Shown here: positions 1 to 64,000 of the stretch, in pieces | How the letters are laid out: each line of letters begins with the position of its first letter | Numbering within the stretch: position 1 is the first letter of the stretch | Assembly: GCA_903842595.1 (NCBI GenBank) | Contig: CAIMMO010000152.1 | Location: 1-64,000 of the forward strand | Length of the DNA: 64,000 nucleotides | Reading direction: 5' to 3' | Source of the DNA: an uncultured Alphaproteobacteria bacterium | GTDB lineage: Bacteria; Pseudomonadota; Alphaproteobacteria; Caulobacterales; Hyphomonadaceae | Notes under the pieces: generated by a model | Told to the model about the DNA's origin: nothing | The model's database searches: none | The model's input: the letters and a program-made list of their open reading frames with translations, nothing else | Program-made: the position numbers and the translations under genes

Positions 1-4
1 GAAG

Positions 5-1795
5 ATGATGTTCAAGCACAAGCTCGCCTTTGCCAGCCTCCTCGTCCTGTCCGGCTGCGGCGTCAGCCGCGAGGCGATGCTGGCCCTCGAGACCATGCAG
101 ATCCTCGAGAACAACACGAAACCCGGGCTTTCCTACACGTCGGTGTCGGGCGCCGGGAATGACGTCACGCTCAAGGGCATCGAGCTGAAGGCGCCCGCCG
201 ACTTCATGCTGGCGATGGCTGGCCCTGGCTCCGACACGGACGGCGCCGAGGGCGGGGACGTTGCCAGGCCGCTCGATCCCAACGCGCCCACCGCTGTCGT
301 TGCGCGCGCCGAGTCGATGACCTTCAAGGGTCTCACCATGAAGGACGGCAAGCCGACCGTCCGCGACGTCCGTCTCAACAACATCACGCCGAACATTCCG
401 CTCGGCGATGTCACCCTGTCGCTCGGCACGATCGGCCTCGACGGCATGAACGAGGCGACCGGAACCTTCATCGCCAGCGCCATCGGCATGGACGAGGCGC
501 TGGCCCCGCCTCCCTTCGAGCAATGGGCCTTTGCCAAGGCCGAGATCGGCGGGATCAAGCTGGCCGCGCCGATTCCGCAGGACGAGGGCGAGGCAGGTGA
601 TTTCTCAATCGAACTTGGCGAACTGTCGTTTGGGGAATTCACCTCCACACGCCTTGGCGAGGCAAAGCTCGCAGGTCTCAAAGGCGCGATCAACGTGCCC
701 GGCATGGTCGATATTGGAGGCACGTTCGACTTCGGAACGCTGACCGCCTCCGAGATCAACACCGGTTTTCTCGGCAAGGCCTTCATGGCCGGCATCGCTA
801 CCGGGATGAATCCGGAAGAGCCGGTCGACTATGCAGCAATCTATCGCGACTTCACCAGCCCGCTTGATGGCGGCATTGACCGCATCGACTGGACCGGCAT
901 GGCGGCCAACGTGTCGGGGCTCAAACTCGATATGTCCGAAATGCACGCAAAAGTTACGCGCAATGCTGATGGCGTCGTCGTCGCATCCGATCTGCCCCGC
1001 TTCTCGATGAAGATGACCGCCGACGCTGCCGGCGGAACCGTGGGCGCGATGGGCAAGATGATGCTGGCCATGGCCGGCTATGAGGCAGACGTCATCGAGG
1101 TCTATTCGAGCGCAAGCGCAAGCTTCGATCCGGTGAAGGATCTCACGCGCTGGACTGACTACAATCTCGGCGTCACCGGCATGTTCGACGTGAAGATGTC
1201 CGGCGCCGTCATCGGCCTCAGACAGGCCCTGCCCAGCCTGATGACCGGACTGATGTCTGTCGCCGACATGGCTGTCGGTGAGGCCGGCGCCACGTCCTGG
1301 GACGGAGACACGGAAGGCTCGGAAGACGAAAGCGGCGACACAGAAGATGCGCCGCCCGAGGCTGGCGCTGAAGATGAAGCGGCTGACGACATGTTCGGCG
1401 GCGCCTCGCCCGAGATGGTCATGTCGCTGATGATGGGCGTGCTGCCGCTGCAGCTCACCGATCTCGATATCGCGATCACGGACTCGCAGCTGATGAGTTT
1501 CATCCTTGAGAGCCAGGCGGCCGAAGCGGGCCAGGACATTGCCGCCCTCCGCGCTGACCTTGTCGCGATGATCGCCGCCAGCTCGGTTTTCCTCACCGAT
1601 GCGGGCGTCGATGCAGCCATTGCCAGCGAGCTTGCCGGCGCTGCCTCTGCTTTCATGGCCGGGCCTGGCACGCTGCGCATCCAGCTCAAACCGAAGACGC
1701 CACTCGGCGTCATGAGCGCGATGGCGACGCCGCTGACGAAGGACAATCTCGGCTTCACGGCGACCTTCAGCCCGGCGGCGCCTGCAGTTAACTGA
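5..1795 (+). CDS. Large acidic putative lipoprotein, function unknown
   Basis: 596 residues. The N-terminus has a short basic stretch, a hydrophobic core and a lipobox ending LSGC with the lipidation cysteine at residue 18, so an exported lipoprotein is likely. The body is rich in Gly, Ala, Met and Asp, and repeatedly alternates polar and apolar residues as extended beta proteins do. Around residues 430-465 there is a very acidic linker rich in Glu and Asp. I do not recognise the family. The first ATG (5) or the adjacent second ATG (8) could be the start; the upstream region is outside the window. The GC-rich third positions match neighbouring genes, so it is a genuine gene. Confidence 0.8.
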   Translation: MMFKHKLAFASLLVLSGCGVSREAMLALETMQILENNTKPGLSYTSVSGAGNDVTLKGIELKAPADFMLAMAGPGSDTDGAEGGDVARPLDPNAPTAVVARAESMTFKGLTMKDGKPTVRDVRLNNITPNIPLGDVTLSLGTIGLDGMNEATGTFIASAIGMDEALAPPPFEQWAFAKAEIGGIKLAAPIPQDEGEAGDFSIELGELSFGEFTSTRLGEAKLAGLKGAINVPGMVDIGGTFDFGTLTASEINTGFLGKAFMAGIATGMNPEEPVDYAAIYRDFTSPLDGGIDRIDWTGMAANVSGLKLDMSEMHAKVTRNADGVVVASDLPRFSMKMTADAAGGTVGAMGKMMLAMAGYEADVIEVYSSASASFDPVKDLTRWTDYNLGVTGMFDVKMSGAVIGLRQALPSLMTGLMSVADMAVGEAGATSWDGDTEGSEDESGDTEDAPPEAGAEDEAADDMFGGASPEMVMSLMMGVLPLQLTDLDIAITDSQLMSFILESQAAEAGQDIAALRADLVAMIAASSVFLTDAGVDAAIASELAGAASAFMAGPGTLRIQLKPKTPLGVMSAMATPLTKDNLGFTATFSPAAPAVN

Positions 1796-1893
1796 TCGGG
1801 CATCCGCTTGCATCGCAGGCGGGGCCCTTCGACCCTTCGGGCCACCTTTCCGCCTTTGGCGAGGGATGACCTCCTGACGCGGCGTGGAGAGGT

Positions 1894-1918
1894 CCTGCCC
1901 CTGCGAAGCAGGGGCAGG
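1894..1918. repeat. Perfect stem-loop in the intergenic region after the lipoprotein gene
   Basis: CCTGCCCCTGC and its exact reverse complement form an 11-bp stem with a GAA loop. No T-run follows on the plus strand, so it is not a classic intrinsic terminator. It sits between a plus-strand gene ending at 1795 and the minus-strand senC ending at 1968, where it could act as a transcript 3' end or be an extragenic repeat copy. The surrounding 1800-1960 bases look non-coding. Confidence 0.5.
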
Positions 1919-1967
1919 TGGCATGCATGGGATGACGGAAGGGTCGCTGGCCGCGAAGCGGACGGAC

Positions 1968-2573
1968 TTAGTCCAGCGCCTTCAGACAGCTGGCAATTGC
2001 CTCGGCAGATTCATCCTGCATGAAGAAGGTCTGCAGCTTCCAGTTCTCGTCCATCAGGTAGAGGATGGAGGAATGGCTCACCAGATAGCCTCCTGCGCTC
2101 TCCGATTCATCGCCGCGCCCGAACGAGGTCTTGAACGCGTCGGCCGCCGCCGTCAGCTGCGCTTCCGACCCGGTGAGGCCCATGATCTCCTTCGGAAAGC
2201 CGTTGCTGCGGATGTACTGTGCGATCGTTTCGGGCGTGTCGCGCGCAGGGTCGACCGATATGAAGATCGTCGCTGGCTGCTTGTCGGCCGGCACGTCCTG
2301 CATCGCCTTGCCGACATTGTAGAGCGTGATCGGGCAGATGTCGGGGCAGTAGGTGTAGCCGAAGAAGACCAGCGCCTTGCGGCCCGCGAAGTCTTTCTGC
2401 GTCAGCGTCCGGCCATCGGATCCGACCAGCTCGAACGGCCCGCCCACCATGTCGGTGGAGCGCCTGAAGCAGTCCGGGTTGGCGCCGCTGGCCTGCTGTT
2501 CCCCGGCGGGCGAGCACGCAGCGAAGGAAAGCATGGCGAGGGACGCGGAAATCGCGAAAAAGGCGTTGCGCAT
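1968..2573 (-). CDS. senC: SCO1/SenC family copper-binding protein
   Basis: 201 residues. SCO proteins carry copper to the CuA site of cytochrome oxidase on the periplasmic face and may act in thiol redox signalling. The N-terminal signal ends in a lipobox-like FAAC. The copper motif CPDIC gives Cys76 and Cys80, and the third ligand is His167 in SHSS. The motif SVDPARDTPE is typical of the family. I chose the ATG at 2573 because it begins the signal peptide; the frame stays open further upstream but would run into regB. In Rhodobacter the homologue (senC/prrC) lies in the reg/prr locus, and here it is divergent from regB. Confidence 0.92.
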   Translation of the reverse strand: MRNAFFAISASLAMLSFAACSPAGEQQASGANPDCFRRSTDMVGGPFELVGSDGRTLTQKDFAGRKALVFFGYTYCPDICPITLYNVGKAMQDVPADKQPATIFISVDPARDTPETIAQYIRSNGFPKEIMGLTGSEAQLTAAADAFKTSFGRGDESESAGGYLVSHSSILYLMDENWKLQTFFMQDESAEAIASCLKALD

Positions 2574-2594
2574 GCGGGGATATCTGCATGAGGC

Positions 2595-2631
2595 TTGGCG
2601 AATGCCAACTGCGGCCTGATGACAATCAGGC
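2595..2631. promoter_or_regulatory. Two adjacent inverted repeats in the senC-regB divergent promoter
   Basis: The 79-bp region between senC and regB holds TTGGC-N4-GCCAA (2595-2608) and GCCTGAT-N4-ATCAGGC (2614-2631), both perfect. Placement between two divergent genes, one a redox sensor kinase, suggests operators. RegA itself is a candidate ligand, but its known sites are degenerate, so this is inference. Confidence 0.4.
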
Positions 2632-2652
2632 GACGATGGGCCAGCACATGCC

Positions 2653-4047
2653 ATGACCGAAGCGACCGCCACGCCAACACAGGTCACACTGCCCGCCACG
2701 GCGTCTCTCGATCCGGCCGGTCGCGTCGAGGCATTGCGCAGCGTCGGAGCAGCCTTCGGGCGCACACGCCTGCGCACGCTGGTTTCGCTGCGCTGGATGG
2801 CGATCGCGGGGCAGGCGGCGGCCGTCCTCTTCGTGCAGTATGGCCTGGGCTTCGACCTGCCGCTTGCAGCCTGCCTCGCGGCGGTCGGCGCATCGGCCTG
2901 GCTCAACGTCGCGCTGATGGCGGTATTTCCCTCCCAGCACCTGTCCTCGCCGGCGGAGACTGCAGGCCAGCTCGCATTCGACACGGTGCAGGTCTCGGTC
3001 CTCATCGGGCTCACCGGGGGCCTCGAGAATCCTTTCCTCCTGATGATCCTTGCGCCAGTCACCGTCGGCGCCTCGCGCCTGCTGCCGGCCTATGCGGGCG
3101 CGCTTGCGCTGCTCGCCCTGGTCTGCTGCGCCGGCATGTGGGTCTGGGGACTCAACCTGCCATGGGTCACAGACCCGCCGCTCGACATCCCGCCACTCTA
3201 CCAGGCAGGCCAGCTTGCAGCCGTCGCCATCGGCCTGGTCTTTTTCACCGTGTCTGCCTGGCGCACGGGCCGCGACGAGTCGCATCTCGTCTCCGCGCTC
3301 GATGCGGTGCAGGCCGTGCTCGCGCGCGAACAGCAGCTGTCGGCGCTGGGCGCCCTCGCTGCAGCCACTGCGCACGAGCTTGGCACGCCGCTCGCGACCA
3401 TCCATCTTGCCGCCCGCGAGCTGGGCCGCAGCGTGAAGCCGGGCCATCCCGCGCGCGAGGACGTGGAACTCATCATCGAGCAGGCCGAACGCTGCCGCAC
3501 GATCCTGCGGCAGATCTCCCAGCGTCGCCACATGACCGACGCGGCCATGGCCCGCGCCACGCTGCCCTCGCTGATCGAGGAAGCCGCCGAGCCGCACCAG
3601 GGCTCAGGCATTCGTGTCCAGTGCTCCTGTTCTCCGCTTGCTGGCGGCGCAGGCGAGGGAAATCGTCCGCCCGGTGTCATCCGCAAGCCGGAAATCATCC
3701 ACGCCCTGGGGGCCTTCATCGAGAACGCCGCCAGCTTTGCGGCGAAGGAAGTCTCCGTGAATGCGCGCTGGTCGGACGAGGAGGTGCGCATCTATGTCAC
3801 TGACGATGGTCCGGGCTTTGCCCCCTCCGTGCTCGCCAAGCTGGGCGAGCCATATTTTTCCGAGCGCCGGATCGAGCAGCGGGGCGGGGGAATGGGGCTC
3901 GGTTTCTTCATCGCCTGCACCCTGCTGGAACGCACCGGCGCGCGCGTAACCCCTTATAACCGCCAGTTTCCGGCCAGGGGGGCTGTCATCCGGATTGTCT
4001 GGCCACGTTCGGCGATCGAGGCTCCAGAGGGGTGGGCAGAAGCCTGA
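2653..4047 (+). CDS. regB: Redox sensor histidine kinase RegB/PrrB
   Basis: 464 residues. RegB senses the redox state of the respiratory chain and phosphorylates RegA. About six hydrophobic segments occupy residues 40-210 and include GGLENPF, the family's quinone-interaction motif. The phospho-acceptor is His241 in AHELGTPLA. Cys281 lies exactly 40 residues after it, the same spacing as the redox-active Cys265 and His225 of Rhodobacter capsulatus RegB. The ATPase domain follows, with an N-box-like FIENAA, DDGPGFAP and a G-rich GGGMGLGFF. The gene starts 79 bp from senC and precedes regA. Confidence 0.95.
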   Translation: MTEATATPTQVTLPATASLDPAGRVEALRSVGAAFGRTRLRTLVSLRWMAIAGQAAAVLFVQYGLGFDLPLAACLAAVGASAWLNVALMAVFPSQHLSSPAETAGQLAFDTVQVSVLIGLTGGLENPFLLMILAPVTVGASRLLPAYAGALALLALVCCAGMWVWGLNLPWVTDPPLDIPPLYQAGQLAAVAIGLVFFTVSAWRTGRDESHLVSALDAVQAVLAREQQLSALGALAAATAHELGTPLATIHLAARELGRSVKPGHPAREDVELIIEQAERCRTILRQISQRRHMTDAAMARATLPSLIEEAAEPHQGSGIRVQCSCSPLAGGAGEGNRPPGVIRKPEIIHALGAFIENAASFAAKEVSVNARWSDEEVRIYVTDDGPGFAPSVLAKLGEPYFSERRIEQRGGGMGLGFFIACTLLERTGARVTPYNRQFPARGAVIRIVWPRSAIEAPEGWAEA

Positions 4048-4101
4048 TCCTTAAACCATGTCCCGCACAAGCCGTTGAGAAGCTGGACAGAATTCGGTGC
4101 A

Positions 4102-4130
4102 TTGGTCTATTTCGCCGCGCCCTTTATATT
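4102..4130 (+). promoter_or_regulatory. Candidate sigma70-type promoter of regA
   Basis: TTGGTC (4102-4107) and TATATT (4125-4130) are separated by 17 bp. Transcription would begin near 4137, just downstream of regB and upstream of the TTG start of regA. This argues that regA has its own promoter besides any read-through from regB. Confidence 0.45.
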
Positions 4131-4175
4131 GCCCCGGTCGATACCACTCGTATCGACCATGCCGGGAGACAGCCT

Positions 4176-4742
4176 TTGGAAGATCAGGTCGAATCCGATC
4201 CCAGAATTGCAGCGCTCGAAGACAAGACGCTGCTGGTTCTGGACGATGATGCTCCGTTCCGCGCGCGTCTCACCCGCGCGCTGGCGCAGCGCGGTTTCGA
4301 TGTGATCTCCGTCGGCTCGGTCGCCGAGGCGCGCGAACAGCTGAAGAAGCTAGCGCCTGCCTTTGCGGTGGTCGACCTCCGGCTTGAAGACGGCACTGGT
4401 CTCGAAATCGTCGAGGCCCTCCACAGCGTTCGCGAGGACAGTCACGCCGTGATCCTCACCGGCTATGGCGCGATCTCCACCGCGGTCGCAGCTGTGAAGG
4501 CCGGCGCGATCGACTACCTGCCGAAGCCCGCCGACATTGACGATGTGGTGAACGCGCTTCTGACCGGCCGCTCGGATCGTCCCGAGCCGCCCGAGAACCC
4601 CATGTCGGCCGATCGCGTCCGCTGGGAACACATCCAGCGCGTCTACGAGCTCTGCAACCACAACGTCTCTGAAACCGCGCGCCGCCTCAACATGCACCGC
4701 CGCACGCTGCAGCGCATTCTTGCCAAACGCGCGCCGCGATAG
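4176..4742 (+). CDS. regA: Response regulator RegA/PrrA
   Basis: 188 residues, close to the family's usual 180-190. It is the DNA-binding partner of RegB and controls respiration, carbon and nitrogen genes under changing redox state in relatives. The receiver domain has the acidic pair in LDDDAP, the phosphorylation site Asp67 in VVDLRLEDG and Lys in LPKPAD. A linker rich in Pro and Glu leads to a Fis-type helix-turn-helix ending NMHRRTLQRILAKR, the signature of this family. I chose the TTG at 4176: GGGAG lies 7 bp upstream, and the longer frame from 4032 would overlap regB and add about 48 residues foreign to RegA. Confidence 0.93.
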   Translation: MEDQVESDPRIAALEDKTLLVLDDDAPFRARLTRALAQRGFDVISVGSVAEAREQLKKLAPAFAVVDLRLEDGTGLEIVEALHSVREDSHAVILTGYGAISTAVAAVKAGAIDYLPKPADIDDVVNALLTGRSDRPEPPENPMSADRVRWEHIQRVYELCNHNVSETARRLNMHRRTLQRILAKRAPR

Positions 4743-4917
4743 GACGTAACCGACCCTTTGAAGGCCCTCATCATCCTGATGGGGGACGAAGGCTGTCTCG
4801 AAGCACTGGGGTGTGCTCCGAGGCGGCTGCTGCACGCATACCGGACTGCGCTCATTAAGCCTTGCGTCAAATTTCATCCGTAATCAGCTCTATGCTGCAG
4901 GCGGACTGGAGATCTTG

Positions 4918-5421
4918 ATGAAACTGCGCCTCGCGCTGATCCTGCCCCTGGCCGCGAGCCTGTTCGCGGCCATCCCCGCCGTCGCGCAATCGAAGGCGAT
5001 CGGCCGCTTCAACGACTGGCGCGTCTACACGCAAGGCGAGGGGCGCCAGATGATCTGCTTCGCTACGGTCGAAGCCTCCGACAAGGCGCCGAAATCGACT
5101 GAGCATGGCGAGGTCGTCTTCTATGTCACCGCCTGGAAATCTGGCGCGGCCTCCAACCAGCCCAGCCTGCGCGTCGGCTACAATCTGCGCTCCGACATTG
5201 CCCCCGCCGCCGTCATCGGCCGCGAGCGCTTCGCGATGTACGCCGCCGGCTCCGAGGCGTTCGTGAAGGACAATCGCGACAGCGCGCTGGTCGAGGCCCT
5301 CAAGAAAGGCTCCGAACTCCGCGTGGAAGCGGCCTCGGTCAAGGATGCCCGCACCGCCTATCACTTCTCGCTCAAGGGTTCGCGCGAGGCGATCGACAAG
5401 GCCCGCTCGCTCTGCAAGTAG
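4918..5421 (+). CDS. Invasion-associated locus B (IalB)-like exported protein
   Basis: 167 residues with a clear signal peptide (MKLRLALILPLAASLFAAIP, then VAQ). The mature part has the layout of the IalB family: an FNDWRVY opening, a cysteine in ICFA, and a closing SLCK. IalB-like proteins are periplasmic and widespread in alphaproteobacteria, including free-living ones, and their biochemical role is unclear. The ATG at 4918 has GGAG 6 bp upstream and begins the signal peptide. The 175 bp before it show no other gene. Confidence 0.75.
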   Translation: MKLRLALILPLAASLFAAIPAVAQSKAIGRFNDWRVYTQGEGRQMICFATVEASDKAPKSTEHGEVVFYVTAWKSGAASNQPSLRVGYNLRSDIAPAAVIGRERFAMYAAGSEAFVKDNRDSALVEALKKGSELRVEAASVKDARTAYHFSLKGSREAIDKARSLCK

Positions 5422-5497
5422 CGCGCGCCCTGCCCACAACCCCTGACAGCCGCCGGGGTATCGCGTGATCTGCCGGTTTGAGGTATGAGCCCGGCAA

Positions 5498-6679
5498 ATG
5501 TCCGTGGAACTCGACCTTTCCCGTAAGCCGCCTTCGCCGGCTGTCTCGAACCTTGCCGGGCTCGGGCGCGAAGGCCTGCGCCAGGCGATGATCGCCGCCG
5601 GCGTCGAGGAAAAGAAGGCGCGCATGCGCGCCACCCAGCTCTGGCGGTGGATTTACCATTACGGCGTCACCGACTTTGCGAAGATGACCGATGTCGCCAA
5701 GGAACTCCGCGCCCAGCTGGGCGACAAATTCGTCCTCGAACGTCCACCCATCTCGATGGCCCAGACCTCCGTCGATGGCACACGCAAATGGCTCATCGGT
5801 TATGGCCCGAATGTCGAAGCCGAATGCGTCTACATCCCCGACGTCGGCAAGGCAGGCGCGCTCTGCGTCTCCAGCCAGGTCGGCTGCACGCTGACATGCT
5901 CCTTCTGCCACACCGGCACGCAGAAGCTGGTGCGCAACCTGTCCGCCGCCGAGATCGTCAACCAGATCATGGTCGCCCGCGACGCGCTGGAAGAATGGCC
6001 CACGGCCGAGCGCCCGCTCAACATCGGCGACCGCCGCCTGACCAACATCGTCTTCATGGGCATGGGCGAGCCACTCTACAATCTCGACAATGTCGTGGAC
6101 GCGCTCGAGACCATCGGCGATGGCGACGGCATTTCGATCTCGAAACGCCGCATCACTGTTTCCACGGCAGGCGTCGCGCCGAAAATCCCCGAGCTTGGCA
6201 AGCGGACCGGCGCCATGCTCGCCATCAGCCTGCACGCCACGAATGACGACCTGCGGGACGAACTCGTGCCGCTCAACAAGAAGTACGACCTCAGGGAACT
6301 CTTCGACGCCATCCGCGCCTATCCGGACCTTTCGAACTCGAAGCGCGTCACCTTCGAATACGTCATGCTCAAGGGCGTCAACGACACGCTGGCCGAAGCG
6401 AAGGATCTCGTGCGTCTGCTGAAAGGCGTGCCGTCCAAGATCAACCTGATCCCGTTCAACCCGTGGCCGGGCACGAACTACGAATGCTCCGACTGGGACA
6501 CGATCGAAGCCTTCGCCGAGGTGCTCAATCGTGCCGGTTACGCGAGCCCCATCCGCACGCCCCGCGGCCGCGACATCCTTGCCGCCTGTGGCCAGCTGCG
6601 TTCGGAGTCGGTGAAGGAGAAAGCCAGCGAACGCCTGAAGGCGCGTCTGGCCGAGAAGGCGGCTTCGGCGGAATCTTAG
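5498..6679 (+). CDS. rlmN: Dual-specificity rRNA/tRNA adenine-C2 methyltransferase RlmN
   Basis: 393 residues. RlmN is a radical SAM enzyme that methylates C2 of A2503 in 23S rRNA and A37 in a set of tRNAs. The iron-sulfur motif CTLTCSFC places the three cluster cysteines at 130, 134 and 137. [10 protein letters not shown] (SAM binding) and LKGVND are family hallmarks, and CG in ILAACGQL near the C-terminus supplies the methyl-carrying cysteine. Length and order match the family. It stands alone between the IalB-like gene and a transporter. Confidence 0.96.
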
Positions 6680-6933
6680 GGTGCGGACCGAGCGCTTCGG
6701 GCGCGCGGACCGCAAGAGTCAGCGCGCGCCCGGGGCGCGTCCCGCAATCGAACCGCCCGCATCACAGCCATGAAGATGTGGCTCATCGCTAAACTCGCCC
6801 CATGGCGTTTCCGGGCGAACACAGACCCCATCCGGACGCCGGAAAACTGCCTCCGCACACGAACTGAAGCCCCGCTACCCGTTGCGCGTCAGGTGTTTTC
6901 TGGCCTAACCCACTCCCTGTTCCGGAGGGCGCA

Positions 6934-8211
6934 ATGACGGCATCACCTGCAGCAACCGAACGCGCGCCCGCCGCGCGGGTGCTCACTGCCAGCCTCGTCG
7001 GTACTGCGGTCGAGTTCTACGATTTCTACATATACGCGACGGCTGCAGCGCTCGTCTTCCCGCAGCTCTTCTTCCCGTCGGAATCGGCAACCGCGCAGCT
7101 GATGTCGTCCTACGCGACGTTCGCGATCGCGTTCATCGCGCGGCCCGTCGGGGCCGTGGCCTTCGGCCATTTCGGCGACCGCATCGGGCGCAAGTCCACG
7201 CTGGTCTGGTCGCTGATGCTGATGGGCGGCTCCACCATGGCCATCGCCTTCCTGCCCACCTATGCGCAGGCCGGATGGATCGCGCCGCTCCTGCTCTGCA
7301 TCCTCCGCTTCGGCCAGGGTCTTGGCCTCGGTGGAGAGTGGGGCGGGGCGGCATTGCTTGCCGTCGAGAACGCGCCACCGGGATGGAAAGCCCGCTTCGG
7401 CATGTTCCCGCAGCTTGGTGCGCCCGTGGGCTTCATCGCCGCAAACGGCCTCTTCCTCATTCTCGGCCTTGTGCTCAGCCAGGATGATTTCCTCGCCTGG
7501 GGCTGGCGCATCCCTTTCCTCGCGAGCGCTCTCCTGGTGATCATCGGCCTCTGGGTTCGCCTCAAGCTCACCGAGACGCCCGCCTTCAAGGCCGTGCTCG
7601 AGAAGGAGCGCCCGCCCATGGTCCCGCTGGGCGAGCTGTTCCGCCTCCACTGGCGCGAGACCCTCGGCGGCACTTTCGGCGTCGTCGCCTGCTTCTGCAT
7701 CTACTACATCGCCACCGCCTTTGCGCTTGGCTACGGCACCACGACGCTGGGCATCCAGCGCGAGACCTTCCTGCAGGTGCAGCTGGTCGCGATCCTGTTC
7801 ATGGCCGGCGGCATTGTCTGGGCTGGCTACTGGGCGGACGCTTCCACGCCGCGCATCGTCCTGGCATTCGGCTGCGCGCTCTCGATCGGCGCCGGCTTCC
7901 TGCTCGCCCCGATGATGGGTGGCGGCGACCTTCTCCTGATCGGCGGGTTTCTCTCGCTCCTTCTTCTGCTGATGGGCTTCGTCTACGGCCCGCTCGGCGC
8001 CTGGCTTCCCGGCCTCTTCCCGGCGCGCGTGCGCTACACCGGGGCCAGTGTCGCCTTCAATGTCGGCGGCGTCATCGGCGGCGGCTTCACGCCCATCGTC
8101 GCCGCTTCACTTGCCGCGGAGGGCCTCGATCTCGTCGGCATCTATCTCAGCGCTGCGGCGGCCCTGAGCTTCATTGCGCTCATGCTGTTGCGCAAACCTG
8201 CGCTCGACTGA
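6934..8211 (+). CDS. MFS transporter, metabolite:H+ symporter (MHS) type
   Basis: 425 residues with about 12 hydrophobic segments. The first helix region (VGTAVEFYDFYIYATAA) and the loop-2 motif GHFGDRIGRKSTL match the MHS branch of the major facilitator superfamily, which carries organic acids, betaines or shikimate with protons. LGLGGEWGGA in helix 4 is also typical. The substrate cannot be read from the sequence. GGAGGG precedes the ATG at a normal distance. The next gene begins 13 bp after the stop and may be co-transcribed. Confidence 0.88.
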   Translation: MTASPAATERAPAARVLTASLVGTAVEFYDFYIYATAAALVFPQLFFPSESATAQLMSSYATFAIAFIARPVGAVAFGHFGDRIGRKSTLVWSLMLMGGSTMAIAFLPTYAQAGWIAPLLLCILRFGQGLGLGGEWGGAALLAVENAPPGWKARFGMFPQLGAPVGFIAANGLFLILGLVLSQDDFLAWGWRIPFLASALLVIIGLWVRLKLTETPAFKAVLEKERPPMVPLGELFRLHWRETLGGTFGVVACFCIYYIATAFALGYGTTTLGIQRETFLQVQLVAILFMAGGIVWAGYWADASTPRIVLAFGCALSIGAGFLLAPMMGGGDLLLIGGFLSLLLLLMGFVYGPLGAWLPGLFPARVRYTGASVAFNVGGVIGGGFTPIVAASLAAEGLDLVGIYLSAAAALSFIALMLLRKPALD

Positions 8212-8224
8212 AAAGGAACTCCGG

Positions 8225-8647
8225 ATGAAGCGCGTCCTCTACGCCCTCGCTCTCGCATGCCTTGCCGCTCCTGCCATCGCGCAGCAGGGCGCCACCGCGA
8301 TCGAGCATGAAGGTCGCGCCCTGATCAACCAGTGGGTCGCCGCGTTCAATCGTGGCGACGCTGACGCGCTGGCGGCGCTGGAGGTCGCGCCCGACACGGC
8401 GAAGCTGGCGACAACCATCGCAAACCTTCGCGCCGACAGTTTCGGCAAGCTCGACGTCTACAGCGCAGCATTCTGCGGTGTCGATTCCACCCACGGCAAG
8501 GCGATCGTGAAATTCGCCCGCATCTACACTTTCGGCGGCAAGATGAATGACGACGAAGCCAGGATCTTCGACATCGCGAAGACTGACGCCGGCTGGCGCA
8601 TCACGCGCGAGACCGACGCGCCCTATGCCTCGGTCCTGTCCTGCTGA
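8225..8647 (+). CDS. Secreted NTF2/SnoaL-like protein
   Basis: 140 residues with a cleavable signal peptide (APAIAQQ). The mature part begins with an amphipathic helix (ALINQWVAAFNRGDADALAAL) and ends with DAGWRITRE, the layout of small cone-shaped NTF2/SnoaL/DUF4440 domains. No catalytic residues can be assigned. The ATG at 8225 begins the signal peptide. A related secreted protein lies at 9766-10233, so the neighbourhood holds two such domains. Confidence 0.6.
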   Translation: MKRVLYALALACLAAPAIAQQGATAIEHEGRALINQWVAAFNRGDADALAALEVAPDTAKLATTIANLRADSFGKLDVYSAAFCGVDSTHGKAIVKFARIYTFGGKMNDDEARIFDIAKTDAGWRITRETDAPYASVLSC

Positions 8648-8650
8648 GCC

Positions 8651-9679
8651 CTACTGCCCAAAGCGCTCCACCACGTCGCTGGTGTCGCTTCCGCTCGGCT
8701 TCCTTGCTCCGCCGACCAGCCAGATCGCGTCACCGATCGTGATCCCGCCCAGCCCGTGGCGCGGCGTTGGCATGGGCGCCGCGGCCTCCCACGCATCCGT
8801 CCTGGGATCATACGCCCACACCTCGGCGTGGACCTTGCCGCCATCGTGGAAATACTCGCCGCCGAAGACGTAGAGCCTCCCCGCGATCACGCCCGCTGCA
8901 TTGCCGCCCGCGCCTGATCCCTTCGGCATCGGTGCGGCGCTGCGCCACCTGTCTTCCTTCGGATCGTAGACCTCATGCGCATCCGACGGCCCATCGGCCA
9001 CATGCCGCCCGCCCGCCACATGCCACAGCCCGCCGATCATCGCCCCCGCAGCGCTGTTGCGCTTCGACAGCGCGGGCGCCGCCTTCGACCAGGCATCTGA
9101 CCCCAGATCGTAGACCAGGTGCTGATCGGTATCTGCATGATCGCCATAGGCGAGGTTCGCTGCGCCCTTCGGCGCGCGTCCGCCTGCAATATGGATGCGC
9201 TGCCCGACAACAGCCGCCGTCGATTCGCCATGCGGCGATGGCGCAGCCGCAAGTGCGCGCCATGCGCCAGCTGCTTCCTCGAGCACCAGCGTCTCGCTCT
9301 GCATGATCCAGTTCACTGCGCCCGGGTTCGTCGCGAACCCGCCCAGCAGGTAGAGCCTGCCGCCAGCGCTCACCGCCTGCGGATGATGCCGCGGCGCGGG
9401 CAGGGCGGCCATCATCGCGGACTTGCCTGTTGCAGGATCATAAGCGACATGCCGGTCAGAGACGCCGACCACGCGCCCGCCTTCGCCCAGCAGCCCGCCT
9501 GCAACATGGATGCGCCCGCCATGCAGCGCCGGATAGATTTCCTGCACCGCGAACGGCAGACGCGGCTTTGCGCTCCACTGCGGCGCAACGGGCGCCTGCG
9601 CATCGCCCGGCTGGTTGGCGCATGCCGCAGCAATTCCGGCTCCGGCCGCGACAATTGCAGATCGACGCGTCAGCAACAT
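8651..9679 (-). CDS. Exported Kelch-repeat protein
   Basis: 342 residues. The N-terminus carries an RRS twin-arginine-like stretch, a hydrophobic region and AAAC resembling a lipobox, so it is probably exported and perhaps lipidated. At least five Kelch blades can be seen, each with a GG pair (LLGGF, IAGGR, VAGGR, VFGGE, LVGGA) and a Tyr/Trp pair (YDPKEDRW, YDPRTDAW). Kelch propellers bind partners or, in galactose oxidases and sialate mutarotases, act as enzymes; nothing here identifies catalysis. It converges on the NTF2-like gene with a 3-bp gap. Confidence 0.85.
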   Translation of the reverse strand: MLLTRRSAIVAAGAGIAAACANQPGDAQAPVAPQWSAKPRLPFAVQEIYPALHGGRIHVAGGLLGEGGRVVGVSDRHVAYDPATGKSAMMAALPAPRHHPQAVSAGGRLYLLGGFATNPGAVNWIMQSETLVLEEAAGAWRALAAAPSPHGESTAAVVGQRIHIAGGRAPKGAANLAYGDHADTDQHLVYDLGSDAWSKAAPALSKRNSAAGAMIGGLWHVAGGRHVADGPSDAHEVYDPKEDRWRSAAPMPKGSGAGGNAAGVIAGRLYVFGGEYFHDGGKVHAEVWAYDPRTDAWEAAAPMPTPRHGLGGITIGDAIWLVGGARKPSGSDTSDVVERFGQ

Positions 9680-9765
9680 CGTGATTGACCCCTCGCTCGA
9701 CTAAGGCAGCAACGCCGCTAGCATGCGCGAAAACGACCAACGAAGAAATAGCGGGATCAAACACC

Positions 9766-10233
9766 ATGCGGTTCGCCTTGTCCTTCGCGCTTCTTGCGCT
9801 CCCGGCATGCGCTGGCATGCCAACCGCCTCATCGCTTGCCCCTGAAGCGGCCGTCGCGCAGCACATGTGGGACTATACCAGGGCGTGGAACCGCCACGAC
9901 TCGGCGACCATCGCCCGCGACTTCTACCGCACCGGCCCCTCGGTCGAGGAGCAGACCGCCAGCCTCGAACGCGGCTTTGTCAGCCTGCGCGAGCAAGGGT
10001 ATCACCATTCAGACATCCATGAGGTCAAGTCGTGCATCACCGGGGGTAACACCGCCTGGGCCGCAATGAAGTTCTCGCGCCTGAAGCAGAATGGCGAACC
10101 GCTCCCGCCGACGATCCGCGCCAGCTCCTACACCCTGGCGAAATTCGCGGACGGCTGGCGCATCACGAAAGTCGGCGCGGGCGGTGTCTCGGCAGAGGCG
10201 CCGCTTGCATGTCCAGCGCCAGCCTCTCCCTGA
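9766..10233 (+). CDS. NTF2-like putative lipoprotein
   Basis: 155 residues. The signal peptide ends LPAC, a lipobox with Cys near residue 15. The mature region has a helix starting HMWDYTRAWNRHDS and a closing FADGWRITKV, like the protein at 8225-8647, suggesting a SnoaL/DUF4440-type fold. The role is unknown. The ATG at 9766 begins the signal peptide; the frame is open for 27 codons before it without a signal-like start. Confidence 0.6.
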   Translation: MRFALSFALLALPACAGMPTASSLAPEAAVAQHMWDYTRAWNRHDSATIARDFYRTGPSVEEQTASLERGFVSLREQGYHHSDIHEVKSCITGGNTAWAAMKFSRLKQNGEPLPPTIRASSYTLAKFADGWRITKVGAGGVSAEAPLACPAPASP

Positions 10234-10296
10234 AAAGGTGCGGTCGGATTTTCGTGCAGCGAAACCGGGTCGGGATTCGCTTCAACGCCGTCAAAT

Positions 10297-11505
10297 TCAT
10301 CGCAGGTCGGCCAGCCGATCCTTCGTGATCCCCGCCACGCTGGTTACCCCGCACTGTCGCATCGTCGCGAGCAGCTCCTCGTCGAGCAGGCGCATGGCAA
10401 TACCGACGCCGTCCTCGCCAAATGCGCCAAGTCCCCACACATAGGGTCGCCCCACGCACACCATGCTGGCGCCCAGCGCCAGCGCCTTGAACGCGTCCGA
10501 TCCGCGCCGGATGCCGCCATCGATCAGGATCGGGACGCGCCCGTTCACGACCGCTGCGACCTCCGGCAGCACGTCGAGCGTGCCAACCAGGCTCTCCTCT
10601 GAACGCCCGCCATGATTGGAGATGATGATGCCATCGACACCGTGCCGGATCGCGAGCTCGGCATCTTCCCCTGTCATCACGCCCTTCACAAGAAGCCTGG
10701 TCTTCACCAGGTCGCGCAGTCGCGAGACATAGTCCCAGGTCAGCGCATTGCTGTTGGGCGAGACTGCGCCTGTCATGTCGATCCCGTCGAACATCTTCTT
10801 GCGCGAGAAGTCGTATCCGTTGCGCGGCGCATGGCATGTGCTGCAGGTCCGCGTGTCGCTGCGCGCGAAAATGGCCTGCGTCTCGCGCCGGTTGCCGCCG
10901 CCAAGCAGGTCGATCGTGAACACGATGGCGCCTGCGCCAGAGGCCTGCGCCCGCGCGATCATCTTCTCGCCAAGCGCCGGAATGCTGGTGGTATAGAGCT
11001 GCTGCCACACCGGCATGCCATGGGCCTTCATCACGTCTTCCAGCGACACCGTCGTCAGCGCCGACAGCATCTGCAGCGTGCGGCGCCTGCCGGCGGCCGC
11101 CCCGACTGCAGCCTCGCCATCGGCATGGAAGGCCTTCTGGCTCGACAGTGGCGAAAGCGCGATCGGCGAACCATACGTCTGTCCGAAAAGGGTCACGGCC
11201 AGGCTGACGCGCGAGACATCCACCAGGCGCCGCGGTCTCAACCCCCACCTGTCATAGGCCGATCTGTTCGACGCGACGGTGCGATCATCCTGCACGCCGC
11301 CTGTCAGATAGCCCCAGTGGGCTGGCGGAATAAGCTCCTTCGCGCGCGCCTCCAGCTCGAACACATTCAGTATGTCGCGTGCGTCCGCCATGGCGCTTGC
11401 CGCGCCCCGCTGCGCCAGCGCGTGTCCCCCGCCCAGCGCCCCCGCTGCAAGGGGCGCGGCGGCCAGCCACTGCATGAAGCGTCGCCTGTCCGCGTGATCC
11501 GCCAT
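10297..11505 (-). CDS. Tat-exported FMN-dependent alpha-hydroxy-acid dehydrogenase/oxidase
   Basis: 402 residues. The first 35 carry a twin-arginine signal (RRRFMQWLAAAP, then ALAQ), so folded FMN enzyme would be exported. The rest is the TIM-barrel L-lactate dehydrogenase/glycolate oxidase family: HWGYLTGG near the start, SNHGGR with the catalytic His, and ILIDGGIRRGSDAFKALALGA with VGRPYVWGL for FMN phosphate. An unusual CSTCH motif (Cys221, Cys224, His225) lies in the central loop region and fits a c-type haem attachment site. Electrons could pass to a periplasmic cytochrome rather than to oxygen; that is inference. Confidence 0.88.
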   Translation of the reverse strand: MADHADRRRFMQWLAAAPLAAGALGGGHALAQRGAASAMADARDILNVFELEARAKELIPPAHWGYLTGGVQDDRTVASNRSAYDRWGLRPRRLVDVSRVSLAVTLFGQTYGSPIALSPLSSQKAFHADGEAAVGAAAGRRRTLQMLSALTTVSLEDVMKAHGMPVWQQLYTTSIPALGEKMIARAQASGAGAIVFTIDLLGGGNRRETQAIFARSDTRTCSTCHAPRNGYDFSRKKMFDGIDMTGAVSPNSNALTWDYVSRLRDLVKTRLLVKGVMTGEDAELAIRHGVDGIIISNHGGRSEESLVGTLDVLPEVAAVVNGRVPILIDGGIRRGSDAFKALALGASMVCVGRPYVWGLGAFGEDGVGIAMRLLDEELLATMRQCGVTSVAGITKDRLADLR

Positions 11506-11580
11506 GCGTCCTCCTCTTCACCGGCAGGATCATCAACCGGCTGTCTCGCATTGGAAAGGGCAGGAGGCGGCGAAGTTCGG

Positions 11581-12261
11581 CTAGATCTTGTTGTCCTGAT
11601 CCAGCTGCGGATCATCTGCCGTGACCACGGTGAATGCACCTGTATCTGCATCGCGCCAGTGCAGCTCTCCCTTGCCGATCGAGAACCACGCCCCGTCCAG
11701 CGACAGCTGTCCGCGCTCGAATGCTGCACGCACGAACGGGAAGCTCATCAGGTTCTTCAGCGACTGTCCCACCGCGCCATGCTCCACCGCTTCCTGCCAG
11801 TCGCCCCGCGGGATCGTCTCGTTGCGCAGGACCGCGTCGCGCGCGTCCGCTGCAAGCTCAACCCAGGGCGCGATGAACTGGCCCACCGGCCTGTCCGCCG
11901 CCGCTGCAATCGACGCGGCAATGCCGCCGCATCCGCCATGGCCCATCACCACGATCTGCTTCACCTTGAGCGCTGTGACCGCAAACTCCAGCGCGGCCGA
12001 GACGCCGTGCAGGCCGCCGCCTTCTTCATAGGGAGGCACCAGCGCCGCCACATTGCGAACGGTGAACAGCTCCCCCGGCGCCGCATCGAAGATCATCGCA
12101 GGGTCGGCGCGGCTGTCGGCGCAGGCGATGATCATCGTCGCCGGCTGCTGGCCATCGCGCAGCCGCGAGAACAGGTCGCGCGCCTCGCGGTACCGGCTGG
12201 CGCGAAAGCGCCTGTAGCCGTCGATCAAATCCTGGGCGTCGTCAGCGAATTCGATGGTCAT
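11581..12261 (-). CDS. Beta-class carbonic anhydrase
   Basis: 226 residues. It interconverts CO2 and bicarbonate. The zinc ligands are visible as Cys47 in IIACADSR, His108 and Cys111 in VMGHGGCGG, with Asp49 of the conserved Asp-Arg dyad. No signal peptide, so cytoplasmic. It precedes a divergent TetR gene by 158 bp. Confidence 0.94.
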   Translation of the reverse strand: MTIEFADDAQDLIDGYRRFRASRYREARDLFSRLRDGQQPATMIIACADSRADPAMIFDAAPGELFTVRNVAALVPPYEEGGGLHGVSAALEFAVTALKVKQIVVMGHGGCGGIAASIAAAADRPVGQFIAPWVELAADARDAVLRNETIPRGDWQEAVEHGAVGQSLKNLMSFPFVRAAFERGQLSLDGAWFSIGKGELHWRDADTGAFTVVTADDPQLDQDNKI

Positions 12262-12419
12262 GGCGTCCGCCTAGCCAATGTTTGCAAGTGAATCAAACCC
12301 TTCCGCTCCATCTGCGATTGACTCCCGGCATCCGATTGACACACAAGGTACGCAGAGTTCCGGCACAACCTTCGCTCTGTTCACGTATCTGCTGCAGTCG
12401 CCGCCTCCACGAGATCGCA

Positions 12420-13064
12420 ATGGTTGAAGACGACATCATCCCAGCCGATCCCGCTATTGATCCGGATGGTGACGAGGCTGATCGCCGGCGCGTCGGGCCA
12501 AAGCGCAGCGAGGCGTCCACGAACGCCGTGCTGATCGCGGCCTATGCCGAACTGTCCGAACATGGCTGGCGCGGGTTTTCCGTCGACCGCGTCGCAAAGA
12601 ATGCGAAAGCCTCGAAGCAGACCATTTATCGCTGGTGGAAATCCGCCGCATGCCTCTCCGTCGACTGCGTGCTCGGCACGCTCGCCGGAAAGACATCGAC
12701 CCTGCCCGTGTCCGCCGACGTGCGCGATCGGCTCGCCGCGATCATTGACCCTCTCCTGATTGCCGTCCGCACAGGCGATGGCGCCCACGCCTGGCGCGGC
12801 GCCCTTCTCGCCGCTGCCGACGATGGCGAGGCCGGCGAAATCTTCCGCGCCTGGTTCGCCGAGAACGTCAAAATTCCGCTTCGCCACATCCTTGCCGAAC
12901 AGGCGCTGAAGGGAACAGTGCGCCGCGACTGGGACATCGATCTGGCGACCGAACTCCTGTTCGGGCCGATCTGGCATCGCTTGATTGCGATGCGCGGGCC
13001 CGTTCCGGAAATCTACCGCACCCGCCTGGTGGACACTCTGCTCAGGGCCATTGCGCCGGTCTGA
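12420..13064 (+). CDS. TetR/AcrR family transcriptional regulator
   Basis: 214 residues. After an acidic 35-residue leader the DNA-binding domain runs from about residue 30 to 80: LIAAYAELSEHGWRGFSVDRVA, then the recognition helix KASKQTIYRWWKS. The C-terminal domain (IIDPLLIAVR to the end) resembles TetR_C proteins that bind unknown ligands. The ATG at 12420 was chosen over a longer frame that lacks a plausible start region. Upstream lies a direct repeat GATTGAC (12316-12322 and 12334-12340), 18 bp apart, which may be part of its promoter. It ends 36 bp before trmB. Confidence 0.85.
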   Translation: MVEDDIIPADPAIDPDGDEADRRRVGPKRSEASTNAVLIAAYAELSEHGWRGFSVDRVAKNAKASKQTIYRWWKSAACLSVDCVLGTLAGKTSTLPVSADVRDRLAAIIDPLLIAVRTGDGAHAWRGALLAAADDGEAGEIFRAWFAENVKIPLRHILAEQALKGTVRRDWDIDLATELLFGPIWHRLIAMRGPVPEIYRTRLVDTLLRAIAPV

Positions 13065-13100
13065 TTGCATCCGCCCTCCGCCCGTGCCTTAACCCCGCCC

Positions 13101-13784
13101 ATGAACGAGCATCCCCGCCACCGCCTTTACGGCCGCGCTGCCGGCAAGCCGCTTTCGGCGCGACAGCAGGGCCTTGTCGACGATCTCCTGCCGCGCCTCG
13201 CGATCCCGGAAGCGGGGAAGGGCGAACTCTTCCCCGCCGTCCTCTTCAGCGCCGCCACGCGGGGTGTCTGGCTCGAAATCGGCTTCGGTGGCGGCGAGCA
13301 TCTGGCGGGTCAGGCCGCGCGTCATCGCGACACCGCCTTCGTCGGCGCTGAACCCTTCGTCGACGGGGTCGCCAAGATCCTCACTGCGATAGATGAGCAG
13401 GGCCTCTCGAACATCCGCCTTCGCCGCGGCGACGCCCGCGACCTCGTTGCGACCTTTGCCGACGCGAGCATCGACCGGGCCTTCATCCTCTTTCCCGACC
13501 CGTGGCCGAAGACACGCCACCGCAAGCGCCGCCTGATCCAGCCGGACTTCGTCGCGGAACTCGCCCGCGTCCTGAGATCCGGCGCGCCGCTGCGCTTCGC
13601 CACCGACTGGTCCGATTACGCCAGCCGCGCGCTCGCCGACATGCTCGCCGACGGCCGCTTCGTGTGGACAGCCGAACGCGCCGACGACTGGCGCAAGCCG
13701 CCCGCCGACCACGTCACCACGCGCTATCAGGAAAAGCGCCTCGGCGATTGCGAGCCGGTGTTCCTCGACTTCGTGCGCGTCTAG
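13101..13784 (+). CDS. trmB: tRNA (guanine46-N7)-methyltransferase
   Basis: 227 residues. TrmB places m7G46 in the variable loop of tRNAs. Visible motifs are RLYGRAAGKPLS at the N-terminus, the SAM site LEIGFGGGEHL, and the family signature FPDPWPKTRHRKRRL. The C-terminal TRYQEKRLGD is also typical. The ATG at 13101 begins the conserved N-terminus. It follows the TetR gene on the same strand with a short gap. Confidence 0.95.
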   Translation: MNEHPRHRLYGRAAGKPLSARQQGLVDDLLPRLAIPEAGKGELFPAVLFSAATRGVWLEIGFGGGEHLAGQAARHRDTAFVGAEPFVDGVAKILTAIDEQGLSNIRLRRGDARDLVATFADASIDRAFILFPDPWPKTRHRKRRLIQPDFVAELARVLRSGAPLRFATDWSDYASRALADMLADGRFVWTAERADDWRKPPADHVTTRYQEKRLGDCEPVFLDFVRV

Positions 13785-13935
13785 CACCGTACAGTCGGTT
13801 CTCTCGCCGCCAGCACGTGCACAGCGAGGTCAGCTGCGATCGCCGCCCCGGCACTGTCGCCGCAGGAGCGCGTCTGCAGGCGCCTGCCCTCTTCCGGCAA
13901 CCATTCCTCGGCGCCTTGTATTCAATGCACATAAA

Positions 13936-13969
13936 TGTGTATCGAAAAATCAGCTGTGTGTATCGAAAA
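13936..13969 (+). promoter_or_regulatory. Direct repeats TGTGTATCGAAAA upstream of a TetR gene
   Basis: TGTGTATCGAAAA occurs exactly at 13936-13948 and 13957-13969, offset by 21 bp, or two helical turns. A diverged third copy sharing GTGTAT and AAATC lies at 13999-14013, just before the TetR start at 14016. The stretch is AT-rich compared with its surroundings. It is probably an operator array for the downstream regulator. Confidence 0.5.
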
Positions 13970-14015
13970 GTCGCGCCTGTCGTTATCGATGCACAGTGGT
14001 GTATTGTTAAATCAG

Positions 14016-14585
14016 ATGGCACGTTCATACACCCTCGGTCGCCGCGCGGAGAAGCAGGCGGAAACCCGCCAGCGCATTGTCGAGGCGGCGGTTGACCTGC
14101 ACGCCTCGGTCGGACCCGCGCGGACGACGATCAGCATGATCGCTGAACGCGCCTGCGTTCAGCGCCACACGCTCTATGCGCACTTCCCGGACGAATGGTC
14201 GATCCTGCTGGCATGTTCGGACCATTCGCTCGCGCGTGATCCGCCGCCTGATGCTGCGGCGTGGCGCGAGATCAGGGATCGCGACAGGCGTTTGCGGACA
14301 GGCCTTCGCGCCATCTACGACTGGTATGAACGCAATGACGGCCTGTTCGGCTGCGTCCTGCGCGACGCGGAGCATCATGATGGTGCGCGCCGCATTGCGC
14401 AGATGCGCTTCGCTCCGCTCATTGCCGCCTATCGCGAGATGCTTGGGGCAGGGCTGGGCGCGCGCCAGCGCGCCCTGCTTGGGCTCGCGCTAAGCTTCTT
14501 CACGTGGCGCTCGCTCACGCGCGATGGCGGCCTGATCCAGGCCGCCGCCGTCGCCGCCATGGCCAATGCGATCGAGGCTGCCTAG
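14016..14585 (+). CDS. TetR/AcrR family transcriptional regulator
   Basis: 189 residues. The HTH domain covers residues 10-60: QRIVEAAVDLHASVGPARTTISMIAERACVQRHTLYAHF. The C-terminal region is a short helical ligand domain without a recognisable subfamily. I chose the ATG at 14016 since the longer frame (13935) would translate the repeat array. It converges with the methyltransferase gene, overlapping by 4 bp at the stops. Confidence 0.82.
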   Translation: MARSYTLGRRAEKQAETRQRIVEAAVDLHASVGPARTTISMIAERACVQRHTLYAHFPDEWSILLACSDHSLARDPPPDAAAWREIRDRDRRLRTGLRAIYDWYERNDGLFGCVLRDAEHHDGARRIAQMRFAPLIAAYREMLGAGLGARQRALLGLALSFFTWRSLTRDGGLIQAAAVAAMANAIEAA

Positions 14586-15376
14586 CGGGGTGTCTTGCCA
14601 TCGGCAGGTTTCGTGAACACCGCGACAAACCGGTCCGAGCGCCCGCGCACAGTCGGCTGGAACACGTTGAACTTGCGGTTGTCGAACTCACTCTCGATGA
14701 GCACCACTTCTTTCAACGCAAGCCCCGCGCGCAGGAACTGCCCCGTCACATCGCCATGGCTGATGCGGTGCAGCCCCACCTGCCGCCCGAGATCCATCTC
14801 CGGAATTGCATCGTGATCCTCCACGATCACGCGCCCGCCCGGCTTCAGCATCGCAAACAAGCGCTTCGCCAGCTCGCGATAGTCGCCTCCCTCGAGGATC
14901 ACGTCGTGCCACACCTGCCCCAGCACGATGACGTCATAGCTGTCGGGCGGCGCATCGAGTTCCTGCCAGCTCTTCGTCACCCAGCCGATATTCTTCCGCG
15001 TGATCACCGCCTGCTGCCGTTCCACCTCCATCGATGGAAACTGCGCAATCCACCCCGGCGTGTTGTGGATGTCGACATGCCCTGTCTCGCCGACAAGGCT
15101 GGAGAAGAGCAGGGCGAGATATCCGCCGCCCGACGCTACATCCAGAACCCGTTCGCCCGGCTTTGCCGCACCCGCTCGCAGGATGAGCTCCACCATCCGC
15201 CGGTCATCGCGCAGGCGCGCGTCCATCGTGCGCGACATGTCGCCCAGCGCCTTGCGGATGGCGACATCGGCCCTTGCCTCTTTGCGCAGCTCGATAAAGT
15301 CCGTACGCGGTTGCGGCGTCTCCTGCGCGGCCGCCGGCATTGCCAGCAGCAATACCGCGAGCATCACCGTCCGCAT
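14582..15376 (-). CDS. Exported SAM-dependent methyltransferase-like protein
   Basis: 264 residues with a signal peptide (AMPAAAQE). The SAM-binding signature VLDVASGGGYLALLFSSLVG at about residues 75-95 and LKPGGRVIVEDHDA mark a class I Rossmann methyltransferase. Exported methyltransferase-like proteins of this kind occur in several proteobacteria; SAM is cytoplasmic, so activity in the periplasm is doubtful and the function is unknown. The stop codon of yciI overlaps its ATG as TGATG, so the two are translationally coupled. Confidence 0.8.
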   Translation of the reverse strand: MRTVMLAVLLLAMPAAAQETPQPRTDFIELRKEARADVAIRKALGDMSRTMDARLRDDRRMVELILRAGAAKPGERVLDVASGGGYLALLFSSLVGETGHVDIHNTPGWIAQFPSMEVERQQAVITRKNIGWVTKSWQELDAPPDSYDVIVLGQVWHDVILEGGDYRELAKRLFAMLKPGGRVIVEDHDAIPEMDLGRQVGLHRISHGDVTGQFLRAGLALKEVVLIESEFDNRKFNVFQPTVRGRSDRFVAVFTKPADGKTPR

Positions 15377-15660
15377 CACTGCCGGATCAGCCAGTTGAAC
15401 GGCCGCACGCTCGTGCTCTGCCACAGCCCTGCCAGCGCGTAAGGGTCCGCCGCAAACAGCGTCTTCGCCGCCTCCAGTGTTTCCGCCTCGACCACAAGCA
15501 TCGATCCAACCGGCGTCTGTCCGTCGTCGGCCAGCATCGGCCCACCGATCTTCACGCGCGGCGCCAGCGTTTCTATCCATGCCAGATGCGCTGGTCGCGT
15601 CGCCTTGCGCACCTCCAGCCCGTCCACCCTGTCGAGACCGTGAAACACGAAAAGAGACAT
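15376..15660 (-). CDS. YciI-like protein
   Basis: 94 residues. It shows the YciI domain: FVFHGLDRVDGLEVRKATRPAHLAWI with the conserved His, and VVEAETLEAAKTLFAADPYA. YciI proteins adopt a ferredoxin-like fold and their activity is largely unknown. It is coupled at both ends by TGATG overlaps, to gpsA upstream and the methyltransferase downstream, forming a three-gene operon. Confidence 0.88.
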   Translation of the reverse strand: MSLFVFHGLDRVDGLEVRKATRPAHLAWIETLAPRVKIGGPMLADDGQTPVGSMLVVEAETLEAAKTLFAADPYALAGLWQSTSVRPFNWLIRQ

Positions 15661-16685
15661 CACGCTTCTTCCTTCATCGGCCGGTTCAGCAGCCGGTCCA
15701 CCGCAGCCTTCGCATCCAGCCGCCCCTCGATCATGTCGAGCACGACCTCGCAGATCGGCAGGTCGACGCCCATGCGCCGCCCCACCTCGACGACAGCTGG
15801 CGCTGTCTGGGCGCCCTCTGTGACGGCCGAGCGCGAGCCAAGAATTTCCGCGGCGGATCTTCCGCGCCCCAGCTCCATGCCGAAACTCATGTTGCGTGAC
15901 TGCGGCGAGGAACATGTCAGCACCAGGTCGCCAAGCCCGCACAGTCCCGCCAGTGTCTCAGCCCGGCCGCCCAGCTTCACGCCCAGCCGCGTCATCTCGG
16001 CAAACCCGCGTGCGATCAGCGCCGCGTGTGCGGACCGTCCCAGGCCCATGCCCTCACAGACGCCGCAGGCGATCGCCAGCACGTTCTTGATCGCGCCACC
16101 CGCTTCTGCGCCTGCAAGATCATCGCTCCAGTAGATTCGAAAATGCGGTCGGCCGATCGATCGCATCCATTGTTCGCCCATGGTGCGGTCTGCACAAGCC
16201 AGCGTCACCGCTGTCGGCAGTCCCTTCGCCACGTCGCCTGCAAACGACGGCCCCGAAAGCACGGCAGGCAAGGCTTGCGGCGCCTCTTCCGCGAGCACGT
16301 CGGTCATAAGCTTCAACGTACCACGCTCGATTCCCTTCGAGCACAGCGCCACAGGCGTCCCGGGCCTGAGGTGAGGGGACAGCGCCCTGAGGGTTGCACG
16401 CATGTGCTGCGCCGGCGCGACCATGAGGATCGCGTCGCAACCGGCCAGCTCGGCCATGTCGGTCGCCGCGGGTGTGGCCGGTACAGCAACCCCCGGCAGG
16501 AACAGCGGATTGCCTTTGCCCGTTCTCAGCGCCTCGGCGATGTCGGGTTCACGCGCCCAGACATGCACCTCGCGTCCGGCTGACAGCGCGCAGATCGCCA
16601 GGGCCGTCCCCCACGCTCCCGCGCCGGCGACGCCCACCCGCTGGAAAACCGTTTCGGATGGCGGTATTTGTGCTGAAGATTTCAT
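15660..16685 (-). CDS. gpsA: NAD(P)-dependent glycerol-3-phosphate dehydrogenase
   Basis: 341 residues. GpsA reduces dihydroxyacetone phosphate to sn-glycerol 3-phosphate for phospholipid synthesis. The dinucleotide motif VAGAGAWGTALA starts near residue 18, LCSKGIE and the catalytic-lysine region EAGGAIKNVLAIACGV are present, and GLCGLGDLVLTC closes the family pattern. The ATG at 16685 gives a normal length; the frame extends upstream into the divergent TetR gene. It leads the operon gpsA-yciI-methyltransferase. Confidence 0.95.
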   Translation of the reverse strand: MKSSAQIPPSETVFQRVGVAGAGAWGTALAICALSAGREVHVWAREPDIAEALRTGKGNPLFLPGVAVPATPAATDMAELAGCDAILMVAPAQHMRATLRALSPHLRPGTPVALCSKGIERGTLKLMTDVLAEEAPQALPAVLSGPSFAGDVAKGLPTAVTLACADRTMGEQWMRSIGRPHFRIYWSDDLAGAEAGGAIKNVLAIACGVCEGMGLGRSAHAALIARGFAEMTRLGVKLGGRAETLAGLCGLGDLVLTCSSPQSRNMSFGMELGRGRSAAEILGSRSAVTEGAQTAPAVVEVGRRMGVDLPICEVVLDMIEGRLDAKAAVDRLLNRPMKEEA

Positions 16686-16713
16686 TGAACGTTCAGCGTT
16701 CCAAGCATACAAT
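16685..16713 (+). promoter_or_regulatory. Promoter with embedded operator for the TetR gene at 16720
   Basis: TTGAAC (16685-16690) and TACAAT (16708-16713) are spaced by 17 bp, close to the consensus. The expected start of transcription falls at about 16720, the A of the ATG, which predicts a leaderless mRNA. GAACG-N5-CGTTC (16687-16701), including the palindrome GAACGTTC, overlaps the -35 box and spacer and would suit autorepression. The same 34 bp separate this gene from gpsA. Confidence 0.5.
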
Positions 16714-16719
16714 CGACCG

Positions 16720-17340
16720 ATGATGTCAGCCCAGACGACCGACAAGGCCGCCGACAAGGCCGATTCCCGCACAACGATCCTGCGCGCGGCCACCGACCGT
16801 ATCCTCCACTATGGATACAACAAGACCACCATGTCGGAGATCGCCGCCGACTGCGGCATGTCGGCAGGCAACATCTATCGTTTCTATCCCTCCAAGATCG
16901 ACATCGCTGAGGCGATGACCCGCGAATACGGCGGCGATTCCCATCGTCTCTACGAAGAGATCATCCGCGATTCAGGCCGCTCTCCGTCCAGAAAACTCAG
17001 GGATTTATTCGCGATGCGCCTCGAGCGCACCTTCAGGACCTTCGAGAAGCACCCGAAGCTGATGGAGCTCGCCGACATCATGGCGCGCGAGCGCCCGGAC
17101 TACCTCGCCGAGGAGCGGGCGCAGGAGCGCATCTTGATCGAGAAGATCCTCGACGAGGGCTGCACCAGCGGCGACTTCGCCCTGCCGGAAGACCTCACCA
17201 TCACGGCCGACCTTGTCCAGTGCGCCATGCTGAAATTCCGCATCCCTCAGCTCTGGACCACTGAGCAGCTGGATGCCCTGATCCCCGAGATGGAAGGCCT
17301 CCTGCGCCTCATGCTGACGGGCATTTCAGCAAGGCGCTGA
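16720..17340 (+). CDS. TetR/AcrR family transcriptional regulator
   Basis: 206 residues. The HTH domain spans residues 18-65: TILRAATDRILHYGYNKTTMSEIAADCGMSAGNIYRFYPSK. The C-terminal region (KLMELADIMARERPDYLAEE, and later IPQLWTTEQLD) resembles the AcrR_C-type domain found in regulators beside efflux genes, though none is adjacent here. The two adjacent ATGs (16720, 16723) cannot be separated; no Shine-Dalgarno is seen before either, in line with a leaderless transcript. Divergent from gpsA. Confidence 0.85.
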   Translation: MMSAQTTDKAADKADSRTTILRAATDRILHYGYNKTTMSEIAADCGMSAGNIYRFYPSKIDIAEAMTREYGGDSHRLYEEIIRDSGRSPSRKLRDLFAMRLERTFRTFEKHPKLMELADIMARERPDYLAEERAQERILIEKILDEGCTSGDFALPEDLTITADLVQCAMLKFRIPQLWTTEQLDALIPEMEGLLRLMLTGISARR

Positions 17341-17873
17341 CAGCGTCGGGCAGGCCCGCCTCCAGACCTTTGAGATACTGCACGCATCCATCCCGGATCG
17401 AGGCCGCTCATTCCACCGTTCAGCGGCGCGGGATGGATGCGGGCGAGTGTGAAGAGCCTCTCGAACCGACGATAGGTTTTCCAGGGACTGGTCGTGGACA
17501 GGCCTGCCCGGGGACGCGGGATCCGCGACACTCTTCCTGCTGGTAGCTCCGCCGATAAGCTGAGACGCGCAAACATGCGGGGCGTCCCATGCCGGGTCCC
17601 ACATTCCATGAAAAAGCGATCAAATACAGTGTCTTGTAGGTGCGCAACGGCCCTACGGACACGCCTCCACGCGCCGGTTTGTTCGCAGTCGCAACAATTG
17701 CTCGCGTGTCTGTGATCGCACCTGCAGCAGAAATATTGAACATTATCGATTTTGTTCATTGCATTTCACTCAAGGCGCATGTAGATACTCACACATGGAC
17801 GGGACGACAAAAAAACCCGCCAGCCAAACCACCCAGGGGCCGACAGAGACCCCGACAAAAAATGGAGCTGCAC
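17341..17873. other. Non-coding stretch with a long nested inverted repeat
   Basis: I see no convincing gene in these 533 bases. The perfect 13-bp arms CGCATCCATCCCG (17383-17395) and their complement (17429-17441) enclose a second pair, GCCGCT (17404-17409) and AGCGGC (17422-17427). Further on, TGAACA-N10-TGTTCA (17737-17758) lies in an AT-rich patch that may hold the promoter of the small protein at 17874. Confidence 0.5.
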
Positions 17874-18002
17874 ATGAACTTCCTCCCCAAAACCTTCCGC
17901 GCGCCGGAACTCCTCGGCCTGCTCGCCGCCATCCCCGCGGCCTTCGCCGGCTCCGTGCTGTTCGCCCACATGCTGGACGCGGCGAGCCGCATCATCGTCT
18001 GA
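17874..18002 (+). CDS. Small putative membrane protein
   Basis: 42 residues: a short basic start (MNFLPKTFRAPE), one hydrophobic helix from about residue 13 to 32, and a polar tail. GGAG lies 6 bp upstream of the ATG. A strong terminator-like hairpin at 18103 closes the unit. No family is recognised. The good ribosome site and sensible hydrophobic segment favour a real gene, but the short length leaves doubt. Confidence 0.5.
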   Translation: MNFLPKTFRAPELLGLLAAIPAAFAGSVLFAHMLDAASRIIV

Positions 18003-18013
18003 CACCCTGAATT

Positions 18014-18045
18014 CCGCCGGGCTTCTCCTCCCCACTGCCCGGCGG
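18014..18045 (+). repeat. Stem-loop directly after the small membrane-protein gene
   Basis: CCGCCGGGC (18014-18022) pairs perfectly with GCCCGGCGG (18037-18045) around a 14-base pyrimidine-rich loop. It starts 11 bp after the stop codon and may protect or process the 3' end of the short transcript. A weaker 6-bp pair (GAACGA/TCGTTC, 18061-18087) follows. Confidence 0.45.
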
Positions 18046-18102
18046 CGACCTACTCGCGCGGAACGACTCTCTCCTCCCCAATCGTTCTCGACGCTGCCTG
18101 GC

Positions 18103-18136
18103 GCCGGTCTCCCCAAGAGGCCGGCGTCTTCTTTTC
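18103..18136 (+). terminator. Rho-independent terminator
   Basis: GCCGGTCTC and GAGGCCGGC form a 9-bp stem (one G-T pair) with a CCCAA loop, followed by TCTTCTTTT. It would end the transcript carrying the small protein at 17874. Confidence 0.65.
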
Positions 18137-18151
18137 CGGCGGCTGCCTTTC

Positions 18152-18406
18152 TTGCGCTGGGCGTCCTTCTTCTGGATCCAGTCGCTGGAGAAGAACGAAG
18201 GCGCCCGCGCGCTGTTCGACAATCACGACCCGTCCATCACCAAGACCCGCGCCGAACTCGGCGACGCGCACAAGGCGGTGGCGTGGCTGGCGGGCGTCTG
18301 CGACAGGCTGCTGCGGCGCTCTGTCGAGGTGTGTGCTTCGCGCCTTTCGGATGGCCGGCTGATCCGGACTCCGCCCGCGTCCGTAGCACTTGAGTGTGAA
18401 TCGTGA
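18152..18406 (+). CDS. Hypothetical small protein, first of an orphan trio
   Basis: 84 residues if started at the TTG at 18152; the frame is open a little further upstream into the terminator. The translation is mostly helical and charged (SLEKNEGARALFD, TKTRAELGDAHKAVAWLAGVC) with three cysteines. Third codon positions are GC-rich as in true genes here. The stop overlaps the start of the next gene. I do not recognise it; the start is uncertain because no good ribosome site is seen. Confidence 0.4.
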   Translation: MRWASFFWIQSLEKNEGARALFDNHDPSITKTRAELGDAHKAVAWLAGVCDRLLRRSVEVCASRLSDGRLIRTPPASVALECES

Positions 18407-18608
18407 TTGGCAGCCCGAGCGGCTGGTCGCGGTGGATCCCGGCTTCATCCTCGGTCCAGCGCTCGATGCCGAGATCGGAACGTCGCTGCAGGCGCTCGCC
18501 ATGATCCTCACGGGCGCCTATCCCGCCGTGCCGCCAGTCGATTTTCCGGTCGTCGATGTCCCTGACCTCGCCACGGTTCGGGTCGCCGCCATGGCGCCTG
18601 CCGCCTGA
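18396..18608 (+). CDS. Hypothetical small protein, second of an orphan trio
   Basis: 70 residues from the GTG at 18396 (a TTG at 18390 is also possible). It contains FILGPALDAEIGTSLQALAM and a Pro/Val/Asp-rich tail. It overlaps the preceding gene by 11 bp, which suggests coupling. Codon use is coding-like. No family recognised. Confidence 0.45.
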   Translation: MNRDWQPERLVAVDPGFILGPALDAEIGTSLQALAMILTGAYPAVPPVDFPVVDVPDLATVRVAAMAPAA

Positions 18609-18631
18609 TTGCAACAGGAGAAACGTGGACC

Positions 18632-18889
18632 ATGTCGCGCATGGCGCTGGAAATGCGCGCGGCACATCCCGAACGGGCCAGGAAAATTCCGCTCGGCGTC
18701 CTGCCGGCTGGCATGGTCCGGATGCTATCGCTGTTTGATGCTTCTCTGCGGACCTTGCGAGCCGATCTCGGCGTCAGTCCCACAGGCGACAGCGCCTACA
18801 CCTCCGCGCTGACCGGTGTTGCGTTCCTGCCGGCAGCCGAAGCTGTCCGATCGGCCTCGCGTTCGTTGATCGAGCTCGCGCTGGCCTGA
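18632..18889 (+). CDS. Hypothetical small protein, third of an orphan trio
   Basis: 85 residues. AGGAGA lies about 10 bp before the ATG. The N-terminus is basic (AHPERARKIPLG) and the rest mildly hydrophobic and helical. It ends 3 bp from the convergent GumN-like gene. No family recognised. Together with the two frames before it, it forms a compact same-strand unit. Confidence 0.5.
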   Translation: MSRMALEMRAAHPERARKIPLGVLPAGMVRMLSLFDASLRTLRADLGVSPTGDSAYTSALTGVAFLPAAEAVRSASRSLIELALA

Positions 18890-18892
18890 CGC

Positions 18893-19789
18893 CTACTGCA
18901 CCCGCTCCGCCTTGACGCCCCTGGCCGCCAGCATCGCGATCACGCTGTCCGGCCCGATCAGGTGGCCGGCGCCAACCGCCATGAAGCTCACGCCCTTGCC
19001 TGCGAGAATGCCCTCGATCTGCGTCACCCAGCTGGCGTTGCGATTAGTCAGCAGGGCCGCATAGAGTTCCGGTTCCTCGACCTTCATCTCGGTGACGAAC
19101 ATCTCCTCCATTCCGGCAAGATCGGCCTTCGACCACTGGTCCACCATCTTGTCGAGTTCGACAGGCGCGGCCTCGTACTCCTCAATCGTCTCGCGAAGGT
19201 AGCGCAATTCCTGCTCCGGCGTCATGCTGGCGAAGACCTTGATCTGCAGTTCGGCCGTCTCGAGCCCCCGGGGCTTGATGCCGCGCGCAGCGAACGCCTT
19301 CTCGATCTTGCTGTCGACGCCCGACATCGGGTCATACCCCGCCCGGGTGATCGCGGCGTTCGAGATTGTGAGCGCCGCGAACCACGGCCGGAAGATGTTG
19401 AGCTGCGCGCCCGAAAGCCCCGCCAGCTTCGCCGCCTCGTCGAGCGTCTTGAGCTCCTCTTCGGTCAGGCTCTTCGACAGCGGCTTGCCAGGCGACAGTC
19501 CGTACTGCGTCACCAGAGGCAGCATCTCGCCCGCCATCGCTGCAGCGTCCGTGGTGGGCAGCTCCAGCCACAGCTCCTTGGCCTCGGCCATCGCCGCATC
19601 CAGCTTTTCAGACTGCCATTCCGTCTCGGGACGCAGCAGGTGAACGGTGCCCAGCATGTAGACCGTTGAATCGGCGTCCTTGACGGCCCACAGCGCAGGC
19701 TGCGCCAGCGCTGGCGCGCATGCGGCAGCGGCGATCATCCCGAACAGGGCGCCGCGAACCAGTCTTCCGAATGCAGCAAGGCGAGCCAT
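18893..19789 (-). CDS. TraB/GumN family exported protein
   Basis: 298 residues. A signal peptide (AAACAPALAQ) is followed by the TraB/GumN pattern: ALWAVKDADSTVYMLGTVHLLRPE with the GTVH motif, a central helical region, and FMAVGAGHLIGPDSVIAMLAARG with the GxGH motif near the end. The two His-containing motifs resemble the metal sites of the Tiki/TraB/EreA hydrolase superfamily; the substrate is unknown. GGGGAG lies at a normal distance before the ATG at 19789. Confidence 0.88.
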   Translation of the reverse strand: MARLAAFGRLVRGALFGMIAAAACAPALAQPALWAVKDADSTVYMLGTVHLLRPETEWQSEKLDAAMAEAKELWLELPTTDAAAMAGEMLPLVTQYGLSPGKPLSKSLTEEELKTLDEAAKLAGLSGAQLNIFRPWFAALTISNAAITRAGYDPMSGVDSKIEKAFAARGIKPRGLETAELQIKVFASMTPEQELRYLRETIEEYEAAPVELDKMVDQWSKADLAGMEEMFVTEMKVEEPELYAALLTNRNASWVTQIEGILAGKGVSFMAVGAGHLIGPDSVIAMLAARGVKAERVQ

Positions 19790-19892
19790 GAAGTCTCCCC
19801 AACAGGCGGGCCGGTCGCCCGCTCCTGATGCGAAATCTAGCACGCCCGTCCATCCGCGCCACACCCCGCCGCAGCCGGCGCCGCCACATCGC

Positions 19893-19920
19893 TTGCGAGC
19901 CGGGCCGCGGGGGCTATAAG
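19893..19920 (+). promoter_or_regulatory. Candidate promoter of argG
   Basis: TTGCGA (19893-19898) and TATAAG (19915-19920) with a 16-bp spacer, placing the transcript start near 19927, about 30 bp before the chosen argG start. Confidence 0.4.
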
Positions 19921-19957
19921 CGCCCATCCGATTGGCCTGTCTGCCCGGGAGATGACC

Positions 19958-21187
<1,230 letters not shown>

Positions 21188-21253
21188 CCTTCAGCTGCCG
21201 CAGGGGCCTGCTGGCCAGCCGATCCTGCCGCCCGGGTTCGGCAGCTCGCAGCG

Positions 21254-21280
21254 TTGCCAGGGTGTTAACCATGCTATAAG
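21254..21280 (+). promoter_or_regulatory. Promoter region with a CtrA-like TTAACCAT box
   Basis: TTGCCA (21254-21259) and TATAAG (21275-21280) flank TTAACCAT (21265-21272). TTAACCAT matches the half-site recognised by the cell-cycle regulator CtrA in alphaproteobacteria. The 15-bp spacing is short. It lies 54 bp before the response-regulator ATG. Confidence 0.4.
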
Positions 21281-21333
21281 CAAGGGGTTGGCGATTCGCC
21301 TCGACGGCGAATGACGCGCCATGGGAGGCGGCG

Positions 21334-21870
21334 ATGGATGCGCCACGGCTCCCTCGCGAAATCAGGACCGCGGCTGCCCCATTGGCCGCTTCATGCGAGA
21401 CCGTGTCTCACGATCGCGCGTCTGCGCTTGATCATCGGGCATCTGACTGGATCTGCCTCGCCGCTGCGCGGGACATTCTGGTGGTCGATGACAATGACCG
21501 CCACCTCGACATCCTGAGCGCCATCCTGACTTCGGTCGGGCATGGGGTTGAGACCTGCGGCTCCGGCGCCGAGGCGCTGGGCCGGCTCGACAGCCGCCGC
21601 TTCGATGTCGTGGTGCTGGACCTCGTGATGCCGGAAGTTGGCGGTGTCGCGCTCGCGCGGCACATGCGCGGTCTCAGACCCAACCGCGAAACACCGATCA
21701 TCATCTGCACTGCCAACTTGACGCTTGCCCGTAGCCAGCTTGCTGATGTCACCGGCATCGCTGGCATTGTCGGCAAGCCGATCGACACGGCGAGCCTCAT
21801 CCTCGCCGTCGCCCGCGCGAGGATCCGTCAGCGTGCGCGCCGTGTCGGCGACGACCAGCCGAAACGGTGA
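21334..21870 (+). CDS. Response regulator with a receiver domain only
   Basis: 178 residues. After about 45 unassigned residues comes one receiver domain: ILVVDDNDRH, phosphorylation site Asp96 in VVVLDLVMPE, CTAN and the conserved Lys in GKPID. No output domain, so it probably works through phosphotransfer or protein contact. GGAGG lies 7 bp before the ATG. Its stop overlaps the kinase start as GTGA, so the pair is coupled. Confidence 0.88.
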   Translation: MDAPRLPREIRTAAAPLAASCETVSHDRASALDHRASDWICLAAARDILVVDDNDRHLDILSAILTSVGHGVETCGSGAEALGRLDSRRFDVVVLDLVMPEVGGVALARHMRGLRPNRETPIIICTANLTLARSQLADVTGIAGIVGKPIDTASLILAVARARIRQRARRVGDDQPKR

Positions 21871-24029
21871 TCACGCGCATGACAGACAGGGGTGTGCAAC
21901 TGCATACGGAAGCGTCGGCTGATCAGGATGTCGCGGGGCGGACGGCCATCCCGCCCGGCGCCAGCGACGACATGCGTGCGGCCCTTCACGAGCTGGACCT
22001 GCTCGGCAAGGGTCGCTGTGCCGATCTCGACAAGCTGGTGATGCTGGCCCTTGATATCTGCGGCGGCAGTCTTGCTGTTTTCGTCGTGCACGACGCCGAC
22101 ACCGCCTATGAAGTCTCCTCGTCCTTCGCGGCGGCTGCATCCATGCCACGAGACGAATGCATGTGCTCGCTGCCGCTTGAACTGGGAGCGACCGTGCAGG
22201 TCGCCGATGCCGCTGCTGATCCCCGCTTTGAACGCGCTCGCCATGTCTTCGGGCCACCCAACGTGCGCAGTTTCATAGGCGTTCCGGTCGGCGCGGAGTC
22301 GGGTTGTCCAGCAGGCGTGCTGGCTGTGGGCCACAACGATCCTGGCAGGTTCGGCGCGCAGGAGATCGTGCGTCTTGAGAAAACCGCAGAACTCGTCGCT
22401 GCTTTCCTGTCGCACCGCCGGGCTGCGAACAGGGCCATGCATGCTGCGAAAACGACAGACGCGGAACGTGCGCGGCAGGGCCAGTTTGAGCTCATCTTCA
22501 ACGCCATGAATGAAGGCGTGAATATCTCCGATGCAACCGGGCGGATTATCGAGTCCAATCCAGCCTCGGTAGAGATACTGGGCCTGACACGAGACCAGCA
22601 ATTTGGGCGGTCCGTCACCGACTCGCGCTGGCGAACGACAAGGCCGGACGGTTCTGCGTTTCCGCCTGATGAATATCCGGTGACGCGAACGTTGCGCTCG
22701 GGCGAAATCGTCCGCGACGTCGGCATGGCCATCGATCGCCATGATGGCAGCCGCCGCTGGATCAGTCTCAATGCTGCGCCAGTCCGGGATCCCGGGTCTC
22801 ACGCGATCGAATACGTCGTCAGCGTTTTCAGGGATGTTACGGCGCAGCGTGACGCCGAAGCGCAGCTTACGGTCCAGAATGGACGATTGGGTGACGCGCT
22901 CGAAGCTGCCGAGAAGGCGAGCCGCGCCAAGACAGACTTCATGGCCGTGATGAGCCACGAGCTTCGCACGCCGATGAACGCCGTCATGAGCTGTGCGCTG
23001 CTGCTGTCGCAGTCGCGGCTCGACCCTGTCCAGCGTCGAACGCTCGGCGTTCTGGAGGATGCGAGCAAGCAGATGCTGGTCGTGCTGAACGACCTGCTCG
23101 ACCTGGCCGCGCTCAATGCTGACAAGGTGAGGATCCAGCCAGAGCCTGTATCGTTGCTTCGCCTGATCGAAGATGCGGCCGTTATCTGGGCGGCGGACGT
23201 CCGCGCCAAGGGGCTGTCGCTTTCAGTCATCATTGACCCCGCGCTGGCGGCCCCGCGCAACGCCGACAGTGCGCGGGTGCTGCAGGTCATCGGCAACCTC
23301 GTCGCCAACGCGGTGAAGTTCACGCAGCAGGGCGCTGTCTCTCTGGAGGCCTGGCCCGAGCGCGGACCCGGCGGCGCACAATGCGTGGTGATCGAGGTGG
23401 GCGACACCGGGCCAGGCGTGCCTGCCGAAGCCATCGAGCGTATATTCCTCCCCTTCGAACAGATCGACGTCACCGCGAGGCGCCGTCATGGCGGCCTTGG
23501 TCTTGGTCTGCACATCGCGCAGCAGCTCGCCATCGCCATGGGCGGCGATGTGACGCTCGAGACCGAGAGCGGTCGGGGCTCGCGCTTCACCGTCCGCATC
23601 GCGGCGCCGTTGACGACGGAGGGGCGGGAATCTGGTGTCCAGGCCGGTGAGGCGGCCGACGCCCCGGTCCGCAGCGTACTGTGCGTCGATGACAATCCAC
23701 GAAATCTCTATGTCCTCGGCGCCATGCTGCGGGCTGCGGGGCACTGCACGACCGAATGCGCCTCTGGCGAAGAGGCGCTGGAGCTGATGGCGCGCGAGAA
23801 GTTCGACGTTGTCCTGCTCGACATGGTGATGCCGGAGATGGACGGACTTGACGTGCTGGCGCAGCTTCGCGCCGGAACCGGGCCGAATGCTGCAACGCCG
23901 GTGATCGCCTGCACGGCCAATGTGCTGCCGGATCAGGTCGAATCCTATCGCAAGGCGGGACCGGCCGGGGTGCTGGCCAAGCCGATCGACGTCCGCGCCA
24001 TGCTGCGCGCCGTGGCGGAAGCTGCGTGA
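21867..24029 (+). CDS. Hybrid sensor histidine kinase (GAF-PAS-HisKA-HATPase-REC)
   Basis: 720 residues from the GTG at 21867; an ATG at 21879 is the alternative. Domains in order: GAF (about 30-190), PAS (about 205-325, NAMNEGVNISDATGRIIESNP), dimerisation domain with His364 in MSHELRTPM, ATPase domain (about 460-585, with DTGPGVP and GGLGLGLHI) and a C-terminal receiver with Asp652 in VVLLDMVMPEMDG. No membrane segment, so it is a cytoplasmic sensor; the GAF domain lacks an obvious cofactor signature. It closely resembles its partner's receiver in VMPE and CTAN motifs. Confidence 0.92.
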   Translation: MITRMTDRGVQLHTEASADQDVAGRTAIPPGASDDMRAALHELDLLGKGRCADLDKLVMLALDICGGSLAVFVVHDADTAYEVSSSFAAAASMPRDECMCSLPLELGATVQVADAAADPRFERARHVFGPPNVRSFIGVPVGAESGCPAGVLAVGHNDPGRFGAQEIVRLEKTAELVAAFLSHRRAANRAMHAAKTTDAERARQGQFELIFNAMNEGVNISDATGRIIESNPASVEILGLTRDQQFGRSVTDSRWRTTRPDGSAFPPDEYPVTRTLRSGEIVRDVGMAIDRHDGSRRWISLNAAPVRDPGSHAIEYVVSVFRDVTAQRDAEAQLTVQNGRLGDALEAAEKASRAKTDFMAVMSHELRTPMNAVMSCALLLSQSRLDPVQRRTLGVLEDASKQMLVVLNDLLDLAALNADKVRIQPEPVSLLRLIEDAAVIWAADVRAKGLSLSVIIDPALAAPRNADSARVLQVIGNLVANAVKFTQQGAVSLEAWPERGPGGAQCVVIEVGDTGPGVPAEAIERIFLPFEQIDVTARRRHGGLGLGLHIAQQLAIAMGGDVTLETESGRGSRFTVRIAAPLTTEGRESGVQAGEAADAPVRSVLCVDDNPRNLYVLGAMLRAAGHCTTECASGEEALELMAREKFDVVLLDMVMPEMDGLDVLAQLRAGTGPNAATPVIACTANVLPDQVESYRKAGPAGVLAKPIDVRAMLRAVAEAA

Positions 24030-24128
24030 GTTTCGCGCGGGCCGACAGTTGGGCTTGGCGGTCCGGCCCGGTGGGGATATTGCAGGCGCGGCGACGTCAA
24101 CCTGCTGGCCCGATGACAGGACTCCCGC

Positions 24129-24662
24129 ATGGACCTTTCAAAGATAACAAGCGGACCCAACCCGCCTGAGGACGTCAACGTTCTGGTTGAGGTTCCGCTT
24201 GGCGGTGAGCCGATCAAGTACGAGATCGACAAGGCCTCAGGCGCGATGTTCGTCGACAGGTTCCTGTACACGTCGATGCGCTATCCGTGTAACTACGGGT
24301 TCATCCCGCACACGCTATCGCTCGACGGCGACCCGATCGATGTGATGGTTGTGGGCAACCGAGCGCTGGTGCCGGGCTGCGTTGTGCGCTGCGTGCCGGT
24401 GGGCGTGCTGATGATGACGGATGACAAGGGGCAGGACGAGAAGATCCTCGCCGTGCCGCATCCCAAGCTCACGCGCTATTACGAGAAGGTCAAACACTAC
24501 AAGGACCTGCCCGAAATCCTGGTGGAGCGCATCGTGCACTTTTTCGAGCACTACAAGGATCTCGAGCCCGGCAAGTGGGTGAAGATCGAAGGCCTCTACG
24601 GACCCGACCGCGCACGTGAGTTGATCGTGGAATCGATCGAGCGCGCGAAGCTGGTGAAATAG
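24129..24662 (+). CDS. ppa: Inorganic pyrophosphatase
   Basis: 177 residues, the usual length of the bacterial family I enzyme. It hydrolyses pyrophosphate with Mg2+. The signature [10 protein letters not shown] and the stretches [19 protein letters not shown] and [14 protein letters not shown] are all present. Single gene, ending 3 bp from the convergent LysE-type gene. Confidence 0.96.
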
Positions 24663-24665
24663 CCG

Positions 24666-25280
24666 CTAGTGAGGCGCGGCAAACACAATCGGGTAGAGCG
24701 TCGCGACAAGGATAACTGCCATCGTCACGTTGAACACGCGCAGCCTGACGGGATCGTTGAGGAAGCGCCGCAGCTGCATGCCCAGCAGCGTCCATGAGCC
24801 GACCGAGGGCAGGTTGATCGCGCCGAACACGGCTGCGACGACCAGCAGGCTCACGATCGGGTCAGCCGGCAGCGTGTAGGCGGAGACGGCCGTCAGCGCC
24901 ATGGTCCAAGCCTTGGGGTTCACCCACTGGAACAGCGCCGCCTGGATGAAGGTCATCGGCTCCGGCCTGCCTTCGACGCCCTTCGCCCCCGGCGGCGCGG
25001 ATGTCGCAATCCTCCAGGCGAGCCAGACAAGGTATGCGCAGCTCGCATATTTCAGGATCGTGTGGGCGAGGGGATAGATCTCGAACACCTTCGCAAGGCC
25101 GGCGCCGACAAGAACGATCATCAGCATGAAGCCGATCGACACACCCAGCATGTGCGGGATCGTCCGCACAAAGCCGAAATTCGTGCCTGACGTCATGAGC
25201 ATGAGATTGTTCGGCCCCGGCGTGATCGAGGACACGAAGGCGAAGGCCACGAGGGCCGTGAAGAGTTCGGCGGTCAACAT
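24666..25280 (-). CDS. LysE/RhtB family amino-acid exporter
   Basis: 204 residues with about six hydrophobic segments. The N-terminal signature TPGPNNLMLMTSG and WVNPKAWTMAL identify the LysE/RhtB superfamily, which exports amino acids such as homoserine or threonine. The ATG at 25280 gives a standard length. It is divergent from an Lrp-type gene, a common regulator-exporter arrangement. Confidence 0.9.
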   Translation of the reverse strand: MLTAELFTALVAFAFVSSITPGPNNLMLMTSGTNFGFVRTIPHMLGVSIGFMLMIVLVGAGLAKVFEIYPLAHTILKYASCAYLVWLAWRIATSAPPGAKGVEGRPEPMTFIQAALFQWVNPKAWTMALTAVSAYTLPADPIVSLLVVAAVFGAINLPSVGSWTLLGMQLRRFLNDPVRLRVFNVTMAVILVATLYPIVFAAPH

Positions 25281-25309
25281 TTCGCAATAATACCGAGGCT
25301 CAGTGCGAA
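25281..25309. promoter_or_regulatory. Inverted repeat between lysE-like and lrp-like genes
   Basis: TTCGCA (25281-25286) and TGCGAA (25304-25309) are perfectly inverted with a 17-bp spacer in the 72-bp divergent region. This is a plausible Lrp-family operator controlling both genes. Confidence 0.4.
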
Positions 25310-25352
25310 TGTGCTTGCGTTCTGGCGCTTCGATCAGCCAGTTCCACAATCC

Positions 25353-25805
25353 ATGACGAAACTGGATGACATCAACCGCAGAATCTTGCGCGAGCTGCAG
25401 CAGGATGGCCGGATCACCAACGCCGATCTTGCTGCGAAGGTCGGCCTGTCCGCGTCGGCCTGCCTGCGCCGCGTTCAGGAACTCGAGCGGGAAGGAGTGA
25501 TCGCGGGCTATCGCGCCGTGGTGAACCGCGCCGCGACGGGCGGCGGCTTCACCGCTTATGTCGCTGTTGGCCTGTCCGAGCATCACAAGCGCAACCAGCG
25601 CAATTTCGAGAAGGCGATGTCGGCCGCCCCTCAGGTGCGCGAGTGCCACAATGTCACCGGCGCGATCGAGTACATTCTGCGCGTCGAGGTGGAGGATCTT
25701 GCAGCCTACAAGCACTTCCACACGGAGGTGCTGGGGCAGGTGCCGGAAGTTGCCTCGATCACCAGCTATATCGTGATGGGCTCGCCCAAGGACGAGCGTG
25801 GTTAG
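25353..25805 (+). CDS. Lrp/AsnC family transcriptional regulator
   Basis: 150 residues. The N-terminal HTH ([41 protein letters not shown]) and the C-terminal RAM ligand domain (residues 65-145, with [17 protein letters not shown]) are complete. It probably responds to an amino acid and controls the divergent exporter. Its stop overlaps the stop of yjdM by 4 bp. Confidence 0.92.
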
Positions 25806-26143
25806 CGCTGCTTTTTGACGAACTCGGATTTCAGCTTCATCGCGCCGAGGCCATCGATCCTGCAGTCGATGTCATGGTCCTCGTCGACAAGCCGGATACC
25901 CTTGACCCTGGTACCCTGCTTCACGACCTGCGAGGACCCCTTGAGCTTCAGGTCCTTGATCAGTGTGACCGTGTCGCCGTCCTCCAGCACATTGCCGTTG
26001 GCGTCCTTGTAGACGCGCGGACCGTCAGCTGGCGGCCCGGAGCCCGGCGACCATTCGTGGGCGCACTCTGGACACACCAGCGTGGCGCCGTCCTCGTAGG
26101 TCAGGGTGGACGCGCAGCTGGGGCAGGGCGGAAGTTGGCTCAG
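25802..26143 (-). CDS. yjdM: YjdM/PhnA family zinc-ribbon protein, CTG start
   Basis: 113 residues when started at the CTG at 26143, close to the 111 of E. coli YjdM. The shorter ATG/GTG option (GTG at 26077) would remove the first cysteine pair of the zinc ribbon, which reads LPPCPSC, then [13 protein letters not shown], inside the last codons of typA, lies 7 bp before the CTG. No ATG, GTG or TTG is available between typA's end and the ribbon. The C-terminal domain ([17 protein letters not shown]) is the usual PhnA fold. Function unknown; not involved in phosphonate use despite the old name. Confidence 0.82.
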
Positions 26144-26145
26144 GA

Positions 26146-27966
<1,821 letters not shown>

Positions 27967-28100
27967 GTGTGCGTCGTTTCGGGTCTGGGCCGGGGGAGGG
28001 GCTGGATTTGGCGCGGCAATACAGGGCTTTTGTGAAGAAAGCGAGCACGGACGGCGCCGCAGGCGGCCCGGGGCTTCCAGAGCAGCCCGTAAACCACACT

Positions 28101-28121
28101 TTCGGGCTGATTCAGCCCGAA
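28101..28121. promoter_or_regulatory. 21-bp near-contiguous palindrome upstream of typA
   Basis: TTCGGGCTGA and TCAGCCCGAA are exact inverted arms separated by a single T. It could be an operator or a cruciform or RNA hairpin in the typA leader. No T-run follows on either strand. Confidence 0.5.
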
Positions 28122-28215
28122 GGGCGGGCTTTGCAGGTGTTTCGCGAGGGGCTCCGCCCGTCCGGCATGAGGCGTCCCGCCGGTCAGCGGCGCACCGATC
28201 AGGGAGAGCGGCTGC

Positions 28216-28440
28216 GTGCTGTCGTTGCCGCACCAGCCACGGGCCGCTCCGGCGTTCACCATCCCTGCGGGTCAGGGTTTCTGCCTGTCCGAACAGCGCG
28301 ATCTCACCGAACGGGAGCCTGTCCGGTTCCTGGTGCGCCTTCACGATGACGGGACCGATGCCTGCGCGCAGGTCGAAGCATTCGATTGGCCTATATCAAT
28401 GCCTTCGATGAGGACGCTGTGCTATGCATGGACCGCGTGA
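28216..28440 (+). CDS. Possible small hypothetical protein
   Basis: 74 codons from a GTG at 28216 with GGGAG about 9 bp upstream. The translation is not low-complexity ([18 protein letters not shown], then [13 protein letters not shown]) and third positions are GC-rich. It ends 29 bp before the cytochrome gene on the same strand. No family is recognised, so this remains tentative. Confidence 0.3.
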
Positions 28441-28469
28441 TCTGCGCGGATTTCCGGGAAGATGAGCCG

Positions 28470-28832
28470 ATGAAACGGAAACTGGCCTCCGCTGTCCTGG
28501 CCTCTGCTGTCCTGGCCTTCCTCGCGCTGGCCGCCTGCAACGCGCAGCCGGCCAGGCCGGTTGCGCAGGCCGCCGACCCGCTGGTCGCCGACGGGCGCGC
28601 GATTGCCGAGCGTGAGTGCGCCGGATGCCATGCGCTCGACCAGTCTGCCACAAGCCCGCGCGCCGGCGCGCCGCCCATGCGCGAGATGCTTGCGCGCTAT
28701 CAGGCCGATGCGCTGGCGAACGACCTGATCACAGGGATACGTGTGGGGCATCAGGACATGCCCGAGTTCGACTTCGATGTGCGGACCGCTGATGCGCTGA
28801 TCGCCTACCTGCAATCCCTGCGCGCCAGTTAG
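28470..28832 (+). CDS. Class I cytochrome c, putative lipoprotein
   Basis: 120 residues. The signal peptide ends LAAC, a lipobox. The haem attachment site CAGCH gives Cys50, Cys53 and His54, and Met97 in HQDMPEF is the likely sixth ligand. The size suits a single-haem electron carrier anchored in the periplasm. The ATG at 28470 begins the signal peptide. It converges on the lipoprotein gene that ends at 28836. Confidence 0.9.
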   Translation: MKRKLASAVLASAVLAFLALAACNAQPARPVAQAADPLVADGRAIAERECAGCHALDQSATSPRAGAPPMREMLARYQADALANDLITGIRVGHQDMPEFDFDVRTADALIAYLQSLRAS

Positions 28833-28835
28833 CTG

Positions 28836-29441
28836 TCAGCCTGGAAACAGTTGCAGGCCGATCTCCTCGACCTGGCCGTCGCGCAGGACGAGGCAGCTGA
28901 GGCTCTCCATGCCCTGAGGGAAGCAGTAGGTGTGCAGCTTCTCTGCGCGCATCGCCTCATAGGTCGCCTTGTCCAGCCATTCTGCGGGCATGAACGGGAA
29001 TTCCGCGCGATCGGGCTGGCCCTCGGTCTGATCCCACGGCGGGAGGGCCGCGGTGGTTTCGATGCCGCTGCTGTCCATCCATTCGGCAAGTGCCTTGTTC
29101 ATCGCGGCCGTGTCCGGCTGGTCGGCGAGCCCGAAAAGATGCTGGGCCGCGCCTGCCCAGGCATAGATCGGGAACCCGTCGCGCGCGCGGATCGTCAGCG
29201 TCACGACTGCGGCCTCGCAGATGCTGCCATTGGCGTAGGCCTCGATGCGGTAGGACGGATGATCGCTGGGCCCGATCGGCCCCCACATCACTTCGGACAT
29301 TGCAGCGCATCCGGCTGCGGGCGCTTCGGCGACCGCCGTTTCAGCGGGCGCAGCGGCCGCTGGCTGTTCGCTCGGCGTTGCGGTTGGCTGGCACGCAGCA
29401 AGCGCGAGCAGGCTGGCGGCGAGCACGAGGCGAAATCTCAT
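28836..29441 (-). CDS. Putative lipoprotein, function unknown
   Basis: 201 residues. The signal peptide ends LAAC (lipobox, Cys near 17), followed by an Ala/Pro/Glu-rich linker to about residue 45. The globular part holds four cysteines after the linker (AGCAAM, ICEA, YCFP, LSCLVL) that could form disulfides. No family recognised. The ATG at 29441 begins the signal. Confidence 0.65.
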   Translation of the reverse strand: MRFRLVLAASLLALAACQPTATPSEQPAAAAPAETAVAEAPAAGCAAMSEVMWGPIGPSDHPSYRIEAYANGSICEAAVVTLTIRARDGFPIYAWAGAAQHLFGLADQPDTAAMNKALAEWMDSSGIETTAALPPWDQTEGQPDRAEFPFMPAEWLDKATYEAMRAEKLHTYCFPQGMESLSCLVLRDGQVEEIGLQLFPG

Positions 29442-29613
29442 TGTCAGTCCCCTGGTGTCGTTTCCCCAACCGCATGGGGACAACAGATTCGTGCGCCGCT
29501 CAATAGGGATGGTCTTTGCAGCCGGACCTGGCCGTCCAGATCGGGATCGCGTCATGTGGGCTGGCGTGATCCGAACGTCCCGACACCTGTCTTTTCCAGG
29601 CTTCGGCAGAGGA

Positions 29614-30363
29614 TCAGCGGTTATTTCCGCCCGTGCGCTGCTTGACCTCATCCTCTTTCGCCGCGGCGCGGTCTTCGGCATTCCATTCGACGGAGGGCGC
29701 AGCGCCGGACGCATAGTTCTTGGACTTCTGGGCAAGACGGTCCATCGAGTCCGACAGCTGGTCCTTCGACACGGCCATGTTGCGCGATGAGCTCTGGCCG
29801 ACGCCTTCGGCGTCGTCGAAGTTGGAGAACTCGGCGCCGAGGAAGACGACTTCCCAGCCCTTGGCGCGCACGCGGTCGAGCGCGGCCTTGGCAGCTTTCT
29901 TGGTCATCTCGGTCGAGGAGTTTTCCTCGCCATCCGTCATGATCACGAGCACGGCCTTTTCCGGCTTGTCCTTCTCGGCGAGCGAGACGATGCGGCCGAT
30001 CGCGTCATAGAGCGGCGTCATCCCGCGCGGGGTCACTTCGCGGGTTGTGACATCGTTCCAGTCGCCGGCATCGACGCCCTGGCGCAGCACGTCGAACTGC
30101 AGGCCGTCCTGCGCATCGAACACGGCGAGTGTGATATCGGCGTCGACCCGCGGCCCGCCATCGAGCGCCGCCAGCCCATCGGCATAGGCGTTCACCGAGG
30201 AGAGGGCTTCGTTCCAGATCGGCTCCATCGAACCAGTCCGGTCGAGCAGGATGTAGGAGTGCACCGCGGGATGGCGCGGCGGCTTGGCGAGCGCGGACGT
30301 GGTGGTGAGCGCGCCTGCTGTTGCGAGGGCGAGGATGGCGGCGAGGGCGGTGCGGGCTTTCAT
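29614..30363 (-). CDS. Secreted von Willebrand factor A domain protein
   Basis: 249 residues with a signal peptide (TTTSALAKPP). The vWA domain fills residues 35-205. The metal site is LLDRTGSMEP (Thr in place of the first Ser of DxSxS), Thr in RGMTPLYDAIG and Asp in VIMTDGEEN. Such domains bind protein ligands through a divalent metal. A basic Asn-rich tail follows. The preceding 41-residue ORF on the same strand may be co-transcribed. Confidence 0.85.
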   Translation of the reverse strand: MKARTALAAILALATAGALTTTSALAKPPRHPAVHSYILLDRTGSMEPIWNEALSSVNAYADGLAALDGGPRVDADITLAVFDAQDGLQFDVLRQGVDAGDWNDVTTREVTPRGMTPLYDAIGRIVSLAEKDKPEKAVLVIMTDGEENSSTEMTKKAAKAALDRVRAKGWEVVFLGAEFSNFDDAEGVGQSSSRNMAVSKDQLSDSMDRLAQKSKNYASGAAPSVEWNAEDRAAAKEDEVKQRTGGNNR

Positions 30364-30405
30364 TGTGGGTCCCCAGGAGATGCGCCGGAGCGCGGATGGT
30401 TGTGC

Positions 30406-30531
30406 CTAGTGCTCATTCAAGGCGAGGCTGGCGGCTTGCGGGGTGTCGTGGGGCGGCAGCGTGCCCGCGGCAGCCCATGTCACGCAGCTGATCAGCAGCG
30501 CGGCGAGCAGGAGGCGGATCGAGGTTCTCAC
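30406..30531 (-). CDS. Very small secreted or lipoprotein-like peptide
   Basis: 41 residues from a GTG at 30531 with GAGGA 6 bp upstream. It begins MRTSIRLLLAALLISCVTWAA, a signal peptide with LISC as a possible lipobox, followed by a short polar tail. It lies 42 bp before the vWA gene on the same strand and after a terminator-like hairpin. Too short for family assignment; the signal-like start is the main evidence. Confidence 0.45.
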   Translation of the reverse strand: MRTSIRLLLAALLISCVTWAAAGTLPPHDTPQAASLALNEH

Positions 30532-30540
30532 GTGCAGTCC

Positions 30541-30564
30541 TCAAAAACCTTGCCCTGAGGCAAG
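30541..30564 (-). terminator. Intrinsic terminator after the DUF3137-like gene
   Basis: On the minus strand CTTGCC-TCAG-GGCAAG is followed by GTTTTTG. It lies about 100 bp downstream of the gene ending at 30663 and just before the small peptide gene. Confidence 0.55.
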
Positions 30565-30662
30565 ACCCGCGGGCCGGTCTCCGGTCCCGTCGTGCACAAC
30601 CTGTCGCAGCCGATTGGGGCCGCCGAACGGCGTCAATTGGGGCGAAACAAGGGATTGTTGAG

Positions 30663-31727
30663 TCAGGCTTGCGTCGGGGCCGCAAGCGCGTCCGCAACGT
30701 GGACGACAGCGCCCAGCACCTGCCGGATGCGGGCAAGGCGTGGGGCGGCAAGGAGCGCGCCCGGCTGCGACGGTGGATCGAACACGCGCGGGGCGCCCGT
30801 CTCAGGGATTGCAAGAAAGAGGCGGCCATCGACGATCGCGCTTCGGGGGGCGCCGAGGTGAGGCAGGGTGGACAGCTGTGCGATCAAGGCAGGCGCGGCG
30901 GGCATCGCCGCTGCCAGCTCGTCCATCGCGGCCGCACCGAGATGCGGCGCCGTGATGTCGACGAGCAGCCCCTTGAACACAGAGGTCTTGTCCCCGCCCG
31001 ATGGCGGGATCGTCTCGAGGGGTGTGATGCGAACGGCAAGTCCAGCATGCGCGCCGGCAACCTCGCCGCTTGTCCTCGCGCCTGAGGAGACAGGAAGGAG
31101 GCCAGCACGCGACACGCTTCCAAGATCGACACTCGCCGCATTGCGCCAGTTGAACGCGCCGAGTCCGCCAACCAGCACGTCCACTGCGCGTTGCGAATAG
31201 ATGTCGGCGTTCTCGCGCGCGGCCTGGGCCAGCGCCCATCCATAGCCGGCAAGCGCGCCGCCCAGGATCACTGCGGCGAAGTCAAGCACGCCGCCCGGCG
31301 CGCCCATCGCCACGATTGCCGACCACAGCGCAATACCTGCCGACGCGCCCAGTGGCGCGCGCCAGGCCGCGCGTTCGACTGTCCTGTGTGCGGCGGGGTG
31401 CTGCAGGGCTTCGAGTTCGGCCAGCGCAGGGGCAAGTTCGGGAAAGGGCGTGTCGGTCGCTGCCGCTGCAGGCAGCGGCACCGGGGCGCCTGCGCCCAGT
31501 TTCAGCGCGATGGTCCCGCCGATCGCGATGGTGAGGACCGCAGAGAACAGGCCGCCGAACACGGTAGCTGCAAGGCCGACCACGCCCGGCGTGCGGGTGT
31601 TGGCGCCGATGGCGATGCCGATCCAGACGACGATGGCGAGAACGGCGAACGCAAGAAAGGCGGCGCGCATCGCGCCGCCGCCCGAGCTCTCCGCCGCCTG
31701 TGCCTGCTGTGTCGCGCCCTGCCTCAT
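30663..31727 (-). CDS. Membrane protein resembling DUF3137 proteins
   Basis: 354 residues. Two hydrophobic segments near the N-terminus (about 20-42 and 48-75) and another pair around 125-170 are followed by a soluble region. TSVFKGLLVDI and the layout of a membrane N-terminus with a beta-rich C-terminus resemble DUF3137, but the similarity is only suggestive. Function unknown. Some relatives have the start at the internal Met near residue 20. It is divergent from the symporter gene. Confidence 0.6.
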   Translation of the reverse strand: MRQGATQQAQAAESSGGGAMRAAFLAFAVLAIVVWIGIAIGANTRTPGVVGLAATVFGGLFSAVLTIAIGGTIALKLGAGAPVPLPAAAATDTPFPELAPALAELEALQHPAAHRTVERAAWRAPLGASAGIALWSAIVAMGAPGGVLDFAAVILGGALAGYGWALAQAARENADIYSQRAVDVLVGGLGAFNWRNAASVDLGSVSRAGLLPVSSGARTSGEVAGAHAGLAVRITPLETIPPSGGDKTSVFKGLLVDITAPHLGAAAMDELAAAMPAAPALIAQLSTLPHLGAPRSAIVDGRLFLAIPETGAPRVFDPPSQPGALLAAPRLARIRQVLGAVVHVADALAAPTQA

Positions 31728-31902
31728 TCCGGGCCTGTATAGACCAGCGCGCCGTCAATGCGAACTGTCTCCGATCTCTCAATCGCTGCATCCGTCTCTG
31801 GCGCCCGCACGGGCTGTGGCGTGAGCTGCGATTTACCTGCTAGCGTTGCGCTGCTTTCCGGGGCCAGTCTTCGGGGCAGGCATCAGGGGCTGGAGTTCTC
31901 GC

Positions 31903-33168
31903 ATGTTGAAATGGCTCAGCGTCATCACGCTGCTGGCGCTGGCGGCTGGCGTTGCGGTGGGCGCCTGGGGGGCGGCATCGGGCGATCCGAATATCGTCGG
32001 CATGCTCTCGCAGGTCGGGCATGTCGGCGATCTCTGGCTCAACCTCCTGCGCATGACGGTGATCCCGCTGGTGTTCTCGCTGCTGGTCACGGGCGTGGCG
32101 TCCGTTGCGGACGCTGCATCGAGCGGCAGGGTTGCTGCGCGCGCGATCTTCGTTTTCGGCGTCCTGCTGGTCTCGGCGACAGCCTTTGCCTGCCTGGTGT
32201 TTCCGCTGCTGCTCTCCCTCGCCCCGGTCGACCCCACGGCGGCGGCAAGCTTCATCGCGCGCGCCGGCGGCGAGGCGGTGCAGGCTGCCGCCCCGCCGAC
32301 GATGGGCGAATGGCTGGCGGCATTGGCGCCGGGCAATGCCGTTGCCGCCGCAGCCGAGGGCGCGATCCTGCCGCTGGTCGTTTTTGCGCTGTTTTTCGGA
32401 TTTGCCGCGACGCAGCTGCCCGCCGCCCAGCGGGCGCCCATGGTCGCGTTCTTCCGCGCGGTCGCCGACACGATGATCATCATCGTGCGCTGGGTGCTTC
32501 TTGCCGCGCCACTGGGCGTATTCGCGCTGGCGCTTGGCGTCGGGTTGACGGCGGGCATCGGGATTGCCGGGTTGATCCTGCACTACATCGTGCTGGTCTC
32601 GGGCGTGACCGCTGCCATCGTGCCGATCGCCTTTCTGTTCGCCTTCATCTGGGGCAGGGCGAACCCCGCGCGGTTCATGAACGCGACGGCCCCGGTGCTG
32701 GCTGTCGCGATATCGAGCCGCTCCTCGCTGGCGTCCCTGCCGCTGATGGTCGAGCGCTCGCGCGATGCGATGGGCACGCCGGAGCGGGTGGTGAACCTTG
32801 TGCTGCCGATGGCGGTTGCGGTGTTCCGCATGACCAGCCCTGTCGCCAATCTCGGCGTGGTGTTTTTCTGCGCGAGCGTATTCGGGGTCGAACTTTCGCC
32901 TGGCGCCATCATCGTGGGCGGGCTTGTGGCGATTGCGATCAGCATCGGCTCGGTCGGCCTGCCGGGCGAGATTTCCTTCATTGCCAGCGTCGCGCCGATT
33001 TCCATGGCGATGGGCGTGCCGATCGAATTGCTGGGTCTGCTTGTTGCTGTGGAGGCGGTGCCGGACATCTTCCGCACAGTGGGCAATGTGTCGGGCGACA
33101 TGGCGGCGACGCAGATCGTCGCAAAGAACCAGCCGGCGACTACCCCGCCGGAGCCGGCCGCCGCCTGA
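31903..33168 (+). CDS. SLC1-type dicarboxylate/amino-acid:cation symporter
   Basis: 421 residues with about eight hydrophobic segments. The serine-rich re-entrant loop ISSRSSLASLPLM and the early TVIPLVFSLLVTGV identify the DctA/GltP (DAACS) family. The usual NMDGT substrate/cation motif is replaced by RMTSPVANL, so the transported compound or coupling ion may differ from the norm. GGAG lies before the ATG at 31903. Its 3' end overlaps the convergent hydrolase gene by 29 bp. Confidence 0.88.
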   Translation: MLKWLSVITLLALAAGVAVGAWGAASGDPNIVGMLSQVGHVGDLWLNLLRMTVIPLVFSLLVTGVASVADAASSGRVAARAIFVFGVLLVSATAFACLVFPLLLSLAPVDPTAAASFIARAGGEAVQAAAPPTMGEWLAALAPGNAVAAAAEGAILPLVVFALFFGFAATQLPAAQRAPMVAFFRAVADTMIIIVRWVLLAAPLGVFALALGVGLTAGIGIAGLILHYIVLVSGVTAAIVPIAFLFAFIWGRANPARFMNATAPVLAVAISSRSSLASLPLMVERSRDAMGTPERVVNLVLPMAVAVFRMTSPVANLGVVFFCASVFGVELSPGAIIVGGLVAIAISIGSVGLPGEISFIASVAPISMAMGVPIELLGLLVAVEAVPDIFRTVGNVSGDMAATQIVAKNQPATTPPEPAAA

Positions 33169-34183
33169 CAACCCGGCTGGCAGCGAGCACTTCGTCCACG
33201 GCGGCTGCGACCATGTCGGGCCGGTGGAAGAAGAAGGCATGGTTGGACTCGGGCACGATCTGCAGCCGCCCGCGGCTCGACCAGGTTGCGAGATCCGCCT
33301 GCAGGCGCCGCCAGACGATCTCGCTCTCGGGCGTGTCCGAGCCTGCGACGAGGCCATCGGCGGACAGGAGATAGGCATCATGCGCGTCGGCGCGCCTGCG
33401 GGCCTGCGTCTGTTGCGGCAGTTCGCGGGCCAGCACGACGACCGGCCAGTTCTGCAGGTCGCGATGCTTGCCAGCCTCCGCCATCGTCACTGACCGCTGA
33501 CGCGCCTCGCGCGCATTGGCTTGGGCGGATTTGGGGTAGAAGGCGTTCACCGTTTCCGCGATCGCGGGATCGGCTGGATAGTCGGAGAGCCGCATCAGGC
33601 CCGTCCACCTGAAGGCGAGGGCAAGCTCCTGTGCGGGGGATACGTATTCGCCAACGCTCAGGCCTGCTTCCCTGAATTTCGATTCCTGATCGGGGTGGGA
33701 TGAGTCCGCGAACACCATGCCCGCGATCTCATCCTTGTAGAGACCTGCGAAGATCATGCTGTAGAGGCCGCCGCGCGAATGCGAGACCAGCACGTAGGGC
33801 CCACGCTCGCCGGCAGCCCTGAGGGCCGCGTGCAGATCATGCGCGACCTCTTGCGGGCTGAAGGCGCCGCTGGCCGGATCGCTCCAGAGAATGCCGGCGC
33901 GGCTGTAGGCGCACGCGCGTGACTTCTGCGAGACCTGCTGCATGACAGGCTGCCAGCCGAGCGCGCCCATGAGGTCGCCGCCCGACTGGAAGACGACGGT
34001 CGGCGAGCCTGTTCCGCGGCAGTCGATCTGGATGCGGCGTCCGTCTTCCACTGCGACGAGCCTGCCGGGGGCAGGATGCTCACGCACAGCCTGCGCGTCG
34101 TACATGCTCTCGCAGGCGGCGAGGGCGAGCGCTGCAAGCGCTGCTGCAAATGCCCAACCCGACTGGCGCTGGCCTGCTTTCAT
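33140..34183 (-). CDS. Alpha/beta hydrolase, putative lipoprotein
   Basis: 347 residues. The signal ends LAAC (lipobox). The catalytic serine is in SHSRGGLYS, a GxSxG-like elbow with Ser at the first position (S-H-S-R-G), the acid is probably in the region after DADTPESE or ADSSHPD, and the His is in ESNHAFFF. Secreted esterase or lipase activity is plausible; the substrate is unknown. The chosen ATG (34183) starts the signal peptide. Confidence 0.8.
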   Translation of the reverse strand: MKAGQRQSGWAFAAALAALALAACESMYDAQAVREHPAPGRLVAVEDGRRIQIDCRGTGSPTVVFQSGGDLMGALGWQPVMQQVSQKSRACAYSRAGILWSDPASGAFSPQEVAHDLHAALRAAGERGPYVLVSHSRGGLYSMIFAGLYKDEIAGMVFADSSHPDQESKFREAGLSVGEYVSPAQELALAFRWTGLMRLSDYPADPAIAETVNAFYPKSAQANAREARQRSVTMAEAGKHRDLQNWPVVVLARELPQQTQARRRADAHDAYLLSADGLVAGSDTPESEIVWRRLQADLATWSSRGRLQIVPESNHAFFFHRPDMVAAAVDEVLAASRVVRRRPAPAG

Positions 34184-34267
34184 CCAGCTATTCTTAGGCG
34201 CCCCGAAAGCGGGCGCCACATCACAATCGGTAAAGGTGGGGCGGGAAACGCCATGCAGAAAGCAGAA

Positions 34268-34290
34268 CGGGCGCCCTTGAGGGGCGCCCG
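34268..34290 (-). terminator. GC-rich hairpin after a small secreted-protein gene
   Basis: CGGGCGCCC-N5-GGGCGCCCG, a perfect 9-bp stem, followed on the minus strand by TTCTGCTTTCT. It likely ends the transcript of the gene ending at 34318. Confidence 0.55.
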
Positions 34291-34317
34291 CCGCAGTTCC
34301 AGCCGAAGGGCTGAAGC

Positions 34318-34671
34318 CTATTTCACCGTGATCTCGATCTCGCCGACATTGGGGTCGGTGATCTTGAACTTGTCGCCCGACTTCTGGCCCGTGGGGTAAT
34401 CGAAGCAGGTATTGTCCTGGCCGACGGCCGCAGACGTGAGGCAGAGCTTGGTGCCGTCGACCTTGTAAGTGCCTTCATACTGGCCGTCGAAGCCTGAGAA
34501 GGTGCCATCCGGCTTGTAGGTGACGTCGCCGGTGATGCCCATTTGCGCGACACTCATCGTGACGCCTTTTTCGAGCACCAGCGTGATCGTGTCCGACGGC
34601 GCCGTCTGCGCGAGGGCAGGTGTGGCGGCGAGGGCTACGGCAGCGGCCAGCAGTGATTTCGTGATTTTCAT
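34318..34671 (-). CDS. Small secreted protein, paralogue of the next gene
   Basis: 117 residues with a signal peptide (ATPALAQTA). The mature domain is beta-rich and contains YKPDGTFSGFDG, YEGTYKVDG, a cysteine in KLCLT and another in TCFDYP, and KSGDKF. The gene at 34766-35104 shares this whole pattern, so they are tandem duplicates. Function unknown. Confidence 0.75.
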   Translation of the reverse strand: MKITKSLLAAAVALAATPALAQTAPSDTITLVLEKGVTMSVAQMGITGDVTYKPDGTFSGFDGQYEGTYKVDGTKLCLTSAAVGQDNTCFDYPTGQKSGDKFKITDPNVGEIEITVK

Positions 34672-34765
34672 GCGTTATCTCCCAGACCCTTCAACTTGAT
34701 GGTGTCAAGTCGCAGTGAACCGCGACTTGGAACCTCAGGCAAGAGGGCAGGTGCAGCTGCGCAGA

Positions 34766-35104
34766 TTAGCGAATCGTCACCTGCATCGTGCCCATGTCGG
34801 AGGTGAGCTCGAACGTGTCGCCGGATTTCTTGCCGTCCGGATAGGCCTGGCAGGCGTCGACCATGCCAAACGCCTCGACCGTGATGCAGAGCTTGTTGCC
34901 GTCAGCCTTGTAGGTGCCGGCGAACATGCCGTCGAAGCCCGAGAACGTGCCGTCAGGCTTGTACTCGATCGTGCCGACATTGCCCTGCACGTCCATGCTG
35001 ACGCCTTTCTCGACGACGGCCTTCACCGTGTCCGAAGGCGGTTCCTGTGCGATGGCCGGCGCGGCGATCATGGCAGCGGCGAAAAGCGCAAGTCGAAGTT
35101 TCAA
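34766..35104 (-). CDS. Small secreted protein, paralogue of the previous gene
   Basis: 112 residues with a signal peptide (IAAPAIAQEP). It shares YKPDGTFSGFDG, GTYKADGNKLCIT, CQAYPDGKKSGD and a beta-strand ending with the gene at 34318-34671. The TTG at 35104 is chosen because GGGAGGA lies 6-7 bp upstream and the signal peptide starts there; the longer frame is not signal-like. The two conserved cysteines probably form a disulfide. Confidence 0.72.
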   Translation of the reverse strand: MKLRLALFAAAMIAAPAIAQEPPSDTVKAVVEKGVSMDVQGNVGTIEYKPDGTFSGFDGMFAGTYKADGNKLCITVEAFGMVDACQAYPDGKKSGDTFELTSDMGTMQVTIR

Positions 35105-35229
35105 GGATAGTCCTCCCACATGGATTGCCTGAATTGGAAACCTATGAGTTTCCTTTATCACCGTTCCCGCTTTACCAAAAGAGGCCAGGTGCAGGTGCAT
35201 TCGGCGACGGCGCGCGCTAACGGGACGCC

Positions 35230-35955
35230 ATGAGTTTCCGCGCCACTTGCCTCACGCTTTTTCCCGAAGCCTTCCCCGGGGTTCTCGGCGTTTCGATTGT
35301 CGGCAACGCATTGCGACAGGGGATATGGGAGCTGGACGCCGTCGACATTAGGACATTCGGCCTCGGCAGGCATCGCACGGTGGACGACACGCCATCGGGC
35401 GGCGGGGCGGGGATGGTGATGCGTGCTGATGTGGCCGCGGCGGCGATCGACAGTGTCGAGCAGGCTGGACGGCCGCGCATCTATCTGTCGCCGCGTGGCA
35501 GGCCGCTGGACCAGAAGCGTGTTCGCGAGCTGGCGGCGGGGCCGGGGGTCATCCTGCTGTGTGGCCGGTTCGAGGGGCTGGACGAGCGGGTGATCGAGGC
35601 GCGCGGGCTGGAAGAGGTCTCGGTTGGCGATTTCGTGCTGGCGGGGGGAGAGGTTGCCGCGCAGGCGCTGCTGGAGGCCTGCGTCAGGTTGTTGCCCGGG
35701 GTGGCGGGAAATGCCGAGAGCCTCGCGGACGAAAGCTTCGAGGCGGGGCTGCTTGAGCATCCTCATTATACCCGGCCCCAGGTCTGGGACGAGCGCGAGA
35801 TTCCGGCGGTGTTAACCTCTGGCGACCACGCAAAGGTCGCGGCCTGGCGACGAAATCAGGCCGAGGAGTTGACTAAAGCCAGAAGACCCGATTTATACGC
35901 CGCTTTCCGGGAAGCCTCCCCTCAGCAGGGGAAGGCGGCGAAACCCCGCGACTGA
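35230..35955 (+). CDS. trmD: tRNA (guanine37-N1)-methyltransferase
   Basis: 241 residues. TrmD makes m1G37 and prevents frameshifting. The trefoil-knot motifs are clear: [23 protein letters not shown] (SAM and knot), [23 protein letters not shown] and the C-terminal HYTRPQVW. The order trmD-rplS is conserved in bacteria (usually rpsP-rimM-trmD-rplS); rpsP and rimM are not upstream here. Confidence 0.96.
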
Positions 35956-35967
35956 AAGACCTGATTC

Positions 35968-36357
35968 ATGGCCGCTCACCTGATCCAGACCCTCGAGCGC
36001 GAGGAAATCGCCCGCGTCACCGAAGGCAAGAAAATCCCTGACTTCGCGCCCGGCGACACGCTGCGCGTCAACGTGAAGATCAAGGAAGGCGACCGCGAGC
36101 GCATCCAAGGCTTCGAGGGCCTCTGCATCGCCCGCGCCGGCGCTGGTGTGAACGAGAATTTCACCGTGCGCAAACTCTCGTTCGGCGAAGGCGTCGAGCG
36201 GGTGTTCCCGCTCAATTCTCCTTCGGTGGACTCCATTGAAGTGCGCCGCAAGGGCAAGGTTCGCCGCGCCAAGCTGTATTACCTGCGTGGCCGCACCGGC
36301 AAACGCGCCCGCATCGCCGAGAAGCTCGGCGGCGCGAAGGAAATTGCCGAGAGCTGA
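35968..36357 (+). CDS. rplS: 50S ribosomal protein L19
   Basis: 129 residues. Sequence marks include [51 protein letters not shown] and [15 protein letters not shown], all typical of bL19. It lies 12 bp after trmD and is followed by a strong terminator. Confidence 0.97.
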
Positions 36358-36377
36358 TTTTCTCTGCTTCGAAATTG

Positions 36378-36413
36378 AAACCGCCGGCCTGCGAAGGCCG
36401 GCGGTTTTGTTTT
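36378..36413 (+). terminator. Strong intrinsic terminator of trmD-rplS
   Basis: AAACCGCCGGCCT and its exact complement form a 13-bp stem with a GCGA loop; TTTTGTTTT follows. It sits 20 bp after rplS and can also serve the convergent tonB gene. Confidence 0.85.
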
Positions 36414-36423
36414 GGGCCTGGCC

Positions 36424-37071
36424 TTACGCGTCGCGCAGGTTCCACTCATAGACGACCGTGTGGCCGCAGACGTCCCGGGCGGCGCCGTCGATCTTCGCGG
36501 GCATGAAGCGCTCGCCACGGATCCATTTGGCTGCGGCTTCGTCGAGGCGGGTGTGACCGCTGGAGCGCGCGACGCTCACGGATGTGACGCGGCCGTTCGA
36601 GGCGACACAGACATCAAGCTGCGTGACGCCCTGTTCACCCGCGCGCTGCGAGGCGGTGGGGTAGGCGGGCTTGTCGCTTGCGATCAGCCGGGGGGCCGAG
36701 CGCGAGTGGACGGGCGCGTGCGCCGCGATGACGGGCGCGGGTTCAGGAGCGGGCGGAGCTTCGATCACCGGCGCGGCGATTACCGGAATTTCTTCCGGCA
36801 CGAACGCGATCTCCGGCGCGACGAGCGGGGGCGGCGTCGGCGGGGCAGGCGTGTCTTCCACTGCTTCGACGACGGGCAGCGGCTCGATCTCCTCGACCAC
36901 GGGCGGGGCGGGGGGGTCGATGAAGACAAGTTCGGAGGAGATGCGTTCCATGCGCTCGGCGTTGAAGTTCATCGCCGTGAAGAGGCCGCCCATGCCAAAG
37001 GTCAGCGCAACAGCTGCGACTGCGCCGAAGGCCTGTGTGCCTTTGCCCTGTCTCTGGTTGCCGCCGTACAT
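36424..37071 (-). CDS. TonB-family energy transducer
   Basis: 215 residues. One N-terminal membrane anchor (AFGAVAAVALTFGMGGLFTAM), a Pro/Glu/Val-rich periplasmic spacer (about 50-115), and a C-terminal TonB domain (SDKPAYPTASQRAGEQGVTQLDVCVASNGRV to the end). TonB couples the proton gradient to outer-membrane receptors such as the one at 46688. GGAGG lies 9 bp before the ATG at 37071. The C-terminal domain has two cysteines. No exbB/exbD nearby. Confidence 0.85.
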   Translation of the reverse strand: MYGGNQRQGKGTQAFGAVAAVALTFGMGGLFTAMNFNAERMERISSELVFIDPPAPPVVEEIEPLPVVEAVEDTPAPPTPPPLVAPEIAFVPEEIPVIAAPVIEAPPAPEPAPVIAAHAPVHSRSAPRLIASDKPAYPTASQRAGEQGVTQLDVCVASNGRVTSVSVARSSGHTRLDEAAAKWIRGERFMPAKIDGAARDVCGHTVVYEWNLRDA

Positions 37072-37633
37072 GGTGAGAACCTCCTCCTTTTTGCGGGTCA
37101 GGAGACTTTGCTCGTGCGCCGCATATTCAACATGGGGGCCAGACAATCTGGACCTACGCTGTTCTGCTCCCGAAACGCAGCGCCGTTGCGGCTGATTCCG
37201 GTATGCAGCTGCAGCGAATATGGCGGCGCGGTGGGGAATGCGGCGGGAGTGTGATGCTGGCGCTTTAGGTCCGTATACGGACAAACGGCAGCTGCCTCAG
37301 ACGCGCGGGAGCATGAGCATCAGAGGTTCGCAGACTGCGGGAGACACTTTCCGTCCGCGCGCGGCCTTGCGACCCCTGGCGATCACCATGATCACCAGCG
37401 GCCAGAAGTTCAGCGAGAGCCGGCAGATCACGGATGGGCGACAAGGGGACATGTCCTGCGCTTCCTGAGCGTGAACAAACGGCCCCATCTTCCCCCGCCG
37501 GTCCAGCGCCAGTGTTTCCCCCGGGGTTCGGACACCTGTTTTTCCCCAAACCCGGCGCCGGAACGTGCCCTGGCCATGGCGCGGGGCGGCGCGTTGGCCT
37601 AACCATGGGTGGTCATTCATTGCGAGGTTTTCC
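37072..37633. other. Intergenic region with palindromes between tonB and an ACT-domain gene
   Basis: About 560 bases. It contains GTCCGTATACGGAC (37269-37282) and GGACATGTCC (37447-37456), and a GGGGTTCGGACACC stretch near 37521. A minus-strand frame across 37297-37722 has atypical codon use and is not called. The region looks like regulatory or repeat DNA. Confidence 0.4.
37269..37282. promoter_or_regulatory. 14-bp perfect palindrome upstream of tonB
   Basis: GTCCGTATACGGAC, an uninterrupted palindrome about 200 bp before tonB. Length and symmetry fit a dimeric regulator's operator; the regulator is unknown. Confidence 0.4.
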
Positions 37634-38143
37634 ATGACGTTGCTTGTCCTCAGCGTTGTCGGCAGCGACCGGCCTGGCCTGACCAAGGCGCTGGCGGCGG
37701 CTGTGCTGTCGGCGGGGGGCAACTGGCTCGAGAGCCATCTGTCGCGGCTGGGCGGGCTCTATGTCGGCTCGGTGCTGGTCGATCTTTCGGAGGGCAGGGT
37801 TGAGGCGTTGCGGGCTGCGGTATCCGCCGTGGATGCGGCGGGGCTGGAAGTGCGGATTGCGCCGGCGGGCGCGCCTGCAGCCGTGGCGGGGGAGACGCTG
37901 GAGTTCAGCGTGGTGGGCCAGGACCGGCCCGGCATCGTTCGCCAGGTGACGGCGACGATCAGCGATCTCGGCGCGAATATCGAAAGCTTCCGCACATGGC
38001 TGAGCACGGGGGCGCATTCTGGCGCGCCGCTCTTCAACATGGCGGCGAATCTGCGCCTGCCTGCGGGGTTGTCTGCGGTCATGGTGCAGGATGCGCTGGA
38101 GGCGATCTCGGGCGAGATCATGGTGGATGTGGCGGTAGGCTAG
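37634..38143 (+). CDS. Double ACT-domain protein, GcvR-like
   Basis: 169 residues with two ACT domains: residues 2-80 (LVLSVVGSDRPGLTKALAAAV) and 88-169 (LEFSVVGQDRPGIVRQVTATI). Both have the GxDRPG turn that binds small ligands. The layout matches the glycine-cleavage regulator GcvR, which acts by protein contact without a DNA-binding domain. The target here is unknown. The ATG at 37634 directly begins the first ACT strand. Confidence 0.85.
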   Translation: MTLLVLSVVGSDRPGLTKALAAAVLSAGGNWLESHLSRLGGLYVGSVLVDLSEGRVEALRAAVSAVDAAGLEVRIAPAGAPAAVAGETLEFSVVGQDRPGIVRQVTATISDLGANIESFRTWLSTGAHSGAPLFNMAANLRLPAGLSAVMVQDALEAISGEIMVDVAVG

Positions 38144-38171
38144 GCTGTCCGTCGGCCGGGGGCGTTGTTCG

Positions 38172-39404
38172 ATGACGGCAATCGCACCATCGCCGCCCGG
38201 TGTGGGGATGGCAGGCAGGCAGGGCTTCATCGCCGCGCTCGGCATTGGCCAGATCTGTTCGTGGGGTGCGCTCTACTATGCCTTTCCGCTGATCGCCGAG
38301 CAGATCGAACGCGAGACAGGCTGGTCGCGCACCTCGCTCTATGGCGCGGCGACGGCGGGGTTGCTGATCGCGGCGGCGGCGTCTTTCCCGCTTGGGCGGG
38401 CGATCGATCGCGGGCATGGCCGTTTCATCATGACGGGCGGGTCGCTGCTGGCGGGGCTGGTGATGCTGGCCTGGTCGCAGGTCAGTGATCTTGTCGGGCT
38501 CTATGTGATTGTCGGACTGCTTGGCGTGCTTCAGGCGGCGACGCTTTATGAGGCGGCGTTCGCAGTCGCGGCGCGCCGCTTCGGCGCTGTGGGCGCCCGC
38601 GACGCAATTGTCGCCGTGACGCTGTGGGCCGGCTTTGCCTCGACCGTGTTCATCCCGCTGATCCAGCTGATGATCGACCTGTGGGGCTGGCGCGGCGCGG
38701 TGACGGCGCTCGGCGTCATCAATCTGGTGGTCTGTGCGGGGCTCTATGGCTGGGCGATCCGGCCGGAGTGCGACATCATCCAGCGCGATCTTGCCGGTCC
38801 GCAGGGGGCGAAGGGAGGGTCGGGCGTGCGCCAGGCGATGGCCTCGCCCGTGTTCTGGAGCCTGACGCTGGCCTACACGGCGCATGCCGCCGTGTTCACG
38901 GCCTTCACCTTCCATCTCTATCCGCTGTTGCTGGAGCGCGGCTTCGAAACGGCGGCCATCATCGCCGCGATGGCCGTGATCGGGCCTGGGCAGGTGGGCG
39001 GGCGCATTGCGATGACGATCTTCGCAGGCAAGGCCCCGATGCGGGTTATCGGTTCATGGGTGGTGGCAGGTTTTGCATTGAGTCTCGCCATGCTGGTGTG
39101 GCTGCCGCCGTCCTTCGCGGCGATCATCGCCGTGGTGGCGCTCTACAGCGTGACGAACGGCATCCTCACCATCGTGCGCGGCGCCTCCATCCCGGAGATG
39201 GTCAGCCGGCAGGATTATGGCGCGATCGCCGGCGTAGTGAACACGCCGGCCACCGTTGCCCGTGCGCTGGCGCCGCTCGGCGCGGCGGCGCTGTGGTCGG
39301 TCAACAGCACGTACGATCCTGTGCTGGTCGCGATGCTGGCGGGCGCGATCGTGCTGGCGGCGGGGTTCTGGGTCGCAGCTGGGTTGGCGCGGCGCTCCAG
39401 ATAG
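38172..39404 (+). CDS. Major facilitator superfamily transporter
   Basis: 410 residues with about 12 hydrophobic segments. The GxxxD(R/K)-like loop appears as LGRAIDRGHGR between helices 2 and 3. It belongs to the general MFS_1 group that includes oxalate/formate and monocarboxylate carriers; the substrate is unclear. The ATG at 38172 or that at 38208 (MAGRQGFIAALG) may be the start. It converges with dapF with a 9-bp gap. Confidence 0.82.
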   Translation: MTAIAPSPPGVGMAGRQGFIAALGIGQICSWGALYYAFPLIAEQIERETGWSRTSLYGAATAGLLIAAAASFPLGRAIDRGHGRFIMTGGSLLAGLVMLAWSQVSDLVGLYVIVGLLGVLQAATLYEAAFAVAARRFGAVGARDAIVAVTLWAGFASTVFIPLIQLMIDLWGWRGAVTALGVINLVVCAGLYGWAIRPECDIIQRDLAGPQGAKGGSGVRQAMASPVFWSLTLAYTAHAAVFTAFTFHLYPLLLERGFETAAIIAAMAVIGPGQVGGRIAMTIFAGKAPMRVIGSWVVAGFALSLAMLVWLPPSFAAIIAVVALYSVTNGILTIVRGASIPEMVSRQDYGAIAGVVNTPATVARALAPLGAAALWSVNSTYDPVLVAMLAGAIVLAAGFWVAAGLARRSR

Positions 39405-39413
39405 CCGCGCCCC

Positions 39414-40247
39414 CTAAACCTCGCTCACATACTCGAGCTCGATCGGGCCGGTCATGATGACGTGGTCAGTGACATCGCTCCACTCGATCTCGATGTCGCC
39501 GCCGTCATTGTGGACGAGGGCCTTGCGGTCGGTGAGGCCTCGGCGTGCTGCGGCGACGATGGCGGCGCAGTTGTTGGAGCCGCAGGCGAGGGTGAGGCCG
39601 ACATTGCGTTCCCAGGTGCGCAGGCGCGTTTCGGTTCTCGAAAGCACCTGCAGGAAGCCGACATTGACGCCTTGCGGGAAGAGGGGATGCCATTCGACGA
39701 GGGAGCCCACGGCTTTGACATCGACGGTGTCGAGGTCGGGCACGAAGAAGACGACGTGGGGGTTGCCCATGTTCACGGCGCCGGGCAGCTGCAGGTAGGG
39801 GGAATCGATCGGTCCGATCTTGAGATCGATGCCACGCGTATCCATGCGTTCGGCCAGCGGGATCTCTTCCCACTTGAGAAGCGGCGAGCCCATGTCGACG
39901 GCGATACGCGCCATGCCTCTGGAGTCGGGCGCGATGCGGTCGGCTTTCAGCTTGCCGGCGACGGTCTCGATGACGAGCTTGTCCTTGCCGGTCTCTTCCA
40001 TGACGAGCCAGGCGACGCATCGTGTGGCGTTGCCGCAGGCCTCGGCGGAGGAGCCATCTCGGTTCCAGATGCGCATGAAGACGTCGCCGCGGAGCGTCTG
40101 CTCCATGGCGATAACCTGGTCGGCGCCGACGCCGGTCTTCGGGTCCGCGATGGCTGCGACCTGCTCGGGGGCCAAGCCCAGCCCGCCTTTCCTGTCGTCG
40201 AATATGACGAAGGAATTCCCGGCCCCATTCATCTTCCAGAATTTCAT
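39414..40247 (-). CDS. dapF: Diaminopimelate epimerase
   Basis: 277 residues. DapF interconverts LL- and meso-diaminopimelate for lysine and peptidoglycan. The N-terminus MKFWKMNGAGNSFVIFDDR and the two catalytic cysteines, in EACGNATRC and LACGSNNCA, are clear. Ser replaces the more common Thr after the second CG, as a mild variant. Stands alone. Confidence 0.95.
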   Translation of the reverse strand: MKFWKMNGAGNSFVIFDDRKGGLGLAPEQVAAIADPKTGVGADQVIAMEQTLRGDVFMRIWNRDGSSAEACGNATRCVAWLVMEETGKDKLVIETVAGKLKADRIAPDSRGMARIAVDMGSPLLKWEEIPLAERMDTRGIDLKIGPIDSPYLQLPGAVNMGNPHVVFFVPDLDTVDVKAVGSLVEWHPLFPQGVNVGFLQVLSRTETRLRTWERNVGLTLACGSNNCAAIVAAARRGLTDRKALVHNDGGDIEIEWSDVTDHVIMTGPIELEYVSEV

Positions 40248-40294
40248 GGTGGGAGATTTAGGGTGTTGGGGGCGGCGAGGCTAGAGCGGATGGC

Positions 40295-40654
40295 CTACTG
40301 GTCGGGTTCGGCCTGTTTGCTGGCTGCGCGCAGGGCGGCGAAGTAGGCCATCAGCTCCTCCTTTTGCTTCTGCGGGATGATGAGGTTCGGCATGTTGGGG
40401 TGCGAGGTGCTGAACCAGACATTCAGCGCCATGGACGTCATGCCGGGCGTGGCGGCGACGCTGGAGAAGCTGGGCGCCTTTGCGAAGGGCGGCGTGGGAA
40501 TGCCGGGCTCGACCTCGTGGCAGCTGGCGCAGGCTTCGCGGGCGTAAGCCTTGCCGCGGGCGGCGTCACCGGTCTGTGCACTGGCGTCTGGAGAGGCGCA
40601 GACGGAGAGGAGCGCAAGCGCTGCACCAAGGCCCAACTGAGGGGGAAAAGGCAT
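40295..40654 (-). CDS. Periplasmic class I cytochrome c
   Basis: 119 residues with a signal peptide (SPDASAQTG). The haem site CASCH gives Cys42, Cys45 and His46; the distal Met is in HPNMPNL. It lacks a lipobox and is probably soluble. GGGAGGA lies before the ATG at 40654. The second single-haem cytochrome in the window; its partner is unknown. Confidence 0.9.
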   Translation of the reverse strand: MPFPPQLGLGAALALLSVCASPDASAQTGDAARGKAYAREACASCHEVEPGIPTPPFAKAPSFSSVAATPGMTSMALNVWFSTSHPNMPNLIIPQKQKEELMAYFAALRAASKQAEPDQ

Positions 40655-40760
40655 TAGATCCTCCCGTCTGCAGGGTAGAGCTTGCGCCTGTCCCGCCATG
40701 CCGGCTTGACGTGCATCAAGCTGCACTGCGGGGTCACGCGTGTTCTGCCTGCGCGAGCGG

Positions 40761-41051
40761 CTAGACGATGCCGGCAAGCCGGGTGAGTTCGGCGACATAA
40801 GCCTTGAATGCGCGGCGGCCGTCCGCCGTGAGCTTCAGCCAGGTGCGCTGGCGGCCGCCGCGGGCGGCCTTGGAGATGGCGAGGTAACCAGCATCCTCAA
40901 GCTGTTTCACGTGCTTGGACATGACCGAGTCCGATACGCCGATGGCGTCGCGGACGGTGGCGAACTCGGCCAGATCGACGTCGGCGAGGATTGCGCAGAT
41001 CTGCAGCCGCCCGGGGGCGTGGATCACGGCGTCTATCACCGGAGCTTTCAT
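40761..41051 (-). CDS. Winged-helix transcriptional regulator (HTH_34/ArsR-like)
   Basis: 96 residues, essentially one winged-helix domain: RLQICAILADVDLAEFATVRDAIGVSDSVMSKHVKQLEDAGYLAISKAARGGRQRTWLKLTADG. Proteins of this size regulate a neighbouring membrane-protein gene. Its ATG overlaps the stop of the upstream gene by 4 bp, so the two are co-translated. The TTTCCA/TGGAAA array at 41511-41576 is the likely target. Confidence 0.88.
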   Translation of the reverse strand: MKAPVIDAVIHAPGRLQICAILADVDLAEFATVRDAIGVSDSVMSKHVKQLEDAGYLAISKAARGGRQRTWLKLTADGRRAFKAYVAELTRLAGIV

Positions 41052-41518
41052 GGCTCACGCGTCTTGGCGAGAAACGCCCTTATCCAGAGCCATGAACCAG
41101 CCATCGCGATGGCGAAGGCGGCGATGCCGACAGGGATGCCGGCCCAGATCTGTTGCTGGCGGCCAAAATGGAGGCCGACAAGCGTCAGGACAAGCAGGAC
41201 TGCGCCGAGACCGATTGCGACCCAGCGCGCGCGTCTGGGCGAGACGCCGCTGATCCAGATGCCGGTACGGTCCGACCATGCCTTGGCGAGCAGGCCGAGG
41301 CCGACGACGCCCCCGGCCGAGCAGAACACGTTGAAGGGCAAGTCGAAGGCCTGCCCGCCAACCATCACGCCGACGATGGCGGAATAGATCAGCGCGTCGT
41401 GAAGGGCGGCCTTGCCGTCACTGACCGCGGCACGAACCGCGTTGCCCGACTTGCGGATGAGATCGAGCGCCTCGGCAGGGGAGCGGTGGTCGTTCATCGG
41501 CGCAAGCTCGCTTTCCAT
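41048..41518 (-). CDS. Small membrane protein co-encoded with a wHTH regulator
   Basis: 156 residues with about four hydrophobic segments (from 45 to 145) and a basic charged N-terminus. Start either at 41518 or at 41497 (MNDHRSP); the first lies inside an operator palindrome and neither has a clear ribosome site. It resembles the uncharacterised membrane partners often paired with HTH_34 regulators. The transported or sensed compound is unknown. Confidence 0.7.
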   Translation of the reverse strand: MESELAPMNDHRSPAEALDLIRKSGNAVRAAVSDGKAALHDALIYSAIVGVMVGGQAFDLPFNVFCSAGGVVGLGLLAKAWSDRTGIWISGVSPRRARWVAIGLGAVLLVLTLVGLHFGRQQQIWAGIPVGIAAFAIAMAGSWLWIRAFLAKTREP

Positions 41519-41576
41519 GATGGAAAGTAAGGCTCACTTTCCAGTTTGCCAAGTTAAAGCTTTCCATCTTGGAAAG
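41511..41576. promoter_or_regulatory. TTTCCA/TGGAAA operator array
   Basis: Two palindromes, CTTTCCAT-G-ATGGAAAG (41511-41527) and CTTTCCA-TCT-TGGAAAG (41560-41576), have centres 49 bp apart. A half-site ACTTTCCA (41536-41543) lies between them. They occupy the region between the membrane-protein/wHTH operon and the divergent peptidase gene, the right place for autoregulation by the wHTH protein. Confidence 0.6.
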
Positions 41577-41642
41577 TGAGGACGTGTTGCTTGCGCGGCT
41601 GGGTCTGGCTGCTAACCCTGCCCCCCGGAACGGGAGATATGC

Positions 41643-43805
41643 ATGCGACTGATGCTTGCCGGCGCGATGGTGCTATTGGCCGCGTGCGCCAGCCAGGAGA
41701 TGACAAAAGTGACGACGGCGATCGACCGCGAGAAGCATCTCTATCTTGAAGAGGTGGAGGGCGTGGAGGCGCTGGCGTGGGTGCGCTCGCAGAATGACCG
41801 GACGCTGGCGATCCTGGAGAACGATGCGCGGTTCAAGGGATATTATGAGGCGGCGCTGGGAATCGCGACGTCGAAGGAGCGGATCCCGTACGGGTCGATC
41901 CGGCAGGGCCACGTCTACAATTTCTGGCAGGACGAGGCGCATGAGCGCGGCCTTTGGCGGCGCACGACGCCGGCAAGCTATGCGAGCGCCGCGCCCGAAT
42001 GGGAGACACTGCTCGATCTCGATGCGCTGGCGAAGGCTGAGGGGGCGAACTGGGTCTACAAGGGCGTGTCATGCCTGAAGCCGGAGCAGACGCGCTGCCT
42101 GCTGTCGCTGTCCGATGGCGGCAAGGATGCTGTGCGCGTGCGCGAGTATTCGATCGCGGAGGGCGGGGCGAAGGCTGGCTTCGTGGCGGGCGGGTTCGAC
42201 ATTCCCGAGGCCAAGAGCTCGATCGCGTGGCAGGACAAGGACACGCTGCTGATCGCGACGGACTGGGGCAATGAGAACAAGGATCTTACGGGCGACAAGG
42301 CGACGCTCACGGAGTCCGGCTATCCCTTCGTGATCAAGCGGCTGAAGCGCGGGCAGGCCCTGCGCGATGCGGTGGAAGTGTTTCGTGGCGAGCGGACCGA
42401 TGTCGCGACCTCGCCTGTGTCGCTGGAGGACGGCGCGGGCAATCAATGGTTCGGCGCAGTGCGGGCGGAGACGTTCTACACGTCGAGCTGGTTCATCTTC
42501 TCCCGGGCGGGCGAGGGGCGGACGCTGAAACTGCCGATCCCGGCGAAGTCGAGCCCGCAAGGTATTTTTGCCGACACGCTGTTGCTGACGCTGGAGGAGG
42601 ACTGGACGCCTGAGGGGCAGGGCGAGTTCAAGGCTGGCGATCTTGTCGGCTTCAACTGGTCGGGCTTCGTGGCGGATGGAAACCTTCCCAAGGTCGACCT
42701 CGTGTTCCGGCCGACGCCAAAGCAGGCGCTGCAGGGTGTGGGCATCACGAAGAACAACGTGCTGGTGAACATCTCCGACAATGTGGTCGTGAAGGTGATG
42801 GCCTACAGGAAGGACGGCGCGAACTGGATATCGAGCGAAGTAAAGCTGCCGCCGAACGGATCGGCGGGCGTTATCTTTTCCGATAGCGAGGAGTCGACCG
42901 CGTTCCTTGGATACGAAGGCTATCTCTCACCGGACACGCTCTACACCTATGACAGCACTTCCGGCGCGGTGGCGGCGATCAAGCAGCTGCCGGCATGGTT
43001 CGATGCGGGGCCGTACAAGGTCGACCAGTATGAGGCGACATCGAAGGATGGGACGAAGGTGCCCTATTTCGTGGTGCACAAGACCGACATCAAGCTCGAT
43101 GGGTCGAACCCTGCGCTGGTCTATGGCTATGGCGGTTTCCAGGTGAGCCAGACGCCGGGCTATTCGGGCACGGTGGGCAAGCTGTGGCTGGAGCAGGGCG
43201 GCGTCTATGTGATGGCGAACATCCGCGGTGGCGGCGAGTTCGGGCCGTCATGGCACCAGGCGGGCCTCAAGACGAAGCGGCAGGTCGTGTATGATGACTT
43301 CATCGCGGTGGCCGAGGACCTCGTGAAGCGGAAGATCTCGTCGCCGAAGAAGCTGGGCGCGATGGGCGGATCAAATGGCGGTCTGCTGATGGGCGTGATG
43401 TACACGCAGCGCCCGGACCTGTTCAACGCGATCGTCTGTCAGGTGCCGCTGCTCGACATGCTGCGCTATCACATGCTGCTGGCGGGCGCGTCCTGGATGG
43501 CCGAGTATGGCGATCCGGACGTGGCCGAGGAGCGTGCCTTCCTCGAGAAGCTGTCGCCGTATCACAATGTGGATCCGGCCAGGACCTATCCGGAAATCTA
43601 CTTCGAGACATCGACCAAGGACGATCGTGTACATCCGGGCCACGCCCGCAAGATGGCAAAGCTTCTCGAAGAGATGGGCAAGCCGTTTCTGTATTATGAG
43701 AACATCGACGGCGGTCACTCCGCGGCGGCGAACCAGCGCGAGGCGGCGAGGCGCTCCGCACTGGAGTTCACCTATCTGGCGCGGAAGCTGATGGACGGGA
43801 AATAG
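41643..43805 (+). CDS. Prolyl oligopeptidase family (S9) serine peptidase, lipoprotein
   Basis: 720 residues. Signal ends LLAAC, a lipobox. N-terminal seven-bladed propeller region to about 460, then the alpha/beta hydrolase domain. The catalytic triad is Ser577 (GGSNGGLLMG), Asp660 or Asp661 (TKDDRVHP) and His692 (DGGHSAA). S9A enzymes cut short proline-containing peptides. GGGAG lies before the ATG. Divergent from the wHTH operon and sharing its operator region. Confidence 0.93.
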   Translation: MRLMLAGAMVLLAACASQEMTKVTTAIDREKHLYLEEVEGVEALAWVRSQNDRTLAILENDARFKGYYEAALGIATSKERIPYGSIRQGHVYNFWQDEAHERGLWRRTTPASYASAAPEWETLLDLDALAKAEGANWVYKGVSCLKPEQTRCLLSLSDGGKDAVRVREYSIAEGGAKAGFVAGGFDIPEAKSSIAWQDKDTLLIATDWGNENKDLTGDKATLTESGYPFVIKRLKRGQALRDAVEVFRGERTDVATSPVSLEDGAGNQWFGAVRAETFYTSSWFIFSRAGEGRTLKLPIPAKSSPQGIFADTLLLTLEEDWTPEGQGEFKAGDLVGFNWSGFVADGNLPKVDLVFRPTPKQALQGVGITKNNVLVNISDNVVVKVMAYRKDGANWISSEVKLPPNGSAGVIFSDSEESTAFLGYEGYLSPDTLYTYDSTSGAVAAIKQLPAWFDAGPYKVDQYEATSKDGTKVPYFVVHKTDIKLDGSNPALVYGYGGFQVSQTPGYSGTVGKLWLEQGGVYVMANIRGGGEFGPSWHQAGLKTKRQVVYDDFIAVAEDLVKRKISSPKKLGAMGGSNGGLLMGVMYTQRPDLFNAIVCQVPLLDMLRYHMLLAGASWMAEYGDPDVAEERAFLEKLSPYHNVDPARTYPEIYFETSTKDDRVHPGHARKMAKLLEEMGKPFLYYENIDGGHSAAANQREAARRSALEFTYLARKLMDGK

Positions 43806-43946
43806 GCCCCGTTTCCAAGGCGCAGGTATTTTTCTCCCCGGCGGTGCGTTCGCGTGATAGCGCTTCGCTTCTGCATGGAAACAAGCATTGCGCGACGCGA
43901 CGCGGCGCGCCGGCTGGCGACAGGCCGCCGATCACAGGAGATCGAC

Positions 43947-44225
43947 ATGAAACTGCCCAACGACCACCAGACGATCGAGGCCGAGAGCTTTCTCGCCGAG
44001 AAGGGTGCGCTGAAGGGGCAGGTGGCGTTGCGCCCGGCCAAGGGGCAGAAGTTTCCAACCACGCTCCTGCTGGAAGGCAACAAGGCGCTGCTGCAGGACT
44101 ATCCGGTGGGCACACGCTTCAAGTTGCAGGTGAGCCTCGCCCAGCGTCCAGGCGGCGAGGATTATCTCTTCACCTCGTGGCAGTGGGACGCACGCGTGCT
44201 CTCACAGCCGGGCGACGAGATCTGA
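43947..44225 (+). CDS. Hypothetical protein
   Basis: 92 residues, no signal. AGGAG lies 6 bp before the ATG at 43947. The sequence is beta-rich (VALRPAKGQKF, LLLEGNKALL, FKLQVSLAQRPGGEDYLFTSWQW) and suggests a small OB- or SH3-like barrel. No family recognised. Confidence 0.65.
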   Translation: MKLPNDHQTIEAESFLAEKGALKGQVALRPAKGQKFPTTLLLEGNKALLQDYPVGTRFKLQVSLAQRPGGEDYLFTSWQWDARVLSQPGDEI

Positions 44226-44245
44226 GACAGGCCAAGTCGGGGCGG

Positions 44246-44716
44246 CTAGGCCGTTCCTGCCTGCAGCCGCTGATAGGCTTCGACCAGCGACGCGCAGGGC
44301 GGCAAGGGGACGTTTTCGAGATTTCCGGTCGATGGGCTCACGATCGGCATGCGGATCCCGACATGCAGGTGGCGGGTGGTCGGAACGGTGATCGTGCCGG
44401 CGGCTGTGCCCTGCTGGATGTTGCCGATATTGCCGGGCACTGCGCCGCGGCTGACGGCGATGCCGCTGGGGTTGGCGGACAGCTGGGCCTTGGTGTGCGG
44501 CCGGCTCGCGAAGTGCATGTGCATGAAATTGAAGTAGGTGCTCGCCACGTCGCTGAGCACTTTCGTGTCGTGCGGCTCGATCGCGATGATCTTTCCGTTC
44601 GTGACCGCGACGACCTGATTGGCCGGGTCGGTGGCACGGGCGCGGTGACCAGCGGATGCAGTCCCCGGCCTCCGGACCGGGTGTATGAAGAAGAAGACAT
44701 GTCGGCGGCGTCGCAG
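44246..44716 (-). CDS. M23 (LytM-like) peptidase domain with no normal start codon
   Basis: From the end of the open frame, ASAGHR, TDPANQVVAVTNGKIIAI, a HMHF stretch and TTRHLHVGIRMP follow the M23 zinc-endopeptidase layout (first His/Asp, then HxH). Only a GTG at 44560 is available inside, which would cut off the first half. Upstream to the stop near 44760 the only near-start is a CTG (44716). Either a non-AUG start or a decayed gene; I favour a real but unusual or damaged copy. Confidence 0.45.
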   Translation of the reverse strand: MRRRRHVFFFIHPVRRPGTASAGHRARATDPANQVVAVTNGKIIAIEPHDTKVLSDVASTYFNFMHMHFASRPHTKAQLSANPSGIAVSRGAVPGNIGNIQQGTAAGTITVPTTRHLHVGIRMPIVSPSTGNLENVPLPPCASLVEAYQRLQAGTA

Positions 44717-44958
44717 GCCCCGCCCATGACAGAAGCTTCATCGCCATGCATCCCGGGCGGCGTGCGGTCGGGAATCGCAATTGATTCAGTGATCTTCGCG
44801 CCATGCTGACGTTTGCCCAACGTGCCCGCGCAACCGTTCGCGTGCGCTGCGCGAACCGCGTGTGCGGCAGAGCGCGGACCGCGTGAAGGCTTGCAGTCAA
44901 TTCACTTGCTGCACTGGCCGCGGGCGCCATGGTCCCGGCAATGGTGATGGAGATAAAA

Positions 44959-45543
44959 ATGAATCTGAAAATGCTCGTGGCCGCAGCTGCTTTCGCGATG
45001 GCGGCAACTGCCTGTCAGGCCATTCCGGAAGACATGACGGTCGCGCAATACTGTGCGCAGCCTGACAAGGCCAACATGGACGTCTGCAAGATCAACGTCG
45101 AGATCGATGGCGAGCGCGGCCAGCTCGCCGACACCAACATGCGCCTGAGCCAGGCGCGCACGATCGCCGATAACGCGCTTGCTCGCGCCACTTCCGCGCA
45201 GGCTTCGGCCGATGCTGCCATGGCTGTGGCCACGGATGCGAAGAGCTCGATCGCGACACAGGCCGCCTTCAACTGCACCACCAAGACGGTGCAGCGTGCG
45301 AAGTCCGGATCGTGCGGCGAAGGCTACAAGGTGCAGTCATGCGTCCAGACGCGCTTCACCTTCAATGCTGGCGCACCATCGATCCTGCGTGAGATCAGCG
45401 ATACGGGTTGCCGCTTCAACGACCAGGTTCTCGAGATGCAGATCCGCTGCTGCACCACGGGCCCGGCTCCTGTGATGACGGAAACCGCAGCTCCGGTTGA
45501 TGCGCAGCCGAGCGCGCCGCAACAGCCGGCTAAGTCCTCGTAG
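44959..45543 (+). CDS. Lipoprotein with an alanine-rich coiled-coil
   Basis: 194 residues. Signal ends AATAC (lipobox). Residues 50-100 form an Ala-rich heptad-like helix (LADTNMRLSQARTIADNALARATSAQASADAAM), reminiscent of Lpp-type coiled coils. The C-terminal half holds six cysteines (NCTTK, SCGEGYKVQSC, GCRF, IRCC) before a Pro/Ala tail. GGAG precedes the ATG at 44959. No family assigned beyond the helix. Confidence 0.65.
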   Translation: MNLKMLVAAAAFAMAATACQAIPEDMTVAQYCAQPDKANMDVCKINVEIDGERGQLADTNMRLSQARTIADNALARATSAQASADAAMAVATDAKSSIATQAAFNCTTKTVQRAKSGSCGEGYKVQSCVQTRFTFNAGAPSILREISDTGCRFNDQVLEMQIRCCTTGPAPVMTETAAPVDAQPSAPQQPAKSS

Positions 45544-45586
45544 CGACGATCAACCGCCGCGGCAGTCTGATCCCTGCCGCTGACGA

Positions 45587-46231
45587 TCAGTCAGGCGCCG
45601 CCCTCACTCGGAGGGCGGCGTTTTGACTTTGGGTTTCAGACGGCTTGCGCGGATCGGGCAGGACACGGCGGAAGAGGCGGACGCCCTGGTCCATGTCGGC
45701 GCGCGTGGGCGCCTTGCCGCCGGCGTCGCGGAAAACGAGCCGGAAATCGCCGACCAGCCAGAGCAGCTGGGTGAGGTCGTCGCGCGTGCGCGTGTCGGCG
45801 GGCCGCATCAGGCTGGCGGAGATGAAGTCGCGCAGCAGGGCGAGTGTATTCGACATGCCGACGTCGCGGTTGCGCCGGTAGTCCGCGGCAAGCTCCGGGT
45901 CGGAGGCGAGCAGCATTGTGAGATCGCGAAAGAAGAAGCGGTGCGCCCACTGGATCTCGAAATTGCCGGCGGCCATGACGTCCATGATCTTGAAGGTGTG
46001 GTGAGCGCCCTGCGGCAGGGTGTCGTTCGCGCTCCAGGCCGCCAGGATGCGGGCGAAGAGGCCGCGCACGATCTCGGGCTTGTTGCCGAAATGGTCGTCG
46101 AGATTGCCCGGGCTGATCCCCATGGCCTCGGCGATGTGATTGGTCGTCACGTTCGCCGTGCCGCGCTCATTGAAAAGGCCGAGGGCGGTATCGAGGATGC
46201 GGGTGGGCGTGTCGATTGCGCGGTCTGGCAT
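45587..46231 (-). CDS. TetR/AcrR family transcriptional regulator
   Basis: 214 residues. HTH domain at residues 8-55: TRILDTALGLFNERGTANVTTNHIAEAMGISPGNLDDHFGNK. The ligand domain matches the TetR_C subgroup with conserved WxxxFRFFFRDL-like stretch (AHRFFFRDLTMLL). Divergent from the monooxygenase gene with a palindrome between them. Confidence 0.85.
   Translation of the reverse strand: MPDRAIDTPTRILDTALGLFNERGTANVTTNHIAEAMGISPGNLDDHFGNKPEIVRGLFARILAAWSANDTLPQGAHHTFKIMDVMAAGNFEIQWAHRFFFRDLTMLLASDPELAADYRRNRDVGMSNTLALLRDFISASLMRPADTRTRDDLTQLLWLVGDFRLVFRDAGGKAPTRADMDQGVRLFRRVLPDPRKPSETQSQNAALRVRAAPD
45596..45624 (+). terminator. Intrinsic terminator of the coiled-coil lipoprotein gene
   Basis: CGCCGCCCTC-N5-GAGGGCGGCG followed by TTTT. 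It lies within the last codons of the convergent TetR gene, so it also shapes the end of that message. Confidence 0.7.
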
Positions 46232-46269
46232 GTGGGGTCGTCGAATAGAGTAGAAGCGCTAATCGCGAT

Positions 46270-46287
46270 CTGGAGTAGTGACTCCAG
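46270..46287. promoter_or_regulatory. Operator palindrome between TetR and monooxygenase genes
   Basis: CTGGAGT-AGTG-ACTCCAG, perfect 7-bp arms, in the 89-bp divergent region. A good candidate for the TetR binding site. Confidence 0.5.
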
Positions 46288-46320
46288 GCCGTCAGGGAGG
46301 CGGCCTTGCAGGAGGGTTGA

Positions 46321-46620
46321 ATGATCCTGATCACGGGGACTGTCGAAGTGGCCGAGGCAAACCGGGCGGCGTTCATCGCGGCGGCGACACGGCATGTAAC
46401 GCTGTCACGCGGGGAGGCAGGTTGCATCAGCCATGGCTTCTTCGAGGACGTGATGGCGCCGGGCATATTCGTGTTCGTCGAGCGCTGGCGCGACATGGCG
46501 GCGGTGCAGGCGCACTTCACCGAGGACTATAGCCGGGAGATCGTCGGCCTGATCGGCGCGCTGTCGGAGCGTTCCACCGGGGTGGAGATACACGAGGTGG
46601 CGTCAACGCGGGTGGTGTAA
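46321..46620 (+). CDS. Antibiotic-biosynthesis-monooxygenase (ABM) domain protein
   Basis: 99 residues, one ABM domain: ILITGTVEVAEANRAAFI, CISHGFFEDVMAPGIFVFVERW and the closing strand. Related proteins are cofactor-free quinol monooxygenases (YgiN) or haem-degrading enzymes. GGAGG lies before the ATG. Likely controlled by the divergent TetR. Confidence 0.88.
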   Translation: MILITGTVEVAEANRAAFIAAATRHVTLSRGEAGCISHGFFEDVMAPGIFVFVERWRDMAAVQAHFTEDYSREIVGLIGALSERSTGVEIHEVASTRVV

Positions 46621-46631
46621 GGCCGCCGCAA

Positions 46632-46662
46632 AGCAAAAGGCCGCCCGGTTTCCCGGGCGGCC
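46632..46662 (-). terminator. Intrinsic terminator of the TonB receptor gene
   Basis: GGCCGCCCGG-N4-CCGGGCGGCC, with TTTT following on the minus strand. It lies 26 bp after the receptor stop. Confidence 0.8.
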
Positions 46663-46687
46663 CATGCTTCAGTGCTTGTCTGTCAGA

Positions 46688-48886
46688 TCAGTTCGCGAAC
46701 TTCACCGACAGGCCGACGACGCGCGGGTCGTTGACGAAAACGGTGTTGTTGTTGAAGTCGATCGCGCCCTTGATGTTGTTCTCGTCCGTGATGTTGCGGG
46801 CGAAGGCTGCGATTTCGAGGGAGCCGTCGAGCCTGGTCCAGCCGAGTTTCAGGCCGCCCTCGAACTGATCGTCGGTGTTGAACTCGACCGACTCGTAGAG
46901 GAAGAGGTTGGTTGCGCCCTGATAGGCCCAGTCCGTGTAGGCGAAGAATTCCGAGCTGGCGTCATACGGCATGGAATAGCGCGCCGTGAAGTTGGCGATT
47001 GTTTCCGGAGCGTTCGGGAAGGGGTTTCCGTCAATCAAGGCGCGCCTTGAGCCCGAGACAACGCGTGTCGGGTCGGTGACCGTGCACTGGGCGCAGATAC
47101 CGACTGCAAGGCCGCTGTCGCTGATCTCGGTGTCGACCCACGAGACGCCACCGGTAAAGACAAGATTGTCCATCGGCGACCATTCGGCGTCGACTTCCAG
47201 GCCTGTCGCTTTGCCGCTGTCGGCGTTCAGAAGCTGGACAGTGTTGCCAGAACCGCCGACAGCGGTGAGCTGGATGTCCGAGACTTCGTAGGTGAAGAGG
47301 GCCGCGTTGAGGCGCAGGCCGTCACCGATGAAGGACTTGACGCCGGCTTCCCACGACAGGACGGTTTCGGAATTGGCGAGCGAGGGCGGGGCGAAGAAGG
47401 CGACATCGCGGCCCTGGATCGTCGGGCCGCGGAAGCCTTCGGCGACGCGGGCGTAGACCGAGACATCAGGGGTCAGAGCGTACATGCCGCTGAGGTCCCA
47501 GCTGACATGGTCGTCCGAGATGTTGCGGTTGTTGGCCGTGGCTCCGAGGACGGTGAGGTCCTTTTCGTCTTCCGTGTAGCGCAGGCCGCCGGTGACGGAG
47601 AACTGCTCGGTGACGTCATAGCTCGCCTGGCCGAAGACGGCCCAGGCCTGGTTGCCATGCGTCAGCGTTGCCGGCGGCGGGAAGCCTGACGGTCCCACGG
47701 TCGTGACGGTGAACTCGCTGTCGAAATAGTAGGCGCCGACCTGCCAGGAGAGCGGGCCGCCGGTGTCGCTGGCGAGGCGGACTTCCTGGGTGACCTGGTC
47801 AAGATCGTCGATCGAGTCCTGCGTGTCGGCATCGAAGGGAATGAAGCCCGGGCCGGTGCCCGCGACGCCGCCGTCGATGTCGCCGCGGCCGGAGCCTTCG
47901 GTTCCCTCGTAGGCGGTGATCGAGGTCAGCCGCATGTCGCCGAAATCGTAGCTGACATTGGCCGACGTGCCCCAGCCTGTGTAGGCCTGCCGGTTGCCGC
48001 CGCCCTGGTTGAAGCTCACGGTGTCGCGTTCATAGTTGGCATTGAGACCGTTCGTACCCGTCGTGATGGCATTGGCGCGGAAGATGGCGGACGTGCCCTC
48101 AAGTTTACGGACGTGCATGTTGAGCAGCACGTCGAGATTTTCGATCGGCTCGAGCGCGACCTGGAGGCGGCCGGCGAACTCGTCATAGCCGCCGATGTCA
48201 TCGTCCCCGGTGGTGAGCGTATTGTTGATCCAGTCATCGCGGTGCTGGAAAAGCACGGCGGCGCGTGCATTGATGCCCGGAGCGATCGCGCCGCCGACGG
48301 CGCCGTCAAAGGTCAGCGAGCCAAAGGAGCCAGCGGACGCCTGGGCGCGCGCGTCGAAGTCTTCACTCGGCTTGACAGAGGTGAAGCGCACGATGCCTGC
48401 AGTGGTGTTGCGGCCGAACAGCGTTCCCTGCGGACCGCGATAGACCTCGACGCGATCGACGTCGAAGATCGGCGTCGATTTCAGGACCACGTTCTCCATC
48501 ACCACATCGTCCATGATGATCGACACGGGCTGCGAGGCGGCGAGATCGAAGTCGGTGTTGCCGAGGCCGCGGATATAGAAGCGCGGTGCGACGCGGCCGT
48601 TGGAGCTTTCGGCGTAGAGCGCCGGAACGCGGGCGGCGAGGGCGAGCACGTCTTCGCCCGAGGAGAAGATTGCCTCGATCTGGTCCTGCGGCAGCGATGC
48701 GGCGGAGACCGGCACGTCCTGAATGTTCTCTTCGCGCTGGTTGGCCGTGATGATGATCACGTCGAGGCGGCTGTTGTCAGCCGGCTGCGTCTGGGCGGCG
48801 GCTGGCGCCGCGAGCAGGGCGACGGCCGAGGAGGCGGCGAGCAGTGCTGCGATCAAGGTCCGACCGGACCGCTTACGTTGGAACAT
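46688..48886 (-). CDS. TonB-dependent outer-membrane receptor
   Basis: 732 residues. Signal ends APAAAQTQ. A TonB-box-like IIITANQREENIQDVP lies after the signal, followed by the plug (FYIRGLGNTDFD, VEVYRGPQGTLFGRNTTAGIV) and a beta-barrel ending in aromatic-rich LSVKFAN. The plug resembles the large alphaproteobacterial receptor family used for siderophores and plant or algal polymers; the ligand is unknown. Solitary gene. Confidence 0.93.
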   Translation of the reverse strand: MFQRKRSGRTLIAALLAASSAVALLAAPAAAQTQPADNSRLDVIIITANQREENIQDVPVSAASLPQDQIEAIFSSGEDVLALAARVPALYAESSNGRVAPRFYIRGLGNTDFDLAASQPVSIIMDDVVMENVVLKSTPIFDVDRVEVYRGPQGTLFGRNTTAGIVRFTSVKPSEDFDARAQASAGSFGSLTFDGAVGGAIAPGINARAAVLFQHRDDWINNTLTTGDDDIGGYDEFAGRLQVALEPIENLDVLLNMHVRKLEGTSAIFRANAITTGTNGLNANYERDTVSFNQGGGNRQAYTGWGTSANVSYDFGDMRLTSITAYEGTEGSGRGDIDGGVAGTGPGFIPFDADTQDSIDDLDQVTQEVRLASDTGGPLSWQVGAYYFDSEFTVTTVGPSGFPPPATLTHGNQAWAVFGQASYDVTEQFSVTGGLRYTEDEKDLTVLGATANNRNISDDHVSWDLSGMYALTPDVSVYARVAEGFRGPTIQGRDVAFFAPPSLANSETVLSWEAGVKSFIGDGLRLNAALFTYEVSDIQLTAVGGSGNTVQLLNADSGKATGLEVDAEWSPMDNLVFTGGVSWVDTEISDSGLAVGICAQCTVTDPTRVVSGSRRALIDGNPFPNAPETIANFTARYSMPYDASSEFFAYTDWAYQGATNLFLYESVEFNTDDQFEGGLKLGWTRLDGSLEIAAFARNITDENNIKGAIDFNNNTVFVNDPRVVGLSVKFAN

Positions 48887-49095
48887 TGATGGGGACTCCC
48901 GTTGAAATCTGACCCCCCACATCAACCGAACGCCTTTCCGGAGTCTTGCGGGGTCGCCCCGGAATCGTGCGTACACGGTCCTTTTGCGCGCCTTCGATGC
49001 AAAACTGTCACGCGTGGCGCCGTTACAGGGCTGAAAGTTTTCGCCTGATTAGGGAATTGCCGAGGCAGCGCGCAACCCACGCGGGAAGCTCTGAC

Positions 49096-49314
49096 TTAGG
49101 CGATGATGTCCGGCGTCAGCTTGGACGAGAGCCAGGTAATGCGATCCTTGAGCCTTAGCTTCTCGCGCTTGAGGCCCATCACGCGGATTTCCTCGCCGCC
49201 TTCCAGCTTGAGCTGTGCGATCGTGTCGTCGAGTTCGCGATGGCGGGCGCGCAGCTCTTCGAGCCGCTTCTCCATCTCCTCGATATTGGTGGGGTCGAAA
49301 ACGATGTCGCTCAA
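49096..49314 (-). CDS. DUF465 (YdcH-like) small coiled-coil protein
   Basis: 72 residues from the TTG at 49314; the ATG at 49275 (59 residues) is the alternative. The core, EKRLEELRARHRELDDTIAQ and VMGLKREKLRLKDRI, matches DUF465, a short helical hairpin. Function unknown. It is divergent from a paralogue at 49761. Confidence 0.8.
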   Translation of the reverse strand: MSDIVFDPTNIEEMEKRLEELRARHRELDDTIAQLKLEGGEEIRVMGLKREKLRLKDRITWLSSKLTPDIIA

Positions 49315-49760
49315 CCCTGGTGCCTCCGGTGTCTGCGCCTGGTGGAATCGCTTCGCATTGCTGCATTCTATCCGAGGCGCCGGAAATCGAGGGGGCGGCC
49401 TGCCGGTATCCCGCGACCCGACCGTCCCCTCGCTGGCGGGGGATACCAAATCCGGTGCGGAACGAAAAGGTCCGCTAACCCTAAACAAAGCATTCCGCAG
49501 AGGCTTTCGGAGGTCGTCGCGGCGGCAGCCACATTAATTCTCAGGGCGTCCTGCGTTTTCCGGCATTCAAGGCGTGACGTCTCAAAAACTTCATGTTTCA
49601 CTCTTCCTCGCGGCTGTTCAGCGAGCCGCATCGGTCTCCTCGAAACACCTATCGAGGCCGGAGCGGACGCGAGACGTCCGCTCGCGGTCGGTGTTGTGCG
49701 ATCCGCCTGGCGCCCATCCGGGCGCAGTGCGGTCCGCCAATGACAAGGAGAGACCTACAC
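49315..49760. other. Region between divergent DUF465 genes
   Basis: About 450 bases with no supported gene. GAGCGGACG-N5-CGTCCGCTC (49661-49683) is a perfect stem-loop about 80 bp before the second DUF465 gene, inside its probable leader. CTAACCCTAAACAAAG near 49477 is an AT-rich promoter-like patch. Confidence 0.4.
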
Positions 49761-49928
49761 ATGAGCCTGGAAGCACGCATCAAAGAGTTGAGTGACCGGC
49801 ATAAGCGCCTCGAGGCGGCCATCGCCGCCGAGGCGAAGCACCCGTCAGGCGACGATGTGCGCATTCTTGAACTCAAGCGGAAGAAACTTCGATTAAAGGA
49901 CGAGATCCAGCAGCTGAGAGCCAGCTAG
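49761..49928 (+). CDS. DUF465 (YdcH-like) small coiled-coil protein, paralogue
   Basis: 55 residues. SLEARIKELSDRHKRLEAAIA and ILELKRKKLRLKDEIQQL align with the gene at 49096-49314. AAGGAGA lies 9 bp before the ATG. Function unknown. Confidence 0.85.
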   Translation: MSLEARIKELSDRHKRLEAAIAAEAKHPSGDDVRILELKRKKLRLKDEIQQLRAS

Positions 49929-50046
49929 GCTTCAGGACCCGGAAGGGCACTGACCACGCTCGGCGCCCAACTTCCCGTTGACCTTCTGCGCGACCACGCG
50001 AATGGTGTCGCCGGGGCGAAATCAACGGGCGGATGAGGGTAACCTT

Positions 50047-50427
50047 ATGCGTGGCCTCTGGGATAATGAGAAGTCGCTGTCGCCAGCGTTGCTGAGATCG
50101 GCGCTGGCAATGGTCGGCGTCTTCCTCGCACTGTCAGCTGCGGTGATGCTGATCATCGCTGTCGCGAGCGTGGCGGCAGGCAATTATGCCGCGGCTGCGA
50201 TGCAGGTCTCGGCGGGAATCGCCCTGCCGTTCGGGATCTGGCTGGGCCTGCGAATCCTCGCTGACCTCCTGATCGTGCTCAATCGCTCGCACGACAGGCT
50301 GCAATCGATCGTGGAACTGGCGGGCGGCCCGCCGCCGCAGCCGGCTACGCCCGAGCCCGTCTTCACGTCGAATGCTTCAAGGACCGCAGCGGGCGACGAT
50401 GGCCCGCGCTATCCCTCGGAGGATTAG
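50047..50427 (+). CDS. Small membrane protein, DUF4282-like or unknown
   Basis: 126 residues with two hydrophobic segments (about 22-45 and 50-78) and a short Pro-rich tail. GAGGG lies about 8 bp before the ATG. The two-helix plus RILADLLIVLNRSHD pattern resembles DUF4282 proteins, but this is weak. Convergent with trcR. Confidence 0.6.
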   Translation: MRGLWDNEKSLSPALLRSALAMVGVFLALSAAVMLIIAVASVAAGNYAAAAMQVSAGIALPFGIWLGLRILADLLIVLNRSHDRLQSIVELAGGPPPQPATPEPVFTSNASRTAAGDDGPRYPSED

Positions 50428-50434
50428 GCGAGGA

Positions 50435-51139
50435 CTATTCCTCGCCGTCCTTCTTCTTGCCGAAGTTCGCGAACAATTGTTCGGCCGTGATGTTCTCGCG
50501 GCGGGGTTCCTCGCCATCGGCGGTTGCGGCGTCAGCTGCCGCCGGAGCCGGGGTGACGACCTTGCGGAGCGTCGGACCCGAGAGACGGGCGTCCTTCTCG
50601 TCGCGTGCGTTGGCCTTCTTGGCGGCGGCGCGCGAAACGATGGCGTCGAGTTCGATCTGTGAGCACAGGCCCAGCGTCACGGGATCGACCGGCTTGAGGT
50701 TGGGCGCATTCCAGTGCTGGCGCGAACGCACCGACTCGATGGTCGACTTGGTGGTGCCGATCAGCTTGGAGATCTGCGCGTCGGTGACCTCCGGGTGGTG
50801 GCGCAGGAACCAGGCGATGGCGTCCGGGCGGTCCTTGCGGCGCGAGACCGGGGTGAAGCGGGCGCCTTTCTTTTTCGCTTCGGGCACGCTGGCGTGCTTC
50901 AGCGGCGGCATCTGGAGCGTGTAGGTCTTGTCCTGCTCGCCCTTCTCGATCTCTTCACGCGTGAGTTCGCCCGAGGCGACCGGATCGGCGCCGCGCATGT
51001 TCTCTGCGACTTCGCCATCGGCGATGCCTTTGACTTCGAGCGGATGGAGTTCGCAGAATTCGGCGATCTGCTCGAATGTGAGCGTGGTGTTGTCGATCAG
51101 CCAGACGGCTGTCGCCTTCGGCATGAGGATTTTGGCCAT
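50435..51139 (-). CDS. trcR: DUF1013 family cell-cycle transcriptional regulator TrcR
   Basis: 234 residues. Opening LMPKATAVWLIDNTTLTFEQIAEFC, the HTH-like HPEVTDAQISKLIGTTKSTIESVR and CSQIELDAIV are diagnostic of DUF1013. This family is confined to alphaproteobacteria and is named TrcR after its cell-cycle role. The C-terminal third is a low-complexity Ala/Glu region. Preceded by the terminator of the quinone-reductase gene. Confidence 0.88.
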   Translation of the reverse strand: MAKILMPKATAVWLIDNTTLTFEQIAEFCELHPLEVKGIADGEVAENMRGADPVASGELTREEIEKGEQDKTYTLQMPPLKHASVPEAKKKGARFTPVSRRKDRPDAIAWFLRHHPEVTDAQISKLIGTTKSTIESVRSRQHWNAPNLKPVDPVTLGLCSQIELDAIVSRAAAKKANARDEKDARLSGPTLRKVVTPAPAAADAATADGEEPRRENITAEQLFANFGKKKDGEE

Positions 51140-51160
51140 AAGCGTCTCGTTAGTCCTGAA

Positions 51161-51192
51161 AAGCGAAAAACCCGGCGCTGAGGGCCGGGTTT
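51161..51192 (-). terminator. Intrinsic terminator of the quinone-reductase gene
   Basis: AAACCCGGC-N7-GCCGGGTTT; the minus strand continues TTTTTCGCTTTT. It separates that gene from trcR. Confidence 0.75.
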
Positions 51193-51310
51193 CTCGGAAT
51201 GTCGAGAATGGGAAGTAGTCCTGAGCGTCGCTGATATAATTCAGGTTTTCGCTGTTGTGAACCCGAAACAGGGCTGTCGCCGGGCCGGCTGACTGCCCGG
51301 AATCAAGGCA

Positions 51311-52291
51311 TTAGGCGACAACCTGCAGAATTATTTTCCCGGCATGGTCGGAACTGTCCATTTTGGCGTGGGCGGCGTCCGCCTCGGCCAGCGGGAAGAC
51401 AGCGCTGACAAGGGGCTTGAATTTCCCCTGCCTGATCCAGGGCCAGGCCTGGCGCACCGCGCCTTCGGCCAGCATCGCCTTGTGCTCATTTGTTCGGATA
51501 CGAAGCGTCGAGCCTGAGATGGAGATGCGCTTCATCATCAGCTTGGTGAGGTCGCCCTCGATGCGCGAGCCCTGAAGGAAGGCGATGTAGGACAGGCGGC
51601 CGAGATCCTTCAGGATGGTGAGGTTCTTCTCGAAATAGGGTTTGCCGACCATGTCGAGGATGACGTCGACGCCGCCGGCATCGCGAAGAACCGTCTCGAA
51701 ATCGTCCGTCCGGTAATTGATCGCCTGCGTTGCGCCGAGCTTTTCGCACAGACGACACTTCTCGTCGGCGCCCGCCGTTGCATACACCTTCGCGCCAAAG
51801 GCTGCAGCCAGCTGGATCGCCGTCGTGCCGATGCCGCTCGCGCCGCCATGGATCAGAATGGTCTCGCCGGGCTTGAGCTGACTCATGTGGAAGACGTTGT
51901 TCCAGACCGTCAGCACCGTCTCGGGCAGACCTGCCGCCTCAATGAAGGTGAGCGGCTCGGGGATGGGCATGGTCGATCCCTCGTGGGCGATCGCGTACTC
52001 GGCATAGCCTCCGCCGGGCACGAGCGCGCAGACGCGATCGCCGGATTGCCAGCGCGTAACGCTGTCGCCGATGGCTTCCACCACGCCGGAAACTTCGAGA
52101 CCAAGCGTTTCAGGGGCCCCAGGGGGCGGGGGATACTTGCCCGCGCGCTGGATGAGGTCGGGACGGTTTACACCAGCCGCGTGAACCCGGATCAGGACCT
52201 GCCCCGGCCCGGGCGAGGGTTTCCCGATTTCGTGCAATTCAAGCTTCTGCCCGACGACGGATTTGACCGCCCTCATCACCGGTTTGGACAT
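51311..52291 (-). CDS. NAD(P)H:quinone oxidoreductase (PIG3-like, zinc-free MDR)
   Basis: 326 residues. Medium-chain dehydrogenase without zinc ligands. NRPDLIQRAGKYPPPPG and GLEVSGVV match the PIG3/quinone-oxidoreductase branch; HGGASGIGTTAIQLA is the NADPH-binding site. It likely reduces small quinones. Confidence 0.9.
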   Translation of the reverse strand: MSKPVMRAVKSVVGQKLELHEIGKPSPGPGQVLIRVHAAGVNRPDLIQRAGKYPPPPGAPETLGLEVSGVVEAIGDSVTRWQSGDRVCALVPGGGYAEYAIAHEGSTMPIPEPLTFIEAAGLPETVLTVWNNVFHMSQLKPGETILIHGGASGIGTTAIQLAAAFGAKVYATAGADEKCRLCEKLGATQAINYRTDDFETVLRDAGGVDVILDMVGKPYFEKNLTILKDLGRLSYIAFLQGSRIEGDLTKLMMKRISISGSTLRIRTNEHKAMLAEGAVRQAWPWIRQGKFKPLVSAVFPLAEADAAHAKMDSSDHAGKIILQVVA

Positions 52292-52418
52292 TTTCCAGAT
52301 CCCGCGCTTTAATCATCAATGGCGGGGCGACTTGCGCGCGTAGGAGCGTCGCGGTCAAGCGGTGGGATGGGTCCGCACGATCGAGCCCCGATGCATCGGG
52401 AGAACGGAAGAGGCGGCC

Positions 52419-52595
52419 ATGAGTTTCGAGGAAGAGCCCATTCGTACGACGAAACGTGGGCTCGATGACATGTCGATTCAGGAACTTAAGGAGCGCATCG
52501 AGACGCTTCGGTCCGAGATCGCCGCATGCGAACAGATGATCCAGAAAAAAGAAGCGACGCGAAAGGCTGCCGAGGCTGCTTTCTTCAAGAGCTGA
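52419..52595 (+). CDS. DUF1192 small helical protein
   Basis: 58 residues. GLDDMSIQELKERIETLRSEIAACEQMI is the DUF1192 core, a short coiled coil found in alphaproteobacteria, often near the next gene (rcdA). Function unknown. Confidence 0.85.
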   Translation: MSFEEEPIRTTKRGLDDMSIQELKERIETLRSEIAACEQMIQKKEATRKAAEAAFFKS

Positions 52596-52762
52596 TGGCA
52601 GGCTGATGACTGGCTGACGGCCCCATCAGATAAGGATTTACATGCTTAAGCGGCGCAGGTCTTGCCTGATACCGGCAGGTACGACGGGGATTGGTCGTCA
52701 AGGCTTGCTCAAGGTCTCGGGCAGAGACTGGGCAATCCGGCGACAGGTAGATTGAGGGATTT

Positions 52763-53308
52763 ATGCGCGACGCCATGCACTCTGCTGACTCTCTGCGGGA
52801 AGAATGGAAGCAGCGCGTGACCGAATTCGCGGGCTCGGAGCTGTTCGACCGGCTGTTCAAGGAAGGCATGGGCCTGGTCGAGGAAGCAGCGAGCTATCTC
52901 GATGGCCCCGGCCGCGTGGATTCGCGCAAGCTGAACCGTGAGCTCGCGCTGGTCTACGCCGCCGAAAGCATGGAAGTGACGACGCGGCTGATGCAGGCGG
53001 CATCCTGGCTGGTGGTCCAGCGCGCCGTCCGCGAGAAGGACATGAAGGTCGAAGAGGCGGGCGACGAGAAGTATCGCCTCGCGCGCACGGGCGAGCCGCA
53101 CCCGGTCGACCGCTCGGTCATGCCGGCGCAGCTGATGTCGCTGGTGGACCGCTCGCGAGCGCTCTACGAGCGCGTGTGGCGCTTCGATACGACGCTGTAT
53201 TCTGAGACGCCGCAGCCGACCGAAAACAATGTCATGAAGCAGATCGACCGCCTGCGCCAGGCCGCCGAAGGCGGCGCGTTCGATCCGCTGTCGGTGTGGC
53301 GCCGGTAG
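52763..53308 (+). CDS. rcdA: Regulator of CtrA degradation RcdA (DUF1465)
   Basis: 181 residues. In Caulobacter RcdA helps deliver CtrA to ClpXP during the cell cycle. DUF1465 marks: FDRLFKEGMGLVEEAASYLDGPGR, LALVYAAESMEVTTRLMQAASWLVVQRAV, MPAQLMSLVDRSRALYERVWRFD. GAGGG lies just before the ATG at 52763 (a second ATG at 52775 is possible). It sits near the cell-cycle gene trcR. Confidence 0.92.
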   Translation: MRDAMHSADSLREEWKQRVTEFAGSELFDRLFKEGMGLVEEAASYLDGPGRVDSRKLNRELALVYAAESMEVTTRLMQAASWLVVQRAVREKDMKVEEAGDEKYRLARTGEPHPVDRSVMPAQLMSLVDRSRALYERVWRFDTTLYSETPQPTENNVMKQIDRLRQAAEGGAFDPLSVWRR

Positions 53309-53402
53309 CCTTGCTGCACTCCCGACCCCTGGCCGCACGCGCCCAGGCGCCACGCACGCCGATCGTGTAGGCTGTGCCGCGATCTTCGGGAAGGCATCGG
53401 GC

Positions 53403-54044
53403 ATGCTTCGACACCGCAAACGGGACATCGCTATTGCCGTCGGGGCGTCGGTGCTGGCGGGCTATGTGGACGCCATAGGTTTTCTCAGCCTCGGCGGGTT
53501 CTTTGTCTCCTTCATGAGCGGAAACTCGACCCGGCTTGCTGTCGGGGTGGCGGGGTTGCCGGCCGAAGCGCTGATCGCTGCGCGCCTGATCGCGAGTTTC
53601 GTGGCTGGCGTGGTGCTGGGCAGTCTCGTTGGCGCCGCAGCGAAGCGGTGGAGGCGCCCGGGCGTTTTGCTGCTGGTGGCGAGCCTGCTTGCGTCAGCGA
53701 CGCTTGTCGCGATGGGGGCGCCGGATCTTGGGATGCTGTTGGTAGCGGCGGCGATGGGGGCGGAGAACACGACGTTCGAGCGCGATGGTGAGGTGTCGAT
53801 CGGGCTCACCTACATGACCGGGGCGCTGGTGAAGCTGGGCCAGCGGCTGGCTGGCGCGCTCATGGGGGGGCCGAAGCTTGCCTGGGCGCCTTATCTGATG
53901 CTGTGGCTGGGCCTGGTCGGAGGGGCAGTGGCCGGTGCGCTGGCCTGGCCGGCGTTCGGGCTTGCCGGGCTCTGGGTCGGGGTCGCGGGGGCGCTTGTGC
54001 TGGCAGGCGCGGCGTTTCTGGTCGTGCGCAGTGAGGAGGCCTAG
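53403..54044 (+). CDS. DUF1275 (YoaK) membrane protein
   Basis: 213 residues with about six hydrophobic segments. The pattern AGYVDAIGFLSLGGFFVSFMSGNSTRL is the DUF1275 signature. Some relatives are linked to transport, but the role is unknown. Convergent with rpmE. Confidence 0.88.
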   Translation: MLRHRKRDIAIAVGASVLAGYVDAIGFLSLGGFFVSFMSGNSTRLAVGVAGLPAEALIAARLIASFVAGVVLGSLVGAAAKRWRRPGVLLLVASLLASATLVAMGAPDLGMLLVAAAMGAENTTFERDGEVSIGLTYMTGALVKLGQRLAGALMGGPKLAWAPYLMLWLGLVGGAVAGALAWPAFGLAGLWVGVAGALVLAGAAFLVVRSEEA

Positions 54045-54059
54045 CGCAAGACAGCAGAA

Positions 54060-54081
54060 AGCCCGCCGTCTCCGGCGGGCT
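54060..54081 (-). terminator. Intrinsic terminator of rpmE
   Basis: AGCCCGCCG-N4-CGGCGGGCT, followed on the minus strand by TTCTGCTGTCTT. It lies 45 bp past the rpmE stop. Confidence 0.7.
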
Positions 54082-54125
54082 CTCCCAGTGTCTCGTTGGG
54101 CAGTGTTTCCAGCTGTGTCAGTCGC

Positions 54126-54350
54126 TTACGACTTAACGAAGCCCTTGAACTTGTCCTTGAAGCGCGACAGGCGGCCGCCGCGATCGAGCGAGACGCCCGA
54201 ACCGCCGGTCCAGGCCGGGTGTGTCTTCGGATCGATGTCGAGGGCGATGACGTGGCCTTCCTTGCCAACGGTCGAGCGCGTCTTGTAGCGCGTGCCGTCT
54301 GTCATCACCACTTCAACGAAGTGGTAGTCGGGATGGCCTTCTTTCTTCAT
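54126..54350 (-). CDS. rpmE: 50S ribosomal protein L31 (zinc-less type)
   Basis: 74 residues. [26 protein letters not shown] and [12 protein letters not shown] are clear bL31 motifs. No cysteines, so it is the C-minus form. The ATG at 54350 begins the conserved MKK start. Confidence 0.95.
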
Positions 54351-54497
54351 GGCGCAGTCTCTTGGCGTCAAAGCGGCCCGGTCGGGGATAAAGCCCGCAA
54401 AGCCTTGCTGAATTCGGGAGCGGGGCTCATACCCGAAGGGGGCCTTGCTGGCAAGCTGGCCGGGCGAATCGGCTGAAATCAGGATTCTGAAAGCAGA

Positions 54498-56348
54498 ATG
54501 AGCGACGGATCAGCCCAGAACAGCGCGCCAGCCTCCAGCGCCGGCACGGCCAGCTTCGACCGGACCGCCGGCGCCCAGCGCTGGGGCGAGGGCGGGCCTG
54601 AGCGGGAGAAGTCGCGTTCCCTGAAGCCGCTGATGCGGCTGATGCCCTACATCAAGCGCCAGCAGACGACGGCGGTGCTGGCGATCATCTTCCTGTTCGT
54701 GGCGGCGGCGCTGAATCTCGCCATCACATTTCCGGTGCAGTGGCTGGGCAACAACGCCTTCCAGACCTTCGATCCGGCCATGATCAACAACGGTTTCATG
54801 GCGATGATCGGCATCGCCCTGCTGCTCGGCGTGACGTCAGCGATCCGGTTCTACTATTTCTCGCGCTTCGGCGAGCGGCTGGCGGCGGACCTGCGGGGCG
54901 ACGTCTATGCGCGGCTGATGTCGCTGTCGCCGGCCTACTTCTCCAAGCTCAGGACAGGCGAGGCGGTGTCACGGCTGACGGCTGACGTGACGCTGATCGA
55001 GACGTTCTTCGGGTCGACCTTCTCGATGGCGGTGCGATCCTGCGTGACGTCGATCGGCGCGCTGGTTCTGATGATGATCACGTCGTGGAAGCTGACGCTC
55101 ATCCTGTTCGTGATGGCGCCGGTGCTGATCCTGCCGATCCTCGCCATGGGGCGGCGGGTGCGCAAGCTGTCGGTCAATGCGCAGGACCGGATTGCAGACG
55201 CGGCCTCTGAGGCAACCGAGACGATCGATGCGATCGACCTGGTGCAGGCCTATGGCATGGAGAAGGAGCGCGAGGGGCGTTTCCGGTCTGCGATCGAACT
55301 CGCGTTCGAGGCGGCGCTTGCGCGGATTGGCGCGCGGGCGTGGCTGACCGGGATAATCATCGCGCTGATGTTTGCCGGCGTCACCGGCGTCGTGTGGATC
55401 GGGGCGCTGGAGGTGCAGTCGGGTGCGATGAGCGTCGGCTCGTTCATGCAGTTTGTCCTGCTCGCCATGTTCGGCGTGGGCGGCTTTGCGACTGTCGCCG
55501 AAGTGATGGGAGACGCCATGCGAGCGTCGGGCGCGGCGCAGCGGGCGGTGGAGATTCTCGACCAGCGTCCCGATATCGCGGCGCCGCCGGTCCCACGCCC
55601 GATGCCGGCGCGGATTGCCGGCCATGTGAAGCTGGAGAATGTCTCCTTCGCCTATCCGGAGGCGGCCGGACCTTCGCTCAGGGACGTGTCATTCGAAGCA
55701 AGACCGGGTGAGCTGGTCGCCCTGGTTGGACCGTCGGGCGCGGGTAAGTCGACCGTGTTCCGCATGCTGCTGCGCTTCTTCGATCCGCAGACGGGGGTTG
55801 TCTCGCTCGACGATATGGATGCGCGTGAGGTTGATCCGGGTGAGTGGCGCGCGCGCTTCGCCTATGTGCCGCAGGAAGCGCCGATCTTCTCGGGCGATGC
55901 CGCCGGCAATGTGCGTTTCGGGCGGACGGATGCGAGCGAGGACGAGATCCGTGAGGCGCTGCGCAAGGCCGAGGCATTCGCCTTCCTTGAAGGGCGCGGC
56001 GGGCTGGCGGCGGAAGTCGGCGCCAAGGGGCGGCAGCTATCAGGCGGCGAGCGGCAGCGGATCGCGATCGCGCGGGCGCTGGTGCGCGGCGCGCCGGTGA
56101 TGCTGCTGGACGAGGCGACGTCTGCGCTTGATGCAGCCAACGAGCGGATGGTGCAGAAGGCGCTGGATCAGGCATCCGAAGGCCGCACCACGCTGGTGAT
56201 TGCGCACAGGCTGGCGACGGTGCGCAAGGCAAGCCGCATCGTGGTGTTCGACCAGGGCCGCGTGGTGGAGCAGGGCGATCACGAGACACTGGTGAAAGCG
56301 GGCGGGCTCTATGCAAAGCTGGCGGAGATGCAGTTCACGAGCGGCTGA
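54498..56348 (+). CDS. ABC transporter fused permease/ATPase (MsbA/LmrA-like exporter)
   Basis: 616 residues. A 60-residue hydrophilic extension precedes six transmembrane helices (about 55-330). The ATPase has Walker A GPSGAGKS (Lys417), signature [15 protein letters not shown] and Walker [13 protein letters not shown]. Half-transporters like this form homodimers and export lipids or drugs; the substrate is unknown. It starts 147 bp after rpmE on the other strand. Confidence 0.94.
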
Positions 56349-56439
56349 GTTCGCCTGACGCCTCGCTGTCGCAGTCTTGTGGTTGAGGCTGCGGCGCCCA
56401 TGTTCCAGGCTGAAGCAGCAATCCCATGGGGAGATCTTC

Positions 56440-57273
56440 ATGTTCGACGCCAACAAGCTTCTCAACGCGATATTCGGCGCCGGAGGCGGGAAGAATCCGC
56501 TGGGCGATATTGGCGGCATGCTGGGCGGCCTGCTCAATGACAGTGTTGCCGGCATGAAAGAAGGCGCGGCGGCGATCGAACAGAAGACCGGCATTGGCGC
56601 GAAGGCGAACGAGGCCCTGAAGGACGCAACGGGGAAATCCGGCGGCGACCTGTTCGAACAGGCAAAGGCGTTCGCGACCGAGAACAAAGTTGCGGCGGGC
56701 GCGGCGTTGGGCGGGCTTGGACTGCTCTTGCTGGGCACGCGCGGCGGGCGTGGGCTGGTCGGGAGCGCAGCGACGCTGGGAGGTCTGGCGATGGTGGGCG
56801 GGCTTGCCTACAAGGCGTGGCAGAACCATCAGGCGGGCAAGGCGCCTGCGGCGCCCGCACAGATCGAGGCTGCACCTGACTCCAGCCCGTTCGGCGAGAC
56901 GGGCAATCCCGATCAGGACAACGCGACCGCGATGCTGGTGCTGCGTGCGATGATCGCGGCGGCGGCGTGCGATGGGGTGGTCGACAATGCGGAACGCTCG
57001 CGCATCATAGGCGCGCTCGAGAACGCCGGGCTTGATGTTCATGCTGCGAAATTTCTCGATGGCGAGTTTGCAAGGCCCGCGACGATCGCCGAACTGGCGG
57101 CGGCGGCAAACACCCCGGCGCTGGCGGCGCAGGCCTATACGGCAGCGCGCATCGCGATCGAGCCGAACAGCATGACGGAAAAGGCTTTCCTCATGAACCT
57201 CGCGGTGGCGCTGGGGCTCGATGAGGGACTGGTTGCGCAGATCGATGCCGGCGCGGCAAACGCGAAGGCTTGA
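56440..57273 (+). CDS. DUF533 (YebE/TerB-like) protein
   Basis: 277 residues. N-terminal Gly-rich helices, one hydrophobic segment (about 84-130), then a TerB-like helical domain (AMLVLRAMIAAAACDGVVDNAERSRIIGAL). DUF533 proteins are membrane-anchored and of unknown function. Third gene-scale feature on this strand after the ABC transporter, separated by 92 bp. Confidence 0.85.
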   Translation: MFDANKLLNAIFGAGGGKNPLGDIGGMLGGLLNDSVAGMKEGAAAIEQKTGIGAKANEALKDATGKSGGDLFEQAKAFATENKVAAGAALGGLGLLLLGTRGGRGLVGSAATLGGLAMVGGLAYKAWQNHQAGKAPAAPAQIEAAPDSSPFGETGNPDQDNATAMLVLRAMIAAAACDGVVDNAERSRIIGALENAGLDVHAAKFLDGEFARPATIAELAAAANTPALAAQAYTAARIAIEPNSMTEKAFLMNLAVALGLDEGLVAQIDAGAANAKA

Positions 57274-57277
57274 GGTC

Positions 57278-58105
57278 TCAGACCGGCCGCAGTTTTGGGT
57301 GTGTCGCTGCCGGCTTCCTGAGCTTTCCTTCGATCACCTCGGCCAGCTTCGGTGCGAGGCTGGTATTGGCGGCGACGAAGTCGCCTTTCATGGGGACGGA
57401 CTTGTTGAGGCCGGCGACGACGCCGCCGGCTTCCTGCACCAGCAGGAAGCCCGCGGCGATGTCCCATGGCGAGAGCCTGCGCTCCCAGAAGCCGTCGAAG
57501 CGTCCCGCGGCGACCCAGGCGAGGTCGAGCGCGGCTGAGCCGAAGCGGCGCACGGCGGCGACTTCCTGGCGCACGCGCGCGAGTTCGTCGAGAAAGAGCT
57601 CGCCGCCGTTGACGCCAAGCTGCGGGATGCCGGTGGTGACGACGGCGTCGTTGAGTTTGCGGCGGGCGCTGACGCGCAGGCGCTTGTTGTCGAGCCAGGC
57701 GCCTTCACCATCCTCGGCCCAGAATGTCTCGTTGCGCATGGGATCGAAGATCACGCCAGCGCGCAGCTTGCCTTCGCGCTCGAGCGCGATGGAGACGGCA
57801 AAGTGCGGAATGCCGTGCAGGAAGTTAAGCGTGCCATCGAGCGGATCGACAACGAAGCGGTGGGTCTTGTCGGAGCCGACAATCTCGCCGGCTTCTTCCA
57901 TCAGATAGCCATAGCCGGGGCGCGTCTTCTGCAGGCTCTTGAGGATGATTTCCTCGGCCTTCTTGTCGGCGGCGGAAACAAAGTCGGCCGGGCCCTTGCG
58001 CGAGACCTGCAGGTTCTCGACCTCGCCGAAGTCGCGGATAAGCCTGCGGCCCGCAGCGCGTGCGGCATCCATCATCACGCTGACGGTGGGGGAGGGACGG
58101 GACAT
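57278..58105 (-). CDS. suhB: Inositol monophosphatase family protein (SuhB-like)
   Basis: 275 residues. Metal and phosphatase motifs: DPLDGTLNFLHGIPHFAVSIAL and SPWDIAAGFLLVQEAGG, with EEAGE upstream for the first metal site. The family covers inositol phosphatases, SuhB and histidinol phosphatase-like enzymes; SuhB is the likeliest by size. Convergent with the DUF533 gene. Confidence 0.9.
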   Translation of the reverse strand: MSRPSPTVSVMMDAARAAGRRLIRDFGEVENLQVSRKGPADFVSAADKKAEEIILKSLQKTRPGYGYLMEEAGEIVGSDKTHRFVVDPLDGTLNFLHGIPHFAVSIALEREGKLRAGVIFDPMRNETFWAEDGEGAWLDNKRLRVSARRKLNDAVVTTGIPQLGVNGGELFLDELARVRQEVAAVRRFGSAALDLAWVAAGRFDGFWERRLSPWDIAAGFLLVQEAGGVVAGLNKSVPMKGDFVAANTSLAPKLAEVIEGKLRKPAATHPKLRPV

Positions 58106-58208
58106 GTCAAACAGCCTTGGGCTAAGGGGGCTTCCCATAGCTTTCATGGGCCAAAGTGCAAGCTTTGATCGCCCCCAGGGTGAAACGGAGGGCCCCGGGG
58201 CGCGTCGA

Positions 58209-58862
58209 TCAGGTTGCCAGTTCGTCGAAAGTCGCGTTGAAGGCCTGTACCGCAGCCCCCGGACCTCCCTGGGCCCGCCAGACCCCGGCAGAGACGGCGA
58301 GGAAATCCGCCCCGGCTTCGACCAGGGGCCTCGCGTTGTTAACCGTGATGCCTCCGATAGCGACGCAGGGGAGTTCGATCATCTGCTGCCACCAGGTGAG
58401 CAGGTCCGGTTCGGCGCGGGCTTTCGGGTCTTTCGTGTCCGTCGGGTAGAAGGCGCCAAAGGCGACATAATCGGCGCCGGCGTCTCCCGCATCGAGCGCG
58501 AGGTGGCGGCTGTCGTGGCAGGTGACGCCGACGATGGCGTCGGGGCCGACCAGCTTGCGCGCCTGCGCGTAGGCCATGTCGGTCTGGCCGATATGGACGC
58601 CATCGGCGCCAAGCTCGACGGCAAGGTCGGGCCGGTCATTCACCAGCACGGCGACGCCACGTTCCTGCGCGCGCGGAATGATGTGGCGGCCGAGTTCGAG
58701 GATCTGGTGGTCGGGTGCCGGGACGCCCTCGCGTGACTTCAGCCGTATCTGGAGCGAGGCGACGTCGCCAGCCTCGAGCGCCTCATCGAGCTGCTTCATG
58801 AACGCCGCGATGTCCGCGATCTCGGGCGGCGTGATCAGGTAAAGGCGGCAGCGGCGCGACAT
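58209..58862 (-). CDS. thiE: Thiamine phosphate synthase
   Basis: 217 residues. ThiE joins HMP-PP and [38 protein letters not shown] and [11 protein letters not shown] are diagnostic. It is not next to other thi genes, and no TPP riboswitch was noticed upstream. Confidence 0.93.
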
Positions 58863-58899
58863 GGGCGAGGGGTACGCCTGCGCGGCGGGGCGGGCAAGA

Positions 58900-59142
58900 T
58901 CAGGTCGCGCAGCCGCCAGCGTTCACCACACGCTTTCTCGACGCCGGCAAGCGCGCAAGCTTGCCTCCCGCGCGGGCGGGCCGGGGGGCAAGTGCCCCAG
59001 CGCAGTTCGGGCATTTGCCCATCAGCGTCCCCTCCGGGCGGGACGCACAGAAGGTGCAATCGAAGGAGCAGATGCGGGCGTTGGTCCCGGACAGGTCGAG
59101 GCTGGCCTCGCAGCATTCGCAATCCGGGCGCATGTCGAGCAT
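58900..59142 (-). CDS. DUF1272 cysteine-rich protein
   Basis: 80 residues. [34 protein letters not shown] is the DUF1272 zinc-binding core; CPNC follows. The C-terminal part is basic and variable. The start at 59142 or the later Met. Function unknown. It precedes thiE closely. Confidence 0.88.
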
Positions 59143-59221
59143 GCAGCGATGCCATTGCTCATGGGGTGATCCACAAGCGGTTCACCGGGCGAAGATGCCT
59201 CGAATACTGACAGGCAAACGA

Positions 59222-59261
59222 AAGACGGCGCGATCGGGAGATCGCGCCGTCTTCGTTTTTT
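59222..59261. terminator. Strong hairpin terminator downstream of fbaA
   Basis: AAGACGGCGCGATC-GGGA-GATCGCGCCGTCTT, a 14-bp stem. The plus strand follows with CGTTTTTT, the minus strand with TCGTTTG. It separates fbaA from DUF1272. Confidence 0.8.
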
Positions 59262-59277
59262 CACAGGCGGTTGAGAC

Positions 59278-60366
59278 TTACTCCGCAGCCACCTTCGCCG
59301 CCGCCGTGAATTTCGGGTCGAGCTTTCCGGCGGTGTAGTCCTTGGCCATCACAGCGAGCGAGACCGGCTTGATCTTGCCGGCCATGCCTTCGCAGCCGAA
59401 TTCCTGATAGCGGTCGATGCAGACCTTGCGCATCGCCTCCTTGGCGGGTTTGAGATAGCTGCGGGGGTCGAACTCGCCGGGCTTCTCGGCGAACAGCTTG
59501 CGGATCGCGCCAGTGATCGCCATGCGGTTGTCGGTGTCGATGTTGATCTTGCGCACGCCGTGCTTGATGCCGCGCTGGATTTCCTCGACCGGCACGCCCC
59601 AGGTCTGGGGCATCTTGCCGCCATACTTGTTGATCTCGTCCTGCAGGTCCTGCGGCACGGAGGATGAGCCGTGCATGACGAGGTGCGTGTTCGGCAAGCG
59701 GCGGTGGATCTCCTCGATCACATTCATGGCGAGGACGGCGCCGTCCGGCTTGCGCGAGAACTTGTAGGCGCCGTGGCTGGTGCCCATGGCGATTGCGAGT
59801 GCATCGACCTGGGTTGCGCGCACGAAATCGACGGCCTGGTCCGGATCGGTGAGAAGCTGCGAGTGGTCGAGCTTGCCTTCTGCGCCATGGCCATCTTCGG
59901 CTTCGCCCATTCCTGTTTCCAGCGAGCCAAGCACGCCGAGTTCGCCCTCGACCGAGACGCCGCAGGCGTGCGCCATCTCGACGACTTTCCGGGTGACGGC
60001 GACATTGTAGTCGTAGTCGGCCGGGGTCTTCGCATCTTCCTTGAGCGAGCCGTCCATCATCACCGAGGTAAAGCCGAACTGGATGGCGGTCGCGCAGGTG
60101 GCGGGGCCGTTGCCATGGTCCTGGTGCATGCAGATCGGGATGTGCGGGTAGAGCTCGGCGCAAGCGTCGATGATGTGCTTCAGCACGATGTCGTTGGCGT
60201 AGGAGCGGGCGCCGCGCGAGGCCTGCATGATGACGGGGGCGTTGACCTTGTCGGCCGCCTCCATGATGGCAAGGGCCTGTTCCATGTTGTTGATGTTGAA
60301 GGCCGGCAGGCCATAGCCGTGCTCGGCTGCGTGATCGAGCAACTGCCGCAGCGTGATACGCGCCAT
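59278..60366 (-). CDS. fbaA: Class II fructose-1,6-bisphosphate aldolase
   Basis: 362 residues. Metal ligands in CMHQDHGN and in [11 protein letters not shown], with the active-site loop [15 protein letters not shown]. The [11 protein letters not shown] stretch is family-typical. GGGGAAG lies before the ATG at 60366. Two unrelated genes separate it from pgk. Confidence 0.95.
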
Positions 60367-60562
60367 CTGACTTCCCCTGAAAACTGTATTTTGCCTTGTG
60401 AAGGTACTGCTGAATTCGGTCAACTCTCGCCGCGCAAACCGGATGCCTGAGCCTGTAAACACGTGGTTTTCTTGTGCAAATCGGGGTTGCGGCCAGAAAG
60501 CTGCGCGTTGTCGGCGCGCCGCGATATCGCAGGCGCCCTCGAGGACGACCAGGAGAAAATCT

Positions 60563-61750
60563 TCAGGCTGCGAGCAGATGCGCCGGGCGTCGCAGATCGT
60601 CGGCCAGGGCGGGACCCATCATGTCGATGAAATTGCCGGCGTAGAATGCATCGATGGCGGCGGGCGTGCAGCCCGCCATTGCCGTGTCGAACCGCTTGAG
60701 AGGATTTCGTCCGCCCTCGACATGCGGGTAGTCGGACGAGAACATGCAGATCTCCGCGCCAGCCTCGCGCGCGATCCAGCCTGCATCCTCGTGCGGATAG
60801 GGCGTGACGCGCAACTGCCGCCGCACGATCTCGCTGGGTTTGGCTGAGAGCTTCTGCAGGCGTGTCTCGTTTCTGATGAAGGCGGACGCGGCCGAATCCA
60901 TCGACCGCATCCAGCCGGGAACCCAGGCCGCGCCAAGTTCGATCGCGCCGAACTTCAGGTCGGGGAAGCGGTCGAACACGCCATCGAAGATCATCGTCGC
61001 CAGCGTCTGCATGGCGGCGTTCGGGATCGGCATGTAGCTGACCGAGGTGAAGTTGTCGTCGCCGCCGTGGAAATCAGGCACGGGCGGCAGGCCGTTGATC
61101 TTGTAGGCGGGGTCGAGCTTCTCCTCGCCCCCGACATGGAACAGGATCGGGATGCCCGCCTCCCGCGCCATCGCCCATACCGGATCGAGCCCGACATGGC
61201 TTGGCGAATGGCGCTGCGGACATTTCGAAGGGACCATCAGCGCCCTGGCGCCGAGTTCAATTGCCAGCCTGGCGCAGGCGGATGCGCGCGGGATATCCTC
61301 AATTGGAACCTGCGCGGTGGGAAGGAGGCGGCGATCGACCTTGCAGAAGTCGGTCATCATCCGGTTGTGGGCGTCGGCCGCAGCATAGCACAGCTCCATG
61401 TCGTCGCCCTGGTCGAGCCCGAAATTGCCGAGACACCAGGTGGTGAAGACGAGCTGGCTGGCAAAGCCCAGCGCATTCAGCGCCGCTGGCCTGTCCTGCG
61501 CGAGGAAGGCGCCCTGGGCTTCATAGTCCTTGCGCAGCAGGATGTTCGCTTCGGCGCCGGAGCGGAAGGTCGCGTCAGCATGCGCCTCGCGCGCGTGCTC
61601 TGCTTTCTGCCGCGCGGTCCGATCCCTGAAGCCAGGCAGGGCGTGATAGCGAGCCAGGAGATGCGCTTCGAAATACGGATCGAGACAGTCGGACAGTTCC
61701 ATCAGGTGGCTGTCTGCGTCGTGAATGATCCGCCCTTCGACATAGGCCAT
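60563..61750 (-). CDS. Amidohydrolase (AMDH_2) family protein
   Basis: 395 residues. [16 protein letters not shown] with the metal-ligand His, and [13 protein letters not shown] near the end mark the amidohydrolase_2 (decarboxylase/hydrolase) family. The substrate is unknown. It interrupts the fbaA-pgk order. Confidence 0.85.
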
Positions 61751-61836
61751 GGCGTTCTCCCGCGCTCGCTTCTGACGATTTCCAAAGTCAGTCACGCAAT
61801 GTCGCGGCACGCAAGGGGGAGCGTGCGGCACGGCGG

Positions 61837-62760
61837 CTAGCTGCCGAGCTTGACGCCCAGCGCCTCTGCCGCTGCGGCGGCGAATTTTCCGGTCTGGCCG
61901 AAGGCGCCATCGAGGGCGGTCTCGCCTGCGGGGTCGGCAATCCGGCTCCAGTTGGCGGCGACATCATCGACGGTGGCGGCAGAACCGCCGAGGAAGACCG
62001 CAGGTGTTTCGTAGATATGGACGACCGAGAAACAGCCGGCGCCTGCGCCGAGGATGGTTTTCGACGGGGCGTTCTCGCTGACGAGGAAGAGCACGCCTGG
62101 CGTCACCAGTTCAGGGCCCATCAGGGCTGCGACGGGTTCGGGGAAGAGGCCATCGAGCATGCGGGTGGCGGCAGTGGGCGCCAGCGTGTTGACGCGGATG
62201 TTGTTCTTTGCGCCTTCCTGGTGAAGCACGTTCATGAAGCCGATCATCGCGGCCTTCGCGGCGCCGTAGTTCGACTGGCCGAAATTGCCGTAGATGCCCG
62301 AGGCCGACGAGGTGAGCATGATGCGGCCGTAGTTCTGCTCGCGCATCGTATCCCACACGGCCTTGGTGCAGTTGGCCGTGCCGAACAGGTGAACGTCGAC
62401 CACCTTCTTGAAGTCGTCCATCGTCATCTTGGCGAATGACTTGTCGCGCAGGATGCCGGCATTGTTGATCAGGATGTCGACGCGGCCCCACTTGGCTTTT
62501 GCTTCCGCCACCATCGCCTCGACCTGGTCGAGCTTCGTGATGTCGGCGCCATTGCCGATCGCCTCGCCGCCGCCGTCGCGGATTTCCCTGGCGACGCTTT
62601 CGGCCGCAGAGATCGAACCACCCGAGCCGTCGACGGAGCCACCCAGATCGTTCACGACGACTTTTGCGCCGCGCGCGGCGAGCTGCAGGCAATGGTTCCG
62701 GCCCAGGCCATTGCCGCCGCCGGTGACGATGGCGACCTTGCCGTCAAAACGAATGGTCAT
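61837..62760 (-). CDS. Short-chain dehydrogenase, MFE-2-like
   Basis: 307 residues. VTGGGNGLGRNHCLQLAARGAKVVVNDLGGS is the Rossmann cofactor site of the (3R)-hydroxyacyl-CoA type; the catalytic SSASGIYGNFGQSNYGAAKAA (Ser/Tyr/Lys) follows. The C-terminal extension past 250 is typical of the MFE-2-related subgroup. Likely acts on an acyl-CoA. Same strand as the amidohydrolase, 86 bp apart. Confidence 0.88.
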   Translation of the reverse strand: MTIRFDGKVAIVTGGGNGLGRNHCLQLAARGAKVVVNDLGGSVDGSGGSISAAESVAREIRDGGGEAIGNGADITKLDQVEAMVAEAKAKWGRVDILINNAGILRDKSFAKMTMDDFKKVVDVHLFGTANCTKAVWDTMREQNYGRIMLTSSASGIYGNFGQSNYGAAKAAMIGFMNVLHQEGAKNNIRVNTLAPTAATRMLDGLFPEPVAALMGPELVTPGVLFLVSENAPSKTILGAGAGCFSVVHIYETPAVFLGGSAATVDDVAANWSRIADPAGETALDGAFGQTGKFAAAAAEALGVKLGS

Positions 62761-62847
62761 GGGAGCTCCTGCTCAGGTGTGCCGGATGCGGATGGCAAAG
62801 CGGGGGCCGGAAGGCAAGGGCCATGCGGTCGCGTGTGGCTTTGCGCG

Positions 62848-64000
62848 CTAGACCTTCAGAGCCTCGACGCCTGGCAGCTCCTTGCCTTCCATCCATTCGA
62901 GGAAGGCGCCGCCTGCCGTCGACACGAAGGTGAAGTCGATGGCGACGCCGGCCGCGTTGAGGGCGGAGACGGTGTCGCCGCCGCCAGCGACGGCGGTGAG
63001 CTTGCCTTCGCGGCAGAGCTGGGCGGCGTGCCATGCGGCTTCCATCGTGCCGCGCTGGAAGGGTGGAATTTCGAACACGCCGAGCGGGCCGTTCCACACA
63101 AGCGTCTTCGAATTGCCCATGGCGCGCTTGAGACGGGCGACCGTTTCCGGGCCGGCGTCGAGAATGCGCTCATGGTCGTCGACATTGCCGAGATTGCGCA
63201 CGCGCGTGGGGACCCCCGATGCCATCTGTTCGGCCACCACGATGTCGAGCGGCAGGAAGAGCTTGCAGTTGTTGTGGCCGGCGAGGCGGATGATCTCGCG
63301 CGCTGTCTCAGCGAGGTCCTTCTCGCAATAGGAGGCGCCGACGTCATGGCCCTGCGCGTAGAGGAAGGTGTTGGCCATGCCGCCGCCGATGGCGAGCTTG
63401 TCGAGCTTGGTGACGAGGTTCTTGAGGAGGTCGAGCTTGGTCGAGACTTTCGAGCCGCCGACGATGCCCATCACCGGGCGCTGCGGATTGCCAAGCGCCA
63501 TTTCCAGCGCGTTCAGTTCGCGCTCCATGGCGAGGCCGGGATAGGCGGGGAGAAGCTTCGCGACGCCCTCCGTGGAGGCGTGGGCGCGGTGGGCGGCGGA
63601 GAAGGCGTCGTTGACAAACAGGTCGCCGAGCTTTGCGAGCTCGGCGGCGAAAGCGGGGTCGTTCTTTTCCTCGCCGGCGTGGAAGCGGACATTCTCCAGC
63701 ATGGCGACATCGCCGGGCTTCATGTCGCGGATCACGCTTGCCGCCGCATCGCCGATGCAGTCGTCGGCCCACGCGACCGGCTTGCCAACCAGCGCCGAGA
63801 GATCGTCGACCAGGGGCTTGAGGCTCATGTCGGGCACGCGCTTGCCCTTGGGGCGGTCGAAGTGGGCAAGCAGGGCGGTCTTGGCGCCAGCCTTCGCGAG
63901 CAGTTCGATCGTCGGCAGGGCGGCGCGCAGGCGCGTGTCGTCGGTGACCTTTCCGTCCTCCATCGGCACGTTGAAGTCGACGCGGACGAGTGCGGTCTTG
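62848..64000 (-). CDS. pgk: Phosphoglycerate kinase, 5' end off the window
   Basis: C-terminal ~384 residues; the coding frame continues beyond 64000 (KTALVRVDFNVPMEDGK reads into the edge). TRLRAALPTIELLAKAGAK, GVPTRVRNLGN, TLVWNGPLGVFE and GGGDTVSAL are diagnostic. Only the start is missing. Lower glycolysis. Confidence 0.95.
   Translation of the reverse strand, partial: KTALVRVDFNVPMEDGKVTDDTRLRAALPTIELLAKAGAKTALLAHFDRPKGKRVPDMSLKPLVDDLSALVGKPVAWADDCIGDAAASVIRDMKPGDVAMLENVRFHAGEEKNDPAFAAELAKLGDLFVNDAFSAAHRAHASTEGVAKLLPAYPGLAMERELNALEMALGNPQRPVMGIVGGSKVSTKLDLLKNLVTKLDKLAIGGGMANTFLYAQGHDVGASYCEKDLAETAREIIRLAGHNNCKLFLPLDIVVAEQMASGVPTRVRNLGNVDDHERILDAGPETVARLKRAMGNSKTLVWNGPLGVFEIPPFQRGTMEAAWHAAQLCREGKLTAVAGGGDTVSALNAAGVAIDFTFVSTAGGAFLEWMEGKELPGVEALKV

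Follow-up and report, generated by a model that had tools for sequence, protein, structure and literature searches.

The described system closest to the enzyme treated here is flavocytochrome b2 from the intermembrane space of mitochondria (L-lactate:cytochrome c oxidoreductase, EC 1.1.2.3), in which a barrel of the FMN-dependent 2-hydroxy-acid dehydrogenase family (FMN_dh, PF01070) is combined with haem b in an N-terminal b5-like domain. Glycolate oxidase, L-lactate oxidase and mandelate dehydrogenase have the same fold and use O2 or quinone as acceptor, and in mandelate dehydrogenase loop 4 of the barrel serves the membrane. According to the available portions of the sources, the acceptors of the family are oxygen, quinone, or cytochrome c via the fused b5 domain of flavocytochrome b2 (PMC8491902), and the haem of the latter is His/His-ligated and lies 0.53 nm edge-to-edge from the FMN (PMC6472588). 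Flavin and haem c are combined in p-cresol methylhydroxylase, flavocytochrome c sulfide dehydrogenase and flavocytochrome c3 fumarate reductase (PMC6472588, available part), which contain FAD in other folds and carry the haem in cytochrome domains or subunits of 74, 174 and 100 residues, respectively; the same part of this survey of haem c flavoenzymes names no member of the FMN_dh family. It also describes the magnetochrome of MamP, where haem c is held by a very short CxxCH stretch of 23 residues (PMC6472588).

The window, i.e., the whole 64,000-nucleotide stretch of contig CAIMMO010000152.1 from an uncultured alphaproteobacterium of the Hyphomonadaceae, encodes an enzyme that shares the PF01070 barrel of flavocytochrome b2 (1fcb was matched) as well as the fold and most catalytic residues of the oxidases and of mandelate dehydrogenase. 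Whereas flavocytochrome b2 carries its haem in a separate domain, the window enzyme has no b5 domain but a CxxCH motif inside loop 4, and it starts with a Tat signal. The motif is located in an enzyme lid, whereas the magnetochrome is part of a magnetosome protein, and the two are compared here for the shortness of the stretch around CxxCH that would hold haem c.

Materials and Methods

The 90-row alignment was composed of a set of 27 relatives from genome contigs, further loci from the profile search and a single Methylobacterium bullatum plasmid record. Excluded before counting were L001 and L034, which duplicate the window, L044 and L002, which duplicate L005 and L003, respectively, the N-terminal piece of L012, and the truncated or fragmentary rows L019, L028 and L029; L098, which shares genome and position with L006, was left out as well. 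Positions within residues 40-402 are termed clade-specific if conserved in at least 93% of the rows inside the CxxCH clade and in at most 25% of those outside. No RNA genes were detected in the window by Rfam at gathering score or by ARAGORN.

Results

The enzyme and its family

The predicted protein matches PF01070 across the whole barrel (residues 55-398; E=1.5e-105, 353.5 bits against a cut-off of 24.9), and VIA-align to 1gox yielded a Z of 47.7 over 344 residues with an rmsd of 1.9. It is to be regarded as an FMN-dependent 2-hydroxy-acid dehydrogenase, its activity and FMN binding being predicted from sequence. Equivalents of Y24, Y129, D157, K230, H254 and R257 of glycolate oxidase are all present, and they recur in 66/69, 69/69, 70/70, 70/70, 70/70 and 69/70 of the rows with CxxCH, respectively. 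Among the residues listed in Table 1, we take Tyr66 to correspond to Tyr24 in the active site of the spinach glycolate oxidase, Lys274 to the flavin-site Lys (K230) and His298 to the catalytic base (H254). In the region equivalent to R164, many members show N-T-E-T where the window protein has N-R-R-E-T, so that some of the clade may lack this Arg. Assignment as pre-mycofactocin synthase MftD (TIGR03966, 173.7 bits against a cut-off of 470.85), L-lactate dehydrogenase LldD (NF033901, 176.3 against 550) or L-lactate oxidase (TIGR02708, 183.9 against 645.5) was rejected. A cytochrome c domain (PF00034, PF13442 or a similar family) was not found in Pfam at E values up to 1, and none of the 10 Pfam matches belongs to the cytochrome b5 family; the chain begins with a Tat signal instead. 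A second FMN_dh protein in the same genome (G000:C138) lacks CxxCH.

An earlier note on this DNA had placed a Cys-Ser-Thr-Cys-His motif, suggestive of haem c, at residues 221-225 of this reading frame, which is borne out exactly by the DNA itself: read on the minus strand, positions 10851-10825 give cgg acc tgc agc aca tgc cat gcg ccg, which translates as R219 T220 C221 S222 T223 C224 H225 A226 P227. In the AF2 model the motif lies in the loop covering the active site, at a block mean pLDDT of 64 for residues 221-230, which stands for moderate model confidence around the motif. The N-terminus of the 402-residue enzyme reads MADHADRRRFMQWLAAAPLAAG and contains DRRRFMQWLAAAPLAAG, followed near residue 31 by ALAQ, which could be the cleavage site after a Tat-type signal.

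Table 1. Positions of the features discussed, numbered from the first letter of the window.
Feature	Position	Strand	Evidence
FMN-dependent alpha-hydroxy-acid dehydrogenase ORF, 402 aa, ATG start	10297..11505	(-)	PF01070 1.5e-105; 1gox fold match
Predicted Tat signal region, residues 1-31, DRRRFMQWLAAAPLAAG...ALA, then Q	11413..11505	(-)	sequence; cleavage place inferred
His63, candidate distal haem ligand, PxAHxGY	11317..11319	(-)	69/69 CxxCH rows covering the site vs 2/20 without CxxCH
Tyr66	11308..11310	(-)	66/69 rows; phmmer alignment to 1gox
Arg93, clade-specific	11227..11229	(-)	68/69 vs 1/20 relatives without CxxCH
Loop 4, active-site lid with motif, residues 198-256	10738..10914	(-)	AF2: strand 193-197 and helix 257-266 on either side
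Asp217, clade-specific, four residues ahead of motif	10855..10857	(-)	68/70 vs 1/20 without CxxCH
C221-S-T-C224-H225, candidate haem c attachment motif with His225 as putative proximal ligand	10831..10845	(-)	His in 70/70 two-Cys rows; one motif per protein
Met238 in R-K-(P/K)-M stretch	10792..10794	(-)	55 M, 12 N, 1 I, 1 A, 1 gap in 70 rows
Arg262, clade-specific; Trp in 17/20 relatives without CxxCH	10720..10722	(-)	67/70 vs 1/20
Lys274	10684..10686	(-)	70/70 CxxCH rows, 20/20 relatives without CxxCH
His298	10612..10614	(-)	70/70 CxxCH rows, 20/20 relatives without CxxCH
Carbonic anhydrase gene (Pro_CA)	11581-12261	(-)	75 bases upstream of enzyme gene, same strand
Kelch-repeat protein	8651-9679	(-)	own twin-arginine start MLLTRRSAIVAAGAGIAAACAN
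Small exported-looking protein flanking the kelch gene	9685-10233	(+)	weak match to NTF2-like family DUF6841
Small exported-looking protein flanking the kelch gene	8174-8647	(+)	no Pfam match

Conservation of the motif

Cysteines at both columns 221 and 224 are found in 70 of the 90 aligned rows, which include near copies (the window and L004; L040 and L097, identical over the tree region), and the second Cys is directly followed by His in all of them; the same 70 rows are thus the CxxCH rows, with one copy each. About 0.001 CxxCH motifs per 402-residue protein are expected by chance from the family's own composition. The CxxCH rows fall into 48 clusters at 80% identity, with a median pairwise identity of 48% and a minimum of 35%, and the two inner residues of the motif occur in 32 versions; because these vary so widely, the Cys and His residues are kept by selection rather than by recent descent. 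As judged from this pattern, the presence of CxxCH in the lid of a predicted exported FMN_dh enzyme is not due to chance. All nine full-length Tat-bearing relatives from the set of 27 (L004-L011, L024; 43-99% identity) have the motif at the same place, L004 being a near copy of the window enzyme (99% identical), and the frame-shifted L012 carries it in its second frame. Apart from these and L019, 14 of the remaining 16 relatives are without CxxCH, the place of the motif being outside L019, which ends earlier, and outside the matching frame of L028 and L029.

Nine positions in residues 40-402 proved to be clade-specific, namely His63, Arg93, Gly203, Asp217, Cys221, Cys224, His225, Arg262 and Phe362; Arg219, two residues before Cys221, is clade-specific as well. 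Arg93 is a possible partner of a haem propionate, and Arg262 a possible contact of the haem or of a propionate. A sub-branch of five members from the Acidobacteriota search (L052-L056) has, in addition to the CxxCH of the lid, a further Cys-x-x-Cys-Gly pair within the linker that joins the Tat motif to the barrel at the N-terminal end.

Phylogeny and distribution

In a midpoint-rooted IQ-TREE phylogeny of 89 FMN-dependent alpha-hydroxy-acid dehydrogenases, from which the L012 fragment was omitted and in which the motif columns were kept, the 69 CxxCH rows make up one side of a branch with a support of 100/99, L062 and L068 forming long branches. No motif-less row falls inside this group, relatives without the motif being under-sampled by a search profile that was built from CxxCH members and used with strict E-value limits; four of them (L043, L057, L058, L059) passed this profile nonetheless. 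The clustering of CxxCH on the tree was matched by none of 500 label shuffles. The sister of the group, joined at 100/100, is L057, which has the Tat motif RRQFFRFLAASPL and neither CxxCH nor His63. Since a Tat motif is present there without CxxCH, export probably preceded a single gain of the motif, as one reading of the tree given its midpoint root. L057 should be a useful sequence for dating this gain.

Named members of the clade come from Alphaproteobacteria, Gammaproteobacteria, Acidobacteriota, Gemmatimonadota and Rokubacteria, and their distribution is patchy. Matches within the strict limits were obtained in 4 of 249 genomes from the order to which the window belongs and in 7 of 349 from its phylum, its own genome being included in both counts and one match of the latter (L043) not being a clade member. 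Further matches occur in 8 of 199 genomes of one alphaproteobacterial family, three of which were already in the phylum set, and in 16 of 247 genomes of Acidobacteriota, of which three yielded CxxCH-less relatives only. In Gemmatimonadota, 45 of 200 genomes gave matches; 30 of these matches were taken further as loci, of which 29, all new, were read and all 29 contained CxxCH.

His63 as candidate distal ligand

Over residues 40-402, only three His residues are shared by 90% or more of the rows, namely His63, His225 and the presumed catalytic His298. The column of His63 contains Ala (7), Val (5), Glu (3) and His (2) among the 20 relatives without CxxCH, the two with His being the near-identical pair L058 and L059. 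His63 precedes the catalytic Tyr66 by one helical turn, and the AF2 model has a helix at residues 61-68, so that both side chains should face the same way in the model, toward the mouth of the active site beneath loop 4. His63 is retained in three rows in which Tyr66 is replaced by F, S or E. Two of these are the long-branch members L068 (Ser) and L062 (Glu), which have lost the active-site Tyr but kept CxxCH and His63 and may act on a different substrate or serve a different purpose.

The PxAHxGY stretch aligns without gaps to the start of glycolate oxidase in phmmer, and residues 37-398 align to 114-478 of 1fcb, Tyr66 corresponding to residue 143 if there is no gap in between. Tyr143 of flavocytochrome b2 contacts a haem propionate. 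A title on Y143F and intramolecular electron transfer is present in the reference list of PMC9624242.

The earlier note had suggested looking for a sixth ligand in a conserved Met or His nearby. Met238 was rejected in this general role, as it is absent in 15/70 rows, and the conserved candidate turned out to be His63, which is distant in sequence. As far as conservation can indicate, His63 fits a distal haem ligand better than Met238 of the loop.

Export and cytochrome c maturation

The motif co-occurs with Tat signals, a point that the earlier note had put forward as a check: a twin-arginine motif precedes the enzyme in 68/70 CxxCH rows, the remaining two being fragments, in a pattern search across the whole upstream stop-to-stop frame, a few matches of which could fall outside the true protein. 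The detached N-terminal frame of L012 contains DRRRFLKFL. Tat-bearing homologues without the cysteines, which the same note would have counted against a bound haem, do exist, but they are located outside the clade (L057, L058 and L059, i.e., 3/20 relatives without CxxCH).

A gene for TatC and the cytochrome c assembly family PF01578 are both present in the genome of the window. PF01578 was also found in the genomes of all 11 named relatives asked (L004-L012, L019, L024), in 26/26 further carriers (the window's genome included) and in 46/47 genomes without a clade member, amounting to 72/73 of the latter two groups. Being nearly universal in the genomes tested, these genes do not discriminate carriers from others and were discarded as a test; they indicate a possibility only.

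Tat substrates are exported in the folded state, whereas haem c is attached to an unfolded chain, and the flexible lid would therefore have to stay accessible. According to the available part of PMC10153336, loop 4 is flexible in relatives and contributes to catalysis, and this flexibility makes an attachment of haem c after Tat export conceivable.

Gene neighborhood

Cytochrome-like ORFs were observed within 4 kb of the enzyme gene in 7 of 70 loci scanned, a raw count that covers many loci with a flank of 1.5 kb and includes L096, which holds the non-clade L057. A cytochrome c gene supported by Pfam adjoins the enzyme gene in three lineages. In L079, it is located at 5615-5938, codes for 107 residues on the same strand and stops 38 bases before the likely ATG of the enzyme, its PF00034 score of 21.7 bits being barely above the cut-off of 21.3. 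The same gene pair is shared by L074 and L097, with a product of 191 residues that has an N-terminal hydrophobic segment and is encoded on the same strand (42.3 bits for PF00034 in L097), and the neighbor in L042 codes for 121 residues on the opposite strand (35.7 bits for PF00034). The pair of L097 is located at 6572-9086 of a 2.8-Mb record of Methylobacterium bullatum (NZ_LR743510.1), a named species from which the genes could readily be obtained for laboratory work. A neighboring ORF with CxxCH in L051, whose enzyme has the shortest lid, has no Pfam match, and the cytochrome-like ORFs of L005 and L008 are 3.9 and 1.2 kb away from the enzyme. No cytochrome neighbor was seen in the window, as in most of the loci scanned.

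A conserved operon did not emerge either, as no shared partner was found by clustering the ORFs of 39 loci. Clusters present in at least three of these loci comprise the enzyme (29), its antisense frame (9), an ATPase resembling ABC-F (5), a beta-lactamase-like protein (3) and an ORF of 239 residues with the appearance of an antisense frame (3), the ORFs having been picked mechanically and some of them being antisense frames. The position and orientation of the carbonic anhydrase gene in the window (Table 1) make co-transcription with the enzyme gene possible, so the two may share a transcript; their association did not recur in at least three of the 39 clustered loci. The kelch-repeat protein encoded on the other side is possibly a Tat lipoprotein, as judged from its own start.

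Discussion

Taken together, we consider it probable, with some reserve, that the window enzyme is a periplasmic, Tat-exported monohaem flavocytochrome c, resembling flavocytochrome b2 without its cytochrome domain, in which haem c is carried by the lid (loop 4) and probably ligated by two His residues. The proposal of a self-contained flavocytochrome c made in the earlier note is thereby upheld as the best reading of the conservation pattern, while the covalent haem itself keeps the status of a prediction. Cys221 and Cys224 would form the thioethers to the haem and His225 would be the proximal ligand, the distal ligand being most likely His63, whose helix also bears Tyr66, the residue in contact with the substrate; with His63 in this role, the lid would be clamped over the flavin by the haem. 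The FMN would be reduced by a 2-hydroxy acid at the mouth of the barrel, as in the FMN_dh family, and the electrons would exit singly via the haem of the lid, their acceptor being a cytochrome c that is either soluble or membrane-bound. The likeness to flavocytochrome b2 would thus extend to the combination of FMN with one haem, which is predicted here, and probably to the His/His ligation and the cytochrome c acceptor. A more far-reaching version, offered tentatively and in our estimate somewhat more apt to fail than to hold, is that ligation of a haem c in the catalytic lid by His225 and His63 is coupled to the opening and closing of the lid, making it a redox-gated lid in which the path for electrons is formed and broken with every substrate event, and that the clade represents a widespread, unrecognised class of flavocytochromes.

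The conservation of C221, C224, H225 and H63 may also be explained without haem, by a Cys2His2-like Zn or Fe site that pins the lid to the Tyr66 helix and has a structural or gating function. Four clade-specific ligand-type residues conserved together suit such a site as well as a His/His-ligated haem c, but their arrangement is that of the haem c motif letter for letter, and the clade-specific Arg93, Arg219 and Arg262 would suit haem propionates. Since it is also unusual for adjacent residues such as Cys224 and His225 to bind one and the same metal ion, we regard the metal site as improbable.

The disulfide envisaged in the earlier note as an alternative would stiffen the exported lid via C221 and C224, leaving the following His as a residue of the substrate or flavin site. 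Probable export to an oxidising compartment, as indicated by the Tat motif, would favor it, and a brace would be useful in a loop that is flexible in relatives (PMC10153336, available part). Yet a disulfide needs neither the His at +1, found in 70/70 rows, nor the co-conserved His63 (69/69 vs 2/20), and these two residues are left unexplained by it, which renders it quite improbable.

The least probable of the alternatives, and a very doubtful one, is a haem c that is five-coordinate or ligated by Met or Asn of the loop and that serves in sensing or in the removal of peroxide instead of passing electrons out: Met is a known haem ligand, as is Asn in one small class of cytochromes, and the column of Met238 holds Met in 55/70 and Asn in 12/70 rows, but 10/70 CxxCH rows have no Met or His at all between H225 and W257, His63 is invariant where covered, and the neighboring cytochrome c genes favor electron export.

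A description of the CxxCH-containing FMN_dh clade was not found in the open-licence literature among the titles and abstract openings listed, which is weak evidence of novelty, and PMC11238220 on alternative L-lactate oxidases of the FMN_dh family makes no mention of heme, Tat, signal peptide, periplasm or cytochrome. Because the predicted haem site is part of a loop and not of a domain, family profiles name the flavoenzyme part only, and the haem would be missed in annotation. Third-generation biosensors of the lactate type call for just such an enzyme, small, exported and equipped with a haem. If the lid haem c is real, it would represent a further solution of the FMN_dh family to the acceptor problem and be among the smallest flavin-to-haem wires. 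It would also suggest that 2-hydroxy acids are oxidised by bacteria from several phyla on the outer side of the cytoplasmic membrane, the electrons passing straight into the cytochrome c pool.
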